64,000 bases of DNA from Lachnospiraceae bacterium (GTDB lineage: Bacteria > Bacillota > Clostridia > Lachnospirales > Lachnospiraceae): contig JAFSBX010000061.1 of assembly GCA_017437065.1 (NCBI GenBank), positions 1 through 64,000 on the forward strand, given 5' to 3'. Below are positions 1 through 64,000 of the stretch, piece after piece (the first letter of the stretch is position 1; every line of letters starts with the position of its first letter). A program made the position numbers and the translations under genes. The notes beneath the pieces are model-generated. The model did not search any database. It saw nothing but the letters and a program-made list of their open reading frames with translations, and was not told where the DNA came from.

Positions 1-120
1 AAAGAAGAACTAATTAATAGAATCTATTTATATTTTGATGAAATAAACAAAGAGCCTGTAGTATATCATTGGAAATATAAAATGGATCAAATTTCCGAGG
101 AGGAAGCAAGTACCATTTGA
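1..120 (+). pseudogene. C-terminal fragment of an IS630-like transposase
   Basis: An open frame enters from the window edge and ends with TGA at 118-120. It encodes about 39 residues, including the stretch NRIYLYFDEINKEPVVYHW. The spacing of aromatic residues and the N-x-x-P-x-x-x-x-W pattern resembles the extreme C-terminus of IS630/Tc1-type DDE transposases. The catalytic residues would lie outside the window, so it cannot be told whether the gene is intact. It could instead be the tail of an unrelated protein. The gap that follows (121-408) shows no clear gene. Confidence 0.45.
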
Positions 121-267
121 TATGGTACTTACTTTCTGGTCTATGTAATAGTGCATCTTACAGACAAAAAATGCATCTTGGTATTTAAAATATTGTTCTT
201 TTGTCAAAATTCCGTTATAGTAATTTTATCAAAGAATTTTATGTCAGAATATTCTTTCATAAAGTAA

Positions 268-408
268 GGGATACACTTTCTTCCCAATGCAGAATTTGGA
301 TATGAAGCCTTTATCACTCCATTAATTTATGCTATGTATGGCTCTCTTCCGAATCTTGTCATGTATTCCAAAAAAATCATAAATAAAAAAGAAAAGAGGA
401 GAGAAGCC
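268..408 (+). other. Open frame continuous with the next gene, possible gene remnant
   Basis: After the TAA at 265-267 the frame of the downstream flavodoxin-fold gene stays open. It encodes a hydrophobic stretch that includes FGYEAFITPLIYAMYGSLPN, followed by a basic region. It has no good ribosome binding site of its own, and the next gene has a strong one at 394-402. It looks like the tail of a decayed membrane protein fused in frame by chance, but I do not recognise the family. Confidence 0.25.
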
Positions 409-900
409 ATGAAAGTAATTATTCACGATTTAGGAAAAGAATATGATGATTTTTTTAGCGAAAAATGTGATGCTATGATTAGTGCTGATGGAAAATACGC
501 ACCTTGCCAAGGATGTTTTGGCTGTTGGACAAAGCATCCGGCAGAATGCTACATGAAGGACAGTTTAAAAGAAGTATGCCGAGTAATAGGAAGAGCAGAT
601 GAACTTATCATCATTAGTGAGAACTACTATGGTGCATATAGCCCTTCTGTAAAAAATGTTCTTGACAGAAGTATTGGTTGCTCCACACCAATGAGTACTT
701 ACAGAGGAAAGCAGATGCACCACACTCTGCGTTACGGAAAGCACAAATTGTTTAAAGTGCTTACTTATGGAGATATTACACCGGAAGAAAAGACAACCTT
801 TGAATTTATGGCAGAGAGAAATGCAATTAACTACGGTTATGAAAATGCTAAAGTCATTGTTTTAAAATCAATCAGTGAACTAAAGGAGGTATCTGTATGA
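409..900 (+). CDS. Flavodoxin-fold / NADPH-dependent FMN reductase family protein
   Basis: This encodes 163 residues. ATG 409 was chosen because AGAGGAGAG precedes it with good spacing; the longer in-frame ATG at 334 has no ribosome binding site. A cysteine-rich segment near residues 30-45 (CQGCFGCW, then AECYMKD) followed by alternating beta/alpha segments (DELIIISENYYGAYSPSVKNVLDRS) is typical of small iron-sulfur or flavodoxin-like NAD(P)H oxidoreductases. The S-P-S-V-K-N-V-L-D-R run matches the flavin-side helix of this fold. It overlaps the next gene by 4 bp (ATGA), so the two are probably translationally coupled. The substrate is unknown. Confidence 0.7.
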   Translation: MKVIIHDLGKEYDDFFSEKCDAMISADGKYAPCQGCFGCWTKHPAECYMKDSLKEVCRVIGRADELIIISENYYGAYSPSVKNVLDRSIGCSTPMSTYRGKQMHHTLRYGKHKLFKVLTYGDITPEEKTTFEFMAERNAINYGYENAKVIVLKSISELKEVSV

Positions 901-1631
901 AAACAGTCTTTATAAATGGCAGTCCCAAAAAGAAATTTAGTGCTTCCGCATATTTTCTTGATGTTCTTAAGTTTTTTGTAAAAGGTAAAAAGGTAAAAGA
1001 AACTCTTAGAACCCCAAGCGATCATGAAAGAATTCTGAATACATTAAAAGATGCTGACTCTGTTGTATTCTGTCTGCCTTTGTATGTGGATGGAGTTCCG
1101 TCCCATGTACTTTCCTTTATGAAAAAAATGGAGGTTTTTTGCAAAGAAAACAGCCTCCAACTAAATGTTTATGTCATTTCCAACGGTGGTTTTATTGAAG
1201 GAAAACAAAATCAGGCACTCTTACAGGTATTTGAAAATTTCTGTAAACGAAGTAATATAAAATGGTGCGGCGGTATCGGCATCGGTGGCGGAGTTATGCT
1301 GAATGTTTTACGAATCGTGTTCCTCATACAGGCCGGAATCCTGTTATTAAATATTGTTTTGAGTGGAGTCCAATTTAGCAACTGGTTACCGATGGATGCA
1401 CTTTGGAATTTTGTCACACAGGCACTTATGATTACTTTTTTTAATTTAGGCGTATTCTGGTATTCACTTCGGATGGGAATTGCACTGAATAAAGGTCATT
1501 TATGTGGTAACAAATACACACGTATCATGATTCCGTCCTTTATATTTATTCTCTTTGCAGATATTTTCTTTGTTATTATTTCCTTCTTTGAAGGAGGAAT
1601 CTTTAGAGGGTGGTTCAGCAAAAAAATATAA
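897..1631 (+). CDS. Flavodoxin-like protein with a C-terminal membrane domain
   Basis: This 244-residue protein has two parts. Residues 1-125 resemble an NADPH-dependent FMN reductase: a phosphate-loop-like GSPKKKFSAS (8-17) and PLYVDGVPSHVLSFM (61-75). Residues 134-232 hold about three hydrophobic segments (roughly 136-158, 172-194 and 209-232), predicting a membrane-anchored flavoprotein. It overlaps the preceding flavodoxin-fold gene by 4 bp and is followed by a small conserved gene, so the three likely form one operon. A membrane-bound partner for electron transfer with the upstream protein is an inference. The reductase half lacks an obvious complete family length, so degeneration is possible. 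Confidence 0.6.
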   Translation: MKTVFINGSPKKKFSASAYFLDVLKFFVKGKKVKETLRTPSDHERILNTLKDADSVVFCLPLYVDGVPSHVLSFMKKMEVFCKENSLQLNVYVISNGGFIEGKQNQALLQVFENFCKRSNIKWCGGIGIGGGVMLNVLRIVFLIQAGILLLNIVLSGVQFSNWLPMDALWNFVTQALMITFFNLGVFWYSLRMGIALNKGHLCGNKYTRIMIPSFIFILFADIFFVIISFFEGGIFRGWFSKKI

Positions 1632-1683
1632 AAAATATATGAGAAAAGAATTAATATAAAAGATGACAAGGAGACAAAAATAC

Positions 1684-1875
1684 ATGAAAAGTATACTTAT
1701 TAAAGACACAACAAAAGAAGAACGAATTGCCCTTATTAAAGAATGGCTTCCTGTGGAAGATGGACTGGAAGATTGTGAAATTGATCTCTGGGATATGTAC
1801 AACGATTATATAAATGGTCAAAGAGAAGTTTCTGAAATCAATGCTTCATTTCAGGCTAACTACTATACAGAATAA
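1684..1875 (+). CDS. Small conserved hypothetical protein (63 residues)
   Basis: ATG 1684 is preceded by AAGGAGAC at suitable spacing, so it is preferred to the in-frame ATG at 1663. The product (MKSILIKDTTKEERIALIKE and on) is acidic, has no membrane segment, and contains a D-L-W-D-M-Y stretch near residues 38-43. Proteins of this type are commonly found beside flavodoxin genes in clostridia, as here, but I know of no demonstrated function. Codon use and the ribosome binding site argue that it is a real gene and not a shadow. Confidence 0.6.
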   Translation: MKSILIKDTTKEERIALIKEWLPVEDGLEDCEIDLWDMYNDYINGQREVSEINASFQANYYTE

Positions 1876-1937
1876 TTTTTCACAAAATGTAATAATACAA
1901 TTCTAATATGAAAAAATAATAAATTATACAAACTCTT

Positions 1938-2056
1938 ACCCAAATATACAATACAGTTGGATTTTACAAAACTTTTTCCATATATACGATTTTTCCCTTT
2001 CCAAACGAAAAAATCTATGTTAGTATACGAATGTATATTTGGGTGCTCCATGCACC
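1938..2056 (+). promoter_or_regulatory. Inverted repeat and leader hairpin upstream of the topoisomerase genes
   Basis: ACCCAAATATACA at 1938-1950 is exactly complementary to TGTATATTTGGGT at 2032-2044, giving a 13-bp inverted repeat with about 80 bp between the arms. The intervening DNA is AT-rich and holds candidate -10 hexamers (TATATA near 1981, TAGTAT near 2021), so the promoter should lie between the arms. A short hairpin, GGTGC-TCCAT-GCACC (2042-2056), sits just before the ribosome binding site and overlaps the right arm, so the two structures exclude each other. Function is inferred only. Confidence 0.4.
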
Positions 2057-2065
2057 TAGAGGGAG

Positions 2066-4000
2066 TTGAACAAAACATTGGCGAAAGCAAATACATATGA
2101 TGCGTCAAGCATCACCGTTTTAGAGGGATTAGAAGCAGTAAGAAAACGCCCTGGTATGTATATCGGAAGTGTATCTACCAAGGGCTTAAATCATCTTATA
2201 TATGAAATCGTAGATAACGCGGTAGACGAGCATTTAGCCGGCTACTGTGACAAAATTACCGTCACTCTTGAAAAAGATGGTTCCGCAACCATTGAAGACA
2301 ATGGACGAGGCATTCCGGTTGGTATGCACGAAAAAGGAATCAGTGCAGAACGTCTCGTATTTACCACACTTCACGCAGGCGGTAAATTCGACAATTCCGC
2401 ATACAAAACAAGCGGCGGGCTTCACGGCGTAGGTTCTTCCGTTGTAAATGCACTTTCCACATGGCTGACTGTACGGGTAAAAAGCGGTGGATTTATTTAT
2501 GAAGATAAATACGAACGCGGAAATCCAATCGTAGAATTGCAGGACGGACTTTTACCTGTCATCGGCAAAACAAGAGAAACCGGAACCTGTATCAGTTTCT
2601 TACCCGATGATACCATTTTTGATAAAACACGTTTTAAAGAAGAAGACGTAAAAAGCCGCCTTCACGAAACCGCTTACTTAAATCCGAATCTGACGATTGT
2701 TTTTAGAGATTTGCGGAAAGACGAACCGGAACAGCTTGAATTTCATGAGCCGGAAGGAATTATCGGCTTTATCAAGGATATGAATAAATCCAAGGAAAAC
2801 ATTCACGACGTCATCTATTATAAAGGCGAAAGTGAAGGCGTTTCCGTGGAAGTTGCATTCCAGTATGTAAACGAATTCCATGAAAATGTACTTGGTTTCT
2901 GTAATAACATTTATAACGCTGAGGGTGGTACACACTTAACCGGCTTTAAAACCATGTTTACAACCATCATTAACAATTATGCAAGAGAATTAAATATCTT
3001 AAAAGAAAAAGACGTAAATTTCACCGGAGCTGATGTCCGTAACGGTATGACAGCCGTTATTTCCATCAAACATCCCGATCCGAGATTTGAAGGTCAGACA
3101 AAAACAAAGTTAGACAATCAGGATGCTTCCAAAGCAGTAGCAAAAGTTACCGGTGATGAAGTAGTCCGTTTCTTTGACCGTAACCTGGAAACCTTAAAGA
3201 GCGTCATCGGCTGTGCCGAGAAAGCAGCAAAAATCCGTAAAACAGAAGAGAAGGCAAAAACCAACATGCTGACAAAGCAGAAGTTTTCCTTTGATTCTAA
3301 CGGAAAACTTGCAAACTGTGAGTCGAAAGATGCGTCTAAGTGCGAAATTTTTATTGTGGAGGGAGATTCTGCGGGAGGTAGTGCCAAAACCGCAAGAAAT
3401 CGTGCATTTCAGGCGATTCTTCCTATCCGTGGTAAAATTCTGAACGTAGAAAAAGCAAGCATTGACAAAGTACTTGCCAATGCAGAAATCAAAACAATGA
3501 TTAATGCGTTTGGCTGCGGCTTTTCCGAAGGCTACGGAAATGATTTTGATATTACAAAATTACGCTATAACAAAATTATTATTATGGCAGATGCAGACGT
3601 GGACGGTGCACATATTTCCACGCTGTTACTGACTTTATTTTACCGTTTCATGCCGGAATTAATTTTTGAGGGACACGTTTACATTGCCATGCCACCTCTT
3701 TATAAAGCTATGCCATCTAAAGGAAAAGAAGAATATCTCTATGACGATAAAGCATTGGAGAAATACCGGAAAACCCACAAAGGACCTTTTACTTTACAGC
3801 GTTACAAAGGTCTTGGTGAAATGGATGCACAACAATTATGGGAAACCACACTTGATCCGGAAACACGAATTTTAAAACAGGTCGAAATCGAAGACGCAAG
3901 AATGGCTTCCGAAGTAACGGAAATGTTAATGGGAACCGAAGTTCCACCACGAAAAGCATTTATTTATGAACATGCCGTTGATGCGGAATTAGATGTGTAA
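2066..4000 (+). CDS. parE: Type IIA DNA topoisomerase, ATPase subunit (ParE/GyrB)
   Basis: This 644-residue ATPase subunit pairs with the A subunit 12 bp downstream. Residues 47-54 (EIVDNAVD), 78-82 (DNGRG) and 117-123 (GGLHGVG) form the GHKL nucleotide pocket. Near residue 430, EGDSAGGSAK and a later MADADVDGAH make the TOPRIM metal site. The C-terminus carries QRYKGLGEMDAQQLW. Length fits the short bacterial GyrB/ParE form. The start is a TTG: 2066 is only a few bases from AGAGG, and TTG 2078 is an in-frame alternative with GGGAG 12 bases upstream. The B subunit alone looks GyrB-like; I name it ParE because its partner lacks the GyrA box. A second pair near dnaA would be expected. Confidence 0.85.
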   Translation: MNKTLAKANTYDASSITVLEGLEAVRKRPGMYIGSVSTKGLNHLIYEIVDNAVDEHLAGYCDKITVTLEKDGSATIEDNGRGIPVGMHEKGISAERLVFTTLHAGGKFDNSAYKTSGGLHGVGSSVVNALSTWLTVRVKSGGFIYEDKYERGNPIVELQDGLLPVIGKTRETGTCISFLPDDTIFDKTRFKEEDVKSRLHETAYLNPNLTIVFRDLRKDEPEQLEFHEPEGIIGFIKDMNKSKENIHDVIYYKGESEGVSVEVAFQYVNEFHENVLGFCNNIYNAEGGTHLTGFKTMFTTIINNYARELNILKEKDVNFTGADVRNGMTAVISIKHPDPRFEGQTKTKLDNQDASKAVAKVTGDEVVRFFDRNLETLKSVIGCAEKAAKIRKTEEKAKTNMLTKQKFSFDSNGKLANCESKDASKCEIFIVEGDSAGGSAKTARNRAFQAILPIRGKILNVEKASIDKVLANAEIKTMINAFGCGFSEGYGNDFDITKLRYNKIIIMADADVDGAHISTLLLTLFYRFMPELIFEGHVYIAMPPLYKAMPSKGKEEYLYDDKALEKYRKTHKGPFTLQRYKGLGEMDAQQLWETTLDPETRILKQVEIEDARMASEVTEMLMGTEVPPRKAFIYEHAVDAELDV

Positions 4001-4012
4001 AGGAGAGCAGAC

Positions 4013-6250
4013 ATGGAAGAAAAAATTATAAAAACAGAATATTCCGAGGTCATGCAGAAATCCTATATTGATTATGCCATGAGTGTTATTGTTGCCAGAG
4101 CCCTTCCGGATGTAAGGGATGGTTTAAAACCCGTACAGAGAAGAGTATTATACGATATGCACGAGCTGGGAATCCGTTTTGACAAACCTTACCGTAAAAG
4201 TGCCCGTATCGTCGGCGATACGATGGGTAAATATCACCCACACGGCGACAGCTCCATTTATGATGCCCTTGTAGTGATGTCTCAGGACTTTAAAAAAGGA
4301 CTTCCTTTAATAGACGGACATGGTAATTTCGGTAACATCGAAGGTGATGGTGCTGCTGCCATGCGTTATACGGAAGCAAGACTGCAAAAAATCACACAGG
4401 AAGCATTCCTTGCAGATTTAGATAAAGATGTTGTAGACTTTATGCCAAACTTTGACGAAACGGAAAAGGAACCCAGTGTACTTCCGGTAAAAATCCCGAA
4501 TCTTTTAATCAATGGCTCGGAAGGTATCGCCGTTGGTATGGCAACCAGCATTCCGCCTCACAATCTGGCAGAAGTGATTGATGCAACAAAAGCTTACATG
4601 AAAGACGAATCCATTACCACAAAAGAGTTGATGAAGTACGTGAAAGGACCGGATTTCCCAACCGGTGGTATTGTTATTAATAAAGATGATCTTTTAAACA
4701 TTTACGAAACAGGAACCGGAAAAATCAAAATCCGCGGAAAAGTAGAAATCGAAAAAGCAAAGGGCGGAAAGACCAACCTTGTAATTACCGAAATCCCTTA
4801 TCCGATGATTGGTGCCAATATTTCCAAATTTCTATCCGATGTGGCTGCTTTAGCAGAATCAAAGAAAACACAGGATATCGTGGATATTACAAACCAGTCT
4901 TCCAAGGAAGGCATCCGTATTGTCATAGAGCTTCGTAAAGACACAGATGTAGAGAATTTCAAAAATATGCTCTACAAAAAGACAAGGCTGGAAGATACTT
5001 TCGGTGTAAACATGCTTGCCATTTCAAACGGAAGACCGGAAACCATGGGATTAAAACGCGTGATTAAAGAAAGCGTGGATTTCCAATTTGCAGTTGCTTC
5101 CAGAAAATACAGCAACTTATTACAAAAAGAATTAGACCGCAAGGAAATTCAGGAAGGTTTAATCAAAGCCTGCAATGTCATTGATCTAATTATCGAGATT
5201 CTCCGTGGTTCCAAAGACAGAGCCATGGCAAAAGATTGCCTTGTGAATGGAAAAACCGACGGAATTAAATTCAAATCCAAAGGTTCACAGATTATGGCAG
5301 AACAGTTACATTTTTCCGAAAAACAGGCAAATGCCATTCTGGAAATGCGTTTATATAAATTAATCGGACTGGAAATTGAAGCCTTAATTAAAGAACATGA
5401 AGAAACTATGGCAAATATTTACCGTTATGAAGATATTCTGGCAAGACGTGATTCCATGGCACAGGTTATCATGAATGAACTTGATGCTATCAAGAAGGAA
5501 TTTGGTACACCTCGTAAAACAGTTGTAGAAAACGGCGAAGAGGCAGTTTATGAAGAGAAAAAGATGGAAGAAAAGGAAGTTATGTTCTTAATGGACCGTT
5601 TTGGTTATGCAAAAACCATTGACCTTCCCACCTACGAACGGAATAAAGAAGCTGCGGAAGCAGAAAATAAATATGTTTTTAAATGTAAAAATACAGGTCG
5701 TATTTGCATTTTTACAAACTTAGGACAGCTTCATACTGTAAAAGTAGCTGACTTACCATTCGGAAAATTCAGGGATAAAGGAGTTCCGATTGACAATATC
5801 AGTAATTTCAGTTCTGAAAAAGAAGAAATGGTATTTGTCACAAGCCAGATGTATTTGAATTTATACCGTGTTATTTTCGGTACAAAACAGGCAATGTTTA
5901 AAGTCGTAGATGGCGGAGAGTTTGATGTTGCAAAAAGAACCGTTGCCGCAACCAAACTTGCCGAAGATGATGAAGTAGTTTCCATTGCCATCATGGACAA
6001 TCTGAAAGATGTTGTTCTCCGTTCCAAAGACGGATATTTCTTACGCTTCCCTGTGGAAGAAATACCGGAAAAGAAAAAGGGTGCCATCGGTGTACGCGGT
6101 ATGAAACTGGGAGCAGGTGACTATATAGAGCAAATTCATTATACTTATAACGGCATGGAAGCACCTGTTACTTTTGACGAAAAAACAGTAGAAATCAGCA
6201 GAATTAAATTAATGAAACGTGATGCAAAAGGTACAAAACTGCGGCTTTAA
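4013..6250 (+). CDS. parC: Type IIA DNA topoisomerase, cleavage subunit (ParC-like)
   Basis: This 745-residue subunit cleaves and rejoins DNA. The catalytic tyrosine is Tyr-119 in [10 protein letters not shown]. The quinolone pocket reads [10 protein letters not shown], with Ser-80 and Asp-84 unmutated. The C-terminal beta-pinwheel begins near residue 520. At the place where gyrases carry QRRGGKG (after the first blade, [14 protein letters not shown]) there is no such box, and a degenerate [10 protein letters not shown] appears later. GyrA-box loss removes DNA wrapping in studied enzymes, so topoisomerase IV activity is the better guess. AAGGAGA precedes the ATG. The gene is certain; the ParC/GyrA choice is not. 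Confidence 0.85.
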
Positions 6251-6319
6251 TTATGCAGGAATATACCATGTGCATTAAACTCCAAAATAAAAAAGGATGT
6301 AACACGAAAGGACATTTTT

Positions 6320-6877
6320 ATGAGAGTAATTGCAGGAACAGCCAGAAGTCTCCCGTTAAAAACTCCTACAGGAGACGGCACAAGACCTACTACAGACCGT
6401 ATTAAGGAAACTCTTTTTAACATGATACAGACTTACATGGGAGACTGTGTTTTCCTTGATTTGTTCAGCGGCAGTGGCGGTATCGGTATCGAAGCCATCA
6501 GCCGTGGCGGAAGAAAAAGTTATTTTATTGAAAATAATGCAGAAGCAATCAAATGCATTCAAGACAATCTGAAATTCACAAAATTTGAAGATAAAGCCGT
6601 TGTTTTAAAGCAGGACGTTATCAGCGGACTCAATAATGTTTTCGAAAAAGAAGTGGATGTTGTATTTATGGATCCGCCATACGGACAGGATTTAGAACGT
6701 ATTACACTTGAAAAACTTGCCGGAATGAAGTATATTACAGAAGACACAGTTATTATTACCGAGGCAGCTTTAGATACGGATTTTTCTTATCTGGAGGGAC
6801 TTGGTTTTGAAATGATAAAAGAAAAAAAATATAAAACCAATAAACATGTTTTTATACAAAGGAAGATTGAATCATGA
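6320..6877 (+). CDS. rsmD: 16S rRNA (guanine-966-N2)-methyltransferase RsmD
   Basis: This 185-residue Rossmann-fold methyltransferase starts [16 protein letters not shown], the family's typical opening. The SAM loop is [14 protein letters not shown] (about residues 46-59), and the catalytic DPPY motif follows near residue 118, as in N2-guanine and N6-adenine methyltransferases. It should modify G966 of 16S rRNA in the assembling small subunit. The stop overlaps the coaD start by 4 bp. The rsmD-coaD pairing is conserved across Firmicutes (B. subtilis ylbH-ylbI). Confidence 0.93.
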
Positions 6878-7362
6878 AAGCGGCAATTTATCCGGGAAGT
6901 TTTGACCCTGTAACATATGGTCATTTAGACATTATTAAACGTTCATCTGAAATATTTGACGAATTAACAGTATGTGTATTGAACAATAAAACAAAGAGTC
7001 CATTGTTTTCTGTTGAGGAACGTGTTAAGATACTGAAAGAGGCTACCAAGGATTTACCAAATGTAAAAGTAGAATCTTTTAGCGGTCTCTTAATTGATTA
7101 TGCGAGGGAAAAGGATATTCATGTCTCTGTCAGAGGGCTTCGTGCGGTTACAGACTTTGAATATGAATTACAAATAGCACAGACAAACAGACAGTTATCT
7201 GACGGCGACTTAGATACTATGTTTTTAACAACCAGTTTAGAATATGCTTTTTTAAGTTCCTCCACCGTAAAAGAAATCGCCAGCTTTAATGGTGATATCA
7301 GCCAGTGCGTTCCTGAATTCGTCGCAAAGCTGATATATGAAAAATATGGAATAGACAGATAA
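6874..7362 (+). CDS. coaD: Phosphopantetheine adenylyltransferase
   Basis: This 162-residue nucleotidyltransferase transfers AMP from ATP to 4'-phosphopantetheine, the penultimate step of coenzyme A synthesis. The (H/T)xGH site is present as TYGHLD near residues 14-19, after the family's N-terminal [26 protein letters not shown] and the later SSSTVKEIA are further family signatures. Length matches the hexameric bacterial enzyme. The gene overlaps rsmD and is followed by the conserved coiled-coil gene. Confidence 0.96.
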
Positions 7363-7424
7363 TAGCATCAATTTCCGACAGGATTTTGATTAAGCTATAG
7401 GATTGTGTAAGAATGGAGAGTTTT

Positions 7425-8027
7425 ATGAGCAGCAGAATCGAACAGCTAATTGATGAGATTGAAGAGTATATAGACGGTTGTAAATACCAGCCACTTTCCA
7501 ACTCAAAAATAATTGTTAATAAAGAAGAAATTGATGAACTTCTTCGAGAACTGCGGATGAAGACACCTGATGAAATCAAACGTTATCAGAAAATCATCAG
7601 CAATAAAGAAGCTATTTTGAATGATGCCCGTACAAAAGCTGAGGCTCTCATTAATGAAGCTACCGTTCATACGAACGAGCTTATTAATGAACATGAAATT
7701 ATGCAGCAGGCATATGCACAGGCAAATGAAGTTGTATCACTTGCAACAAAACAGGCACAGGAAATTCTTGATAATGCTACAATAGAAGCGAATAATGTAC
7801 GCCAGGCAGCTATGCAGTACACCGATGATATTCTGGCTAATCTGGAGAATATTATTACGCACAGCATTGCAACTGCTTCCGGTCATTATGATGCTATGAT
7901 AAAATCATTAAACAGCTGCAATGATATTGTAAAAGGAAATCGTGCAGAGTTAAATCCAACAGCTGACTTAGATGAATCCGATAAGCTGGAAGATTCACCT
8001 GCAAATACTGATTTGGACGTTATGTAA
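7425..8027 (+). CDS. Coiled-coil protein of unknown function (DivIVA/ATP-synthase-b-like)
   Basis: This encodes about 200 residues. ATG 7425 is preferred over 7413 because GGAGAG lies just upstream and MSSRIEQLIDEIEEYIDG is the usual opening in relatives. Residues 45-160 form a long amphipathic helix rich in Ala, Glu and Asn (KAEALINEATVHTNELINEH), predicting a coiled coil. The last 40 residues are acidic and disordered. There is no signal peptide or membrane segment. It sits directly after coaD, a common arrangement in Lachnospiraceae. Its role is unknown; similarity to DivIVA or ATP synthase b may only reflect coiled-coil composition. Confidence 0.75.
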   Translation: MSSRIEQLIDEIEEYIDGCKYQPLSNSKIIVNKEEIDELLRELRMKTPDEIKRYQKIISNKEAILNDARTKAEALINEATVHTNELINEHEIMQQAYAQANEVVSLATKQAQEILDNATIEANNVRQAAMQYTDDILANLENIITHSIATASGHYDAMIKSLNSCNDIVKGNRAELNPTADLDESDKLEDSPANTDLDVM

Positions 8028-8062
8028 CGTGCAGTTGTTTCGTATATTTTCTGCAGATGATA

Positions 8063-8100
8063 AACAGCCGGTTTCAAAAGGAAGCTGGCTGTTGTTTGTT
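8063..8100 (+). terminator. Rho-independent terminator after the coiled-coil gene
   Basis: AACAGCCGGTTTC (8063-8075) pairs with GAAGCTGGCTGTT (8081-8093), allowing two G-U pairs, around a 5-base loop. A T-rich run (GTTTGTT) follows. It should end the rsmD-coaD transcript before the amidase gene. Confidence 0.75.
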
Positions 8101-8159
8101 GCCATACAAATAAAGGCAATGTTACTTAATACAACTTGTATAGAGAGGCTAGACAAATC

Positions 8160-9446
8160 GTGAAAAAACGAATATTTTTATTTCTGCTTATTTTCACTTT
8201 TTTTGCATTTTTTATGACTCCTGTGACAATCCGGGCAGATGAACCTGTTATCGTGGTAATTGACCCGGGACATGGTGGCGAAAACTTAGGAGCCCGTTAC
8301 AACGGATATATTGAAAAAGAAATGAATCTGACTGTTGCACAGGCAATGTATGATGAACTGTCACAATATGACGGTATTCAGGTATATATGACAAGAGAAA
8401 GCGATGCAGAGTTAACTCTTGCCGAACGTGCGGAATATGCTGCCGGTGTAAACGCTGATTTACTGATTTCCCTGCATTTTAATGCTTCGGAATCTCATAC
8501 ATTTTATGGTTCCGAAGTATGGATATCTGCTTTTGGCGAAAACTATCAGGAAGGATATGCTTTCGGAGAAGCTGTTTTAGATCAGTTTGATACACTTGGT
8601 ACCTATCGAAAAGGAGTGAAAACCCGATTGGGGGATGATGGCGAGGATTATTATGGCATTATCAGAGAAGCTCGTGCAAGAAATGTCACAGCTGCAATCA
8701 TCGAACATTGTTACATGGATCATGATTTTGATAAAAGCTTCTATAATACCACTGAAAAATTAAAGCATCTCGGACGACTGGATGCAACCGCTACAGCCCG
8801 GTATTTTGGACTTTCCTCGGAAAGTTTGGGGGTTGATTATAGTGATTATAAGAAGGTAATGGTTGAATTACCTTCCTCTGCCGTAAAACCGGATTTAACG
8901 CCACCTGACATTTGTTATCTGGAATTGGAAGAATCCGATAAAGATAATCGTACATTGAAACTGCGTTTATCTGCGGAAGATTACGATAGCGGAATGTTGT
9001 ATTATTCTTACAGCTTAGATGGTGGGGAAACTTTTGCAACACTGAGGGAATGGCCGGATGCCGATACGTTTCAGTTCATTGTAGAAGTGCCAAACGGAAT
9101 TTCTCCACATGTAGTAATAAATGCCTATAATAAATATGATGTATATGCTACAAGTAACGCTATTACCATAGAAGGGTTTCCATTAGTTTCAAAAACAGAA
9201 CAGGAAAGCGCAGTCGTTACAGAATCTGAAAGTGAAGCAACCATAACTGAAACAACTGAAGAAGAAAGTACCATCGAAGTATGGGAAGAAGTTATTATTA
9301 CCACCGAAAACTCAACAGAACCGGATCGTTCTTTTACAACATTTCTGATAATCTGCGGTATCTGTTTAGGCAGTTTATTTATACTTTTAATAATTGGCTA
9401 CAGTTATCTTAGCCATCAAAAGAAAAAAAGAAGACGAAAATTTTAG
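8160..9446 (+). CDS. Membrane-anchored N-acetylmuramoyl-L-alanine amidase (Amidase_3)
   Basis: This encodes about 428 residues from GTG 8160, which follows AGAGAGG and starts a signal sequence (MKKRIFLFLLIFTFF); a TTG at 8136 is less likely. The zinc amidase domain spans about 28-220: VIDPGHGG (zinc His-38), LLISLHFNAS (His-106) and AIIEHCYM with the presumed catalytic Glu. A Gly/Ser-poor beta domain (250-340) is followed by a Thr/Glu-rich linker, a membrane helix (about 390-412) and a basic tail. It should cut the bond between MurNAc and the stem peptide outside the cell, tethered at both ends unless the signal is cleaved. The linker resembles wall-spanning sequence. Confidence 0.85.
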   Translation: MKKRIFLFLLIFTFFAFFMTPVTIRADEPVIVVIDPGHGGENLGARYNGYIEKEMNLTVAQAMYDELSQYDGIQVYMTRESDAELTLAERAEYAAGVNADLLISLHFNASESHTFYGSEVWISAFGENYQEGYAFGEAVLDQFDTLGTYRKGVKTRLGDDGEDYYGIIREARARNVTAAIIEHCYMDHDFDKSFYNTTEKLKHLGRLDATATARYFGLSSESLGVDYSDYKKVMVELPSSAVKPDLTPPDICYLELEESDKDNRTLKLRLSAEDYDSGMLYYSYSLDGGETFATLREWPDADTFQFIVEVPNGISPHVVINAYNKYDVYATSNAITIEGFPLVSKTEQESAVVTESESEATITETTEEESTIEVWEEVIITTENSTEPDRSFTTFLIICGICLGSLFILLIIGYSYLSHQKKKRRRKF

Positions 9447-9464
9447 GGGAGGATTTCACTTACA

Positions 9465-10433
9465 ATGATTTATTTTTTTACGGGACAACCACAAGGATCT
9501 ATTGCCTTTATAGGCATTTTGGCAGCATTTATTTTAACCTGCTTTACAACATCCAAATTTGCAGATTTACTTCCAAAAGATTTAGGAAGAGATTTCGCAT
9601 TTGACGGTAAAAAATCTGCCGGGAAACCAAGAGGTGCAGGAATTATCTTTATTCTTGTTTTTTGCATTGTTTCCCTTGTATTCGGAAAAGTAGATTTAGA
9701 AAACAGCCTGTATCTGTTACTTGTATTTGCGGCAATGCTGACCGGATTTTTGGATGATGCATCCAAAGCACCTTGGGGCGAATACAAAAAAGGTCTTTTA
9801 GATTTATTGATTGCAGCAGGTGTTGCAGGCGTATATCTGTATTTCAATCCAAGCAGTATTACTTTCGCCGTTTTTGATTTCACTTTAGTAATACCTCCTG
9901 TTGTTTTTGCTATTTTGACCATGATTCTCGTATGGGGATCTATTAATGTTACCAACTGTTCTGACGGTGTAGACGGACTTTCCGGAACATTAACCATTAT
10001 TACAATCATGACATTTTATGTCATAGATATCATGCGTGGAACAGAAAGCAATATTACTTACTTTATTTTAATTTTCGCGGTTTGTATTTTAGGTTATTTG
10101 TGGTTTAATGCAACTCCGAGCAAGCTCCTTATGGGTGATGCCGGTTCCCGTGCCATGGGACTCTTTATTGCAGTAGCAGCATTAAAATCCGGCGATCCGC
10201 TTTTATTCATTCCGGCCGCATTTGTTTTGATTATGGATGGCGGATTGGGGCTGGTAAAAGTATTTTTACTTCGTTTCCTGAAAATCAGAATTCTGAAAAA
10301 TGTTCGTACACCATTACATGATCAGGCAAGAAAAGTATCCGGCTGGTCAAATACACAGACCGTATTCCGTTTTGCCATTATTCAGCTCGTTATCAGTATG
10401 GCAGTCATTTATATGGTGATAAACAGATTATAG
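9465..10433 (+). CDS. MraY-like phospho-N-acetylmuramoyl-pentapeptide-transferase paralogue
   Basis: This 322-residue polytopic protein of the PNPT family has FLDD (Asp-97/98), NCSDGVDGLSG (164-174) and MGDAGS (Asp-225), the Mg2+/UDP-sugar site residues. The cytoplasmic loop where MraY has HHHxE reads PLHDQARK (283-290), so two of three histidines are replaced. The gene lies outside any mur/fts cluster, directly after an amidase gene. It may be a lipid-I synthase variant or a paralogue acting on another sugar nucleotide. WecA/TagO-type enzymes also lack the HHH motif, but the GWSNTQTV end is MraY-like. The reading frame overlaps ylbJ tail-to-tail by 25 bp. Confidence 0.8.
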   Translation: MIYFFTGQPQGSIAFIGILAAFILTCFTTSKFADLLPKDLGRDFAFDGKKSAGKPRGAGIIFILVFCIVSLVFGKVDLENSLYLLLVFAAMLTGFLDDASKAPWGEYKKGLLDLLIAAGVAGVYLYFNPSSITFAVFDFTLVIPPVVFAILTMILVWGSINVTNCSDGVDGLSGTLTIITIMTFYVIDIMRGTESNITYFILIFAVCILGYLWFNATPSKLLMGDAGSRAMGLFIAVAALKSGDPLLFIPAAFVLIMDGGLGLVKVFLLRFLKIRILKNVRTPLHDQARKVSGWSNTQTVFRFAIIQLVISMAVIYMVINRL

Positions 10434-11428
10434 TGTGACAATAACAGATAATATCCGCAGGTAAGTAACATCACTACCACCTTATGTATTCCATATTTTG
10501 AAATGGAAAGTGGGGTATCTTTTATAAGAGAATAGGTTTGTGCCATGCAGCACAGACCTCCGAAAGGAATCATGGCTAAAACAAGCCATGGTTCTTTATT
10601 TTTTACTAAATTTACTCCATTAGAAATTTCAAAAAAGCAGGAAAAGAAATATGTGATACGAACTTTTGTTTCGTAGGAAAACGCAGAGAACAAACCTTTC
10701 TGCATAAACATACGCGGTAACATATTAAAAAGATTAAAAAAGATCATATAACCACCCAATTTTGTAATATTTTCTATACCGGATACAATAGCGCCATCTA
10801 CAGCCTCCAAAAAAGACACAGGGGTGGTATTTATTTCACAACAGCGTACATGATTACTTTCACACCATACTTCTGAAATTGCATTTACAGTTTTTACTTT
10901 CCTTTTTTTCAGTATTTTTTTCAATTGAAATTGTGCCATACCATACAAAACCGGTATGCCATACATCCCGAAAATAAACGGCAGTTTATTGGAAACTTCT
11001 AATGTAACAAGCACGAATCCACAAAAGTAAATAGGACCGATATTATTACAAAACGACAACAGATATTCTGCTTCCCCAAAAGATATTTCACCTTTTTTAT
11101 ACAAATCTGCAACGACTTTTGCTCCCATGGGAAAACCGCACAAAAAACCTATCAGAATGCAGAAGATACCATTTACACTTACTCCAAACAGGTGGGAAAA
11201 CAGGCCTTGCAACGGTGCACACATTGGTTTTACCAAATCCATGCGTATCAGTATACCGCTGACTACCATAAACGGAAACAGCGTGGGAATCATTTTGGTA
11301 AACCATAAATTTAAACCGGACAGAGCAAAATTCACACTGACTTCCGGCAAAAAAAGCATTCCTGATGTTAGAGATAAAGCAAGTAATAATATTCCGATTT
11401 TTTTTATAAATTTTTTATGCAAAACCAT
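10409..11428 (-). CDS. ylbJ: YlbJ-like nucleoside-recognition (gate) domain membrane protein
   Basis: This encodes about 339 residues on the minus strand; ATG 11428 has AAGGG 7 bases upstream. About eight membrane segments carry the gate-domain pattern, including LWFTKMIPTLFPFMVVSG near residue 43 and IGFLCGFPMGAKVVADLYKK near 95. The family includes B. subtilis YlbJ, needed for sporulation, and spore maturation SpmA/B. It is slightly shorter than YlbJ (about 400 residues). Its closeness to rsmD-coaD matches the B. subtilis order ylbH-ylbI-ylbJ, which supports the name. The transported substrate is unknown. Confidence 0.75.
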   Translation of the reverse strand: MVLHKKFIKKIGILLLALSLTSGMLFLPEVSVNFALSGLNLWFTKMIPTLFPFMVVSGILIRMDLVKPMCAPLQGLFSHLFGVSVNGIFCILIGFLCGFPMGAKVVADLYKKGEISFGEAEYLLSFCNNIGPIYFCGFVLVTLEVSNKLPFIFGMYGIPVLYGMAQFQLKKILKKRKVKTVNAISEVWCESNHVRCCEINTTPVSFLEAVDGAIVSGIENITKLGGYMIFFNLFNMLPRMFMQKGLFSAFSYETKVRITYFFSCFFEISNGVNLVKNKEPWLVLAMIPFGGLCCMAQTYSLIKDTPLSISKYGIHKVVVMLLTCGYYLLLSHYNLFITI

Positions 11429-11509
11429 CCTCAAACCCTTAAAATTGTTGTATACTACAAGAGTATGTTTTTATTTTGGTTTCATGACTTTTACAGGTAG
11501 GGAAATTTC

Positions 11510-12205
11510 ATGCGTTTAGATAAATTTTTATGTGAAAACGGCTGTGGTACGAGAAGTCAGGTAAAACAGCTGGTAAAGCAGGGACGTGTATGTGTCAATG
11601 GCATTCCTTGCAAAGCTGCTGATTTCAAAATTGAAGAGAATGATGATATTGTAAACGTAGACGGCAAAGAACTGAAATACGCCAAATTCGTGTATTATAT
11701 GTTTCATAAACCGGCAGGCTGTGTCAGCGCCACCAAAGACAATCACGACAAAACGGTACTGGACTATATAAAAAAAGAGGATAATAAAGCGGATTTATTT
11801 CCGGTTGGAAGGCTGGATAAGGACACCGAAGGTTTATTGTTAATTACCAATGACGGAGCACTGGCACACAAGCTGTTATCTCCCAAAAAACATGTACCGA
11901 AAACTTATTATGTGAAAATAAAAGCACCTCTTTCCTCGGAAGATATTCAAAGATTGGAAGAGGGGCTTGATATCGGAGAAGAGAAAAACACCCTTCCGGC
12001 AAAAGTCGAAATTTTAGAAGAATGTGAAATTCTTCTTACGATTTCCGAAGGGAAGTTTCATCAGGTAAAACGTATGCTTTTGGCTGTAGGAAACGAAGTA
12101 CTTTATTTGAAACGACTTTCCATGGGAAGTCTGAAACTGGATGAAAATCTAAAAGCAGGAGAGTACCGGGCTTTGACCGGGGAAGAAATAAAAGAATTAT
12201 GTTGA
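11510..12205 (+). CDS. rsuA: RsuA-family 16S rRNA pseudouridine synthase
   Basis: This 231-residue enzyme has an N-terminal S4 RNA-binding domain (MRLDKFLCENGCGTRSQVKQ, residues 1-60) and a synthase domain with the catalytic motif GRLDKDTEGLL (Asp near residue 103). KFHQVKRML near 185 is a further family signature. RsuA-type enzymes modify U516 of 16S rRNA, but RluB/RluF paralogues look alike, so the target is provisional. The stop overlaps the HAD gene start. Confidence 0.85.
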   Translation: MRLDKFLCENGCGTRSQVKQLVKQGRVCVNGIPCKAADFKIEENDDIVNVDGKELKYAKFVYYMFHKPAGCVSATKDNHDKTVLDYIKKEDNKADLFPVGRLDKDTEGLLLITNDGALAHKLLSPKKHVPKTYYVKIKAPLSSEDIQRLEEGLDIGEEKNTLPAKVEILEECEILLTISEGKFHQVKRMLLAVGNEVLYLKRLSMGSLKLDENLKAGEYRALTGEEIKELC

Positions 12206-12849
12206 CGAATAAAAATGCTGTCATTTTTGACTTAGATGGCACGTTGGTAGATTCCATGTGGATGTGGGAAAAAATTGATATTGAATATTTAGAGCGTTTT
12301 CATCTTACCGTACCGCAAGGTCTTCAAAATGCCATTGAAGGCTTTAGTTTTTCAGAAACGGCTCACTATTTTAAAGAGCAGTTTCAATTACCCGATTCCA
12401 TCGAAAAAATTAAAGCTGATTGGAATCAGATGGCAAGGGAAAAATACGAAAACGAAGTGTTTTTAAAACCAGGTGCCTTGGAATTTTTAAAACATTGTAA
12501 AGAAAATAACATTCGCCTCGGCATTGCCACAAGTAACTCAAGAGAGCTTGTAGATGCTGTCATAAAAGCACTTTGTCTGGAAGATTACTTTGACTGTATT
12601 ATGACTGCCTGTGAGGTACAAAAAGGAAAACCGGCACCGGATATTTATCTTGCCGTAGCCGAAAGACTTTCCGTACCACCTGCAAACTGTCTCGTTTTTG
12701 AAGACATCGTACCGGGGATCATGGCAGGAAAAAATGCCGGAATGCATGTATGTGCGGTAGAAGATGTTTATTCTAAATACCAGCGTGAAGAAAAAAGAAA
12801 AACAGCAGATTATTATATAGATAATTATTTTGAATTATTAGAACAGTAG
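12199..12849 (+). CDS. HAD-superfamily phosphatase (beta-phosphoglucomutase-like)
   Basis: This encodes 216 residues. Motif [11 protein letters not shown] gives the nucleophile Asp-11 and acid Asp-13; motif II IATSNS is near residue 115; Lys in KGKPAPD and FEDIVPGI supply motifs III and IV. The helical cap between motifs I and II matches the beta-phosphoglucomutase/phosphoglycolate phosphatase group. The ATG overlaps the rsuA stop by 7 bp, implying coupling. The substrate cannot be told from sequence; any phosphorylated sugar or damaged metabolite is possible. Confidence 0.85.
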
Positions 12850-12856
12850 GAGAAAT

Positions 12857-14869
12857 ATGTTGAATTCAGAAAATAAATTTTTACCAATTTCCAAACAGGA
12901 TATGGAAGAAAGAGGCATTGAACAGCTTGATTTTGTTTATGTTTCCGGAGATGCTTATGTGGATCATCCTTCTTTTGGTCCTGCGATTATTTCGCGTATT
13001 TTGGAATCCCACGGTTATACCGTCGGTATCATAGCCCAGCCGGACTGGAAAGACGAAGAGAGCATTACCATTTTAGGAAAACCCCGACTTGCCTTTTTGG
13101 TGTCTTCCGGCAATATGGATTCCATGGTAAATCATTATTATGTATCAAAGAAACACAGACAAACGGATGCCTATACTCCCGGCGGCGAACCATTCAAACG
13201 TCCCGACCACGCAACTGTTGTCTACGGAAATCTGATTCGCAGAACTTATAAAGATGTGCCGATTATCATCGGTGGTATTGAGGCAAGTTTACGAAGAATG
13301 GCTCACTATGATTACTGGTCCGATTCCTTTAAACGTTCCATTCTTTTGGACAGCCAGGCAGATTTGATTTCCTATGGCATGGGCGAAAAATCCATTGTGG
13401 AAATTGCCAATGCCTTAAATAGTGGTATTGCTGTTAAGGATATTACCTTTATTCAGGGTACAGTTTATAAAACAAAGGATATTTCAGGTATTTATGATGG
13501 AGTAGAGCTTCCTTCTTACGATGAAATGAAAGAACTTCCTGCCCGTTATGCAGACAGCTTTGATATCCAATACAAAAACACAGATCCGTTTACCGGAAAA
13601 ACTTTAATTGAGCCTTATCCAAATGGACAATATGTAGTGCAGACACCTCCCCAGCCACCTCTTACCACAGAGGAAATGGATGCAGTTTATGCACTTCCCT
13701 ATATGCGAACCTATCATCCTTCCTACGAAGAAAAGGGTGGTGTGCCTGCGATTAGTGAAATTAAATTTTCCTTAATCAGTAACCGGGGCTGTTTCGGCGG
13801 ATGTAGCTTCTGTGCTCTGACATTCCATCAGGGCAGAACGATTCAGGTACGAAGCCACGAGTCCATTATAGAAGAGGCAAAACTGCTCATACAGGATAAA
13901 GATTTTAAAGGTTATATTCATGATGTCGGTGGTCCTACGGCGAATTTCAGACATCCTTCCTGTCAGAAACAGCTGACAAAGGGCGTTTGCAAAAACAGAC
14001 AGTGCCTGTTTCCGTCACCGTGTAAAAATATGACCGTAGATCATAGTGATTATTTAGCCCTTTTAAGAAAATTGAGAGTGCTTCCGGGGGTAAAAAAGGT
14101 ATTTGTCCGCTCCGGTATCCGTTTTGACTATTTAATGGCAGACCCGGACGATACTTTTTTCAAAGAACTGGTGGAGCATCATGTCAGCGGTCAGTTAAAG
14201 GTAGCACCGGAACATATTTCCGACGTCGTACTGAAAAAATTAGGAAAACCTGAAAATGCGGTATACGAACGTTTTGTGAAGAAATATTACAAAATCAATG
14301 ACGCTTTGGGTAAGAAACAATTCCTTGTTCCTTATCTGATGTCTTCCCATCCGGGTTCAACTTTAAAAGAAGCCATTGAACTGGCGGAATATTTAAGGGA
14401 TTTAGGATATATGCCGGAACAGGTACAGGACTTTTATCCGACCCCTTCCACAGTGTCTACCGTAATGTACTACACCGGAATCGACCCAAGAGACAAGAGT
14501 AAAGTTTACGTATGCAGAAACCCCCACGAAAAAGCAATGCAGCGTGCATTAATCCAGTATCGCAATCCTGCAAACTATGAGCTTGTTTTAGAGGCACTAA
14601 AAACCGCCGGAAGAGAAGATTTAATCGGTTTTGATAAAAAATGCCTGATTCGACCGAGAAAAACGGCTGATTACAACCGGAACAATTCGAAAGACAACAA
14701 CACGTATCAAAAGAATGCCGCTTCCGGTAAAACAGGTAAAAATACAAAAAAAGGAACCCCTATAAACGCCGGTAAAGCTTCCGGCAGCAGTTCAAAAAAA
14801 GATTCTATAAATAGCTCCGGCATGAAAAAGAAGAAAAAGACGATAAGGAATGTTCATCGCAAAAAATAA
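12857..14869 (+). CDS. YgiQ-family radical SAM protein
   Basis: This 670-residue protein has an N-terminal domain like B12-binding folds, followed by a radical SAM core with Cys-312, Cys-316 and Cys-319 (CFGGCSFC) that should hold the 4Fe-4S cluster. [15 protein letters not shown] and [15 protein letters not shown] are strong YgiQ family marks. The last 60 residues are Lys/Ser/Asn-rich and probably disordered, ending [15 protein letters not shown]. The family is widespread, and I know of no demonstrated reaction. It starts 7 bases after the HAD gene and likely shares its transcript. Confidence 0.9.
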
Positions 14870-14985
14870 TTATATCATCCATATAAAAAGTATAATTGAT
14901 GAACATTATGAAAACAAATTTGAATAACCGAGAATTAATTGACAAAAATTATTTTAAGGAATGTTATAAAACTGGAGGAACAAAT

Positions 14986-15753
14986 ATGAGCAAAAATGTT
15001 GCCGTCATTACAGGTGCTTCATCCGGCTTAGGTATGGAGTTTGCCTTTCAGATTGATCTTCTTTTTACCAAAATAGATGAAATCTGGCTGATTGCCCGAA
15101 GAAAAGAACGCCTTGTTGAGCTTTCAAAATTACTGGAGACAAAAACAAAAGTTATTCCTATGGACGTTGCCAATAAAGAAGACATGGATCGCTTTTATGC
15201 TTTATTAAAACAGGAAAAACCAAAAATCCGTATGCTCATTAACTGTGCAGGATACGGTCTCATGGGAAAAGTGTCCGACATTCCGATTGTAAAACAGCTT
15301 GGCATGATTGATGTGAATGTAAGGGCACTGACAAATATGACCTACGCCTGTCTGCCTTACTTAACAAAGCATACAAGAATTATCCAGCTTGCTTCGGCAG
15401 CTGCCTTTTTGCCACAGAAAAACTTCGCAGTATATGCTGCCGGAAAATCTTATGTATTAAGTTTTTCCAGAGCTTTGGCAGAAGAACTTAGACAAAAGCA
15501 TATTTATGTAACAGCAGTATGTCCCGGTCCGGTAGCAACCGAATTTTTTGTCCATGCGGACACTTACGGTCATTCACTTTTAATGAAAGAAAAAACAATG
15601 GTAACTCCCGACAGAGTAGTAAAGCAGGCTTTACATGATTCCCACAGAAAAAAACAGGTTTCCGTGTGTTCACCACTTATGAAGGCATTCATGCTTGCTA
15701 CAAAAATATTGCCGCATAGACTGATTTTCTTTATTATGCGTTTCTTAAAATAA
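14986..15753 (+). CDS. Short-chain dehydrogenase/reductase
   Basis: This encodes 255 residues from ATG 14986, which has TGGAGGA at ideal spacing; the in-frame ATG further upstream lacks one. TGASSGLGMEFA (about residues 10-21) is the NAD(P) loop, NCAG (near 87) stabilises the fold, and Ser plus YAAGKSYV (catalytic Tyr and Lys, near 150-155) complete the site. The C-terminus is hydrophobic and basic, as in membrane-associated SDRs of the DltE/YqjQ type. The substrate is unknown. The downstream gene encodes a small membrane protein and may be a partner. Confidence 0.88.
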   Translation: MSKNVAVITGASSGLGMEFAFQIDLLFTKIDEIWLIARRKERLVELSKLLETKTKVIPMDVANKEDMDRFYALLKQEKPKIRMLINCAGYGLMGKVSDIPIVKQLGMIDVNVRALTNMTYACLPYLTKHTRIIQLASAAAFLPQKNFAVYAAGKSYVLSFSRALAEELRQKHIYVTAVCPGPVATEFFVHADTYGHSLLMKEKTMVTPDRVVKQALHDSHRKKQVSVCSPLMKAFMLATKILPHRLIFFIMRFLK

Positions 15754-15783
15754 GGGGAATTACCGGAAAGGTATTATTACAGC

Positions 15784-16353
15784 ATGAAAAAATTATGGAT
15801 TAACAAGGGCTGTTTTGGATATATGCAAAACAGACGTTACTGGGCAATTTTTAAGACCATTCTTTTTTTTGGTATATCCATTGCACTTTATATTGCAGGA
15901 ATACAGGCTACCGGGAGCAACAAAAACCTTTTGACAATTGTTGCCATCTTAGGCTGTCTTCCCGGCAGTAAAAGTGCTGTGAATATGATAATGTTTTTAA
16001 GATATAAAGGCTGTTCGAAAGAAGTTTCTGATGCGTTGAATAAAAGCTATTATCAACTTTACACACTTTATGATCTGGTCTTTACTTCCTATGATAAGAC
16101 ATTTGAAGTTCATCACATGGGACTCAATGATAACGTCATTTGTGCTTATACCGCAAAAGAAAACTTTGATACAGCAGCATGCGAAAAACATTTAAAAAAT
16201 ATACTGACACAAAACGGTTTAAAAGACATTACAATAAAGGTATTTACAGACCTGCCCAAATATAAGAATCGTTTGGAACAGTTAGAAACATTGTCAGACT
16301 TAGGAAATACAGCCGCTGAAATAAAGCAGCTTATGTTTGAAATTTCACTTTAA
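15784..16353 (+). CDS. Conserved two-helix membrane protein of unknown function
   Basis: I do not recognise a named family for this 189-residue protein. It has two adjacent membrane segments (about 23-41 and 47-72, with [16 protein letters not shown]), then a soluble domain with a likely nuclease- or thioredoxin-unlike alpha/beta pattern (residues 85-189). AAGG sits upstream of the start. It lies between the SDR and an RluA-type synthase with short gaps, so it is probably co-transcribed with both. Confidence 0.7.
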
Positions 16354-16373
16354 TACATAAAGAGAGTAAGAAT

Positions 16374-17402
16374 ATGCAGTTAATTATTATTGAAGAAAAC
16401 GATGCCGGTCAGCGTTTTGATAAATTTTTACATAAATGCCTTCCAAAGGCTCCAAACAGTTTTTTATACAAAATGTTGCGTAAAAAAAACATTACTTTAA
16501 ATGGAAAGAAATCAGAGGGCAAAGAAATTCTTAAACTGTCCGATGAAGTAAAGTTTTTTCTTGCAGATGAGACTTATCAGAAGTTTGCCGATGAAGAACC
16601 TTCTACCGGAAACGAGGCAAAAACTTCGCTAAAAACCTCTGAATATGAAAAGGCATATGAGACTTTAAAAGGAATTCAAGTTGTTTATGAAGACCATCAC
16701 GTTTTAGTATTAAATAAACCGGTGAATGTTCTTTCTCAAAAGGCAGTCCCTGAAGATTTATCCTTAAACGAATGGGTTATTGGTTATTTGCTTCACACGA
16801 AAGCTATTACAGCAGAGGGTTTAAAGCGCTTTAAACCTTCCATCTGCAACCGCCTTGATCGGAATACCACCGGATTAGTACTTGCCGGTAAAACTCTTGC
16901 CGGCTCCCAGATGCTTTCCGAGCTTTTAAAACAGCGAAATGTACATAAATGTTACCGCCTTTTTGTAAAAGGCAGACTGGAAAAAGAATGTCTGATAGAA
17001 GGATATCTTTCCAAAGACAATGCCTCTAATAAAGTGACAATATCAAACAAGAGTACTGACAAAAAAAATACTCTTGAGAAAGAATCTTATATTCAGACCT
17101 TTTATAAACCAATAAAAGTATTTAAAGATAAGACCCTTTTGGAAGTAGAGCTGATTACCGGTAAAACCCACCAGATACGTGCACATCTGGCAAGCATCGG
17201 GCATCCATTAATTGGAGATTTTAAATACGGTGACCGACGTTTCAACCAACACTATAAGGAACGCTTTGGAGTACAATCTCAACTTCTCCACGCTTATCGG
17301 GTTGTCTTTCCGATGTTGGATACTCCTTTTGACACTTTAAGTGAAAAAGAACTGACAGCACCATTACCTGCCATATTTGACAAGCTTTCTTCTGAAAATT
17401 AA
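16374..17402 (+). CDS. RluA-family pseudouridine synthase with S4 domain
   Basis: This 342-residue enzyme has an N-terminal S4-like RNA-binding region ([20 protein letters not shown], residues 10-65) and a catalytic domain with [13 protein letters not shown] near residue 160 and [18 protein letters not shown] near 263. These are the RluA/RluC/RluD signatures; the catalytic Asp is in RLDR. The insertion between the S4 domain and [11 protein letters not shown] is longer than in RluD. RluC-like modification of 23S rRNA is plausible, but the target uridine is not determined. A second RluA-family gene lies at 53705. Confidence 0.88.
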
Positions 17403-17437
17403 CATATAAATTCAACAAATAACAGGAGGCGCTGTTT

Positions 17438-17968
17438 ATGGCGACTTGGAACTCAAGAGGACTGCGTGGTTCTACTTTGGAGGATATGATCAACCGAACA
17501 AACGAAAAATATTTAGAAAACGGACTTGCCTTAATACAGAAAATTCCAACTCCGATTACTCCGATTAAAATTGACAAAGAACACCGACACATTACTTTGG
17601 CATATTTTGAACAGAAGAGTACCGTTGACTACATCGGTGTGGTACAAGGCATTCCTGTCTGCTTTGATGCCAAGGAATGTGCCGTAGATACTTTTTCACT
17701 TCAAAATATACATGAACATCAGGTAGAGTTTATGCGGCAGTTTGAAAAACAGAACGGAATTGCATTTTTTCTTATTTATTACTCATCCAAAGATTTGTTT
17801 TATTATATTCCTTTTGAGATGCTTGATTTTTTCTGGCAAAGGGCAAAAGAGGGCGGTAGAAAGAGCTTTCGGTTTGAAGAATTAAATCCGGATTACATAC
17901 TCCCGAAAAAGCACGGAATTCTGGTTCCTTACTTAGATACCCTGCAAAAAGATTTAGATGACCGTTGA
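17438..17968 (+). CDS. recU: Holliday junction resolvase RecU
   Basis: This 176-residue PD-(D/E)XK nuclease resolves four-way junctions in Firmicutes. RGLRGSTLEDMIN near the N-terminus, then Asp-64 (STVDYIG), Asp-77 and Lys-79 (FDAKE) form the metal site; the H-Q-x-x-F motif (HEHQVEFM) follows. The C-terminal region has FWQRAKEGGRKSF as in B. subtilis RecU. AGGAGG precedes the ATG. Here it follows an RluA gene and not ponA as in Bacillus. Confidence 0.92.
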   Translation: MATWNSRGLRGSTLEDMINRTNEKYLENGLALIQKIPTPITPIKIDKEHRHITLAYFEQKSTVDYIGVVQGIPVCFDAKECAVDTFSLQNIHEHQVEFMRQFEKQNGIAFFLIYYSSKDLFYYIPFEMLDFFWQRAKEGGRKSFRFEELNPDYILPKKHGILVPYLDTLQKDLDDR

Positions 17969-17993
17969 CATAATGAAAAAAAACAGTTATACT
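17965..17993 (+). promoter_or_regulatory. Consensus sigma-A promoter of the his operon
   Basis: TTGACA (17965-17970) and TATACT (17988-17993) are separated by exactly 17 bases. The -35 box starts inside the last codons of recU. Transcription should start near 18000, leaving a leader of roughly 90 nt before hisZ. Confidence 0.8.
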
Positions 17994-18006
17994 ACGAATA
18001 ATTCAC

Positions 18007-18026
18007 TTTGGTAGTATGCTACCAAA
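18007..18026. promoter_or_regulatory. 20-bp dyad, candidate operator of the his operon
   Basis: TTTGGTAG-TATG-CTACCAAA is a perfect 8-bp inverted repeat with a 4-base centre, about 14 bp downstream of the -10 box. The position suits a repressor roadblock. It has no T-run after it, so it is not a terminator, and the leader shows no T-box features. A TrpR-family histidine repressor (YerC/HisR type) is a candidate, but the regulator is not in the window. Confidence 0.55.
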
Positions 18027-18093
18027 TTAGCACGTTAATTCACTAAAGTATTAAATAAAATTGCGGATTCCCGCAGAAATGAGGAAATAATAT

Positions 18094-19329
18094 ATGGACA
18101 AACGAATTGTACATACCCCGGAAGGCGTTCGGGATATTTATGGCCAGGAATATGCAAAAAAACTTGCGGTAGAAGAACTTCTTCATCAGACTTTCAGAAG
18201 CTTCGGTTATCAGGATATCCAGACACCGACCTTTGAATTTTTTGATGTATTTTCAAAAGAAATCGGTACAACACCTTCCAAAGAATTATATAAATTCTTC
18301 GATAAAGAAGGAAATACCCTTGTATTAAGACCTGATTTTACGCCGTCGATTGCACGTTGTGCCACAAAATATTTTATTGATGAAACACTTCCGGTACGTT
18401 TTTGTTATTCAGGAAATACATTCACAAACACTTCCAATTTACAAGGAAAGTTAAAAGAAGTTACCCAGATGGGTGTTGAGCTTGTAGGTGACTCTTCCGT
18501 ATATGCGGATGCGGAAACCATTGCACTTATTGTAGAATCCCTTAAAAGTGCGGGCTTAGATAAATTCCAGATTAGTGTAGGTGATGTAGAATATTTCAGA
18601 GGTCTTTGCAGAGAAGCCGGTCTTTCCGAAGAAACGGAATCTGCTTTAAGAGACTTTATTTCTGAGAAAAATTACTTTGGAGCAGAAGAACTTCTTATTC
18701 AGGAAAACATTTCCGAACATCACAGAGAAGGACTTCTGAAAATGAATGAACTTTTTGGCGGTTTTGATGTCATTGAAACAGCAAAAAAACATGTAAAAAA
18801 TGCTGTTTCAGAAGAAGCATTAAATCGTCTTGAGAATCTTTATGAAGTTTTAAAAGAATATGGCGTTGAAAAGTATATTTCTTTTGACTTAGGACTTTTA
18901 AGCAAATATCATTACTACACAGGTATCATTTTCAAGGCATATACCTATGGTATCGGTGATGCCATTGTAAAAGGCGGTCGCTATGACAGTCTGCTTGAAA
19001 AATTCGGTAAAAAGGCACCTGCCATCGGTTTTGTCATTGTAGTGGACGACGTTTTAGAAGCGTTATCAAGACAAAATATTTCCGTAAACATTGCAACTAC
19101 GGATACTTTGATTGTATACAAAGAAAATGCCCACAGTAAGGCATTACAGGCAGCAAAACAGTTAAGAGAGGATGGTTGTTTCGCAAGCCTTCTTCCTGCA
19201 AACGAACAAAAAAACGATGCAGATTATGAAAACTATGCTCTTACAAACCGCTTTGCACAAATTATATTTATGGAAGAAAACGGAAGCACTAAGACAGTTT
19301 CTGTACCTTCAAACGGGGAGGAAAAATAG
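18094..19329 (+). CDS. hisZ: ATP phosphoribosyltransferase regulatory subunit HisZ
   Basis: This 411-residue HisRS-like protein starts with [16 protein letters not shown] and keeps the class II synthetase motif 2 ([13 protein letters not shown]) and the [12 protein letters not shown] segment. HisZ has no tRNA charging role; with short-form HisG it makes the enzyme that begins histidine synthesis. The C-terminal residues 325-411 replace the anticodon-binding domain in part. It is two bases from hisG, whose short length confirms the pairing. It could be misnamed as hisS, but the context is decisive. Confidence 0.95.
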
Positions 19330-19331
19330 TA

Positions 19332-19976
19332 ATGAGTGAAGACAGATATTTAACGTTTGCCTTAGGGAAAGGCAGACTTGCAAAAACAACGCTTTCTTTA
19401 TTGGAAGAAATCGGAATTACATGTGAAGAAATGAAAGATAAAGATTCCAGAAAGCTTATTTTCGTAAATGAGGAATTAAAACTGAAATTTTTCCTTGCAA
19501 AAGGACCTGACGTACCCACTTATGTTGAGTATGGTGCTGCCGACATCGGTGTAGTCGGAAAAGACACTCTGTTAGAAGAAGGCAGAAGAGTATACGAAGT
19601 TTTAGACTTAGGCTTCGGAAAATGCCGCATGTGTGTCTGCGGACCGGCAAGTGCAAGAGAGCTTTTACAGCATCATGAAAGAATCCGTGTTGCCAGCAAA
19701 TACCCGAACATCGCAAAGGATTATTTCTATAACAAAAAACATCAGACTGTAGATATTATTAAATTAAACGGTTCTGTGGAATTAGGTCCGATTGTTCAGC
19801 TTTCTGATGTTATTGTAGATATCGTGGAAACCGGTTCTACCTTAAAAGAAAATGGCTTGGAAGTGTTAGAAGAAATCTGCCCGTTATCTGCAAGAATGAT
19901 TGTAAATCAGGTAAGTATGCAGATGGAATCTGAACGTATTAAAAAGCTGATTAGTGAACTCAGAAAGCATATATAA
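19332..19976 (+). CDS. hisG: ATP phosphoribosyltransferase catalytic subunit (short form)
   Basis: This 214-residue protein is the short HisG, without the C-terminal histidine-binding domain, so it needs His[21 protein letters not shown] (about 58-77) and the PRPP loop [16 protein letters not shown] (near 160-175) are diagnostic. It condenses ATP with PRPP. The start lies 2 bases after the hisZ stop, with GGGGAGGA just upstream. Confidence 0.96.
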
Positions 19977-19993
19977 TGCAGATTTAGAAACTT

Positions 19994-20043
19994 TAGCAGT
20001 AGTTTACCTGCTATTTTTAACCTGAGAATCAGATTTTCAGGTT
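19994..20043 (+). promoter_or_regulatory. Tandem hairpins between hisG and hisD
   Basis: TAGCAG (19994-19999) pairs with CTGCTA (20008-20013) and is followed by TTTTT, a weak terminator. Next, AACCTGA (20019-20025) pairs with TCAGGTT (20037-20043). Together they could reduce readthrough from hisZG into hisDB-IE or protect a processed end. There is no clear promoter in the 87-bp gap. Confidence 0.4.
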
Positions 20044-20063
20044 TTAAGAAAGGATGATATAAA

Positions 20064-21356
20064 ATGAGGATTGTAGACCTTACAAAAGAAACAAAAGACA
20101 ATCTTTTAAACGACTTATTAAAAAGAAGTCCTAACAATTATGGTACATATGAAGATACCGTTGCCGAAATAGTGAATAAAGTAAAAACAGAAGGCGACAA
20201 AGCATTATTTGAATATACAAGCAGATTCGACCACTGTGACCTCACAAAGGATACCATTCAGGTAACAAGAGAAGAAATCGAAGAAGCTTATGCAGCATTA
20301 GATAAAGATTTTATCGAGGTTATGAAAAAATCCGCGGAAAATATTCGTGAATTCCACGCAAAACAGATGCACAACAGCTGGATTGACACAAAAGACAATG
20401 GTTCTATCTTAGGACAGCGCATTACTGCATTGGAAAAAGTCGGCGTGTATGTACCGGGCGGAAAGGCAGCGTATCCTTCCAGCGTATTAATGAACATTGT
20501 GCCGGCAAAAGTAGCAGGCGTAGAAAAAATTATGATGACAACACCTCCGGGAAAAGACGGTAAAGTCAATCCGGGAACATTAGTAGCTGCTGATATCGCA
20601 GGTGCAGATGTCATTTATAAAGTAGGCGGTGCACAGGCAGTTGCAGCACTTGCTTTTGGAACAGAAAGTATTCCAAAAGTTGATAAAATTACAGGACCGG
20701 GAAACATCTTCGTAGCCCTCGCCAAAAAGGCAGTTTACGGTCACGTAAGTATTGATTCCATTGCAGGCCCCAGCGAAATTCTTGTACTCGCAGACGAAAC
20801 AGCAAATCCTCGTTTCGTAGCGGCAGATTTGCTTTCACAGGCAGAGCATGACGAACTTGCTTCCGCCATTTTAATTACTACAAGCAGAGAGCTTGCAGAA
20901 GCAGTTTCCGTACAGGTAGAAGAGTTCGTAAACCAGTTATCCAGAACAGATATTATGAAAAAATCTTTGGAAAATTACGGTTATATTCTGATTGCAGATT
21001 CTATGGACGATGCCATTGAAACAGCTAATGAGATTGCTTCCGAACACTTGGAAATTTTAACAAAGAATCCGTTTGAAACTATGACAAAGATTAAAAATGC
21101 AGGAGCGATTTTCCTTGGTGAATATTCCTCCGAGCCTTTAGGAGATTATTTTGCGGGTCCAAATCATGTACTTCCTACAAATGGAACAGCACGTTTCTTC
21201 TCGCCTCTTAATGTAGATGATTTCTTAAAGAAAACAAGTATTATCTCTTACTCTAAGAGTGCTTTGGAAGCCGTTCACAAAGATATTGAACTGTTTGCCG
21301 AAAATGAAGGTTTGACGGCTCATGCAAATTCTATTAAAGTAAGATTTGAGAATTAG
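20064..21356 (+). CDS. hisD: Histidinol dehydrogenase
   Basis: This 430-residue enzyme oxidises L-histidinol to histidine in two NAD+-dependent steps. GVYVPGGKAAYPSSVLM near 130, the signature IDSIAGPSEILVLADE (about 232-247), and the zinc-site DLLSQAEHDELA are all present. GPNHVLPTNGTARFFSPL near 370 carries the catalytic His. The full family length is present. Confidence 0.97.
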   Translation: MRIVDLTKETKDNLLNDLLKRSPNNYGTYEDTVAEIVNKVKTEGDKALFEYTSRFDHCDLTKDTIQVTREEIEEAYAALDKDFIEVMKKSAENIREFHAKQMHNSWIDTKDNGSILGQRITALEKVGVYVPGGKAAYPSSVLMNIVPAKVAGVEKIMMTTPPGKDGKVNPGTLVAADIAGADVIYKVGGAQAVAALAFGTESIPKVDKITGPGNIFVALAKKAVYGHVSIDSIAGPSEILVLADETANPRFVAADLLSQAEHDELASAILITTSRELAEAVSVQVEEFVNQLSRTDIMKKSLENYGYILIADSMDDAIETANEIASEHLEILTKNPFETMTKIKNAGAIFLGEYSSEPLGDYFAGPNHVLPTNGTARFFSPLNVDDFLKKTSIISYSKSALEAVHKDIELFAENEGLTAHANSIKVRFEN

Positions 21357-21388
21357 AATGAAATTTGGAATAGAAAGCAGGAAATTTT

Positions 21389-21976
21389 ATGGCAAGAAGT
21401 ACAACGATTGAACGCAATACAAAAGAAACTAACATTTCTGTTTCTTTGAATATTGATGGTGCAGGAAAAAGTGAAATCAATACAGGAATCGGCTTTTTTA
21501 ACCATATGTTAGAAGGCTTTGCAAAACACGGTTTTTTTGACCTGAATTGCATGGTAAAGGGTGATTTGGAAGTGGACGGACATCACACGGTAGAAGATAC
21601 CGGTATTGTGCTGGGAACCGCCATAAAAGAAGCACTTGGGGATAAAGCAGGTATTACAAGATATGGCTCTTTTATACTGCCAATGGATGAAACTTTAGTG
21701 CTTTGTGCCATTGATTTGTGCGGACGCCCTTATTTTTCCTTTGAATGTGAGTTTGATTCCGATAAAGTAGGAGAGTTTGATACACAACTGGTAAGAGAAT
21801 TTTTCTATGCCATTTCCTACAGTGCAGCCATGAATCTGCACATCAAAGTGCTCTCAGGAATGAATGACCACCATAAAATCGAGGCAATGTTTAAGGCTTT
21901 TGCAAAAGCACTTGATATGGCGGTTACAAAAGACGAGCGTATTACAAGCGTTTTAAGTACAAAAGGAAGTTTATAA
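21389..21976 (+). CDS. hisB: Imidazoleglycerol-phosphate dehydratase
   Basis: This 195-residue monofunctional HisB lacks a phosphatase domain. GIGFFNHMLEGFAKHG (about 31-46), DGHHTVEDTGIVLG (about 67-80) and MNDHHKIEAMFKAFA (about 154-168) provide the histidines and acids of the two manganese sites. The start has AGCAGGAAA upstream. It acts on imidazole-glycerol phosphate from HisF/HisH, whose genes are not in the window. Confidence 0.97.
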   Translation: MARSTTIERNTKETNISVSLNIDGAGKSEINTGIGFFNHMLEGFAKHGFFDLNCMVKGDLEVDGHHTVEDTGIVLGTAIKEALGDKAGITRYGSFILPMDETLVLCAIDLCGRPYFSFECEFDSDKVGEFDTQLVREFFYAISYSAAMNLHIKVLSGMNDHHKIEAMFKAFAKALDMAVTKDERITSVLSTKGSL

Positions 21977-22003
21977 AGGAAAATTTATAAAGGAAGGTAC
22001 CTT

Positions 22004-23287
22004 ATGCAACAGAAAAAATTTATACCATGTATTTATCTTTATCAGGAAAAAGCTGTAAAATGCTTAAAAGATAAAACGGTTATTAATATGAACCCTGTAG
22101 AACTTGCAAAATTCTACAACGATAACGGTGCAGATGCACTGATTGTTTTTGATTTATCAAACGGTGATGCAGAACATGAAGCTGCACTTGATGTAATTAA
22201 AGCAATTTGCGCATCTATTGAAATTCCGGTCATTGGTGCAGGAAATGTGCATCGTATGGAAGATATTAAGAAATTACTTTATGCAGGATGTAAACAGGCA
22301 GCTTTAAATTACAGTAAAGAAGAAAATATTAACATTACAGAAGAAGTTTCCTTAAAGTTTGGAAAAGAGAAAATTGTAGCATGCTACAGTGGTGCCGATG
22401 CCGTTCACGAACATAAGGAACTTATCGAAACCTATGTCAGTGAACTGATTTTAGTAAATGAAGCTGCTATTAAGGAATCTTATTTTGCATGCAGTATTCC
22501 TACCATTATAGCTCTTCCGGAAGTTTCTCTTGATAAATTATTTGAAATTCTCGGAAATGCTTCTGTCAGCGGCATTACAGGCAATGCGGTAAATGACAAC
22601 GCAAAGGAGCTGAATGCCATGAAAAATATGTGTAAGTCCAACGGAATTGAAGTAAATCTTGTAGAACCTTCCCTTACATGGAAAGACTTTAAGTTAAATT
22701 CTGACGGAATGATTCCTGTGGTTGTACAGGATTACAAAACAGAGCAGGTTCTTATGGTTGCCTATATGAACGAAGAGGCATTTAACACGACCATTAAAAC
22801 CGGAAAAATGACTTATTACAGCCGAAGCCGTAACGAGCTTTGGATTAAAGGAGATACCAGCGGACATTACCAGTACATGAAGTCTTTGACAACAGACTGT
22901 GATAAAGATACTTTACTTGCTAAAGTTTCTCAGGTTGGTGCTGCATGCCATACCGGAAGCTACAGCTGCTTCTTTAATGAAGTCGTTCCGGGAGATGCAA
23001 ATGCTGCCAACCCGTTAAAGGTATTTGAAGATGTATTTAATGTAATTAAGGACAGAAAAATCAACCCTAAGGAAGGTTCTTATACGAACTATCTTTTTGA
23101 CAAAGGCATTGATAAAATCCTGAAAAAAGTCGGAGAAGAAGCTACGGAAATCGTTATTGCTGCAAAAAATCCGAATGCAAATGAAATTAAGTATGAAATC
23201 TCTGATTTCCTTTATCATATGATGGTTCTTATGGTAGAAAAGGGTGTTACCTGGGAAGAAATTACAGAAGAATTGGCTAATCGATAG
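22004..23287 (+). CDS. hisIE: HisI-HisE bifunctional enzyme with an N-terminal HisA/HisF-like domain
   Basis: This 427-residue protein is about twice the length of usual HisIE. Residues 1-220 resemble a HisA/HisF beta/alpha barrel (ADALIVFDLSNGD, then EIPVIGAGNVHRMEDIKKLL) but have no full set of catalytic residues that I can see. Residues 223-330 are HisI: DCDKDTLLAKVSQVGAACHTG holds the metal-binding Asp and Cys. Residues 340-427 are HisE: DKILKKVGEEATEIVIAAK. It should hydrolyse phosphoribosyl-ATP and open the ring of the product. The barrel may scaffold or channel substrate. The AAGGAAGGTACC leader gives a clear start. Confidence 0.92.
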   Translation: MQQKKFIPCIYLYQEKAVKCLKDKTVINMNPVELAKFYNDNGADALIVFDLSNGDAEHEAALDVIKAICASIEIPVIGAGNVHRMEDIKKLLYAGCKQAALNYSKEENINITEEVSLKFGKEKIVACYSGADAVHEHKELIETYVSELILVNEAAIKESYFACSIPTIIALPEVSLDKLFEILGNASVSGITGNAVNDNAKELNAMKNMCKSNGIEVNLVEPSLTWKDFKLNSDGMIPVVVQDYKTEQVLMVAYMNEEAFNTTIKTGKMTYYSRSRNELWIKGDTSGHYQYMKSLTTDCDKDTLLAKVSQVGAACHTGSYSCFFNEVVPGDANAANPLKVFEDVFNVIKDRKINPKEGSYTNYLFDKGIDKILKKVGEEATEIVIAAKNPNANEIKYEISDFLYHMMVLMVEKGVTWEEITEELANR

Positions 23288-23323
23288 ATTCATATATAAA
23301 CATAAAGAAATGGATATCAACGA

Positions 23324-23352
23324 GTGGGAAGCTTAGTCTTCCCACATTTTTT
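23324..23352 (+). terminator. Terminator of the his operon
   Basis: GTGGGAAG (23324-23331) pairs with CTTCCCAC (23338-23345) around a 6-base loop, followed by ATTTTTT. It is a clean Rho-independent terminator 36 bases after hisIE. Confidence 0.88.
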
Positions 23353-23463
23353 ATGTAATAGGAAATTGCTCAAATGTAGTGAGAGGCCAAAGAAGGAATT
23401 TTTATTCTTTCTTTATCATATCTTAATTACAAAGCCTTGCCCTAAATTAAAAAGGAACTTCTT

Positions 23464-23820
23464 ATGGAACAACATATTTCTACAGATACAAAACTTCAAC
23501 TTATACAAATGATTCGAGCAGAAAATCAACAAAATCGTATGAAAATGCAGTCTCGACAAAAAATATTAAATTATGGCTATATTGAGCCGGAAAGTTTTAC
23601 TGAAACCGACAATGTACATAACCCCTTTCTTGGACTACGCATTCGTATCGCCTTGTCATTCCTACTTTTTCTTGCAATTTTCTTTCTTGATTATACAAAC
23701 ACAAAAATAGATACAATAGGCTCAAAAGAAATCATTTCTGCCATAAATCAAGAGATGGATATAAATTCAATTGATTTTATTCAAAATTTCACTTATACTT
23801 TATCTGATAAAGAAGAATAG
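23464..23820 (+). CDS. Small single-pass membrane protein of unknown function
   Basis: This 118-residue protein has a charged N-terminus (about 1-55, rich in Gln, Lys and Arg), one membrane helix (about 58-78, IRIALSFLLFLAIFFLDY) and a short outer segment. AAAGGAAC precedes the ATG. It stands alone between two strong terminators, so it is a monocistronic unit. No family recognised. Confidence 0.6.
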   Translation: MEQHISTDTKLQLIQMIRAENQQNRMKMQSRQKILNYGYIEPESFTETDNVHNPFLGLRIRIALSFLLFLAIFFLDYTNTKIDTIGSKEIISAINQEMDINSIDFIQNFTYTLSDKEE

Positions 23821-23823
23821 AAT

Positions 23824-23865
23824 ATTGCCGTTTCTCTTTATTATTACATGAAACGGCAATTTTTT
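23824..23865 (+). terminator. Terminator after the small membrane protein
   Basis: ATTGCCGTTTC (23824-23834) pairs with GAAACGGCAAT (23850-23860) over 11 bp, followed by TTTTTT. It separates this gene from the radical SAM operon. Confidence 0.88.
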
Positions 23866-23890
23866 ATGTAATAGTACAGAAAGGAACTTT

Positions 23891-25771
23891 ATGATTAAAC
23901 CAGCATTATCTGATGAAATTTTATTAAAAATCGAAAAACCGGCACGTTACATCGGCAACGAAGTAAACAATGTCATAAAAGACAAAAACAAAGTCGACAT
24001 CCGTTTCTGTATGTGTTTTCCTGACGTATACGAAATCGGTATGTCTCATTTGGGTATTCAGATTCTTTATGGTCTACTCAATTCTTTTGAAGATACATGG
24101 TGCGAGCGTGTCTATTCACCTTGGACGGATTTAGACAAAATCATGCGTGAACAGAGCATTCCTCTGTTTGCCTTAGAATCTCAGGAACCGGTAAAAGATT
24201 TTGATTTTTTGGGAATTACTCTGCAATACGAAATGTGCTATACAAATATTTTACAAATTTTGGATTTATCTAAAATTGCACTGTATTCTAAAGACAGAGA
24301 AGAAGACGATCCGATTGTTATCGGTGGCGGTCCATGCACTTACAATCCCGAACCGATTGCCGATTTTTTTGATATTTTCTACATCGGTGAAGGTGAAACT
24401 CAATATCGTAAACTTTTAGATGTTTATAAAGAAAATAAGAAAAACGGCGGAAGCAGAGAAGATTTCTTATATCTGGCAGCACAGATTCCAGGCATGTATG
24501 TACCGAGATTTTATGAAACAACCTACAACGAAGACGGAACCATTGCCTCTTTTGCCCCAATAAAAGAAAATGTTCCGGCTACTATATTAAAAGAAATGGT
24601 TACAGACGTTTCAAATGTTTATTATCCCGAAAAACCGGTCGTACCTTTTATTAAAGTTACACAGGACAGAGTTGTTTTGGAAATTCAACGTGGTTGTATC
24701 CGTGGCTGTCGTTTCTGTCAGGCGGGACAGCTTTACCGTCCGGTCAGAGAACGTGACGTAGACATGTTGAAAAAATACGCTGTAGCTATGTTAAAAAATA
24801 CAGGACACGAAGAAATTTCTTTAAGCTCCTTAAGCTCCAGTGACTACTCACAATTAGAAGAACTAATTGCATTTTTAATAGAAGACTGTAAGCAGAAAAA
24901 CATTAATATTTCCCTGCCATCTTTAAGAATTGATGCCTTTTCTTTGGATGTTATGAGTAAGGTACAGGATGTGAAAAAAAGTAGTCTTACCTTTGCACCG
25001 GAAGCAGGAAGTCAACGTTTGCGTGATGTCATCAACAAAGGCTTAACCGAAGAAGTCATTTTAAAAGGTGCCGCTTTGGCATTTGAAGGTGGTTGGACAA
25101 AGGTAAAATTATATTTCATGTTGGGACTGCCAACAGAAACCGAAGAGGACATCCGTGGTATTGCGGATCTTTCCAATAAAATAGCCAAAACATTTTTTGA
25201 AACTGTTCCAAAGGAAAAGAGAAACGGAAAAGTACAGATTGTTACCAGTACATCTTTCTTTATTCCAAAGCCTTTTACTCCATTCCAGTGGGCTGTGATG
25301 AGTACCAAAGAGGAATTTATTGAAAAAGCCCGCCTTACGAAAAAAGCTGTAATGGAACAGCTAAACCAGAAAAGTATCAAATACAACTGGCACGAAGCAG
25401 ATGTCAGCGTATTAGAAGGTGTTTTCGCACGAGGTGACAGAAAGGTCGCTCCAGTCATTGTCAAGGCTTATGAAAAAGGTTGCTTATTTGATTCCTGGAG
25501 CGAATATTTCCACAACGATTTATGGATGGAAGCATTTGACGAATGTAACGTTTCCATTGATTTTTATACGACAAGAGAACGCTCCCTTGATGAGATTTTC
25601 CCTTGGGATTTCTTAGACTGTGGTGTAACAAAAGACTTCCTGAAGCGTGAATGGTTAAAGGCAATGAACGAAACAGTTTCACCAAACTGCCGCGTACACT
25701 GTCAGGGTTGCGGTGCAAACCGTTTCCAGTGTGGGGTATGTACAGAAGAAAAAGGAAGTACCTGCGGCTAA
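23891..25771 (+). CDS. TIGR03960-family B12-binding-like/radical SAM protein
   Basis: This 626-residue protein has an N-terminal cobalamin-binding-like fold (residues 30-200, with VIGGGPCTYNPEPIADF) and a radical SAM domain with Cys-269, Cys-273 and Cys-276 (CIRGCRFC). FAPEAGSQRLRDVINKG follows near residue 375. The C-terminus ends in a cysteine cluster (HCQGCGANRFQCGVC) that could bind a second cluster or zinc. In many Firmicutes this protein is encoded with the TIGR03936 partner, as here. I know of no established reaction. Confidence 0.9.
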   Translation: MIKPALSDEILLKIEKPARYIGNEVNNVIKDKNKVDIRFCMCFPDVYEIGMSHLGIQILYGLLNSFEDTWCERVYSPWTDLDKIMREQSIPLFALESQEPVKDFDFLGITLQYEMCYTNILQILDLSKIALYSKDREEDDPIVIGGGPCTYNPEPIADFFDIFYIGEGETQYRKLLDVYKENKKNGGSREDFLYLAAQIPGMYVPRFYETTYNEDGTIASFAPIKENVPATILKEMVTDVSNVYYPEKPVVPFIKVTQDRVVLEIQRGCIRGCRFCQAGQLYRPVRERDVDMLKKYAVAMLKNTGHEEISLSSLSSSDYSQLEELIAFLIEDCKQKNINISLPSLRIDAFSLDVMSKVQDVKKSSLTFAPEAGSQRLRDVINKGLTEEVILKGAALAFEGGWTKVKLYFMLGLPTETEEDIRGIADLSNKIAKTFFETVPKEKRNGKVQIVTSTSFFIPKPFTPFQWAVMSTKEEFIEKARLTKKAVMEQLNQKSIKYNWHEADVSVLEGVFARGDRKVAPVIVKAYEKGCLFDSWSEYFHNDLWMEAFDECNVSIDFYTTRERSLDEIFPWDFLDCGVTKDFLKREWLKAMNETVSPNCRVHCQGCGANRFQCGVCTEEKGSTCG

Positions 25772-25806
25772 GATTCGCAGATTGTGAGAAAGGAATAGCA
25801 GTTACT

Positions 25807-26508
25807 ATGAAACTTAGAATTAAATTTTCCAAACATGGCGTCATGAAATTTATCGGACATCTGGATGTCATGCGATATTTTCAGAAAGCAATGCGCCGTG
25901 CGGATATTGATATTTCTTATACAACAGGATTCAGCCCTCACCAGATTATGTCCTTTGCGGCACCTCTTGGTGTAGGCTTGGAAAGTAATGGTGAATATCT
26001 TGATATAGAAGCCAATTCCGTAACAAGCTCTGCGGATATGACAGCACGTTTAAATGCAGTTATGGTAGACGGCATGCACGTTGAAAGTGTACGTATGCTG
26101 CCGGAAACAGCCGGCAATGCCATGGCAAGTGTAGCTGCCGCAAAATACAGCATTGGATTTGCTACCGGAAAAGAACCATCCTTTGACTTAAAAAATGCCG
26201 TAAGTGCTTTTATGTCAAAAGACACCATTTTGGTTACTAAACAAACAAAAAAAAGTGAAGTAGAGCTTGATTTAAAGCCCTACATTTATGAAATGACTTC
26301 TGAAAATGGGATTTTGACACTTTTTGTAGATGCCAGCAGTTCAGGTAATATCAAACCTGCTTTGGTTATGGAAGCTCTTTATAAAGAGAACGGTTGTGAA
26401 CTTCCTGAATTTGCATTACAGGTTACACGAGAAGATACTTATACAAATATCGGAACAGAAGAAGCACCTGAATTTGTTCCGTTAGAGGATATTGGACATG
26501 AGTTCTGA
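25807..26508 (+). CDS. TIGR03936-family (DUF2344) radical-SAM-associated protein
   Basis: This encodes 233 residues from ATG 25807 (MKLRIKFSKHGVMKFIGHLD). The longer frame upstream overlaps the preceding gene and has no signal. HLDVMRYFQKAMRRADIDI and GFSPHQIMSFAAPLGVGLES are the family marks. In some bacteria this domain is fused to the TIGR03960 protein, so the two probably act together. It overlaps the RNase G gene by 11 bp. Confidence 0.88.
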   Translation: MKLRIKFSKHGVMKFIGHLDVMRYFQKAMRRADIDISYTTGFSPHQIMSFAAPLGVGLESNGEYLDIEANSVTSSADMTARLNAVMVDGMHVESVRMLPETAGNAMASVAAAKYSIGFATGKEPSFDLKNAVSAFMSKDTILVTKQTKKSEVELDLKPYIYEMTSENGILTLFVDASSSGNIKPALVMEALYKENGCELPEFALQVTREDTYTNIGTEEAPEFVPLEDIGHEF

Positions 26509-27691
26509 AAATGGCAAGCTGTTGCTGACTCCTTATAAAAATAAAATTTTGTTACTTCATATTAAGAACAATCGTCTTGTTTTTGCACAGGCTTTTTCTG
26601 CAAAAAACGAGAGTATTTTGGGTAATATTTATATTGGAAAAGTAACAAATGTGGTAAAAAACATTGATGCGGCATTCGTGGAAATTTATCCGGGGCAGAT
26701 TTGCTTTCTGCCTTTAAAAGAATGCCGCCATGCCATTTTGACAAACCGTACTTATGACAAGCGTATTCTCGCCGGTGATGAAATAGTGGTACAGGTTGTA
26801 AAAGAAGCCGTGAAAACCAAGCAGCCCTCTGTAACGGCAAATATCTCCTTTACAGGAACCTACTGCGTAGTAACGACAGGAAAGAGAACTATCGGATATT
26901 CCAATAAATTGAAGGTTGCAGAGAAAGAAAAATTGGAGAAATTTTCAAAGGATTTCTTTTCCAATTCAACGTTTGGTTATGTTTTTCGTACAAATTGCAG
27001 GGAACTACATGGAAATTATGAGCCCCTTACGGAAGAACTTCATGTATTAACAAAAAAGGCCAACGATTTTCTTACTACAGCTGTACATCGTACCTGTTAC
27101 AGTCTGCTGGAAGAATCATCTGCACCATATATTTCCGCTGTAAACTCTATCTATCAGAATGAATATGATGAGATTATAACTGATAATCAGAGTCTTTATG
27201 AAAAGTTGACAGCATGTGCAGAACTTTCTTCCGCAAAAATCCGTTTTTATGAGGATGACAGCTTTCCTTTACAAAAACTGTATTCTGTAGAAACTAAGCT
27301 TTCAGAAGCACTTGCAAAGCAGGTCTGGTTAAAATCCGGCGGATATCTTGTGATTGAACCTACAGAGGCACTTACGGTAATTGATGTAAATACCGGGAAA
27401 TCCATTGGGAAGTGTACACCGGAGGAACATTACTTCCGTACGAATATGGAAGCTGCAAAGGAAATTGCAAGGCAGCTGAAATTGAGGAACATTTCCGGGA
27501 TTATTATTGTGGATTTTATTAATATGGATTCTAAGGATAAGGAAGACGAATTGCTTTTGCAGTTAAAGACAGATTTGAAGGGTGATTCTGTTAAGACGAA
27601 GGTGGTGGATATTACGCCGCTAGGCTTAGTGGAAATTACAAGACAGAAGATTAGCAAAACGTTGGCTGAACAGATGATGGAAATATCTTAG
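26498..27691 (+). CDS. rng: Ribonuclease E/G family protein
   Basis: This encodes about 397 residues from ATG 26498, with AGAGGA 8 bases upstream inside the previous gene. Residues 35-110 form an S1-like domain (GNIYIGKVTNVVKNIDAAFV). The catalytic aspartates are in LTVIDVNTGKSIG and IIIVDFINMDSKD, 40 residues apart as in RNase G. The zinc-link cysteines and extended C-terminus of RNase E are absent. It should trim rRNA and turn over mRNA. Confidence 0.92.
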   Translation: MSSENGKLLLTPYKNKILLLHIKNNRLVFAQAFSAKNESILGNIYIGKVTNVVKNIDAAFVEIYPGQICFLPLKECRHAILTNRTYDKRILAGDEIVVQVVKEAVKTKQPSVTANISFTGTYCVVTTGKRTIGYSNKLKVAEKEKLEKFSKDFFSNSTFGYVFRTNCRELHGNYEPLTEELHVLTKKANDFLTTAVHRTCYSLLEESSAPYISAVNSIYQNEYDEIITDNQSLYEKLTACAELSSAKIRFYEDDSFPLQKLYSVETKLSEALAKQVWLKSGGYLVIEPTEALTVIDVNTGKSIGKCTPEEHYFRTNMEAAKEIARQLKLRNISGIIIVDFINMDSKDKEDELLLQLKTDLKGDSVKTKVVDITPLGLVEITRQKISKTLAEQMMEIS

Positions 27692-27736
27692 AAATAGTAT
27701 GGCTGGCAGAAAGATATAAAAGAAAGAGAACACCAA

Positions 27737-28612
27737 ATGAATACGTTTAATTTAAAATGCCCTTGTTGCTCAGCAAACATGACATTAGACACGACTCACG
27801 AGTATGCTGTGTGTGAATACTGTGGTCATCAAATAGTACTTGAAAAAAAAGAAAAGCATGTAATAAAGAAAGAGCATCTTGGTTTCGTTGTTTTTTTAAC
27901 AATCTTCCTGTTACTTGGCACATTAGGATTGGCAATGACGTTCTATTCAAAGCCACTGTTAGAAGATCCTTTTGTTTATCTGGAAGTTACCTTCGAAGGA
28001 ATTGATGGTGATGGAGAACTTTCAATGAAGGTAAATAATAATGCGCCCGATGGAATTGACATGGCTAACGTTTCCTTTCAGAGCAAAAGTAAAACAAACT
28101 TGAGAGAAGGGGATATGATTGTCATTGAAGCAATCAGTACAGAATATCGTTTAAAAACATCAACCAAACGCTATACTGTAGAAGGATTAGAGCGTTATTT
28201 GAAAGATGTACAATCTTTAGATGAAAAACAGTTGGATACTATCTTTGGTGCTAATGAATCTATTCAATTCTATAATGTAGAGTTGGTTTTAGAAGATGAG
28301 GAAAATTTACAAATAAAGCCTTGTCGTCTTATTTGCTATAACAATAAAACAGAAAATGAATTATATTTGATTTCAGAAGTTTGTTTTACTGTATCAGACA
28401 AAAAATATTATACCGTTTCAGAGTGGGAAGACGTTATTGTAAATAGTGCAAATGGGAACCTTGCATTATCTTCTGGTTCGTATCGCGGAAATCTCACAAT
28501 TGTAAAATCATGGAGAAGTGCGATGTTATATGGAACATTTGAGGAAGCTGTAAGAGAGGTAGAAGGAGAACAGTCAGCACAGGAAGAATCAAGTATCCGC
28601 GACTTTGAGTAA
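27737..28612 (+). CDS. Zinc-ribbon membrane protein of unknown function
   Basis: This 291-residue protein has an N-terminal zinc ribbon (CPCC at 9-12 and CEYC near 31-34), one membrane helix (about 48-68) and a large extracytoplasmic domain (70-291) that is acidic at the end. The architecture resembles zinc-ribbon sensor or DUF-type proteins of Firmicutes with two CxxC knuckles inside the cell. I do not recognise the outer domain. The gene opens the accessory stretch between rng and rplU. Confidence 0.6.
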   Translation: MNTFNLKCPCCSANMTLDTTHEYAVCEYCGHQIVLEKKEKHVIKKEHLGFVVFLTIFLLLGTLGLAMTFYSKPLLEDPFVYLEVTFEGIDGDGELSMKVNNNAPDGIDMANVSFQSKSKTNLREGDMIVIEAISTEYRLKTSTKRYTVEGLERYLKDVQSLDEKQLDTIFGANESIQFYNVELVLEDEENLQIKPCRLICYNNKTENELYLISEVCFTVSDKKYYTVSEWEDVIVNSANGNLALSSGSYRGNLTIVKSWRSAMLYGTFEEAVREVEGEQSAQEESSIRDFE

Positions 28613-28646
28613 GTATTTTTTTGCACAGAAATGGAGTAATCATAGA

Positions 28647-29201
28647 ATGAAGTTTTTAGGTATGAAAAAAGTTCGGGATGGGAAGTATCTTAAGGGGTAC
28701 GAGTTGGCTTATTTGAATAAGTCTGGGGTTGAGAAGACTTATGAAATGGTAAGTTTTGCGGAGCTTAAGAATGCGGATGAACTTGGAAAAAAAATAAATG
28801 GAATTTCGATTGTTGCTTTTATGGACGGAAAAATGCTTCTGTTAAGGGAGTTTCGTATGGGTGTGAATCGGTTTGTTTATAATTTGTGTGCGGGTATGCT
28901 GGAATCCGGAGAAACGATAGAAGAGTGTATTGCACGGGAATTGTATGAAGAGACGGGATTAACGCTAAAACGAATATTAAGGATTTTACCGCCTTCTTTT
29001 GCGGCGGTTTCTATTTCGGATGTGAAGAATCAGATTGCTTTTGTGGAGGTTTCCGGGGAACTTTCTGATCATACTTCACCGAATGAAGATATTGAGCCGC
29101 ATTTTTATACGAAAGAGGAAATGGCAGAGCTTTTGGAATGTGAAGAATTAAGTACGAGAGCACAATTGGCAGGATTTTGTTTTACTCAAAATCTTATTTA
29201 G
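28647..29201 (+). CDS. NUDIX hydrolase (ADP-ribose pyrophosphatase-like)
   Basis: This encodes about 184 residues from ATG 28647; the frame extends to a TTG at 28605 that has no ribosome binding site. The NUDIX box is GMLESGETIEECIARELYEETGLTL (split here as GMLESGETIEEC and ARELYEETGL, about 86-110), with the G-x5-E-x7-REUxEE pattern intact. LREFRMGVNRFVYNLCAG matches the ADP-ribose/nucleoside-diphosphate-sugar pyrophosphatase group. Codons here use more G-ending triplets than the neighbours, hinting at a separate origin. Confidence 0.85.
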   Translation: MKFLGMKKVRDGKYLKGYELAYLNKSGVEKTYEMVSFAELKNADELGKKINGISIVAFMDGKMLLLREFRMGVNRFVYNLCAGMLESGETIEECIARELYEETGLTLKRILRILPPSFAAVSISDVKNQIAFVEVSGELSDHTSPNEDIEPHFYTKEEMAELLECEELSTRAQLAGFCFTQNLI

Positions 29202-29304
29202 TTTCATTTATTTGAGATGAAATTTAGACTATTTTTCCATTTTAGTTGCCCCCAATGAAACCATATGGATTATGTACCTATGAATAGGGAAAGGAAACTT
29301 TTTC

Positions 29305-30075
29305 ATGATACAATATTTTTCTGATGAAACAAACTGTATAGAAATTATTCTTTCTGATAATTCAACAATTTCCTATCCCCGGCACAATCATGTTTCCGTT
29401 TATACTATCGGAGCTGTCTTAAACGGAAATCTTATATTTAATGTAAATAACAAGTCCTTTGACTATAAGTCCGGTAACACCTTTATGCTTTCGCCTTATA
29501 TGGTTCATAGCATAAAGGCTGTTACCCCATATACTATGCTAAGTATCTGCATAAAAAAGAGCTCTATAAATCATCTTGATTTTAACGGATTAAGAAAATA
29601 TCTCATAAGATTACCGGCACACAATTTCGGCTTAACTGACAATATAAAAGAACAAATTCTTTTGCATTTAGCTGATATTTCATTGGTAAAATCAGTTTCC
29701 AATCATGAAGTGCAAAAATCTTCGTCATACTCAGCTAATACGAATCTGAGTATGACTACATTAAAAGAACATTTGGAGAACTTCCCTGAACTTAAAATCA
29801 GTGTAGAAGAAATGGCATCAAAAGCATTTATAAGTAAATATCACTTCATCCGCAATTTTAAGACTGAAGTTGGTTTAACGCCACATCAGTTTCAGCTTCA
29901 AAATCGCATTCGGAAAGCCCAGCATTTACTGCAGCATACTTCTGATACAATAACAGAAGTGGCAATGACCACAGGTTTCTGCGACCAAAGCCACTTTATA
30001 AAGCAATTTGAGAAAATAATAGGACTGACACCTACAGATTACAAGCTTGCTTGCAGTACGTTAAAGTTATCCTGA
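29305..30075 (+). CDS. AraC-family transcriptional regulator
   Basis: This 256-residue protein has an N-terminal cupin-like effector domain (about 1-120, with YPRHNHVSVYTIGAVLNG) and two C-terminal helix-turn-helix units (about 155-250). The second includes EVAMTTGFCDQSHFIKQFEK, the AraC signature, and ends with GLTPTDYK. AAAGGAAAC precedes the ATG. The adjacent convergent cupin gene is a candidate target or functional partner, though no binding site is visible. Confidence 0.9.
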   Translation: MIQYFSDETNCIEIILSDNSTISYPRHNHVSVYTIGAVLNGNLIFNVNNKSFDYKSGNTFMLSPYMVHSIKAVTPYTMLSICIKKSSINHLDFNGLRKYLIRLPAHNFGLTDNIKEQILLHLADISLVKSVSNHEVQKSSSYSANTNLSMTTLKEHLENFPELKISVEEMASKAFISKYHFIRNFKTEVGLTPHQFQLQNRIRKAQHLLQHTSDTITEVAMTTGFCDQSHFIKQFEKIIGLTPTDYKLACSTLKLS

Positions 30076-30119
30076 AACTTGTTTCTTCAATGCAGTTTTC
30101 TTGTTTAAGACTACTTAAA

Positions 30120-30515
30120 TCAGATAAGTGCAGGCATAAACTTTGCAAATATATAAAGTCCATCCTTACCGGCTGTAACCTCATGTGGAACATTCTGAGG
30201 TAATATAGATATTGTTCCCGGTTCATAATTTATTTGTTTTCCATTAACAACGCAATTACCTGTTCCGGCAATTACTTCATGTGTTTCCAGTTGTTCTTTA
30301 TGAACGTGATTACCAATTTTTTTATTTGGTGCAATTCTTACAAGGTGATAGCTAAACTTTCCATCTGTTTCCTTTGATGTGACAATATGTTTCAGTTCAA
30401 CACCTTCAAAAGTAACATGCTTTGACCATTCAATATTTGCAAATTCAATCGCAGCATCCGCCAATAGTAATTTCCCTTCCTTATCAAACTTTTCAAATAC
30501 ATTTTTTAATTCCAT
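30120..30515 (-). CDS. Cupin-domain protein
   Basis: This encodes 131 residues on the minus strand from ATG 30515, which follows a strong AAGGAGGAA. The cupin motifs are GNHVHKEQLETHEVI (metal-binding His, His, Glu) and a later NVPHEVTAGKDG (His). It is a single-domain cupin and so could bind a metal for sensing or small-molecule chemistry. The gene converges on the AraC gene with a 44-bp gap. Confidence 0.85.
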   Translation of the reverse strand: MELKNVFEKFDKEGKLLLADAAIEFANIEWSKHVTFEGVELKHIVTSKETDGKFSYHLVRIAPNKKIGNHVHKEQLETHEVIAGTGNCVVNGKQINYEPGTISILPQNVPHEVTAGKDGLYIFAKFMPALI

Positions 30516-30806
30516 GCTTTTTTCCTCCTTATTTTCACCCATCTGGTTAGTCCAATTTTATTAAACATAATTTTTTTTGTATTGTAAAAAATTGCTTTTT
30601 TCCTCATTGCATTCCCTAAATCGATGTGTTACTATACTTACAAGCAATGATTTCAGTTTATATTCTAAGAAATAATCTAATTTTCTATGAGCCATACGCA
30701 TTTGGCTGTCAATCGAACTCTTTGCTTAATTACCCAAATAAACTTATAAAAGCAGAGAGAAGATTATATATATGTTTTCTTTCTGCTCAAAGAAAGGAAA
30801 ACACAT
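30516..30806. other. Gap between the cupin gene and the decayed transposase gene
   Basis: This 290-bp AT-rich stretch holds no coding frame or strong hairpin that I can support. A minus-strand promoter for the cupin gene should lie in the first 60 bases. An AGCC-N9-GGCT stem near 30690-30710 is weak. Confidence 0.4.
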
Positions 30807-31408
30807 ATGACAAAAGAAAGTATGAACACATTATCAACAGAAAATTACAACGTTAATCTCAGTGACTTTGCCTTATTTTTATCAGTCATGAAGATACACC
30901 TATATTGAAATCAGGAAAGAAAACAAAATATAAAAACCTGCCTTCAACTATAATCATATTTATTACACAGGATGATATTTTCGGAAAAGATCTTGCCATG
31001 TATACATTTACAGAACAGTGCAAAGAAATTCCGGGATTACCACTGGATGATGGCACACAGAAAATTTTCTTAAATATGAACAGCAAACACGGAAGACCGG
31101 AATTAGTCAGCTTATTGCAATATATGAAAGATACAAGAATTGATAATCCTGACATCATTGTAAAAGACAGACGAATTTTAGAATTAGATGAAATAGTAAC
31201 CGAAATAAAACAAGATGAAGAATGGGAGGATACAAAAATGAGCATATATGGACTTGGCCTTGAACAGGGTGAAAAGCAGGGCGAATTAAATAAAACAAAA
31301 ATTGTTATTCGAAATCTTCTAAAACGCGAAATGTCAGATGAAGATATATGTGCTTTGGCGGAATGTACTCAGGAATTGATAGACGAAGTCCGCAACACAA
31401 TCAAATAA
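30807..31408 (+). pseudogene. Decayed Rpn/PD-(D/E)XK-family transposase-like protein
   Basis: A 167-residue frame (from TTG 30905) encodes only the C-terminal part of an Rpn-type recombination-promoting nuclease/putative transposase: KSGKKTKYKNLPSTIIIFIT, DLAMYTFTEQC, then an acidic linker and QGEKQGELN near the end. The N-terminal catalytic part is missing. A short frame from ATG 30807 encodes what may be the start of a related protein (MTKESMNTLSTENYNVNLSD) and stops near the junction in a different frame. The pattern suggests an internal deletion with frameshift. Intact members run about 300 residues. Confidence 0.6.
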
Positions 31409-31426
31409 TACTTGTGAGGTCATATT

Positions 31427-32482
31427 ATGAAAACAACAAAAATTTTCACCGTAAATGCAGCCGACAATTATACTCTTAATGTTAAACTTGATTTTCCACA
31501 AGCCCCTAAAAGCGTTGTGATATTCTGTCAGGGCAGTGGAGCAAACACTTACGATAATCACCGGCAAATTGGCGACTTGGAATTTAACTATTTCGATCTA
31601 TTTTCAGACGAATTTTGCAAAAGGGGGATTGCCTTTTGTCGATGGAATACAAGAGGCTGCTCAACATCGGAAACTCCTCCGGATTTTCTGACAATAAACG
31701 AAAAAGATTTCCGTACATACCTTCCTTCCACATCAATCGAAGATATACTTTCCGTTACGGCTTATATAAAAACAATGCCCCAATTCGAAAATGCAAAAGT
31801 GATATTTATGGGAATTAGCGAAGGTGCAACCCTTATTCCTTTTGCTGCACAGAAATGTAATCATGTGTCTGGTTTATTATTACTCAGTTTCTCTTATGAA
31901 AATTTAAAGCAAACTTTAGAATGGCAATTGAGTGGCGGCAGTTCTATGGTAAATATATGTAAATGGTTCGACTACTCGAAAAAAGGGTATGTGACAAAAG
32001 AAGATTTTGAAACGGATAAGTATCAGGTTCGGCCAAGTGTGTTCCCTGATATTTCATTTGAAGATTTAGATTTAGACAAAGATGGCAGATTAACAGAACA
32101 TGATTTTGCACTTTCTCTGGCTGATTATAAGAACAGTGTATTTCAGGCAATTGAAAACAATGATGATGAATGGTTGAAAAACAATTACGAAGTCCGTATA
32201 ACTTCAAAATGGTGTAAAGAACACTTTGCTTTACCACCTGTAACAGAGGCGTTAGCTTCATTATCTGTTCCAATACATATTTTTCAAGGAAAATCCGATG
32301 CAAATATTCCATTTTCCGATATAGAAAAGATAGAATTGGACTTTAAAAACAATAAGAAAGAAAATCTCTTTATTCATTCCTTTGAAAATCATGACCATGA
32401 TTTAAATTATTTACAGTTTCCTTACTACGGAACTATATCCGAAGGATTATTAAGTGTTTTTAATACAGCCGGAACTATTTAA
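31427..32482 (+). CDS. Alpha/beta hydrolase with an inserted EF-hand pair
   Basis: This 351-residue protein has a GISEG nucleophile elbow (Ser-131), an acid at Asp-291 (GKSDANIP) and His-322 or 324 (ENHDHDLNY). Between the elbow and the acid, where hydrolases carry their cap, residues 182-193 (DYSKKGYVTKED) and 215-226 (DLDKDGRLTEHD) match EF-hand calcium loops. The second has Asp at positions 1, 3, 5 and 12 and Gly at 6. The loops start 33 residues apart, about the spacing of a paired EF-hand. There is no signal peptide, so it acts in the cytoplasm. The substrate is unknown. Confidence 0.8.
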   Translation: MKTTKIFTVNAADNYTLNVKLDFPQAPKSVVIFCQGSGANTYDNHRQIGDLEFNYFDLFSDEFCKRGIAFCRWNTRGCSTSETPPDFLTINEKDFRTYLPSTSIEDILSVTAYIKTMPQFENAKVIFMGISEGATLIPFAAQKCNHVSGLLLLSFSYENLKQTLEWQLSGGSSMVNICKWFDYSKKGYVTKEDFETDKYQVRPSVFPDISFEDLDLDKDGRLTEHDFALSLADYKNSVFQAIENNDDEWLKNNYEVRITSKWCKEHFALPPVTEALASLSVPIHIFQGKSDANIPFSDIEKIELDFKNNKKENLFIHSFENHDHDLNYLQFPYYGTISEGLLSVFNTAGTI

Positions 32483-32550
32483 TACACATACATTTTATAA
32501 AAATAAAATATTTGCACATACAAAAAAATTAAAAACCTTGAACTTCCCTG

Positions 32551-32579
32551 TTGACACCCGCCTTTTTCGGTGTTATTAT
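32551..32579 (+). promoter_or_regulatory. Promoter of the rplU operon
   Basis: TTGACA (32551-32556) and TATTAT (32574-32579) have a 17-base spacer. It drives the leader and the rplU-prp-rpmA genes. Confidence 0.8.
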
Positions 32580-32583
32580 TTAT

Positions 32584-32672
32584 GTGTATGCCGCATAGCG
32601 AGGTAAAAGTGTGTTGAAAATGCACCACCAAAGCTAGCGAGTAAACGGAAGAATCCGTGAATAGGAGGTGCC
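32584..32672 (+). ncRNA. Ribosomal protein L21 leader
   Basis: This 89-nt leader lies between the promoter and rplU. It contains GCCGCATAGCGAGG and a short hairpin ACGG-AAGAAT-CCGT near the ribosome binding site. Position, length and the GCCGCA/GCACCACC pairing potential fit the Firmicute L21 leader, by which L21 represses its own operon. I could not score it against the covariance model. Confidence 0.65.
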
Positions 32673-32675
32673 TAT

Positions 32676-32981
32676 ATGTACGCAATTATTGCAACAGGTG
32701 GAAAACAGTACAAAGTTTCTGAAGGAGATATCATTAAAGTTGAAAAACTTAATGTAGAACCGGGAAACACTGTAACATTTGATCAGGTTATCGCTGTAAG
32801 TGACAACGCTCTTAAAGTTGGAGCAGATGTTGCTAACGCTTCTGTAACAGCAACTGTTATGGAACAGGGTAAAGCCAGAAAAGTTATCGTTTATAAATAT
32901 AAAAGAAAAACTGGCTACCATAAGAAAAATGGTCATAGACAAGCATACACTCAGGTTAAAATTGATAAAATTAATGCTTAA
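32676..32981 (+). CDS. rplU: 50S ribosomal protein L21
   Basis: This 101-residue protein starts MYAIIATGGKQYKVSEGDII and ends with YKRKTGYHKKNGHRQAYTQV, the L21 signature at the C-terminus. It binds 23S rRNA in the large subunit. AGGAGGTG precedes the ATG. It heads the rplU-prp-rpmA operon. Confidence 0.98.
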   Translation: MYAIIATGGKQYKVSEGDIIKVEKLNVEPGNTVTFDQVIAVSDNALKVGADVANASVTATVMEQGKARKVIVYKYKRKTGYHKKNGHRQAYTQVKIDKINA

Positions 32982-32997
32982 TCGTGGTTAAAGATGT

Positions 32998-33339
32998 ATG
33001 ACTACTGTAATCATTAGAAAGTCAAAGCAAGGCGACTACAAAAGTTTTACCTGTATGGGTCACGCAGGTTATAAAAGGTTCTTTTTTCAAAAAGACCTTG
33101 TCTGCTGTGCCGTTTCGGTTTTAGTAATTAATGCTGTCAATTCTTTGGAGGAGCTTTCAAAGGATATTACGACAGATATAGTTACGACAAACGAAGAAAC
33201 CGGATTTATTCAATGTTTTTTTGAAAAACCGCTTTCAGAGAAAGGAACACTTTTGATGGATTCACTTGTACTTGGCTTAAGCCATATTGAGAAATCGTAT
33301 GGTACAAAGTATTTTAAACTCACATTCGAGGAGGTGTAA
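32998..33339 (+). CDS. prp: Ribosomal-processing cysteine protease Prp
   Basis: This 113-residue protease has the GHAGY motif (His-22) and [10 protein letters not shown] with catalytic Cys-36. It lies between rplU and rpmA, as in other Firmicutes whose L27 carries an N-terminal extension. The downstream L27 indeed begins [14 protein letters not shown], and Prp cuts after the FFA. Loss of this step is lethal in S. aureus. Confidence 0.94.
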
Positions 33340-33343
33340 AGCC

Positions 33344-33628
33344 ATGTTAAATATGAACCTTCAATTTTTCGCTCATAAAAAGGGTGTTGGTTCTACTAAA
33401 AACGGTAGAGATTCCGAATCCAAGAGATTAGGTGCGAAAAGAGCTGACGGTCAGTTCGTAAAAGCAGGAAATATCCTTTACAGACAGCGTGGAACAAAAA
33501 TCCATCCTGGTATTAACGTAGGTAAAGGTGGAGATGATACATTATTTGCATTAGTTGATGGTGTACTCAGATTCGAAAGAAAAGGAAGAGACAAAAAACA
33601 GGCTTCCGTATATCCTGTAGAGAAATAA
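33344..33628 (+). CDS. rpmA: 50S ribosomal protein L27 (with cleavable N-terminal extension)
   Basis: This encodes 94 residues from ATG 33344 (GAGGAGGTG upstream); an earlier frame-open start lies inside prp and is not used. The mature chain begins [20 protein letters not shown]; the preceding residues (MNLQFFA) are the Prp-cleaved extension. [21 protein letters not shown] is the family core. It helps position tRNA at the peptidyl transferase centre. Confidence 0.98.
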
Positions 33629-33711
33629 TGAATTTACTTAGGCTTCAAACGTTTTGTTTGAAGCCTTTTTGCATAAGTTATAAAGCTTATGAGAAAGGCA
33701 TGGTTATTAAT

Positions 33712-35001
33712 ATGTTTGCAGATAGAGCAAAAATATATGTAAAAAGCGGAAAAGGCGGAGACGGACACGTTTCTTTCAGAAGAGAAAAATATGTTCCTAA
33801 CGGAGGTCCTGACGGTGGCGACGGCGGTCACGGCGGCAGTGTTATTTTTGAAGTTGACGAAGGATTAAATACACTTACAGACTTTAGACATATCCGTAAT
33901 TATAAGGCAGAAAATGGAGAAGAGGGCGGAAAGAAAAACTGTCGTGGAAAAAACGGACAGGATATTATCATTAAAGTACCGGCAGGCACCGTAATTAAAG
34001 AAGCGGAAAGCGGTAAAGTTATTACAGATATGTCGGGTGATAATAAAAGAGTAGTCCTGTTAACCGGCGGACGTGGCGGAAATGGAAACCAGCATTATGC
34101 AACAAGTACCATGCAGGCTCCAAAATATGCACAACCCGGACAACCAGCCAAAGAACTGGAACTTTTATTAGAATTAAAAGTAATCGCAGACGTAGGACTT
34201 GTAGGTTTTCCTAATGTAGGTAAATCAACCTTTTTATCCCGCGTAACCAATGCCCGGCCTAAAATTGCAAACTACCACTTTACTACCTTAAATCCCAACC
34301 TTGGTGTAGTAGATATAGAGGATGCAAAAGGGTTCGTTATTGCCGATATTCCGGGATTAATTGAAGGTGCTTCTGAAGGTATCGGTCTTGGTCATGAATT
34401 TTTGCGTCACATTGAACGCACAAAATTAATGATTCATATTGTAGATGCTGCCTCCACAGAAGGACGTGACCCGATAGAAGACATTTATGCCATAAATAAA
34501 GAGCTGGAACTTTATAATCCTGAAATAGCAGGGCGCCCTCAGGTGATTGCAGCAAACAAAATCGATATGATTTATGAAGGCGATGAAAATCCTGTTGACA
34601 AAATTAAAAATGAATTTGAACCAAAAGGAATAAAAGTATTTCCTATTTCAGCCATAAGTGGCAAAGGTGTAAAAGAACTTCTGTATTATGTAAGTTCTCT
34701 TTTAGATACTATCGAAGATGCCCCTGTGATTTTTGAACAGGAATATTTCCCTGAACTCACTTTGGCAGATACAGACGATCCATTCACAGTTACTTATGAC
34801 GCAGATGCAGACGAATATGTAGTAGAAGGCCCTAAAATCGAAAAAATGCTTGGTTATACAAATTTGGAATCCGAAAAAGGATTTGTATTTTTCCAGAATT
34901 TCCTGAAAGATAACGGAATATTGGAACAGCTTGAAGGATTAGGCATTCAGGAAGGCGATACAGTAAGAATGTATGGACTTTCCTTTGACTACTATAAATA
35001 G
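33712..35001 (+). CDS. obgE: GTPase ObgE/CgtA
   Basis: This 429-residue GTPase starts at ATG 33712 (MFADRAKIYVKSGKGGDGHV), the conserved Obg opening. Residues 1-158 are the glycine-rich Obg fold, 159-330 the G domain (GFPNVGKST, then DIPGLIEGASEGIGLG and NKID), and about 350-429 the OCT domain. It acts in ribosome assembly and stress signalling. The nearest ribosome-binding sequence, GAGAAAGG, is 13 bases before the ATG; an ATG at 33700 is in frame. Confidence 0.96.
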   Translation: MFADRAKIYVKSGKGGDGHVSFRREKYVPNGGPDGGDGGHGGSVIFEVDEGLNTLTDFRHIRNYKAENGEEGGKKNCRGKNGQDIIIKVPAGTVIKEAESGKVITDMSGDNKRVVLLTGGRGGNGNQHYATSTMQAPKYAQPGQPAKELELLLELKVIADVGLVGFPNVGKSTFLSRVTNARPKIANYHFTTLNPNLGVVDIEDAKGFVIADIPGLIEGASEGIGLGHEFLRHIERTKLMIHIVDAASTEGRDPIEDIYAINKELELYNPEIAGRPQVIAANKIDMIYEGDENPVDKIKNEFEPKGIKVFPISAISGKGVKELLYYVSSLLDTIEDAPVIFEQEYFPELTLADTDDPFTVTYDADADEYVVEGPKIEKMLGYTNLESEKGFVFFQNFLKDNGILEQLEGLGIQEGDTVRMYGLSFDYYK

Positions 35002-35014
35002 AAAGGATACCATT

Positions 35015-35305
35015 ATGACAAGTAAACAGCGCGCATATTTAAAAAGCCTTGCAAGTACCTTAGATCCGATTTTCCAAATCGGAAAATCCAGTTTAACCCC
35101 GGAACTTACCGAAGCAATTGGCGAAGCTTTTAACACAAGAGAACTGATTAAAATAGCCGTTTTAAAAAACTGCTTCGATGATCCGAAAGAAATTGCAAAC
35201 GTAATAGCAGAACGTACACATTCACAAGTAGTGCATGTTATCGGCAAAAAAATTGTTCTATACAAAGAGAGTAAAGACAAAAAGAAAATAGAATTGCCAA
35301 AATAA
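35015..35305 (+). CDS. yhbY: YhbY/CRS1-YhbY RNA-binding protein
   Basis: This encodes 96 residues with the CRM fold: LKSLASTLDPIFQIGKSSLT, LIKIAVLKNC and the GKKIVLYKESKD end. It associates with pre-50S particles in studied bacteria. GAAAGGAT precedes the ATG. It lies between obgE and nadD in the conserved ribosome-assembly block. Confidence 0.93.
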   Translation: MTSKQRAYLKSLASTLDPIFQIGKSSLTPELTEAIGEAFNTRELIKIAVLKNCFDDPKEIANVIAERTHSQVVHVIGKKIVLYKESKDKKKIELPK

Positions 35306-35505
35306 TCTTGCTATTTTTTTAACAAAACCATGCAGAAGTTTTTTGTTTATTTTGGCATTCATAACAAATTTCATTTTTTTCTCGTGAAACTCTTGTAATA
35401 ATTTAGAATTGTATTAAAATAAATACAATGACAATTATTTATCAAACTTAGATTAAGAAAAATCAATTGAAATTTATAGAATTCGAGAAAGGCATGGTTA
35501 TTAAA

Positions 35506-36126
35506 ATGGATTACAGAAAAAAAGTCGGTATTATGGGTGGTACCTTTAACCCGATTCATTTAGGTCATATGTTAGTGGCTGAAAATGCTTATGAAACTTT
35601 CGATTTAGATGAAATATTATTTGTACCAAGCGGCATCCCATATATGAAAGAAGATGTTCTTGATGCCAAAACACGAATTACAATGACAGGAATTGCAATT
35701 GAAGATAATTCTCATTTTGCATTATCAACAATAGAAGTTGACCGCGATGGTAACTCCTATTCCTACGAAACAATTCGTGATTTGAAGACAGCAAATCCCA
35801 ATATTGAATATTATTTCATTGTTGGGGCAGACTCTTTATTTAAGATGGACAAATGGAAATGCCCTGAAAAAATATTCAGCGAGGTCGTTATATTAGTTGC
35901 AAGACGTCTCGGTAACGATGGTCCTGAATTAGATGAAAAAGTAGCAGAATTAAAAGAAAAATACAATGCTGACATACGCATGCTTCCTATTAATTGTGTA
36001 GATATTTCTTCTACAAGCATTCGTGACAAAGTAAGAAAACATCAGTCCATTCGTTATATGGTACATTATCGGGTAATAGAATATATTAACAAAAATCATA
36101 TTTACTGGTCTGAAGACGAGAAATAG
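35506..36126 (+). CDS. nadD: Nicotinate-nucleotide adenylyltransferase
   Basis: This encodes 206 residues starting MDYRKKVGIMGGTFNPIHLG. GGTFNPIHLGHM is the ATP-binding (H/T)xGH site, and SSTSIRDKVRKHQSIRYMVH carries the C-terminal ISSTxxR motif. It makes deamido-NAD from nicotinate mononucleotide. ATG 35506 is preferred over 35494, which lies too close to the ribosome-binding sequence. The initiation region repeats that of obgE. Confidence 0.94.
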   Translation: MDYRKKVGIMGGTFNPIHLGHMLVAENAYETFDLDEILFVPSGIPYMKEDVLDAKTRITMTGIAIEDNSHFALSTIEVDRDGNSYSYETIRDLKTANPNIEYYFIVGADSLFKMDKWKCPEKIFSEVVILVARRLGNDGPELDEKVAELKEKYNADIRMLPINCVDISSTSIRDKVRKHQSIRYMVHYRVIEYINKNHIYWSEDEK

Positions 36127-36162
36127 TATTCCAGCATAACAATATGACCGGGAAAGGATAGC

Positions 36163-36756
36163 ATGAAAAGCGTAGATACCAAAAAAATACGAAAAGCTAT
36201 GGAAAAGGTGCAGACAGAAAGCCGTTATGAACATACATTAGGTGTTGCTTATACGGCAACTGCACTTGCCATGCGTTATGACTGTGATTTGCACAGTGCC
36301 GAAATTGCGGGACTTCTTCATGATTGTGCCAAATGTATGGACAATAGCAAGAAGATTCAAATTTGTGAAAAACATAATATTCCAATAAACGATGTAGAAC
36401 GCAGAAACCCTTCCCTTTTACATGCAAAAGCGGGTAGTTTTATTGCAATGGATACCTATGGCATTACGGATACTGATATTATAAATGCTATTTTGAATCA
36501 TACAACCGGAAGACCCAATATGAGTCTTTTAGAAAAAATTGTATATATTGCTGACTATATTGAGCCTAATCATACCAAACAGCCAAACCTTTCTGAAATC
36601 CGTAAGCTTGCTTTTTCGGATTTGGATAAAGCTCTTCTGAAAATTTTGGCAGATAACTTAGCTTATTTAAGTGAATCCGGCAAGGATATTGATCCGATGA
36701 GCCAAAAGGCCTATGAATATTATCAGGCAAAACTGAACAATTCAAGCGAAAAATAA
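36163..36756 (+). CDS. yqeK: YqeK-family HD-domain hydrolase
   Basis: This 197-residue phosphohydrolase has the HD metal motif: HTLGVAYTA (His), LLHDCAK (His-Asp, near residue 53) and later HTTGRPNM and DYIEP. YqeK proteins of Firmicutes cleave diadenosine tetraphosphate symmetrically to ADP. It sits between nadD and rsfS as in Bacillus. Confidence 0.92.
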   Translation: MKSVDTKKIRKAMEKVQTESRYEHTLGVAYTATALAMRYDCDLHSAEIAGLLHDCAKCMDNSKKIQICEKHNIPINDVERRNPSLLHAKAGSFIAMDTYGITDTDIINAILNHTTGRPNMSLLEKIVYIADYIEPNHTKQPNLSEIRKLAFSDLDKALLKILADNLAYLSESGKDIDPMSQKAYEYYQAKLNNSSEK

Positions 36757-36772
36757 TAGGAGACATAAAAAC

Positions 36773-37126
36773 ATGACAAGTTCAAAAGATTTATGCAAAA
36801 TGGCGATTTCCGCTTTAGAAGACAAAAAAGCGGAAGATATCAGTGTTATTGACATCAGCGAAGTATCTGTTCTGGCAGACTATTTCCTTATTGCAAGCGG
36901 CTCAAACCGTAGCCAGATACAGGCTCTTTGTGATAACGTAGAAGAGACCTTAGGAAGAGCCGGCACACCTGTAAAACAGATTGAAGGATATGATGGTGCA
37001 AACTGGATTCTGATGGATTTCGGTGATATTATTGTTCACATTTTTGATAAAGAAAACCGTTTATTTTATGATTTAGAACGTATTTGGAGAGATGGAAAAA
37101 AAATTTCTCCAGAGGAGTTAGCTTAA
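36773..37126 (+). CDS. rsfS: Ribosome silencing factor RsfS
   Basis: This 117-residue protein binds L14 and blocks subunit joining in poor nutrient conditions. SVLADYFLIASGSNRSQIQA (near 30-49), GYDGANWILMDFGDIIVHIF and YDLERIW are canonical. TAGGAGAC precedes the ATG. It ends the obgE-nadD-yqeK block. Confidence 0.95.
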   Translation: MTSSKDLCKMAISALEDKKAEDISVIDISEVSVLADYFLIASGSNRSQIQALCDNVEETLGRAGTPVKQIEGYDGANWILMDFGDIIVHIFDKENRLFYDLERIWRDGKKISPEELA

Positions 37127-37155
37127 AATCGCTGCCTCTTGGTGGCGATTTTTTT
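37127..37155 (+). terminator. Terminator after rsfS
   Basis: AATCGCTGCC (37127-37136) pairs with GGTGGCGATT (37141-37150), including two G-U pairs, around a TCTT loop; the T-run follows at once. Confidence 0.85.
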
Positions 37156-37156
37156 C

Positions 37157-37185
37157 TTGACAGAAAAATTTTTTAATAGTAACAT
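37157..37185 (+). promoter_or_regulatory. Promoter of the liv operon
   Basis: TTGACA (37157-37162) and TAACAT (37180-37185) are 17 bases apart, directly after the rsfS terminator. It should give a leader of about 50 nt before the binding-protein gene. Confidence 0.65.
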
Positions 37186-37240
37186 ATTCTGCAAAAGGCG
37201 ACAGTTATTCTATGTTTTGCCAAAATGAGGAGGATTTATT

Positions 37241-38455
37241 ATGAAACAATTAAAAAAATTCATGAGTTTAGCTATTGCATGCACCATGACAGCATCCTTG
37301 CTGACAGGATGTGGCAGCTCTGAAAAAGCAAACGATGCTACAACAGACACTACTGCAACCGGCACAACTACTGAAGATGCTTCAACAGCCGGTACTACTT
37401 TTAAAATCGGTGGTATTGGTCCTGTTACCGGTGGTGCAGCCGTATATGGTTTAGCAGTTCAGAACGGTGCACAGATTGCTATCGACGAAATCAATGCAGC
37501 CGGTGGTGTAAATGGTTACCAGTTAGAATTCAAATTTGAAGATGATGAACATGATGCTGAAAAAGCAATCAATGCTTACAACTCATTAAAAGACTGGGAT
37601 ATGCAGATTCTGATGGGTACAGTAACAAGTACACCTTGCCAGGCTGTAGCTGAGAAAACACATGAAGACAACTTATTCCAATTAACACCTTCTGGTTCCG
37701 CACCTACTTGCGTACAGTATGACAATGCTTTCCGTATCTGTTTCTCAGATCCGGCACAGGGATATGCATCTGCACAGTATATCGGTGAACACAAATTAGC
37801 AACAAAAGTAGCAGTTATTTATGACAGCTCTGACGTTTATTCATCAGGTATCTATGAAAACTTCTATGCAGAAGCTGCAAACCAGGGAATTGAAGTAGTA
37901 GCAGCAGAAGCTTTTACAGCTGACAGCAATACAGACTTCTCCGTTCAGCTTCAGAAAGCAAAAGATGCCGGTGCAGAGCTTGTATTCTTACCTATTTACT
38001 ATAAAGAAGCTTCTTTAATCCTTACACAGGCTGCCGGAATGGGATTTGAACCGATGTTCTTCGGCTGTGACGGACTTGACGGACTTCTTTCCGTAGAAAA
38101 CTTTGATACAGCTTTAGCAGAAGACGTTATGCTTCTTACTCCATTTGCAGCTGACGCTACAGATGAATTAACAGTAAGCTTCGTTACCAAATACAAAGAA
38201 CAGTATGGCGAAACTCCTAACCAGTTCGCTGCTGATGCATATGATGCTATTTATGCAATTGCAGCTGCTTTAGAGAAGAGCGGTGCTACACCTGACATGA
38301 ATGCTTCTGATCTCTGTGATATCATGAAAACAGCTATGACTGAAATCACTGTAGACGGTCTTACAAGTTCCGGTATTACATGGAATGCTGCAGGTGAACC
38401 TACAAAAGAGCCTAAAGCTGTAAAAATTGTAAATGGTGTTTACACAGCAATGTAA
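37241..38455 (+). CDS. livK: Branched-chain amino acid ABC transporter, substrate-binding lipoprotein
   Basis: This 404-residue protein has a lipoprotein signal (lipobox LLTGC, Cys near residue 24), a Thr/Asp-rich linker and a two-lobe binding fold of the LivJ/LivK type: IGGIGPVTGGAAVYGLAVQN and EINAAGGVNGYQLE near the start, EDDEHDAEKAINAYN next. It binds leucine, isoleucine, valine or a similar amino acid outside the membrane. The adjacent permease and ATPase genes define the system. AGGAGGA precedes the ATG. Confidence 0.93.
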   Translation: MKQLKKFMSLAIACTMTASLLTGCGSSEKANDATTDTTATGTTTEDASTAGTTFKIGGIGPVTGGAAVYGLAVQNGAQIAIDEINAAGGVNGYQLEFKFEDDEHDAEKAINAYNSLKDWDMQILMGTVTSTPCQAVAEKTHEDNLFQLTPSGSAPTCVQYDNAFRICFSDPAQGYASAQYIGEHKLATKVAVIYDSSDVYSSGIYENFYAEAANQGIEVVAAEAFTADSNTDFSVQLQKAKDAGAELVFLPIYYKEASLILTQAAGMGFEPMFFGCDGLDGLLSVENFDTALAEDVMLLTPFAADATDELTVSFVTKYKEQYGETPNQFAADAYDAIYAIAAALEKSGATPDMNASDLCDIMKTAMTEITVDGLTSSGITWNAAGEPTKEPKAVKIVNGVYTAM

Positions 38456-38490
38456 TTTGACGAAAATGCAATTTTTTTAATGAAACCATG

Positions 38491-38519
38491 GAGGTTGTCA
38501 GTATTGGCAACCTCTTTTT
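38491..38519 (+). terminator. Attenuating terminator between livK and livH
   Basis: GAGGTTGTC (38491-38499) pairs with GGCAACCTC (38506-38514) around AGTATT, then TTTTT. Partial termination here would give more binding protein than permease. Confidence 0.8.
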
Positions 38520-38520
38520 C

Positions 38521-38549
38521 TTGATTAGATTTGCATTGAATGCTATAAT
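38521..38549 (+). promoter_or_regulatory. Second promoter, driving livHMGF
   Basis: TTGATT (38521-38526) and a perfect TATAAT (38544-38549) are 17 bases apart, just past the terminator. The permease and ATPase genes could thus be expressed independently of livK. Confidence 0.65.
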
Positions 38550-38599
38550 AAAAAGAATCGTAACCAAATTCGCAGTAAATGCGAGAATGGAGGAAATTA

Positions 38600-39484
38600 A
38601 TGAGTTTCATATCTTATTTAATTAATGGTATCAGTTTAGGAAGTGTTTACGCAATTATAGCACTTGGCTACACAATGGTTTACGGTATTGCCAAAATGCT
38701 TAACTTTGCACACGGCGATGTTATTATGGTTGGTGCCTTTGCCGTATTTACTATCGTCAGCACAATGGGACTTCCTGTCTGGCTTGGTATTCTGATATCA
38801 ATTTTAGTATGTACCGTTCTTGGTGTGGTTATAGAAAGAGTAGCCTATAAACCACTTAGAAATGCAGCTTCTCCGTTAGCCGTATTAATTACAGCCATAG
38901 GTGTCAGCTACCTTTTACAGAACGTTGCTCTTTTAGTATTTGGTGCAAATGCGAAATCCTTTACATCCGTTGTTCCCTTTGAAGGTCTTAAACTTGCCGG
39001 AGGACAACTTATTATTTCAGGAGAAACCATTGTAACCATACTTGCCTGCATCATTATTATGATAGTACTGACTCTTTTTGTTAATAAAACAAAAGCAGGG
39101 CAGGCTATGCTTGCTGTTTCAGAGGATAAGGGCGCTGCCCAGCTTATGGGAATTAATGTAAACGGAACAATTGCATTAACTTTTGCAATCGGATCAGCAC
39201 TTGCTGCAATTGCCGGTGTACTTCTTTGTTCTGCATACCCGTCCATCAACCCTTATACAGGTTCCATGCCGGGTATTAAAGCCTTTGTTGCGGCAGTATT
39301 CGGTGGTATCGGTTCTATTCCGGGAGCTATGATTGGTGGAATTTTGCTTGGTATTATCGAAATATTCGGTAAAGCATATATTTCTTCACAGATGGCAGAT
39401 GCTATTGTATTTGCTGTACTTATTGTTGTTCTTCTTGTAAAACCAAGTGGTATTTTAGGTAAGAACATTCAGGAAAAAGTATAG
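38600..39484 (+). CDS. livH: Branched-chain amino acid ABC transporter permease LivH
   Basis: This encodes 294 residues from ATG 38600, preceded by GGAGGAA. About eight membrane segments; ALGYTMVYGIAKMLNFAHGDVIM near the N-terminus and AVSEDKGAAQLMGINVNG (the EAA-like loop facing the ATPase) mark the LivH type. An earlier in-frame ATG at 38579 is inferior. It forms the transmembrane channel with LivM. Confidence 0.94.
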   Translation: MSFISYLINGISLGSVYAIIALGYTMVYGIAKMLNFAHGDVIMVGAFAVFTIVSTMGLPVWLGILISILVCTVLGVVIERVAYKPLRNAASPLAVLITAIGVSYLLQNVALLVFGANAKSFTSVVPFEGLKLAGGQLIISGETIVTILACIIIMIVLTLFVNKTKAGQAMLAVSEDKGAAQLMGINVNGTIALTFAIGSALAAIAGVLLCSAYPSINPYTGSMPGIKAFVAAVFGGIGSIPGAMIGGILLGIIEIFGKAYISSQMADAIVFAVLIVVLLVKPSGILGKNIQEKV

Positions 39485-39501
39485 GGAGGAGGATAAACAA
39501 T

Positions 39502-40566
39502 ATGAAATCTTTAAACAAAACAACAAAAAGCAATTTAATTACATATGCATTGGTTATCCTTACTTATATTATAGTACAGATTTTCCTTGCCACAGGAAGT
39601 ATGTCCAGTCTGATGAAAGGACTTCTTGTACCACTTTGTATCTATGTAATTTTAGCAATTTCGTTAAATCTGACCGTAGGTATTTTAGGTGAGCTTAGTC
39701 TTGGACACGCAGGTTTTATGTGTGTTGGTGCCTTCTCAAGTGCATTTTTTTCCAAGCTTACAGCTGATGCACTTCCTTCAGGACTTCGCTTTTTCCTTGC
39801 TCTTTTGATTGGAGCAGCAGTGGCAGCACTTTTTGGTATGCTTGTAGGAATTCCTGTACTTCGTTTAAAAGGAGATTACCTTGCAATCGTTACATTGGCA
39901 TTTGGTGAAATTATTAAAAACTTAGTAAACGTTTTATATGTGGGAATTGATGAAAACGGTATGCATTTTTCTACCAAAGATTCTATTTCTTTAGGATTAC
40001 AGCCGGGTGGCAAAACAATTATTAATGGAGCACAGGGCATTACCGGAACACCTAATGATTCTACTTTTACAATTGGTGTTATATTAATTCTTGTAGCATT
40101 AGTTATTATTTTGAACCTGATTCATTCCAGAGACGGTCGTGCCATTATGGCAATCCGTGATAATCGTATTGCTGCAGAATCTATCGGTATCAATATTACA
40201 AAATATAAATTGATGGCATTTACAATTTCAGCTGCTCTTGCAGGTGTTGCGGGTGTATTATATGCCCACAATTTATCTACTTTGACAGCTCTGCCAAAAA
40301 ACTTCGGTTACAACATGTCTATCATGATACTTGTATTTGTTGTTTTAGGCGGTATTGGAAACATTCGCGGTTCCATGATTGCTGCAGTAGTTTTAACCCT
40401 GCTTCCTGAGCTCTTAAGAGGCTTAAATGATTATCGTATGCTGATTTATGCAATCGTATTAATTGTTATGATGCTCTTTAACTGGAGCCCGAAAGCAATT
40501 GCATTCAAAGAACGCTATTCCTTAAAACAGCTTCTTGCAAAAAAATCCGCAAAGGAGGTTAAATAA
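39502..40566 (+). CDS. livM: Branched-chain amino acid ABC transporter permease LivM
   Basis: This 354-residue permease has about nine membrane segments. LTVGILGELSLGHAGFMCVGA and RAIMAIRDNRIAAESIGINI (coupling loop) match LivM. It pairs with LivH. GGGAGGAGG precedes the ATG. The C-terminal FNWSPKAIAFKERYSL is cytoplasmic. Confidence 0.93.
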   Translation: MKSLNKTTKSNLITYALVILTYIIVQIFLATGSMSSLMKGLLVPLCIYVILAISLNLTVGILGELSLGHAGFMCVGAFSSAFFSKLTADALPSGLRFFLALLIGAAVAALFGMLVGIPVLRLKGDYLAIVTLAFGEIIKNLVNVLYVGIDENGMHFSTKDSISLGLQPGGKTIINGAQGITGTPNDSTFTIGVILILVALVIILNLIHSRDGRAIMAIRDNRIAAESIGINITKYKLMAFTISAALAGVAGVLYAHNLSTLTALPKNFGYNMSIMILVFVVLGGIGNIRGSMIAAVVLTLLPELLRGLNDYRMLIYAIVLIVMMLFNWSPKAIAFKERYSLKQLLAKKSAKEVK

Positions 40567-40570
40567 AATT

Positions 40571-41329
40571 ATGGCATTATTAGATGTAAAAAATTTAAGC
40601 ATTTCCTTTGGCGGTCTTCGTGCAGTAGACAATTTTAATATAAAAATAGAACAGGGACAGCTTTACGGACTGATTGGACCAAACGGTGCCGGTAAAACTA
40701 CTGTTTTTAACCTTTTGACCGGTGTATATAAACCAACCGAAGGAATTATCACTTTGGATGGCACAAATATTACAGGCAAAAAAACAATTGACATTAATAA
40801 AGCAGGCATTGCAAGAACATTCCAAAACATCCGTCTTTTTAAAGATTTAAGTGTATTGGATAACGTAAAAGCAGGTCTTCATAATAATTATCATTATGGA
40901 ACTTTATCCGGAATTCTCAGACTGCCTTCTTATCGCAAAACAGAAAAACTCATGGATGAAAAAGCACTGGAACTTCTGAAAGTATTTGAACTTGATAAAG
41001 AAGCTTCTTTACTTGCTGCAAATCTTCCTTATGGTAAACAACGTAAACTGGAAATTGCGAGGGCACTTGCTACCAATCCAAAACTTTTACTTTTAGATGA
41101 GCCGGCCGCAGGTATGAATCCGAATGAAACCTTGGAATTAATGGAAACCATCCGCTTTGTAAGAGATCATTTCCAAATGACCATTCTTCTGATTGAACAT
41201 GACATGAAGCTGGTTTCAGGTATTTGTGAAGAACTTACTGTACTTAATTTTGGAAAAGTATTAACACAGGGTAAAACCAGTGATGTATTAAATGATCCTC
41301 AGGTTATTACAGCTTATCTTGGTGAATAG
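40571..41329 (+). CDS. livG: Branched-chain amino acid ABC transporter ATP-binding protein LivG
   Basis: This encodes 252 residues from ATG 40571 (MALLDVKNLSISFGGLRAV), with AAGGAGG upstream in the livM end. Walker A GPNGAGKTT (about 37-45), signature-region LPYGKQRKLEIARALA, and Walker B LLLLDEPAAGMNP are complete. The signature is YGKQRK and not LSGGQ, usual for LivG. It drives import with LivF. Confidence 0.95.
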   Translation: MALLDVKNLSISFGGLRAVDNFNIKIEQGQLYGLIGPNGAGKTTVFNLLTGVYKPTEGIITLDGTNITGKKTIDINKAGIARTFQNIRLFKDLSVLDNVKAGLHNNYHYGTLSGILRLPSYRKTEKLMDEKALELLKVFELDKEASLLAANLPYGKQRKLEIARALATNPKLLLLDEPAAGMNPNETLELMETIRFVRDHFQMTILLIEHDMKLVSGICEELTVLNFGKVLTQGKTSDVLNDPQVITAYLGE

Positions 41330-41343
41330 GAGGAACACTTAGC

Positions 41344-42054
41344 ATGGCAATGTTAGAAATAAGAGATTTAGAAGTTTATTACGGAATGATACAGGCTATT
41401 AAGGGCATTTCCTTTGATGTCAACGAAGGAGAGGTTATCGCTCTTATTGGCGCAAATGGTGCCGGAAAAACTACAATTCTTCATACCATTACAGGACTTT
41501 TGGGTGCAAAAAGCGGAAAAGTTAACTTTAATGGTACAGATATTACAAAAGTTCCGGGACACAAAATTGTATCTATGGGAATGGCACATGTACCGGAAGG
41601 CAGAAGAGTATTTTCACAGCTTTCCGTATATCAGAATTTAATGATGGGTGCTTATACCCGTAAGGACAAACAGGAAATCAATGATACTTTAGAGAATATT
41701 TATCATCGTTTTCCTCGTTTACAGGAACGTAAAAATCAGATGGCAGGAACCTTAAGCGGTGGTGAACAACAAATGCTTGCCATGGGACGTGCACTGATGT
41801 CACACCCGAAAATTATTTTAATGGATGAGCCTTCCATGGGACTTTCTCCAATTTTTGTAAATGAAATTTTTGATATTATTAAAGAAGTCAGTAAAGGCGG
41901 CACAACAGTTCTTTTAGTAGAGCAGAACGCCAAAAAAGCTCTTTCTATCGCAGATAGGGGCTATGTTTTAGAAACCGGAAAGATTGTTCTGGAAGGAAAG
42001 GCTGATGACCTCTTACATAACGATTCCATCAAAAAAGCATATCTTGGAGAATAA
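41344..42054 (+). CDS. livF: Branched-chain amino acid ABC transporter ATP-binding protein LivF
   Basis: This 236-residue ATPase has Walker A GANGAGKTT (about 35-43), signature LSGGEQQMLAMGRALM and Walker B IILMDEPSMGLSP. LEVYYGMIQAIKGISFDVNEG is typical of LivF. AGGAGGAAC precedes the ATG. It completes the five-gene importer. Confidence 0.95.
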   Translation: MAMLEIRDLEVYYGMIQAIKGISFDVNEGEVIALIGANGAGKTTILHTITGLLGAKSGKVNFNGTDITKVPGHKIVSMGMAHVPEGRRVFSQLSVYQNLMMGAYTRKDKQEINDTLENIYHRFPRLQERKNQMAGTLSGGEQQMLAMGRALMSHPKIILMDEPSMGLSPIFVNEIFDIIKEVSKGGTTVLLVEQNAKKALSIADRGYVLETGKIVLEGKADDLLHNDSIKKAYLGE

Positions 42055-42083
42055 GATAAATAAAAATTAAGGAGGGAATTGAT

Positions 42084-42701
42084 TTGAATACAGTAATTAC
42101 TATTGCAAGAGAATATGGAAGCGGTGGTCGTACAATTGGTGAAATGCTTGCCAAAGACCTGAATATTCATTACTATGACAAGGAATTAATGAAACTGGCA
42201 AGTGAAGACAGTGGAATTAATGAAGCTCTTTTTGCAAAGGCTGATGAAAAGGTAAAAGCAACTTCTCTTTTTCGTATTGCGAAAAGTGCATACAGTGGTG
42301 AACTGATTCCACCAGAAAGTGATGATTTTGTATCAAATGACAATCTCTTCAACTATCAGGCAAAAATTATACGCCAGCTGGCAGAAGAGGAGTCCTGTGT
42401 CATCATTGGTCGTTGCTCCGACTATGTTTTAAAGGAATATGATAATGTTTTAAGCGTGTTCATTCATGCACCTTTAGACTTCTGTTTAGAGCAGGCAGCC
42501 AAACTTCATAGTATGCCACCTAAAGAATTGGAAAAATTTGTAGAACGTACAAATAAACGCCGTGCAGAATACTATAAATATTATACAGGAAGAAACTGGA
42601 CGGATGCCAAAAATTACGATTTATGTTTAGACAGCAGTAAACTTGGCTTCGAGCGCTGTGTAGAAGAAATTAAAGCTTATATGGATGTACGTTTCCGTTA
42701 A
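42084..42701 (+). CDS. Cytidylate-kinase-like protein (copy 1)
   Basis: This 205-residue P-loop protein starts at TTG 42084 with AAGGAGGG seven bases upstream. TIAREYGSGGRTIGEMLAKD is the kinase-like loop (G-S-G-G), followed by YYDKELM and IIGRCSDYVL near residue 110. It belongs to the cytidylate-kinase-like family, which lacks the canonical GKST loop; the substrate of this group is unsettled. A paralogue lies at 52815. It ends just before lexA with a shared hairpin. Confidence 0.8.
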   Translation: MNTVITIAREYGSGGRTIGEMLAKDLNIHYYDKELMKLASEDSGINEALFAKADEKVKATSLFRIAKSAYSGELIPPESDDFVSNDNLFNYQAKIIRQLAEEESCVIIGRCSDYVLKEYDNVLSVFIHAPLDFCLEQAAKLHSMPPKELEKFVERTNKRRAEYYKYYTGRNWTDAKNYDLCLDSSKLGFERCVEEIKAYMDVRFR

Positions 42702-42764
42702 AAAATATCCGGGAAAATTGATAAGGTTAATACTTTAGCCAATCAAATTTTCTCGGATATTTTA
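42702..42764. terminator. Bidirectional terminator between the kinase-like gene and lexA
   Basis: AAAATATCCGGGAAAATTGAT (split as AAAATATCCGG and GAAAATTGAT, 42702-42722) pairs with ATCAAATTTTC and TCGGATATTTT (42742-42763), with one bulge and one mismatch. T-runs lie on both sides, so it can serve both converging genes. Confidence 0.8.
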
Positions 42765-42768
42765 ATGT

Positions 42769-43386
42769 CTAACGCATAATACGGAATACACCGAATACTT
42801 TTCCTAATATTTTACAATCGTCTACAATAATCGGCTCCATAGTATCATTTTCCGGCTGCAAACGGATATGACCATCTTCTTTATAAAATGTTTTTACTGT
42901 AGCAGAATCATCTACCAATGCAACAACAATATCTCCATTTTGGGCAGTAGAACAAACATTTACAAAAACCTGATCACCACTTTGAATTCCTACATTTATC
43001 ATAGATTCCCCTTTTACATTCAATGCAAAAGATTCCCCTGAAGGTACAAATTCTGCCGGAATAGGAAAGTAGCTTTCGATATTTTCTTCTGCAAGTATCG
43101 GCATACCTGCAGCTACAGTACCAATAATTGGAATGCTGACCATTTCTGTACGAACCATTTGAAAACTATCATCGCATATTTCAATAGCTCTTGGTTTGGT
43201 GGGGTCTCTTCGTATGTAACCGTTCTTTTCTAATGTCTCCAGGTGGGAGTGTACGGAAGAAGTTGATTTCAAATTAACAGCCTCACAAATCTCACGTACG
43301 GCAGGCGGATACCCCTTGCTTAATATTTCTTCTTTAATAAAATCCAGTATTTCCTGTTGTTTCGCAGTAATTTTACCAGCTCCCAT
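42769..43386 (-). CDS. lexA: SOS repressor LexA
   Basis: This encodes 205 residues on the minus strand from ATG 43386 (AAGGAGG upstream). Residues 1-70 form the winged helix ([20 protein letters not shown]). The self-cleavage site is Ala-93/Gly-94 (VAAGMP), and the serine/lysine dyad is Ser-128 (GESMIN) and Lys-165 (ATVKTF). RecA filament contact should trigger cleavage and derepress SOS genes. Its own promoter region carries a LexA-box-like dyad near 43469. Confidence 0.97.
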
Positions 43387-43468
43387 AAATATATTCCTCC
43401 TTAATATCATTTGATAATAATCAATAAAATATGTTTATTTAAGAATAACACATCTGTCTGCAAAAAGC

Positions 43469-43480
43469 AAACGTATATTC
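43469..43480. promoter_or_regulatory. Putative LexA box at the lexA promoter
   Basis: AAACGTATATTC differs from the Firmicute box GAACRNRYGTTC at two positions. On the minus strand it adjoins and overlaps the -35 element (TTGCTT, then TATTCT after 17 bases), a position suited to autoregulation. Confidence 0.5.
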
Positions 43481-43512
43481 CAAAAATTTGTTCGATTTTT
43501 TCATAAAATCTA

Positions 43513-43541
43513 TTGACAAAAGAATGAATGTTCGATAGAAT
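43513..43541 (+). promoter_or_regulatory. Promoter of the yneA-like gene
   Basis: TTGACA (43513-43518) and TAGAAT (43536-43541) are separated by 17 bases. A one-mismatch LexA box GAATGAATGTTC (43522-43533) sits inside the spacer, where a bound repressor would block RNA polymerase. Confidence 0.75.
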
Positions 43542-43552
43542 TCAACTATAAA

Positions 43553-43564
43553 GAACGCGTGTTC
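43553..43564. promoter_or_regulatory. LexA (SOS) box, exact match
   Basis: GAACGCGTGTTC matches the Gram-positive consensus GAACRNRYGTTC at every position. It lies 12 bp downstream of the -10 box. With the imperfect box at 43522 it gives two sites about 31 bp apart (centre to centre). Confidence 0.85.
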
Positions 43565-43614
43565 ACAACATTTGTTCGTTTTTTGAATATATTTATAAGA
43601 TTGGAGAATATATT

Positions 43615-43971
43615 ATGAGCGAAAGAAGAATAAGAAATAATAAAATTAGAAGACAACGTGAATTAAGAAGACATTTACTTATTTCCATTTTTACATTATG
43701 TATGACCGTTACACTGGCTCTCGGAATCTTTTCCATTCAAACCAGTGCTAAAGATTCTTCCGAAGCAATTGAAATAAAATATTATACAAGCATTACAGTA
43801 TCTGATGGTGATACTCTTTGGTCACTTGCTTCTGAATACAAGGGAAACCATTATAAGTCTTCCACTGCTTATATCGAAGAAGTGATGAATATAAATGCTT
43901 TAACAAATGAAACAATTTATACGGGACAACACCTTATTATACCTTATTATTCTGCTGAATTCAGAAATTAA
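43615..43971 (+). CDS. yneA: YneA-like cell division suppressor with LysM domain
   Basis: This 118-residue protein has a basic N-terminus (1-19), one membrane helix (about 20-40) and a C-terminal LysM wall-binding domain (about 58-110, VSDGDTLWSLASEYKGN and YTGQHLIIP). Size, topology, divergence from lexA and the SOS boxes match B. subtilis YneA, which delays division during SOS. Action on the divisome is inferred. A large hairpin follows at 44035. Confidence 0.85.
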   Translation: MSERRIRNNKIRRQRELRRHLLISIFTLCMTVTLALGIFSIQTSAKDSSEAIEIKYYTSITVSDGDTLWSLASEYKGNHYKSSTAYIEEVMNINALTNETIYTGQHLIIPYYSAEFRN

Positions 43972-44034
43972 TCTCAGCCCACAATAATAGGTCTTAATTA
44001 AGGTTTAGTCATATAAATTCCAACTTTTAACTCC

Positions 44035-44090
44035 GGAAAAGGCAGTGAAGATATCCTATCAATCGCTGCCTTTTCCAAAAAAATTTTTAT
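44035..44090. terminator. Terminator downstream of the yneA-like gene
   Basis: GGAAAAGGCAG (44035-44045) pairs with CTGCCTTTTCC (44066-44076), 11 bp, with a 20-base loop whose ends (TGA/TCG) can extend the stem. An A-run and then TTTTT follow. It lies between convergent genes and may serve both. Confidence 0.7.
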
Positions 44091-44130
44091 TATATTCCCT
44101 ATTTATCATTATTAAAACATTATGTGAAAG

Positions 44131-45192
44131 TTAATTATTACTTTTATTTTCTCTTAACCTCACAACTCTTGCTGCTTTACGACGTCTTTCATCCTCAATT
44201 GCAGCATAATGTTTACGAGTAGTATTAACATCCTTATGTCCTAATACATCCGCAACCAAATAGATATCTCCAGTTTCCTGATAAAGAGTAGTACCATAAG
44301 TACTCCTTAATTTGTGGGGTGTGATTTTTTTTAACGTTGTAACATTAGATGCATATTTTTTAACGAGATTTTCTACTGCACGCACAGAAATACGCCTGTT
44401 CTGCATGGAAAGGAAGAGTGCATTTTCATTTCCTAACTGTGGTATAACATGCTTTCTTTTTTCTAAATATTGCTTTAAAGCTTCCTCAACTTCATCACCA
44501 AAATAAAGCACCGTTTCATAACCACCCTTTCTACGGATTTTCATACCATTTGTCTCAAAATTTAAATCCGTAATATCCAAACCGACACATTCTGAAACAC
44601 GGATACCGGTGCCAAGCAGGAGAGTAAGAAGAGCAATATCACGAACCTTTGTTTTTTCATGGTATTTTGCCTGGGATTTCGTCAGTTTCTCTCCATCCTC
44701 CACCATATCCAATAATGTTGCTACTTCATTAGGTTCCAGACGAATAATTTCTTTTTGATGCTGTTTAGGCAACGGGACAAGTACAGCGGGATTTTTTTCA
44801 ATTAACTCATTTGAATAATAGTAATTGTAGAAACTCCTTAAAGATGCCAGTTTCCTTGATTTTCCCCGTTCCTTATTACTTATTTCCCTACCTTCTTTTT
44901 CATATAGACTTACATGCTCCACATATTCTTCAATATCTTCTCTGGATATTCTGTCCAAAACAGATAGTGGGAAATCTGTTATATCCATTTTAGAGCATAC
45001 ACTGTTATTTTCATGTAAGAACTCAAAAAAGATACGTAAATCATAAGCATATGCAAGTCTGGTTCTACTGGATGTAGTTTCCTCAATACCTCTAAAAAAT
45101 GCCTTGCAAAATCCGGGAAGCTCCTTAACAATTTCCCTCATTTTCAATATATTTTTTTTATCCTGTTCATCGTGATAGTTATGATTTTCCAA
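44131..45192 (-). CDS. Tyrosine recombinase (XerS/XerC-like)
   Basis: This 353-residue integrase has the core-binding domain in residues 1-145 and the catalytic domain in 155-340. The catalytic set is Arg-198 (TGIRVSE), a Lys near 222, His-293 and Arg-296 (PHKLRSTYG), His-319 (LGHKDV) and Tyr-329 (KHYA). Length and the long N-terminal region suit XerS, the single-recombinase type acting at dif-SL. A phage-type integrase is less likely, as no phage genes are near. It overlaps the TtcA-like gene by 14 bp. Confidence 0.85.
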   Translation of the reverse strand: MENHNYHDEQDKKNILKMREIVKELPGFCKAFFRGIEETTSSRTRLAYAYDLRIFFEFLHENNSVCSKMDITDFPLSVLDRISREDIEEYVEHVSLYEKEGREISNKERGKSRKLASLRSFYNYYYSNELIEKNPAVLVPLPKQHQKEIIRLEPNEVATLLDMVEDGEKLTKSQAKYHEKTKVRDIALLTLLLGTGIRVSECVGLDITDLNFETNGMKIRRKGGYETVLYFGDEVEEALKQYLEKRKHVIPQLGNENALFLSMQNRRISVRAVENLVKKYASNVTTLKKITPHKLRSTYGTTLYQETGDIYLVADVLGHKDVNTTRKHYAAIEDERRRKAARVVRLRENKSNN

Positions 45193-45910
45193 TAATATCA
45201 GTCCATCCTTTTAAATTTCCGGTTTGAATAGCAGTAAACATACGCATCTTAACCCCCGGATTTTCGTGATTTAATGTCTTTAATAAATTGTGTACATATT
45301 CCCTTTTTGTATTTCCGTCAGCAGGGCAGGGACTTTTCACAACCGGCACATTATTTTTATTAACAAAGCCAATTACGTCTGCTTCATCCATATACATTAA
45401 TGGTCTTATTACTGTCAATTCCGTTCTGTCCAAATAAGTTACCGGAGAAAATGTATGAAAGCGACCCTCAAATATAAGCGACAACAACATTGTTTCTACA
45501 ACATCATCCTTATGATGCGCATATGCCACCTTATTGCATCCTACCGCCTTTATCGCGTCATTTAAAGCTCCTTTTCGCATTTTTGCACATAACGAACACG
45601 GATTTGATTCTTTACGTTGCTCAAATATAATATCTGCAATATCTGTTTTTACAATAGTATACTCCACGCCCAGTTCCTGACAAAGCTGTTCTATTTTCGT
45701 CAAATTAAGGTTTTTGAACCCTAAGTCTACTGTAACTGCATGAATGTCAAATTTGTTCGGATAAAAGCGTTTTAGCCCATTTAAAGCATACAAGAGAGTA
45801 AGACTGTCTTTTCCCCCTGAAATACCTACTGCGATTTTATCACCATCTTCAATCATATGATAATCATCAACGGCACGTCGAACATAACTCATAACCTGCT
45901 GTAATTTCAT
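45179..45910 (-). CDS. ttcA: TtcA-family tRNA 2-thiocytidine biosynthesis protein
   Basis: This 243-residue adenylating enzyme has a PP-loop SGGKDS (31-36), a CxxC (Cys-105, Cys-108 in NPCSLC) and a later Cys-195 (SPCPADG), which together can hold an iron-sulfur cluster. It is shorter than E. coli TtcA (311 residues) but matches the Firmicute type. Modification of tRNA C32 is likely; other thiolated bases are possible. Confidence 0.85.
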   Translation of the reverse strand: MKLQQVMSYVRRAVDDYHMIEDGDKIAVGISGGKDSLTLLYALNGLKRFYPNKFDIHAVTVDLGFKNLNLTKIEQLCQELGVEYTIVKTDIADIIFEQRKESNPCSLCAKMRKGALNDAIKAVGCNKVAYAHHKDDVVETMLLSLIFEGRFHTFSPVTYLDRTELTVIRPLMYMDEADVIGFVNKNNVPVVKSPCPADGNTKREYVHNLLKTLNHENPGVKMRMFTAIQTGNLKGWTDIIGKS

Positions 45911-46139
45911 AAAAATATCTGCCTTTCTGCCATTACCAGCAATAAATAATCTGCGTATTTTTCTTTTTCATTTTAGCCTTGAATCATAAATAAAGCAACA
46001 CAAAGCCGAAAAAAAATGTTATACTGTATAAAAATGGTATTTAATAGTGATACTTATTCACAAAACACTATTTGTTTTATTCTACACTTACTTAGGGAAG
46101 GAGCTAACAGTAACTATTGTTATTGTACAACAGACAACT

Positions 46140-47507
46140 ATGAAATTTAACATTGACAAAAAAACTTTTTCTTTGGGCTTAACAGCTTTTCTTGTAATAG
46201 CTGCAAGTATTATTCTGTTTTATTTTGTTTTTCATGGTTCAAGCATCTCGACAGGATTTCAGACTTTATTGCACATAGCCATGCCAATCATTGATGGTGT
46301 CATTCTTGCTTATTTGCTTACACCTCTTGTAAACGGCATTGAAAAAAATTTATTAATTCCAATATTAAAAAAACAACAAAAAGAAATCACTGAAAAGACA
46401 AAAAAAAGAATGCGTATGCTTTCCATTCTACTTACTTTAATCATTGTATTCCTACTTATATACGCTTTCTTTGCAATGGTCATACCACAGATAGTAAACA
46501 GTATACAAAATATTGTTTTACAGTTCCCTATATATGTAAAAACGTTAGAACACTTTACAACCAAAATTCTTGCAAACAATCCATCTATCAGTGAATTAGT
46601 AAATGATCTTTTAGAAAAATACTCCATGCAAATTCCTGATTGGATTAACAATAGCCTGATGCCACAAATTAATTCTATAATAAAATCACTTTCCTTAAGT
46701 GTAATCAGCTTCTTGAAAGCAGTTTGGAATTTAATTCTTGGTTTAATTATTTCCATATATATATTAGGCAGTAAAGAAACTTTCTGTGGACAGGCAAAAA
46801 AAATGGTATTTGCATTCTTTGAACGCAAAACTGCAAATTCTATTATTAGTGATTTCCGCTTTGCACACAAAACATTCAGTGGATTTATCAGTGGTAAAAT
46901 ACTGGATTCACTCATTATCGGTTTAATATGTTTTTCATGTATTTCCGTTATGGACATGCCTTATTCTGTTTTGATTAGTGTTATTATCGGTGTAACAAAT
47001 GTCATTCCTTTTTTTGGACCATACTTAGGTGCCATTCCAAGTGCATTACTTATTTTATTAATAGACCCTATAAAATGCCTGTATTTTGTTATTTTTATCC
47101 TAATATTACAGCAATTTGATGGAAACTTTCTTGGACCAAAGATTCTTGGTGAGTCCACTGGACTTTCCAGCTTTTGGGTTATATTCTCCATTACCGTATT
47201 CGGAGGCTTTTTCGGGGTTTTCGGTATGATTATCGGTGTGCCTACCTTTGCAGTAATGTATGCTTTTGTTCGAAAACTTACAAACAGGTTACTGCGAAAG
47301 AAGGGTCTGCCTATTATCACAAAAAAATATATGCATCTGGACATGATAACATCCGGAAATACATTCCGCGAATTAAAGCCAATTGATTCTACTCAAAAAA
47401 CAAAAGGTGTTAAATTTCACTTAAATAAAAATCTGGGTACTTTAGATTCAGAAGATGATGATATAGATAATCCGGAACATACAGACAACTCAGATAAAAA
47501 CTTATAA
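46140..47507 (+). CDS. AI-2E family transporter (UPF0118)
   Basis: This encodes about 455 residues from ATG 46140. The frame stays open upstream to GTG 46047, but no start there has a ribosome binding site; AAGGAG lies at 46097-46102, far from the ATG. About eight membrane segments; the family signature VTNVIPFFGPYLGAIPSAL occurs near residue 305, with FGMIIGVPTFAVMYAF later. The C-terminal 60 residues are acidic and cytoplasmic. Members include the E. coli TqsA exporter of AI-2 and Na+/H+ antiporters, so substrate is unassigned. The start is uncertain. Confidence 0.85.
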   Translation: MKFNIDKKTFSLGLTAFLVIAASIILFYFVFHGSSISTGFQTLLHIAMPIIDGVILAYLLTPLVNGIEKNLLIPILKKQQKEITEKTKKRMRMLSILLTLIIVFLLIYAFFAMVIPQIVNSIQNIVLQFPIYVKTLEHFTTKILANNPSISELVNDLLEKYSMQIPDWINNSLMPQINSIIKSLSLSVISFLKAVWNLILGLIISIYILGSKETFCGQAKKMVFAFFERKTANSIISDFRFAHKTFSGFISGKILDSLIIGLICFSCISVMDMPYSVLISVIIGVTNVIPFFGPYLGAIPSALLILLIDPIKCLYFVIFILILQQFDGNFLGPKILGESTGLSSFWVIFSITVFGGFFGVFGMIIGVPTFAVMYAFVRKLTNRLLRKKGLPIITKKYMHLDMITSGNTFRELKPIDSTQKTKGVKFHLNKNLGTLDSEDDDIDNPEHTDNSDKNL

Positions 47508-47555
47508 CTATTATATTTTCGTTATTTTTTAAACAATAGGAGAAGAGTAGAGGTC

Positions 47556-48011
47556 ATGCGATTATTAATACAAAGAGTACAATATGCTAATGTAACTGTT
47601 AAAGACGAAACAATCGGTTCCATAAAGAAAGGTTTTTTGGTATTTATAGGTATCAGCAACACAGATACCAAAGAAGTTGCAGATAAAATGCTTCGTAAAT
47701 TATTAAATTTACGGCTTTTTGAAGATGAAAACGGCAAAACCAATTTAGATATCAATCAGGTTGACGGTGAAGTTTTACTTGTTTCACAATTTACTTTATA
47801 TGCAGACTGTAAAAAGGGAAATCGCCCATCATTCATAAAAGCCGGTACGCCAAATGAAGCAAACGAATTATATCAATACATGATTGAACAATGTACCAAA
47901 GAACTTCCTAACAAGACTGCCTGCGGAAGTTTTGGAGCTGACATGAAGATTTCCTTATTAAATGATGGTCCATTTACCGTGATGCTGGATTCTGATGAAA
48001 TATTTACCTAA
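47556..48011 (+). CDS. dtd: D-aminoacyl-tRNA deacylase
   Basis: This 151-residue enzyme removes D-amino acids from tRNA. SQFTLYADCKKGNRPSF (about 79-95) has the SQFTL motif, and NDGPFTVMLDS near the end replaces the usual NxGPV segment. MRLLIQRVQYANVTVKDE is the canonical start. TAGGAGAAGAG precedes the ATG. The gene once ended before a terminator now displaced to 49274. Confidence 0.94.
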   Translation: MRLLIQRVQYANVTVKDETIGSIKKGFLVFIGISNTDTKEVADKMLRKLLNLRLFEDENGKTNLDINQVDGEVLLVSQFTLYADCKKGNRPSFIKAGTPNEANELYQYMIEQCTKELPNKTACGSFGADMKISLLNDGPFTVMLDSDEIFT

Positions 48012-48015
48012 ATTA

Positions 48016-48048
48016 TGCCTTTCACGACCCAACTATTCGTTAAACTTT
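48016..48048. repeat. 33-bp direct repeat, left copy
   Basis: The stretch from ATGCCTTTCACGACCC to TTCGTTAAACTT is identical to 49263-49295. It carries the left arm of the terminator at 49274 but not the complementary right arm. A few bases of further similarity follow, as TTTTGC and GAAT. The copies are 1,247 bp apart. Confidence 0.8.
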
Positions 48049-48097
48049 CCCTGTTTTGCGAATGCCGTAGCAAAGGTATGGTATACCTTTGTGGAGT

Positions 48098-48147
48098 GCC
48101 GTCAGTGGAGAGGATGCAAAAATCCGTTCCTCTGACTGGCTTTTTTA
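48098..48147 (+). terminator. Terminator-like hairpin within the tract
   Basis: GCC.GTCAG...AGGA (48098-48114) pairs with TCCTCTGACTGGC (48128-48140), with an internal bulge, and is followed by TTTTTT. If readthrough from dtd enters the tract, it would be stopped here. Confidence 0.6.
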
Positions 48148-48501
48148 TTTCCGTGGTTTTGCCAAAGCAAAACTTAGGTTCAACGTAAAAAAGCTATGCA
48201 AGGATTTTTTCATTCTTGGAACGCAGAGTTGCTACGGTAGCGGAATTTACTTCCGCGTGAGTGCTTAGCAACTATTTGCAAAACCTCCAGTTTAACGGTC
48301 GGCAGACGGAAATAGTTGGGGAACTCTTTAGCCAATACCGCAGATTGGGAAGCGGTTGCGTAGCACTTCTGAACCCCTTTAGGGGTGTCTTTCCGCGGAG
48401 TAGAGCTGACCTTTCGGAAACTGCCAGTCACTTTCTCCGAAACTAAAACACATCTTTCATTCTGCCTGTAATGCTGATTTTCAGCCGATAAACTAAGGTG
48501 G

Positions 48502-48604
48502 TTAAAATAAGGGGTTGCAACTGGTTGGTCTGGCACGCGGAACTGTCTTACACTTTTCCTGTAACTTTTTCCGCGTGAGGGAAAGTTGCAACCCCTTATT
48601 TTAA
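48502..48604. repeat. Long inverted repeat with a nested stem
   Basis: Twenty bases at 48502-48521, TTAAAATAAGGGGTTGCAAC, are exactly complementary to 48585-48604. Inside, ACGCGGAA (48535-48542) pairs with TTCCGCGT (48569-48576). Both stems can form together, giving a two-level hairpin. Confidence 0.8.
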
Positions 48605-48810
48605 TTACCGCATATTGCCACTCTGAAACTTTCTATTTGCCCCAAATTTTAATTTTTCGGTGGGAGAGTGGTATTTTTCCCACCGAAGTATCTTTTTCTC
48701 AAATTTGAGCCTTATACGCGTTTACTGGTTCTGCATAACTTAACCCTGTCTTGTATTTTTATGCATATTACGCTAAGATAGTTTTATGCATTGATTTATT
48801 TATCCCCTAT

Positions 48811-48962
48811 TTCTGACGGTTGGGTACAACGCTTGCCCTTGCACTTAGGGGTGCACGGAGTAGCCTGTGGCGGTCAAGGTCAGCAAGCGTAGCGTGACCT
48901 TGACAGGCACTTGCAACGGCAGTGCACGGGTTCATGAGTGCAAGGGTACTTAACCGTCAGAA
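48811..48962. repeat. Multi-level nested inverted repeat
   Basis: Outer to inner: TTCTGACGGTT (48811-48821) with AACCGTCAGAA (48952-48962); CCCTTGCACT (48836-48845) with AGTGCAAGGG (48937-48946); GTGCAC (48851-48856) with GTGCAC (48922-48927); GTCAAGGTCA (48873-48882) with TGACCTTGAC (48895-48904), extended by GCC/GGC. All nest in one 152-nt fold. Confidence 0.8.
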
Positions 48963-49117
48963 GTTCCTAAAGCCTAGTATTACCTTTAGGAACAGATTTG
49001 TACCAAAATGCCCTAATCCTAATAGGGGCATTTTGGTTCTGATTTGTATTTTATGATTTTGACAAAAATGTACCATCGTCCCCTAAATTCTAATAGGGGG
49101 ACGATGGTGCAGATTTG
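48963..49117. repeat. Three consecutive hairpins, two sharing an apex
   Basis: GTTCCTAAAG/CTTTAGGAAC (48963-48993), ACCAAAATGCCC/GGGCATTTTGGT (49002-49037) and ACCATCGTCCCCTA/TAGGGGGACGATGGT (49072-49108) follow each other. The last two share a CCCTAA-to-TAATAGGGG apex while their outer stems differ but remain paired. GATTTG follows each one. Confidence 0.8.
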
Positions 49118-49262
49118 CAATATTAGTTATTTTATTTTTTATATTTTATTCTTGTTTTTTATTTATTTTTCAACGGAATTATTTTTCACATTTTCCAGTT
49201 GCGATTTCGCAAATTATCACGGATTGTGTTCATAAGCCGACAGAGGACTTATCCACCCTTAT

Positions 49263-49295
49263 ATGCCTTTCACGACCCAACTATTCGTTAAACTT
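49263..49295. repeat. 33-bp direct repeat, right copy
   Basis: Identical to 48016-48048. Here it continues into the intact terminator, so this copy is the original site and the left copy the duplicate, or the two mark the ends of an inserted segment. Confidence 0.8.
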
Positions 49296-49332
49296 GTCTT
49301 TTGCGAATAGTTGGGTCTCTTCTTTTTTTCTC
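49274..49332 (+). terminator. Intact plus-strand terminator, probably ancestral to dtd
   Basis: GACCCAACTATTCG (49274-49287) pairs perfectly with CGAATAGTTGGGTC (49304-49317) and is followed by TCTCTTCTTTTTTTC. On the minus strand there is no T-run, so it does not serve metE. Confidence 0.85.
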
Positions 49333-49351
49333 TCTTTACTCCATATTGGTT

Positions 49352-51622
49352 CTATAATTGATTTCTTACTATATTAGTTGCCTCGACCAGATTTTTCAGA
49401 CTGGCATCCGTTTCCTGTATACCTCTTGTTTTTAAACCACAATCAGGATTTACCCACAATTTTTCTTTATCAATTTTGACAAGCATTCTTTTCAATACCT
49501 CCACAATTTCTTCCACGGATGGAACTCTTGGAGAATGAATATCATAAACCCCTGGTCCAACTTCTGTTTCAAAATTACTTTCCTGAATTGCATCAAGTAT
49601 GGTGAGCTTTGACCGTGACGCTTCAAATGAAATCACGTCCGCATCCATATTATCAATATCTTTGATAATATCGTTAAATTCACTATAGCACATATGTGTA
49701 TGTATCTGTGTTTCCGGCTTTACACTACTATGACACAACCTGAATGCCGGAATTGCCCAATCAAGATATTCGCTATACCAATCACTTTTCCTAATAGGAA
49801 GTTTTTCTTTCAGTGCCGCTTCATCAATCTGAATAATACGAATACCTGCTTTTTCCAAATCATGAACCTCTTCCTTGATTGCAATTCCTATCTGATACGC
49901 CATTTCCTTTAAGCTTATATCTTCCCGTGGAAAAGACCAATTAAGAATTGTAACCGGACCTGTCAACATCCCTTTAACCGGCTTCTTGGTTAGACTTTGC
50001 GCATATGCTGAATATTCTACAGTAATTGGAGCAATTCTCTTTACATCACCAAATATTATTGGTGGCTTTACACATCTTGTACCATAGGACTGTACCCATG
50101 CTTTATCAGTAAATACATACCCTGCCAGATTTTCACCAAAAAACTCAACCATGTCATTTCTTTCATACTCACCATGAACCAGAACATCCAACCCTATCTG
50201 TTCCTGCTTCTCTATGCATTCTTTTATGAATGCATAGATCTTATTATCATATGCATTTTTGTCAATTTCACCTTTCCTATAATTACTGCGATTCTTTTTC
50301 ACTTCCTGCGTTTGTGGGAAAGAGCCAATCGTAGTGGTAGGAAGTATTGGCAATTCCAAAACTTTTTTTTGCACATTCAGTCTTATTGCATGTTCCGGTT
50401 GCCTGATAAAATCTTTTTCTGATAGAGCAGCAACCTGCTGTCTTACCTCTGCATTCTGAAAAAATCTTTGCTGTTCAAATATTTTCTTATTATCAACATA
50501 TGCTTTCTGTTCTTTATAATTATCACATTCAGTTAATACACTAATTTCCTGTAATTCTTGCAACTTTTCCAATGCAAATGAAAAATATTGCTTTACTTCG
50601 TCTTTTAAAATGTTTTCATTTTCGAGTGTATACGGTACATGCAACAACGAACATGATGTCGATAATACAATTCTATTTGCATATTTTTTCAAATCACTAA
50701 GAGTAACTATTGTTTTCTCATAGCTACATTTCCATATATTTTTTCCATTTACTAACCCTGCAAAAAGAACTTTTTCCTTTGGAAAACCATGCTTTTCAAC
50801 TAATGTCTTTGTATGTTTTCCTTCCAAAAAGTCCAATCCGATTCCATCAAAATTTAAAGTGACAATATTGTCATAACAATCTCTGACATCACCAAAATAA
50901 GTCTGTAATAACACCTTTAGTTTTCCCTTATTTTCCAAAATCTGATTATATAGCGTTTCAAACAAACAGATATCTTCTTTTGTCAAATCTGTCACAAGAG
51001 CCGGTTCATCAAACTGAATCCACTCTGCCCCCAAATCATCAAACTTTTTCAAAATTTCTTTGAAAGCTTTAACAATCGAATCTATATAATCGTTTGCTGT
51101 TTTATTTCTCTGATATTTTGCAAGTTTTAAAAATGTAAATGCTCCAATCAATACTGGCTTTGTCTGTATCCCTGCATTTTTTGCCTCAAGATATTCTTCA
51201 AACGGTTTATTTCCACTAAGTTTAATTTGTGTATCCTTTTCAACTTCCGGTACAAGATAATGATAATTTGTATTAAACCATTTCTTCATTGCAAGTGCCG
51301 GAGCATCACCAGCCTTACCTTGATATCCTCTTGCCATTGCGAAATAGGTATCCATTTCATTCAGCTTGAGTTTTTTATAACGTTCCGGTACTACATTCAA
51401 TAAAACTGCTGTATCAAGCATATTATCATAAAAAGAAAAATCATTTGATGAAATATACTGTACTCCGGTTCTTTTTTGCCATTCCCAATGTTCCTTTCTC
51501 AACCCTTTTGCAATTTCCAGTAATTTCTCTCTGTCTATTTCACCACGGAAATACTTCTCGGAAGCAAATTTTAATTCTCTAAGTTTCCCCACTCTCGGAA
51601 AACCAATTACTGCACTTTGCAT
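49352..51622 (-). CDS. metE: Cobalamin-independent methionine synthase
   Basis: This encodes 756 residues on the minus strand. ATG 51622 has GAGGAGG seven bases upstream, while the ATG at 51628 is too close to it. The protein is a duplicated barrel; the C-terminal half has IHTHMCYSEFNDII and VNPDCGLKTRG with the zinc-binding His, Cys and Cys. It methylates homocysteine from methyl-tetrahydrofolate. There is no SAM riboswitch upstream; the LysR gene next to it is the likely regulator. Confidence 0.96.
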   Translation of the reverse strand: MQSAVIGFPRVGKLRELKFASEKYFRGEIDREKLLEIAKGLRKEHWEWQKRTGVQYISSNDFSFYDNMLDTAVLLNVVPERYKKLKLNEMDTYFAMARGYQGKAGDAPALAMKKWFNTNYHYLVPEVEKDTQIKLSGNKPFEEYLEAKNAGIQTKPVLIGAFTFLKLAKYQRNKTANDYIDSIVKAFKEILKKFDDLGAEWIQFDEPALVTDLTKEDICLFETLYNQILENKGKLKVLLQTYFGDVRDCYDNIVTLNFDGIGLDFLEGKHTKTLVEKHGFPKEKVLFAGLVNGKNIWKCSYEKTIVTLSDLKKYANRIVLSTSCSLLHVPYTLENENILKDEVKQYFSFALEKLQELQEISVLTECDNYKEQKAYVDNKKIFEQQRFFQNAEVRQQVAALSEKDFIRQPEHAIRLNVQKKVLELPILPTTTIGSFPQTQEVKKNRSNYRKGEIDKNAYDNKIYAFIKECIEKQEQIGLDVLVHGEYERNDMVEFFGENLAGYVFTDKAWVQSYGTRCVKPPIIFGDVKRIAPITVEYSAYAQSLTKKPVKGMLTGPVTILNWSFPREDISLKEMAYQIGIAIKEEVHDLEKAGIRIIQIDEAALKEKLPIRKSDWYSEYLDWAIPAFRLCHSSVKPETQIHTHMCYSEFNDIIKDIDNMDADVISFEASRSKLTILDAIQESNFETEVGPGVYDIHSPRVPSVEEIVEVLKRMLVKIDKEKLWVNPDCGLKTRGIQETDASLKNLVEATNIVRNQL

Positions 51623-51658
51623 AATCATTCCTCCTCATCAACTTCGTTTTTTTCTATA

Positions 51659-51687
51659 TGAGTACAAGTATATCGTTACTGTGTCAA
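51659..51687 (-). promoter_or_regulatory. Promoter of metE
   Basis: On the minus strand TTGACA (51687-51682) is followed after 17 bases by TACTCA (51664-51659). The -10 box is weak, so activation by a regulator is plausible. Confidence 0.6.
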
Positions 51688-51707
51688 TTTGAAAAATATA
51701 AAAAAAT

Positions 51708-51750
51708 AGTGTCATGTCATAGTTTAAAACTATTGCAAGACACTTTTTTT
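51708..51750. terminator. Bidirectional terminator between the LysR gene and metE
   Basis: AGTGTC (51708-51713) pairs with GACACT (51739-51744), and ATAGTTT (51719-51725) with AAACTAT (51727-51733), with an internal loop. T-runs lie at both ends, on each strand. The inner ATAGTTT-A-AAACTAT dyad could also be a regulator site. Confidence 0.8.
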
Positions 51751-51762
51751 GCTATTTTACTA

Positions 51763-52677
51763 TTATCTATCTTTATCAATCGGAATATGCCTTTTCAAAT
51801 ATTCCATATAAGCAGTTCCATACCGACTAAGAGGCATATTTTTCTGTGTAATTGTACCAATTCTCATATATTCATCTACTGCCAATGGCTTTGCAATAAT
51901 ATTTTCTCCATTCAACTCTTTACTGATAACACCTGAACTGACTGTATATCCATTGAGACCAATAACAAGATTAAACAACGTTGCTCTATCCCTTACCTTT
52001 ATGTTTTTGCTACGATCAAGCGTACTTAAAATTTCTTCTGAAAAATAGAAGGAATTATATTCCCCCTGTTCAAAAGAAAGATATGGATATTCTTCAAGTT
52101 CTTCCAAACTCAATACTTTCTTGGTAGCTAAAGGATGCTCCGAATATATAAAAACATGTGGTTTTGCTATAAATAATTCCTTAAACTTTAATCCATTTTG
52201 TTTAATTAATTTTAAAATAAGTTCTTCATTTTTAGATGAAGTATAAAGTATACCAATCTCACTTTTTAATCTGCTGACATCTTCTATAATTTCATAAGTC
52301 TGCGTTTCTCTTAAAGTAAAATCGTATTTGTTCCCATCAAATTCACGGATAACGTCTACAAAAGCATTTACTGCAAAGGAATAATGTTGACATGATACCG
52401 AGAATTTTGAACTTCGCTCCTTTTTATTTAAAAATTTCTCTTCCAAAAGGCTTGTTTGTTCTAATACCTGTCTTGCATATGACAAAAAAACATCTCCCTC
52501 ATTTGAAATGAATACTCCCTTATTTGTTCGATTAAAAATTGTTAACTGCATTTCTTTTTCCAGTTCATGAATTGCATTTGTAAGACTGGGCTGAGAAATA
52601 AAAAGTCTTTTTGCCGCTTCCGTAATGTTTCCTGTTTCTGCAACTGTCACAATATATCTTAATTGCTGTAATGTCAC
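51763..52677 (-). CDS. LysR-family transcriptional regulator
   Basis: This encodes 304 residues from GTG 52677 (AGAAGG upstream); the longer frame starts without a signal. The helix-turn-helix is at residues 15-60 (VAETGNITEAAKRLFISQPS), and a two-lobed effector domain fills the rest. A gene for methionine synthase follows on the same strand, so regulation of metE in response to a sulfur metabolite is likely, as with MetR/CmhR. The effector is not known. Confidence 0.88.
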   Translation of the reverse strand: MTLQQLRYIVTVAETGNITEAAKRLFISQPSLTNAIHELEKEMQLTIFNRTNKGVFISNEGDVFLSYARQVLEQTSLLEEKFLNKKERSSKFSVSCQHYSFAVNAFVDVIREFDGNKYDFTLRETQTYEIIEDVSRLKSEIGILYTSSKNEELILKLIKQNGLKFKELFIAKPHVFIYSEHPLATKKVLSLEELEEYPYLSFEQGEYNSFYFSEEILSTLDRSKNIKVRDRATLFNLVIGLNGYTVSSGVISKELNGENIIAKPLAVDEYMRIGTITQKNMPLSRYGTAYMEYLKRHIPIDKDR

Positions 52678-52756
52678 TACACTATACCTTCTTTCACAAT
52701 CCAAATTTTATTGTCCATTATATTATAACAAAAAAAATACTATTAAAAAGTCGTAT

Positions 52757-52793
52757 AATAAAAAATCCCGACACGCATTGTTGTGCCGGAATT
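52757..52793 (-). terminator. Terminator after cytidylate-kinase-like copy 2
   Basis: On the minus strand AATTCCGGCAC (52793-52783) pairs with GTGTCGGGATT (52774-52764), with G-U pairs, and TTTTTT follows. Confidence 0.8.
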
Positions 52794-52814
52794 TCTATTT
52801 ACAACTATAAATTT

Positions 52815-53453
52815 TTATTTCTTTTCACCATTATTTCTTGCTTCAAAATCCTCGATATACTGCGTAATCAACTTCACAGTACCTTCCACACCTAAAACAC
52901 TACTATTAATACATAAATCATAGCTGTCTGCGCGTCCCCATTTCTTAGAAGAATAATAGTTATAATAACTTTGACGCTGTTTATCTTTTTTAACAATCAT
53001 ATCCTTGGCTTTAGCTTCGGTAAGATCATACTTTTCCATAATACGTCTTACTTTTGTTTCTTCATTACCATATATAAAAAGATGAATACAATTTTTCAAA
53101 TCACTCAATGCGTAATCTGCACAACGTCCAACAATTACACAAGGACTTTCACTTGCCATTTTCTTAATTGTATCAAACTGCGCCAAAAAAACTTTGTGAC
53201 TAATCGGCATATCTACAAATGAAGATGCATTATATCCAAAAGAATATGTATCCATAACCAAATTATATAAAAAGGAATTCGTCGGACGTTCATCATGATT
53301 TTGAATCATTTCTTCACAAAAACCACTTTCTTTAGCAGCCCTTGTTAAAAGTTCTTTATCATAGCACGGTATATTAAAATATTCCGCTACTTTCTCGCCA
53401 ATTTCTCTTCCAGCAGACCCAAACTGCCTTCCTATGGTAATAATTGTATTCAT
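52815..53453 (-). CDS. Cytidylate-kinase-like protein (copy 2)
   Basis: This encodes 212 residues from ATG 53453; a GTG three codons earlier (53462) is closer to AAGGGA and cannot be excluded. ITIGRQFGSAGREIGEKVAEY and VIVGRCADYALSDLKN parallel copy 1 at 42084. The start and end show the same fold, but the middle differs, so the duplication is old. Loop residues G-S-A-G replace G-S-G-G. It stands alone between gaps and its own terminator. Confidence 0.8.
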   Translation of the reverse strand: MNTIITIGRQFGSAGREIGEKVAEYFNIPCYDKELLTRAAKESGFCEEMIQNHDERPTNSFLYNLVMDTYSFGYNASSFVDMPISHKVFLAQFDTIKKMASESPCVIVGRCADYALSDLKNCIHLFIYGNEETKVRRIMEKYDLTEAKAKDMIVKKDKQRQSYYNYYSSKKWGRADSYDLCINSSVLGVEGTVKLITQYIEDFEARNNGEKK

Positions 53454-53704
53454 ACAATACACTTCCCTTCAAAATAAAATTATGCTGATAAATAATGTAT
53501 TTAATATATCTATTATACAAAATTTTATCCAAAAATACAATAATTTTATACACAAACAACAAATCATAAGAATTGACAGACATATCAAAATAAATATAAC
53601 TTCTCACAAAATTTTCCAATAACTAAATATAGCAAATTCTTTATGCAACCTTCAATAATTATAATAGAAAGTTTTATTATTAAGCTTCAAATACGCTTCT
53701 CTTC

Positions 53705-54616
53705 TTATTTCAAAATACTCAAAAGATGCTCAAAATATTCCGGAAGAGGTGCATTCACTTCCAAATATTCTCCCGTTCTTGGATGCATAACCCCTAATGT
53801 CATAGCGTGTAATGTCTGCCCTTCTAATTTAAAGGATGACTTCAAAGTTCCATAAACCTCATCCCCTAATAACGGATGTCCCAGACTCGCCATATGAACG
53901 CGAATTTGATGCGTTCTGCCTGTTTCCAGCTCACATTCCACATAGGTATACTTTTCAAAACGCTGTAAAACTTTTACATGGGTTATAGCTTCTTTTCCGT
54001 TTTTTTCATTAATCGCCATTTTCTTTCTGTCTACCGGATGCCTTCCTATGGGTTTATGAATAGTATATTCATCCTCTTTTAAAACCCCATGACAAATAGC
54101 CCTGTATTTTCTCGTTATAGAATGTTCCTTTAACTGTTCTGCTATGCAATTATGCGCAAAGTCATTTTTACATACAATTAAAGAACCTGTTGTATCCATG
54201 TCAATCCTATGCACAATTCCGGGACGCATAACACCATTAATTCCTGATAGCCGGCCTTTACAATGATACATAATCGCATTCACCAAAGTTCCCGTAAAAT
54301 GTCCTGCAGCCGGATGAACTACCATCCCTTTCGGTTTATTTACAATCAGAATATCCTCATCTTCATACAAAACAGAAATCGGTATATTTTCCGGCACAAT
54401 ATCCGGTTCCACAGATTCCGGTATCTGAAATACAACTTCATCATCTGTCCGCATCCGATAATTTGCCTTTACAACGTTTCCATTTACCAAAACCTGTCCA
54501 TCTTTTATTAGCTTTTGTATATATGAACGCGACAAAGAATCGATAAGGCTGTTAATGCACTTATCGATTCTTTCGTCTTCCCATTCTTCAGTTACAATAA
54601 AACGGAATTCTTCCAT
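53705..54616 (-). CDS. rluD: RluD-like pseudouridine synthase
   Basis: This 303-residue enzyme has an S4 domain (residues 15-75, ERIDKCINSLIDSLSRSYIQ) and a catalytic domain with HRIDMDTTGSL (Asp near 138) and TGRTHQIRVHMASLGHPLLG. It sits directly after lspA, the same order as B. subtilis ylyB-lspA, which supports the RluD type. Modification of helix 69 of 23S rRNA is the family role. Confidence 0.9.
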   Translation of the reverse strand: MEEFRFIVTEEWEDERIDKCINSLIDSLSRSYIQKLIKDGQVLVNGNVVKANYRMRTDDEVVFQIPESVEPDIVPENIPISVLYEDEDILIVNKPKGMVVHPAAGHFTGTLVNAIMYHCKGRLSGINGVMRPGIVHRIDMDTTGSLIVCKNDFAHNCIAEQLKEHSITRKYRAICHGVLKEDEYTIHKPIGRHPVDRKKMAINEKNGKEAITHVKVLQRFEKYTYVECELETGRTHQIRVHMASLGHPLLGDEVYGTLKSSFKLEGQTLHAMTLGVMHPRTGEYLEVNAPLPEYFEHLLSILK

Positions 54617-54617
54617 A

Positions 54618-55145
54618 TTATTTATCTCCAGAAATCTTTTTTCTCTTTAAAGTCAAAAAACTAAAATCTTCTTCTTTATAAACGAATAGTACTAAAACGA
54701 CAAGTATTGCCATGGAAATAGTCACATACATATCCGCTACATTAAAAATAGGAAAATTAATCAAAACAAATGACAAAAAATCCACTACATAATCAAACCG
54801 AAGGCGATCTATCATATTTCCGATACCTCCGCCAGCAATCATAACCGCAATTATATGTAACAAATTATATTTTTTTTCATCCGGAACCTTATACAGAACA
54901 AACACTACACCACATAAAATTATCACACTCATAATCAAAAAGAAAACTTTCTGATTCTGTAATACTCCAAATGCAGCACCTCTGTTCTCCAAATACTTCA
55001 ATTCAAAAACTCCGGAAATAATTGGGATTGCCGGCTGATTCTTTAATTTTAATATTGCCCAGTACTTAGTCACTTGATCTAATGCAACCAATACTATAAG
55101 CACAATTACATCTGCCAGCAAAAAAGCTCTTTTCCTCTTACTCAT
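54618..55145 (-). CDS. lspA: Lipoprotein signal peptidase
   Basis: This encodes 175 residues from ATG 55145 (AGGAGC upstream); the frame is open further up. It has four membrane helices. The catalytic aspartates are in GNMIDRL and FNVADMYV, with NRGAAFGVL near residue 60. It cleaves signal peptides at the lipobox of diacylglyceryl-prolipoproteins such as LivK and DacF in this window. It is 1 base from rluD. Confidence 0.95.
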   Translation of the reverse strand: MSKRKRAFLLADVIVLIVLVALDQVTKYWAILKLKNQPAIPIISGVFELKYLENRGAAFGVLQNQKVFFLIMSVIILCGVVFVLYKVPDEKKYNLLHIIAVMIAGGGIGNMIDRLRFDYVVDFLSFVLINFPIFNVADMYVTISMAILVVLVLFVYKEEDFSFLTLKRKKISGDK

Positions 55146-55215
55146 CTTTGCTCCTATACTCGCCCAAAAGTTTATACTCTCTTTTAGCGTATATTCTAAT
55201 TTAGATTCCCTCAAA

Positions 55216-56325
55216 TTATTCTGCCATATCATCTTCACTAAAATATATTTCTTTCACTGCATTCAGAATATCTTCATCGGAAACAGTTGTATCAATTACT
55301 GCCTTTCCGACTTTCTTTAAAAGTACAAACTTAATCTTGCCTTCTTCCATTTTCTTATCGGATTTTGTCAATTTCAAAATCTCCTCCGGATCAATTCCAT
55401 CTACGGAAATCGGCAGATAAAATGGTACGAACATATCTCTGATTTCATAATACTCATCCATTGACAAAAGCTCATGTTTCCATGAAATATACGCAGCTGC
55501 AACCGCACCAAGTGCAACACACTCTCCATGCAGAAGTTCAAAATTTTTCGCTTTTTCAATAGCATGTCCAATCGTATGACCAAAATTTAAAAGTGCACGA
55601 TCACCTTTTTCTGTAGGATCTTTTTCTACTACAAGCTTCTTTATTGTGCAACTCTTCATAATCATTTCTTCAAGAACATCAAGATCTCTTTCACAGATTT
55701 CGTACATATTCTCAATCAGCCATTCATAAAAAATATGGTCTTTGATAAGTCCATGCTTCATAACCTCTGCAAATCCTGCAAAAAACTGTCTTTCCTCTAA
55801 GGACTTTAATACAGCCATGTTCATATAAACCAACCTTGGCATATGGAAAGCACCAACCATATTTTTATAACCGTCAAAATCAACGCCTGTTTTTCCTCCA
55901 ATACTGCTGTCACACTGTGCAAGAAGCGTTGTTGGAATTTGTATAAAATCAATTCCTCTCAAATAGGTTGCTGCCGTATAACCTGTCAAATCGCCGACTA
56001 CACCACCTCCCAGAGCAATCAACATATCTTTTCTGTCAAATCCTTCTTCAATTAAAAAGGTATATAAATTTTTTACAACATCCAGATTCTTGCTTTCTTC
56101 TCCTGCCGGAAATGAAAATATTACAGCCTTTTTAGATATATCTGCTACTAAATTTTTCAGTTCTTCTCCATATAACTTTTCTACCGTAGAGTCTGTAACA
56201 ATACAGAACTTATGATTCTGTGCTCCCAACTCTTTCAATTCGTCCGTCAAATCTTCAAAGCTTTTTGAAAATACTATATCATAGCAAGGCTTTTTATTAT
56301 AATTAATTTCCATTCTCTGTGCCAT
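55216..56325 (-). CDS. aroB: 3-dehydroquinate synthase
   Basis: This 369-residue enzyme converts DAHP to dehydroquinate in the shikimate pathway. ALGGGVVGDLTGYTAATYLRG (split as ALGGGVVGDLTG and YTAATYLRG, about 102-122) binds NAD, and NFGHTIGHAIEKA and HGECVALGAVAA hold the zinc His residues. AAGGAT precedes the ATG. It runs with lspA and rluD after a 70-bp gap. Confidence 0.96.
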   Translation of the reverse strand: MAQRMEINYNKKPCYDIVFSKSFEDLTDELKELGAQNHKFCIVTDSTVEKLYGEELKNLVADISKKAVIFSFPAGEESKNLDVVKNLYTFLIEEGFDRKDMLIALGGGVVGDLTGYTAATYLRGIDFIQIPTTLLAQCDSSIGGKTGVDFDGYKNMVGAFHMPRLVYMNMAVLKSLEERQFFAGFAEVMKHGLIKDHIFYEWLIENMYEICERDLDVLEEMIMKSCTIKKLVVEKDPTEKGDRALLNFGHTIGHAIEKAKNFELLHGECVALGAVAAAYISWKHELLSMDEYYEIRDMFVPFYLPISVDGIDPEEILKLTKSDKKMEEGKIKFVLLKKVGKAVIDTTVSDEDILNAVKEIYFSEDDMAE

Positions 56326-56386
56326 ATAACACCATCCTTATATTTTTAAAAGTATTGTAACTATTCAGTACCTTCATAGTTACATG

Positions 56387-56423
56387 CAAAAACTTCCTGT
56401 CAGACTTTTATTGAGACAGGAAG
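56387..56423 (-). terminator. Terminator between sepF and aroB
   Basis: On the minus strand CTTCCTGTC (56423-56415) pairs with GACAGGAAG (56401-56393), then TTTTT. A second hairpin GTAACTA/TAGTTAC lies at 56357-56383. Confidence 0.85.
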
Positions 56424-56441
56424 CTATAAATTTAAACCGTT

Positions 56442-56948
56442 TTAGAATCCATTATTAATCGGAACATCAAATGAACCGGATAATATTTCCTGAAAATCTC
56501 CCGAGATATCTACACTTGCAGGGGTAATAATAAAAATATAATGTGAAATCTTCTGTAAATTGCCACTTATTGCAAAGCAGGAACCGGAAGTAAAATCAAT
56601 AATACGTTGTGCTACTTCCACATCAAGACCTTCCAAATTCAAAACCACTGTTCTATTTGCAAGTAATGTTTCCGTAATCTCACGTGCATCCTCTACATTT
56701 GTAGGTTTAATCACACAAACTTCCATACCTGTGCCGGATACCTTCTTTGTACGAATAGGTGTCACTTTTGCAACCGATCTTTTAGAAATTCTATCTGCAT
56801 CCAAAGAAGTTTCTTTTGTCTGTGTAATTTTACGAACAGGAGCTTCTACTTCCTCTCCATCATCATAATCGTCATAATCATCGTAATCATCATAATCGTC
56901 ATCATCATTTAATTTCATAACATTTAAAAGTTTATCCATTACACTCAT
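56442..56948 (-). CDS. sepF: Cell division protein SepF
   Basis: This 168-residue protein has an N-terminal membrane-targeting helix (MSVMDKLLNVMKLN), an acidic linker with repeated D-D-Y units (residues 15-32) and a C-terminal SepF domain (75-160) with VVLNLEGLDVEVAQRIIDF and SGSCFAISGNLQKIS. It links FtsZ to the membrane. It lies downstream of yggS, as in Firmicutes. The D-D-Y tract comes from a repeated 9-base unit in the DNA. Confidence 0.93.
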   Translation of the reverse strand: MSVMDKLLNVMKLNDDDDYDDYDDYDDYDDGEEVEAPVRKITQTKETSLDADRISKRSVAKVTPIRTKKVSGTGMEVCVIKPTNVEDAREITETLLANRTVVLNLEGLDVEVAQRIIDFTSGSCFAISGNLQKISHYIFIITPASVDISGDFQEILSGSFDVPINNGF

Positions 56949-57012
56949 TTTTGTCCTCTTTCTGCATCTGTAAATGCGTCAGCTGAAAACATATCTTTCA
57001 ACTTATATTTCT

Positions 57013-57714
57013 CTATTTACTAACCGCTGTGTAATCCCGTTCTCCAAATATCCCTGTTCCTACACGGACATATGTTGCCCCTTCTTCAACAGCGACCTGA
57101 TAATCTCCTGTCATACCCATGGATAACACACCCATAGAAACATTATCAATGTTTTTGTGCATTATGTCAACAGATAATTGCCGTAATTTCACAAAATATT
57201 GCCTGTTTTCCTCCGCGTTTTCTACATATGGTGCTATTGTCATAAGTCCTTTTATGGCAATTCCCGGAAGCATGGAAATCTCTTTGATAAGTTCAGCAGC
57301 AGCCTCGGATGTAGTTCCAAACTTTGTTTCTTCCTCTGCCACATTAACTTCTACCAGAATATTTGCCGTTACATTCTTTTTCACAGCTTCTTTGCTGATT
57401 TCTTCTGCAAGTCGTAAAGAATCTACACTATGAATTAAATAAGCCTTATCTACAATATACTTTACTTTATTACGCTGTAAATGACCTATCATATGCCATT
57501 TGATGTCCTTGGGCATAACCTCATATTTTTCTACAAGTTCCTGCACTTTATTTTCGCCAAAGTGTCTGCATCCGCTTTCATATGCTTCCTCCAGCATAGA
57601 TACCGGTTTTGTTTTGCTTACTGCAATCAAAGTAACATCTTCTACGTTTCGATTTGCTTTTTTACAGGCATCTGTTATATTTTCTTCCACTTGCTTTATG
57701 TTTTCCTTAATCAT
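57013..57714 (-). CDS. YggS/YlmE-family PLP homeostasis protein
   Basis: This 233-residue PLP-binding barrel has VTLIAVSKTKP with the cofactor Lys-34, FGENKVQEL and GHLQRNKVK. MGMTGDYQVAVEEGATYVRVG (split as MGMTGDYQ and VAVEEGATYVRVG) completes the site. It maintains vitamin B6 and amino acid pools; it has no known catalytic activity. It is between sepF and the HlyD-like gene. Confidence 0.93.
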   Translation of the reverse strand: MIKENIKQVEENITDACKKANRNVEDVTLIAVSKTKPVSMLEEAYESGCRHFGENKVQELVEKYEVMPKDIKWHMIGHLQRNKVKYIVDKAYLIHSVDSLRLAEEISKEAVKKNVTANILVEVNVAEEETKFGTTSEAAAELIKEISMLPGIAIKGLMTIAPYVENAEENRQYFVKLRQLSVDIMHKNIDNVSMGVLSMGMTGDYQVAVEEGATYVRVGTGIFGERDYTAVSK

Positions 57715-57743
57715 TTCAATTCACCTCAATATACATAACTCAT

Positions 57744-59141
57744 TTATTCGTAAATAAAATCATCCTCATTTACAGTAGACGCATCTAATACAATATAATC
57801 ATATACATTCAGACCATATGCCGTATTAGATTGAACAATGGCATACTCATCATTCTGATATAAGATAACAATCTGCTTAAAATCTGCATACCCTTTATTA
57901 ATATTATAAACACCAATCAAAGACCCTTGTTTGCTGATGGTATAGCTTTCTGTGGAATCCGGCTTAATCAGCCGGTCACCGATTCTTAAAGCAGAATCAT
58001 CCAAATAATACGTTCCATCCTCTTCATTATACACCGTAGTCTCAATAAATTCCGTACTCTGTGTTCCATCTTCCAGATATGTTTCACGCATCACACCATA
58101 TTCATCATTTTTTCCACCCTGCGTTACATATTCCTCGGGAATCAGATAAAATTGTTTTTCAACAATAGACGAATTCGGTATCTTCAATCCACTGTCTTCC
58201 TCTAAAATTAACTCTATATCAATATATCTTTCTGTACAAAAAGTAACCATGGAATTAGAAAAACTTAAACCAACTAAAGATTGCCCGTCAGCCGTAGTAT
58301 AAGTACTTACCTTTCCCCATGCAGTATCCTGATTTTTCAGAAAACGCACTTTAACATAATCTTCTTCCAAAAGTTCTTTTGCTTTTTCTTCATCTGTCTG
58401 TATAACAATCATCCAATTATCATTTGTTGCAAGCTTGTATACCGCATCCTGTGCTGCAACCAACTCATTACTGACAAGCTGACTCTTGTTATAGTCTTTC
58501 GCTTCAAAGTCTTCTGTTGTTAAAGTTTCCGGTGTTTTTTCTTCAAAGCCATCTACAGAATAAATAACAATACCTGTGGATGCCGAATTTCCATATGTAA
58601 TCAAAGAAGAACCATTTCCCAGACTATCTGCATTTTCAAGAAGACTAATATTCGCCAGTTTCAAAACAGTTCCTTTTACACCATACTTAAAATCATAAAC
58701 AGATGCAAACTTATCTTTTGAAAAGGTATTTACAAAACCTGATATTTCCGTTTTAAGCTCTGATAAATCTTCATCCGAAAGTGCATTTTCGCCAAGTGCA
58801 GCCGAATTTATATAATCCGACAATTTTCCTGTTTCATCTACGGTATAAACAAGGTCGTTATATGCAACCCGTTCTCCCTCTCTTGCATAATAATTGATAT
58901 ATCCAGCACTATTACTGTAAAAAATGCTTTCTTCCCGGAGCGCAATTCCTTTATAAATATTATTTGTAGAAAGAGACCCTTTCGTCACTTCATATCCAAC
59001 AATGTGCTTGTCTGTAAAATAAGTAAATACACAAATAATAATATAAACAAATACAACCCCGAAAATAATCATACCTATATTAATATTCAGTGGTTTTCTA
59101 TATCTAGTTACTTTGTTGTTGGATGGATTTTTTTGTGCCAA
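57744..59141 (-). CDS. HlyD-like membrane protein of the division cluster
   Basis: This encodes 465 residues from TTG 59141, with GGAGG eight bases upstream; the longer frame has no start signal. One membrane helix (about 25-45), then a beta-rich extracytoplasmic region with a barrel-sandwich-like YYAREGERVAYNDLVYTVDE near residue 83, as in HlyD-type adaptors, followed by unknown beta domains. No partner exporter gene is near. Its place between yggS/sepF and the P-loop gene is seen in other Lachnospiraceae. Role unknown, perhaps in division or the envelope. Confidence 0.7.
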   Translation of the reverse strand: MAQKNPSNNKVTRYRKPLNINIGMIIFGVVFVYIIICVFTYFTDKHIVGYEVTKGSLSTNNIYKGIALREESIFYSNSAGYINYYAREGERVAYNDLVYTVDETGKLSDYINSAALGENALSDEDLSELKTEISGFVNTFSKDKFASVYDFKYGVKGTVLKLANISLLENADSLGNGSSLITYGNSASTGIVIYSVDGFEEKTPETLTTEDFEAKDYNKSQLVSNELVAAQDAVYKLATNDNWMIVIQTDEEKAKELLEEDYVKVRFLKNQDTAWGKVSTYTTADGQSLVGLSFSNSMVTFCTERYIDIELILEEDSGLKIPNSSIVEKQFYLIPEEYVTQGGKNDEYGVMRETYLEDGTQSTEFIETTVYNEEDGTYYLDDSALRIGDRLIKPDSTESYTISKQGSLIGVYNINKGYADFKQIVILYQNDEYAIVQSNTAYGLNVYDYIVLDASTVNEDDFIYE

Positions 59142-59197
59142 AATATAACCTCCATTTTTCCAAAAATCCACTGCAAAAACTGCATGCCTGTTATTCC

Positions 59198-59226
59198 GAA
59201 AAAAAACCCCGGAAAGCATCCGAGGC
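59198..59226 (-). terminator. Terminator after the small P-loop gene
   Basis: On the minus strand CCTCGG (59225-59220) pairs with CCGGGG (59212-59207), with one G-U pair, followed by a run of T (59206-59199). Confidence 0.75.
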
Positions 59227-59271
59227 TTTTGTATTACACTGGCTTCCTCCTATAGAGAAAGCGTCCTGCTC

Positions 59272-59691
59272 TTAAAGAGAAACAATAACTTTTGATTTCA
59301 CTGCTTCCGGTAACTCTGCTTCATCCAAAGATACACTCAACACAAAATCAACTTTAAATTGTTCACTGAATTTTTCAAGTTTATCTACAACCGGTTGCAT
59401 ATCTTTATCTTCAAGACATGCAATCTTTAAGAAACTATCAAGATACATCTGCTGTAAATCTCTGTCCTGAGATAAAATTCCACTGATAAATCCTAAAAAT
59501 TCATCACTGTTTGTTATCATGTATTCCGATACATCTATAAGTCTTACCTTATTATTCAGTTCATACATATGCTTCCCGCTTTTGTCAAGATATACGATAC
59601 TTCCCTGTGTTTCTGTTACTGCACCGTTTACCTTATCTAACAGCTGTTTTGTCTTACCTTTACCTTTTTTGCCTACAATTAATTGAACCAT
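59272..59691 (-). CDS. Small P-loop protein of unknown function
   Basis: This encodes 139 residues from ATG 59691 (AGGAGGG upstream). MVQLIVGKKGKGKTKQLLDK carries a Walker A-like GKKGKGKTK (7-15), and residues 30-80 follow a short ATPase-like beta/alpha pattern. There is no clear Walker B aspartate; VDFVLSVSLDEAEL near residue 120 could play that part. It lies in the division cluster and is often called PilT-like, which I cannot support. It may act as a small ATPase or regulatory GTPase-like protein. Confidence 0.7.
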   Translation of the reverse strand: MVQLIVGKKGKGKTKQLLDKVNGAVTETQGSIVYLDKSGKHMYELNNKVRLIDVSEYMITNSDEFLGFISGILSQDRDLQQMYLDSFLKIACLEDKDMQPVVDKLEKFSEQFKVDFVLSVSLDEAELPEAVKSKVIVSL

Positions 59692-59761
59692 TGGTGAACC
59701 CTCCTGCCGTAAATTTGATATACAAAGCACACACGAAAATTCTTTATATAATCTTATTCTT

Positions 59762-59790
59762 ATTATAGTTTATATCTTTGTAAAAAACAA
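59762..59790 (-). promoter_or_regulatory. Promoter for the small P-loop gene
   Basis: On the minus strand TTGTTT (59790-59785) is followed after 17 bases by a perfect TATAAT (59767-59762). Confidence 0.65.
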
Positions 59791-59793
59791 CAA

Positions 59794-60771
59794 CTATTTC
59801 CGTATTTCACCTAATAATTCTGTCATTTGTGCATATAAAATATCTCTGGATTCCGCGCTGAGAATAACAGAAATATATGGCTGTCCTGCTGTATCTTTTG
59901 ACAAAAGTACAAGACAATGTCTTGCTGCTGTCGTCGTACCTGTTTTTCCTCCAATAACCGTTACCTTTTCCGGCATAACACATGTATCGTTTAAATACCA
60001 GTTGGTTGATTTTACGGAAATTTCCTTTTCGTTTCCCGCGGCATCATGATACACTGTATCATAAGAAGCCATATGTATAATTTCTGTAAACAAATCGTAC
60101 TTCACTGCTTCATTAAATATCAGATACATATCATAAGCAGTCACATAATGACTATCATCTGTAAGTCCATGAGGATTTACAAAATTACTGTTGGTAGCTC
60201 CGATACGTTTTGCTTCTTCGTTCATCATTGTTGCAAACCCATCCACGGAACCACCGATATGCTCTGCTATCATAACTGCTACGTCATTGGCAGAATACAT
60301 AAGCAGTATGTGAAGCGCCTGATCTAAAGTCATGGAGTCCCCCGGTTTTACACCACACAACTGTGCTCCGGATTCAGAAATTTTTACGTTTTCTGATGCT
60401 GTCAGTATATCATTGGGATTACCGTATTTTAATGCAACAAGTGCCGTCAAAACCTTCGTAAGACTTGCCGGATGCAATTTTTCATATACATTTTTGGCAT
60501 AAAGAACTTCTCCATTGTCTACATCAAAAAGAGCTGCTGCACTTACGGAGGTCATATCCACATCTTCCGGCATGATATCTTCTGATACAACGCACAAATC
60601 TTCCGCAAAAGTAGATGCTGTATCCTGCATTTCCGTATTAACAATCCTGAAACTGCTAACAGAAGAATCCGGATTATACTTAAAAGTATAAGAAACATTT
60701 CCGCATCCTGTAAGCACCATACAGACTGCTAACGTTGCAATACACATTCTTATCTTATTTGTACATTTCAC
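59794..60771 (-). CDS. dacF: D-alanyl-D-alanine carboxypeptidase, lipoprotein
   Basis: This 325-residue penicillin-binding protein has a lipobox LTGCGN (Cys near 23), SLTK (Ser-xx-Lys, near 103), SAN (near 160) and KTG (near 275). It trims the terminal D-alanine of peptidoglycan stem peptides outside the membrane. It differs from DacA/PBP5 by the lipoprotein anchor and the missing C-terminal helix. It overlaps the mgsA-like gene by 17 bp. The exact paralogue name is uncertain. Confidence 0.88.
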
Positions 60772-61150
60772 GCCACTCTAAATCTCCTCTGTCCAGTGAT
60801 TTAATTAGCAATTCTGCTGAAGCCAAGTTCGTAGCAAGCGGAATGTTATGCATATCACACAGCTTTACTACGTTGTTGACATCCGGTTCATGTACTTTCG
60901 GAGTCAGTGGATCTCTTAAAAAAATCACCAAATCAATCTGATTATGTTCTATTTGTGCTCCAATCTGCTGTTCGCCACCTAAATGTCCCGCAAGATATTT
61001 GTGGATATTCAGATTAGTTACTTCTTCAATCAATCTTCCTGTAGTTCCTGTCGCATAAAGTTCATTTTTACTTAAGATTCCTCTATAAGCAATGCAAAAG
61101 TTCTGCATTAATTTTTTCTTTGTATCATGAGCAATTAACGCAATGTTCAT
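60755..61150 (-). CDS. mgsA: Methylglyoxal-synthase-like protein
   Basis: This encodes 131 residues from ATG 61150 (GAGAGGG seven bases upstream). [26 protein letters not shown] and [13 protein letters not shown] match MgsA. The motif LGGDQQ of E. coli reads LGGEQQ here (Glu-60), where Asp-71 is the proposed catalytic base, and W-D-P-L reads R-D-P-L; HEPDV keeps the second Asp. It lies between rodA/ftsW and dacF. Either a weaker enzyme or a regulatory relative is possible, so the name is provisional. Confidence 0.75.
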
Positions 61151-61168
61151 ATTCATACCCTCTCTTAC

Positions 61169-62302
61169 TTAATATTTTTTCCCATGTAATCGTACATTCA
61201 ATACAAATCCAATTCCGATGTATACACTCAATAAAGAGGTAAGCCCATAACTGACTAATGGTAACGGAATACCTGTATTGGGCAATAATCCGGTTGCAAC
61301 CGAAATATTCATAAACCCTTGAAATCCTATTAAAGCAGCCACTCCGGATGCAATAATTGTTCCGGCAAGATTTTTGGCTTTCCTGGCAATGGAAAAACAC
61401 TCTAATACAATCAAAACCAAAAGACCAATGACTGTACAGCATCCCACAAACCCAAATTCTTCACCGATAACCGCAAATATAAAATCTGTCTGCGGCTCTG
61501 ATATAAAATTACCATTTTTCACGGAACTGATTACGTTCGTCTTATATCCCTTACCCATAAGCTGTCCCGAACCAACCGCAATCATGGAATTCATCTGCTG
61601 ATAAGCAATCGTATTTGCATAGTCTTCCGGATGAAGCCACGCAAGAACACGAAGTCTGTGATATGGTTTTATCATTCCCATATCAATTAAAATATTATTT
61701 TCTACCGGCTGTAATATTAGGAAAAATACCGTTGCAACCGCAGGAATCGCAACTGCCAATATGCCTCCAACCAGCTTATAACTGACTCCACCAACAAACA
61801 TTACAACACAAAAGATAATCATAACCATAATACTGGTAGACATATCCGGCTGCAAATAAATCAGCAATAATGGTGGTGCTAAAAGTATAATACAGAGCAT
61901 AATATATTTAAAGGTATTTAAATACTCCTTATTTAACATAATAAACTGTGCAAAAAATAAAATCAATATTATTTTCGCAGATTCCGAAGGCTGAAATTGA
62001 AAACCAAATATATTCAGCCATCGTTGTGCGCCACCTGCTTCTTTTCCAAAAATAGGGAGTTTTACCATGATAAGCAACGCCAAATTCCCAATATACATAA
62101 TCCAATATAATTTTAAAAGTACATTATAATCCAAAAAGGATATGACCACCATAATAAAAGCTCCTGCAATCAATCCTAAAAGCTGTTTTGACTGTACAGA
62201 TTCCTTTGCACTTCCGATTGCCATAACACCGATGACATTCAATGCAATTACCATGATGACTAACTTTATGTCATAATCACGTATCCGGTATTGTTTATGC
62301 AC
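61169..62302 (-). CDS. rodA: RodA/FtsW-type SEDS peptidoglycan polymerase
   Basis: This 377-residue protein starts at GTG 62302, seven bases after AGGAGG. About ten membrane segments; PQTDFIFAVIGEEFG carries the catalytic Asp, and GFQFQPSESAKI and PNTGIPLPLVSYG are SEDS marks. It polymerises lipid II with a class B penicillin-binding protein. RodA and FtsW are hard to tell apart; the place next to min genes fits RodA. Confidence 0.92.
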   Translation of the reverse strand: MHKQYRIRDYDIKLVIMVIALNVIGVMAIGSAKESVQSKQLLGLIAGAFIMVVISFLDYNVLLKLYWIMYIGNLALLIMVKLPIFGKEAGGAQRWLNIFGFQFQPSESAKIILILFFAQFIMLNKEYLNTFKYIMLCIILLAPPLLLIYLQPDMSTSIMVMIIFCVVMFVGGVSYKLVGGILAVAIPAVATVFFLILQPVENNILIDMGMIKPYHRLRVLAWLHPEDYANTIAYQQMNSMIAVGSGQLMGKGYKTNVISSVKNGNFISEPQTDFIFAVIGEEFGFVGCCTVIGLLVLIVLECFSIARKAKNLAGTIIASGVAALIGFQGFMNISVATGLLPNTGIPLPLVSYGLTSLLSVYIGIGFVLNVRLHGKKY

Positions 62303-62321
62303 GGTAAACCTCCTAACCTGC

Positions 62322-62588
62322 TTATTGCTTCAAATCAAGTATGGGAATATTGGCATAGAGTGATGGATTTTTCATATTTCTACCCTTACTGCCGGTTTTT
62401 GTAATTTGTATTTCCATACTTTTTGTATCAATCTTCATGTACTTTGATATTACTTTTGCAATATCTGTTTTTATCATTTCCATCATTTCCGGAGAACAGT
62501 TTGCCCTATCGGAAATTAACAGTATCTTCAGACGGTCTTTTGCAACCTGTCTGGAACTTTTCCTATAAAAAAATCTGCTTATTATCAT
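62322..62588 (-). CDS. minE: Cell division topological specificity factor MinE
   Basis: This 88-residue protein has the MinD-binding helix (residues 8-32: YRKSSRQVAKDRLKILLISD) and the dimer domain (35-85, VISKYMKIDTKSMEIQITK). It releases MinCD from mid-cell and drives oscillation. AAGGAGG precedes the ATG. It comes between minD and rodA. Confidence 0.94.
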   Translation of the reverse strand: MIISRFFYRKSSRQVAKDRLKILLISDRANCSPEMMEMIKTDIAKVISKYMKIDTKSMEIQITKTGSKGRNMKNPSLYANIPILDLKQ

Positions 62589-62603
62589 AATATATCTGCC
62601 TCC

Positions 62604-63395
62604 TTAATTCTTGTGGAAAATACCCGTTACTCTTGTCCAAAACGAAATTCCTTTCTCAAATTCCATAAACGGTACTTCCTGTCCCAATACCCGGCAGCAT
62701 ATATTCTGGTACGCTTTCCCCGCAAGTGTATTATTTCCAACAAGCGGTTCTCCCTGATTTGTTGCAATTACTACGTTTTCATCATCCGGTACGATTCCGA
62801 TAAGCGGAATGGATAAAATATCCGTCACATCCGCGGAAGACATCATATCTCCTCTCCGAACCATATCTACACGCAGTCTGTTGATTATCAAATCAATCTT
62901 TGTAAATTCATTTGCTTCCAAAAGCCCTATAATACGGTCTGCATCTCTGATGGCTGACACTTCCGGTGTAGTCACCACCAGTGCCCTGTCTGCTCCTGCA
63001 ATGGCATTTTTAAATCCCTGTTCAATACCTGCAGGACAATCCAGAATTATGTAATCAAAATGTTGTTTCAAATACTCAATCATTTTGACCATCTGGTCTT
63101 CTCTGACCGCAGATTTATCTTTTGTCTGTGCTGATGGAAGAAGATATAGACTTGGATGACGCTTGTCCTTTATCAACGCCTGCTTCACACGACAATTTCC
63201 TTCCACTACATCCACAAGATTGTATACAATCCTGTTTTCCAGTCCCATAACAACATCCAGATTTCGTAGTCCAATATCCGTATCAATTAAGACTACCTTC
63301 TTTCCCTTTGCTGCAAGACCTGTTCCTACATTTGCGCTGGTTGTAGTTTTTCCAACGCCGCCTTTTCCTGATGTAACAACAATTACTTCGCTCAT
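62604..63395 (-). CDS. minD: Septum site-determining ATPase MinD
   Basis: This 263-residue ATPase has the deviant Walker A GKGGVGKTT (near residues 10-18), switch DCPAGIEQGFKNA and the C-terminal amphipathic helix (EKGISFWTRVTGIF) that binds the membrane. It recruits MinC to block FtsZ at the poles. It lies between minC and minE in the usual order. Confidence 0.96.
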   Translation of the reverse strand: MSEVIVVTSGKGGVGKTTTSANVGTGLAAKGKKVVLIDTDIGLRNLDVVMGLENRIVYNLVDVVEGNCRVKQALIKDKRHPSLYLLPSAQTKDKSAVREDQMVKMIEYLKQHFDYIILDCPAGIEQGFKNAIAGADRALVVTTPEVSAIRDADRIIGLLEANEFTKIDLIINRLRVDMVRRGDMMSSADVTDILSIPLIGIVPDDENVVIATNQGEPLVGNNTLAGKAYQNICCRVLGQEVPFMEFEKGISFWTRVTGIFHKN

Positions 63396-63437
63396 TTTGA
63401 CATGCTCCTTTCAAAAAGCTGTGTCCCCTGAACGTTT

Positions 63438-64000
63438 TTAGTATAAATCGTCCAGTAAATCTTTCGTAATTGATTCCATCACTACGTCGTTGTTTTTCAC
63501 GTAGGCAATTTTCGGCTGTGCTTTCGGCTTTAATGCCCACCTGCTTTTGTGATATTTAGTTTTATATTTGAAATCACCGATTTTTAATTTTTCCGGTGCC
63601 ATTTCAAGCGCTACAACAAAATGCTCTTTCTCGCCGTTTCCTCCGGCATAAGCCTCTCCATAAAGGGCTCCGAGAATAATAATATCTTTTGTAGAGATTA
63701 CGGCAGCCCCCTGACATACATCTCCAACCACCACAATACTTGACTCTGTTTCCAAAATCTGATGATTTTTTAATGTTCCTCTATAAAACTGTCCGCCATA
63801 TTCTTCTGCTTTTCCTGATTTCCAAGCCTCCAAAGCACAAAAGAGTTCTTTGTTCTTTTCTTCATCTTTTCCTACAAGACATACAATTTCTACACTTGAG
63901 TTTTGATGAATCGCCCGAAGTATTTGCATTTCTTCCTCTTTATTTACCACTCTTCCTTCTATGGACAATGCCATCTTCGCCTCTCCAAAAAATTTACTGG
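63438..64000 (-). CDS. minC: Septum formation inhibitor MinC (5' end outside the window)
   Basis: The visible part encodes 187 residues. It ends with the MinC beta-helix (VVVGDVCQGAAVISTKDIII, AGGNGEKEHFVVALEMAP) that interacts with MinD. The apparent ATG at 63974 (MALSIEGR) follows GGAGAGG, but the frame remains open to the window edge, and the added residues SKFFGEAK before MALSIEGR match the N-terminal domain of related MinC proteins. So the gene is partial here and continues past 64000. It inhibits FtsZ assembly away from mid-cell. Confidence 0.88.
   Translation of the reverse strand, partial: SKFFGEAKMALSIEGRVVNKEEEMQILRAIHQNSSVEIVCLVGKDEEKNKELFCALEAWKSGKAEEYGGQFYRGTLKNHQILETESSIVVVGDVCQGAAVISTKDIIILGALYGEAYAGGNGEKEHFVVALEMAPEKLKIGDFKYKTKYHKSRWALKPKAQPKIAYVKNNDVVMESITKDLLDDLY

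Follow-up and report, generated by a model that had tools for sequence, protein, structure and literature searches.

The window, that is, the whole stretch of 64,000 nucleotides that was analysed, belongs to a Lachnospiraceae MAG with 5.6% contamination (GCA_017437065.1, contig JAFSBX010000061.1; here G000, other genomes and loci being referred to by G and L numbers). It contains a tract at 48012-49351, located between dtd (47556-48011, forward strand) and metE (49352-51628, reverse strand) and bracketed by a 34-bp direct repeat, the two copies of which are 1248 bp apart. The element unit is taken as 48048-49295, 1248 bp in length, and is present as a single copy in its own genome according to a repeat-family search. 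G000 contains two DnaA-type genes, on contigs C27 and C129, which may reflect the contamination.

The preliminary description of this tract as gene-free holds. The longest open frame is 108 amino acids, and five frames of 57–108 amino acids (those of 40–46 being left out) show no Pfam or PHROGs match at E<=1. The element contains no Rep, coat or Zot genes, and the remnants of inovirus genes that were sought in it are absent as well, the best match having an E value of 0.37.

The tract is densely structured. It contains seven non-overlapping perfect hairpins (stem of at least 8, loop of 3–20), whereas the 90 other 1340-nt tiles, half-overlapping, into which the window was cut hold 0.92 on average and 3 at most. 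Across 47900-49450 there are 24 inverted-repeat pairs of at least 9 nt, many of them long-range. The stretch 48048-49261 folds at -434 kcal/mol, as compared with -328 +/- 8.7 kcal/mol in 60 dinucleotide shuffles (z -12.1). When 510 half-overlapping 250-nt segments of the window are ranked by structure with correction for GC, the first four, and six of the first seven, fall inside the element. Both measures confirm the excess of inverted repeats noticed in the preliminary description, in which at least fourteen were counted, a figure that depends on the threshold. The GC content is 40–48% over 47875-49124 versus 28–40% in the flanking segments, and the final 250 bp of the tract are AT-rich. The features are listed in Table 1.

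Table 1. Features of the element and its surroundings, by position in the window
Feature	Position	Strand	Remarks
Xer-like tyrosine recombinase gene	44131-45192	-	PF00589, E 7e-34
Left copy of the 34-bp repeat	48014-48047	+	Right half is the left dif arm
attP1 (predicted)	48028-48063	+	Outer arm 48028-48046, unpaired TTCCCT 48047-48052, inner arm GTTTTGCGAAT 48053-48063
attP2 (predicted), inner side	48274-48320	+	Inner arm ATTTGCAAAAC 48274-48284, unpaired CTCC 48285-48288
attP2 (predicted), outer arm	48289-48297 and 48311-48320	+	AGTTTAACG and AATAGTTGGG, pairing with attP1
Long inverted repeat	48497-48609	+	26-nt arms, 92% complementary, 61 nt apart
Perfect 10-bp hairpin	48656-48687	+	Terminator-like
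Compound hairpin	48811-48962	+	Motif pair TTAGGGGTGC at 48845 and GCACGGGTTCATGA at 48924
Putative rolling-circle origin stem-loop	48963-48993	+	10-bp stem, loop CCTAGTATTAC, contains TAGTATTAC
Twin hairpin 1	48992-49047	+	Loop TAATCCTAATAG
Iteron-like TGTACCA	48999-49005	+	Beside the origin stem
Twin hairpin 2	49063-49117	+	Loop similar, stem different; contains a second TGTACCA at 49069-49075
Right copy of the 34-bp repeat	49262-49295	+	In L365, its TTnACGACCC part likewise forms the right end of the element
Chromosomal dif (putative)	49282-49309	+	TATTCGTTAAA-CTTGTC-TTTTGCGAATA, within hairpin 49274-49317

The right end of the element falls in a site made of two inverted 11-bp arms around a 6-bp centre. 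Searched as TATTCGNNAAA-N6-TTTNGCGAATA with up to two mismatches, the pattern is found in 136 of the 250 family genomes searched, versus 27 of 250 for the reversed control, mostly at one place per genome and with variable centres and differing flanks. Because this conserved sequence sits among differing flanks, the reading of the right hairpin as a terminator was rejected. Two one-contig genomes, G155 and G140, allowed dnaA and the site to be located together; the two lie 50.3% and 38.2% of the chromosome apart, respectively, and the terminus location of the site is thereby supported by these two genomes only, by one of them loosely. Homologues of the Xer-like recombinase are found at seven of the ten relatives' dif loci that were searched. 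In the same genus, G002 shows dtd followed by the site, and G001 shows dtd, one further frame and then the site, both lacking the element. In view of the pattern conservation, the dnaA distances, the nearby Xer-like gene and the empty sites of the congeners, the site appears to be a working dif, and the product of the Xer-like gene would be the expected recombinase for dif and for the element.

The element is inserted at chromosomal dif, with dif-derived sequence on both sides, and has no integrase of its own, as is characteristic of IMEX. Neither the 34-bp direct repeat nor the identity of the right hairpin with chromosomal dif was part of the preliminary description. The analysis also yields a dif consensus for Lachnospiraceae, which can be used in IMEX searches. 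Partial inverted dif half-sites are seen to the left of dif in G001 (L005) and G074 (L018) and are candidates for accessory Xer sites or for scars of past integrations. A dif-like site in L361 (2003-2191), located ~156 bp from the true dif with a hairpin in between, is possibly the scar of a similar element.

The left end is predicted to fold, as single-stranded DNA, into a fork. The fold of 48028-48320 consists of a 19-bp outer arm, an unpaired TTCCCT/CTCC centre and an 11-bp inner arm, with energies at z -6.3 and z -6.6 in two computations, and in this model the left end is a two-armed mimic of dif, a dif-like duplex with an unpaired centre similar to the attP of CTXphi. Nine regions were folded in the same way. 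In seven of them (the window, L365, L244, G331, L290, L363 and G225) the fork is the structure of lowest energy, as it mostly is in G330; in L368 it is not. The outer arm in G225 pairs with the dif-derived arm. The inovirus L244 possesses a fork of identical architecture, and the deposited circular inovirus PQ006124 (L541) contains both the fork and an origin stem-loop of the kind described below.

A 17-bp copy of the element's right end lies to the left of the left arm, a feature not accounted for by simple integration; it may be left over from an earlier tandem insertion. By eye, direct repeats extend into the flank also in G034, G225 and L368, and the left flank of L365 shows no copy of its right end.

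The nonanucleotide TAGTATTAC in the loop at 48963-48993 is what is expected of a CRESS-type replicon, and the Rep gene that such a replicon would have is absent from the element. In 200 shuffles of the window, TAGTATTAC together with a stem of at least 7 did not occur. When compared with five opened inovirus records, the 31-nt stem-loop is 90% identical to PQ006184 (L545), with an E value of 9e-5, where AAAGCCTAGTATTACCTTTA lies inside an interrupted stem. The placement of TGTACCA beside the stem resembles that of TGTCGCA-type repeats at several phage and inovirus origins, which by analogy would suggest an iteron. The scan for TAGTATTAC-type hairpins also gave two hairpins with other nonamers, at 23824 of the window and in L139.

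Among the loci first compared, exact-TAGTATTAC hairpins with a stem of at least 7 were found beyond the window copies only in L280, an inovirus (Zot, E 9e-8), and in L367, a fragment that is inovirus-like, in both cases just upstream of a Rep that contains PF02407 Viral_Rep and PF00910. A search with the L280 Rep gave 25 loci (L392-L416) in 23 of 397 Lachnospiraceae genomes, some of them duplicates (L394 is the same as L367, and one hairpin is common to L400 and L401). An origin-type hairpin precedes Rep, on the same strand, in 17 of these 25 (exact TAGTATTAC in 13, one-base variants in four), and eight show no such upstream hairpin. The stems differ among loci. The CRESS Rep is also found in six deposited ‘bajarodino’ records, and the five that were opened are all circular Inoviridae, four of which gave a TAGTATTAC-type hairpin in the scan. 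An inovirus Rep family with an S3H motif, iPF_00203, appears in a passage of Roux et al. 2019 (PMC6813254), and TAGTATTAC is given as common to nanoviruses, with TAA/GTATTAC as the begomovirus satellite origin motif, in a passage of PMC12193555. As judged from its sequence, the structure at 48963-48993 is a rolling-circle origin stem-loop like those of CRESS-type Reps.

The twin hairpins that follow the origin were also read for a pT181-type nick motif; a scan with CCCTAN{2,8}CTAATAGGGG gave a mixture among the matches listed.

The preliminary description had offered an RNA locus as one possibility, and a large structured non-coding RNA gene would indeed have dense stable hairpins. No Rfam family reaches its gathering score anywhere in the window. 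Promoter-like sites (3 versus 2.6) and terminator-like sites (3 versus 1.7) are near the level of shuffles, the structured parts match the attachment site and origin of phages, which act at the DNA level, and the site is empty in both congeners, G001 and G002, all of which makes an RNA gene scarcely credible. The one sub-threshold match, to RF03070 ‘ssNA-helicase’ (31.6 bits, gathering score 41.5), coincides with the origin stem-loop. Like the element, RF03070 has a hairpin with the loop UAGUAUUAC followed by tandem repeats, and the element suggests that RF03070 itself may be a rolling-circle origin. A scan of 250 genomes for RF03070 with strict filters returned no match, that of the window included, and its controls were silent. 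Among the kinds of structure that had been listed initially, a folded single-strand recombination site is represented here by the Xer/dif-type fork and a replication origin by the stem-loop, while attC has dropped out.

Filamentous prophages at dif sites are described for marine Vibrio in a passage of PMC11630473, and inoviruses are also found at the dif of Lachnospiraceae. In a survey of 80 dif loci, where L300 is not a dif locus and 12 others have at least three mismatches to the consensus, inovirus proteins were found at three (G034, G225 and G112). G034 and G225 contain prophages with Zot (PF05707) and related genes between the site copies, and at G112 a Zot-like match lies 2.5 kb away from the site, with a CRESS Rep farther on in the same contig. 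The prophage of G331 shows attP1 at 4554, dif at 9580 and Zot with E 8e-44 (tblastn). In G330, the prophage between dtd and dif contains the fork, a Zot-like ATPase that falls short of the Pfam cut-off and a G2P-type Rep, together with coat-like and ssb-like proteins that were labelled by eye and, where searched, gave no family match. The IMG/VR contigs with dif arms include the inoviruses L213, L235, L244, L257, L258 and L280. In L204, inovirus proteins are accompanied by a AACTATTCGTTAAAC match that falls short of a full dif site. Further gene-free elements may be among the gaps between genes that exceed 500 bp next to the site (L066, L303, L308, L333, L340, L342, L353 and, on its left side, L061). 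In the inovirus L244, positions 5118-5177 match the type-P1 twister ribozyme at 56.5 bits, against a gathering score of 67.2.

Two sets of motifs were considered as packaging signals. The TTAGGGGTGC/GCACGGGTTCATGA pair of the compound hairpin recurs in an intergenic stretch of the inovirus-like prophage of G330, scoring 23 of 24, where 30 shuffles reach at most 22 and the reverse-complement control reaches 22, and is thus a weak candidate for a packaging or replication signal. Two Zot relatives gave it no support, one viral scan returned nothing, 397 genomes gave only the window, and four IMG/VR matches to its right half are all in other contexts. A second hairpin, with the loop GCAnCGCnGGGGGG and differing stems, is seen upstream of Rep in three inoviruses (L077:14016, L280:5913 and L541:1792) and in the CRESS-Rep locus L392 (1087). 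It is a candidate packaging signal of the CRESS-Rep inovirus group, and this loop is absent from the tract. No convincing packaging signal is found in the element.

An attP1 scan of 84,980 species genomes gave 11 loci, which comprise two gene-free candidates (L365 and L368, the only other ones found), three inoviruses or inovirus-like loci (L360, L362 and L367), the Rep_3 plasmid-like L370 and five others (L361, L363, L364, L366 and L369). L370, on an Oscillospiraceae contig (1250-5103), contains two Rep_3 genes and dif-like sites 2.6 kb apart, similar to pdif-module plasmids.

L365, from a Lachnospiraceae MAG of a goat, has a spacing of 1316 bp between attP1 and dif with no credible gene in between, its three longest frames (78–105 amino acids) having no Pfam or PHROGs matches. 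Compared pairwise with the window, it is 75% identical over 132 columns to 48225-48352, which comprises attP2 (E 1e-16), and 92% identical over 48 nt at the right end and over 38 nt at attP1, the interiors being different. The two short matches are made up largely of dif arm, so the informative part, and the real evidence of homology, is the attP2 block. In a search of 397 family genomes with this block, in which two candidates per genome were scored, only the window and G387, of another genus, were found, the latter at C28:2723-2851, which is presumably L365's own place since the coordinates coincide. A search of 195 relatives, scored in the same way, gave matches outside the own genome only within 1092-1339 of the query, in the AT-rich stretch or the dif end, and direct BLAST relatives in phages or plasmids are absent. 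Homologues of the tract are few but real. On the two points named in the preliminary description as counting against it, a known Rfam family and a lack of homologues, the outcome is mixed, given the sub-threshold match to RF03070. L368, with 746 bp between dtd and dif and two overlapping frames of 169 and 172 amino acids that have no significant matches, is a distant candidate for a gene-free element. Neither L365 nor L368 contains a TAGTATTAC-type hairpin, and therefore both would need other Reps.

The main rival explanation is that the element is the dead remnant of an inovirus prophage at dif, from which all genes were lost by internal deletion, leaving the attachment site, the origin and the hairpins and no helper-dependent life. 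Its layout, with the fork at one end and dif at the other, is that of the inovirus prophages of G330 and G331; only integrated copies are seen and no helper was found in the genus. Against such decay stand the intact fork and 10-bp origin stem, the extreme folding (z -12), the absence of gene remnants and the second gene-free element, L365, which is similar in size and homologous at its ends. The deleted-prophage reading is considered unlikely.

In the search for a helper within the genus, the Rep (E<=1e-10) and Zot (E<=1e-5) of L280 were unmatched in G000, G001 and G002. G000, the sole genome scanned for other types of Zot, gave two weak Pfam matches (E 0.037 and E 0.13), the first of which needs its neighbours to exceed the family cut-off and is PhoH-like by eye. 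A Pfam Zot match in G327 (E 3e-4) is likewise PhoH-like by eye and not that of an inovirus. A search for the origin combined with TGTACCA gave at least 120 loci, with a stem of at least 6 around TAGTATTAC in none of the matches listed.

The helper could also be other than a phage, the element then being a satellite of a plasmid or integrative element with a CRESS-type Rep, spread by conjugation or transformation. Integrated pCRESS plasmids that lack capsid homologues are described in a passage of Kazlauskas et al. 2019 (PMC6668415), and the coat and Zot content is known for a minority of the loci behind the Rep of 23 of 397 family genomes. The combination of a fork attP and a CRESS origin in the deposited inovirus L541 speaks against this, as does the fact that the closest origin matches among the opened records are Inoviridae, and a non-phage helper is regarded as quite improbable.

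The undescribed structured element of the preliminary description is therefore best seen as a mobile element at dif. Its location at dif, the predicted attP fork, the putative origin stem-loop, the absence of genes and the homologous gene-free element of L365 suggest that 48048-49295 is probably a protein-free single-stranded DNA element and a natural, helper-dependent satellite of an inovirus. We infer that it would be replicated in trans, packaged and active at present. In the proposed cycle, a helper inovirus with a CRESS-type Rep would enter the cell, and its Rep would nick the TAGTATTAC loop at 48963-48993 and copy the element by the rolling-circle mechanism. Through pairing of attP1 with attP2, the released single strand would fold into a dif-like duplex, which the host Xer recombinase, by analogy with CTXphi, may join to dif. 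The coat and secretion proteins of the helper would then carry the circle of the element to new cells.

It is proposed in addition, with somewhat less assurance and as a view that is favoured on balance, that bacteria have agents similar to deltasatellites, in the form of a natural family of protein-free single-stranded DNA satellites at dif. These would use the host Xer through a single-strand fold and depend on filamentous phages for both CRESS-type Rep and virion, being composed wholly of cis-acting DNA structures. Surveys of genomes and viromes would overlook such agents, because gene-based finders of mobile elements are blind to elements that have no genes. The element also makes the minimal needs of an integrating virus-like agent testable. 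Among the titles and abstract openings listed by searches of the open PMC literature on inovirus satellites, inoviruses at dif, integrated CRESS plasmids and non-coding phage satellites or miniphages, none describes a protein-free natural satellite of this kind.

The system may be compared with several known ones. RS1, a companion of CTXphi, is a filamentous-phage satellite that carries genes. As a putative satellite of a filamentous phage at dif the element is similar to RS1, and unlike RS1 it contains none. The M13 miniphage is not known to have an attachment site. Unlike the element, it is laboratory-built and possesses an M13-type origin, and the element, if interpreted correctly, would be its natural version. 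In a passage of PMC10480500, the origin and packaging sequences of this miniphage, 221 nt, are said to suffice for packaging with a helper.

Two palindromic attP sites of CTXphi pair on single-stranded DNA and imitate dif, as described in a passage of PMC5357621, where RS1 is named alongside. The element resembles this IMEX type of attP in its two inverted dif-like sites predicted to pair on a single strand, the lack of an integrase gene and the use of the host Xer site, and differs in that its attP sites are ~210 nt apart, as opposed to 90 in CTXphi, and in that it has no phage genes. With the CRESS-Rep ‘bajarodino’ inoviruses it shares the TAGTATTAC origin stem-loop, and with PQ006124 also the same attP fork; these viruses are 5.7–10.2 kb long with annotated Zot, Rep and further genes, in contrast to 1.25 kb and none. 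The Zot/pI ATPase and coat genes that mark the Inoviridae are absent from it.

Begomovirus deltasatellites encode no protein, have a stem-loop origin with TAA/GTATTAC and depend wholly on a helper for replication (a passage of PMC12193555). The element likewise encodes no protein and contains a nonanucleotide origin. Unlike the element, deltasatellites have a eukaryotic helper, a size of ~700 nt and no known integration by a recombinase, and the comparison with these Tolecusatellitidae is one in kind only, the host of the element being a bacterium. If the proposed reading is true, the element corresponds, in bacteria, to the DNA satellites of plant viruses that encode no protein, with an origin of the same class.
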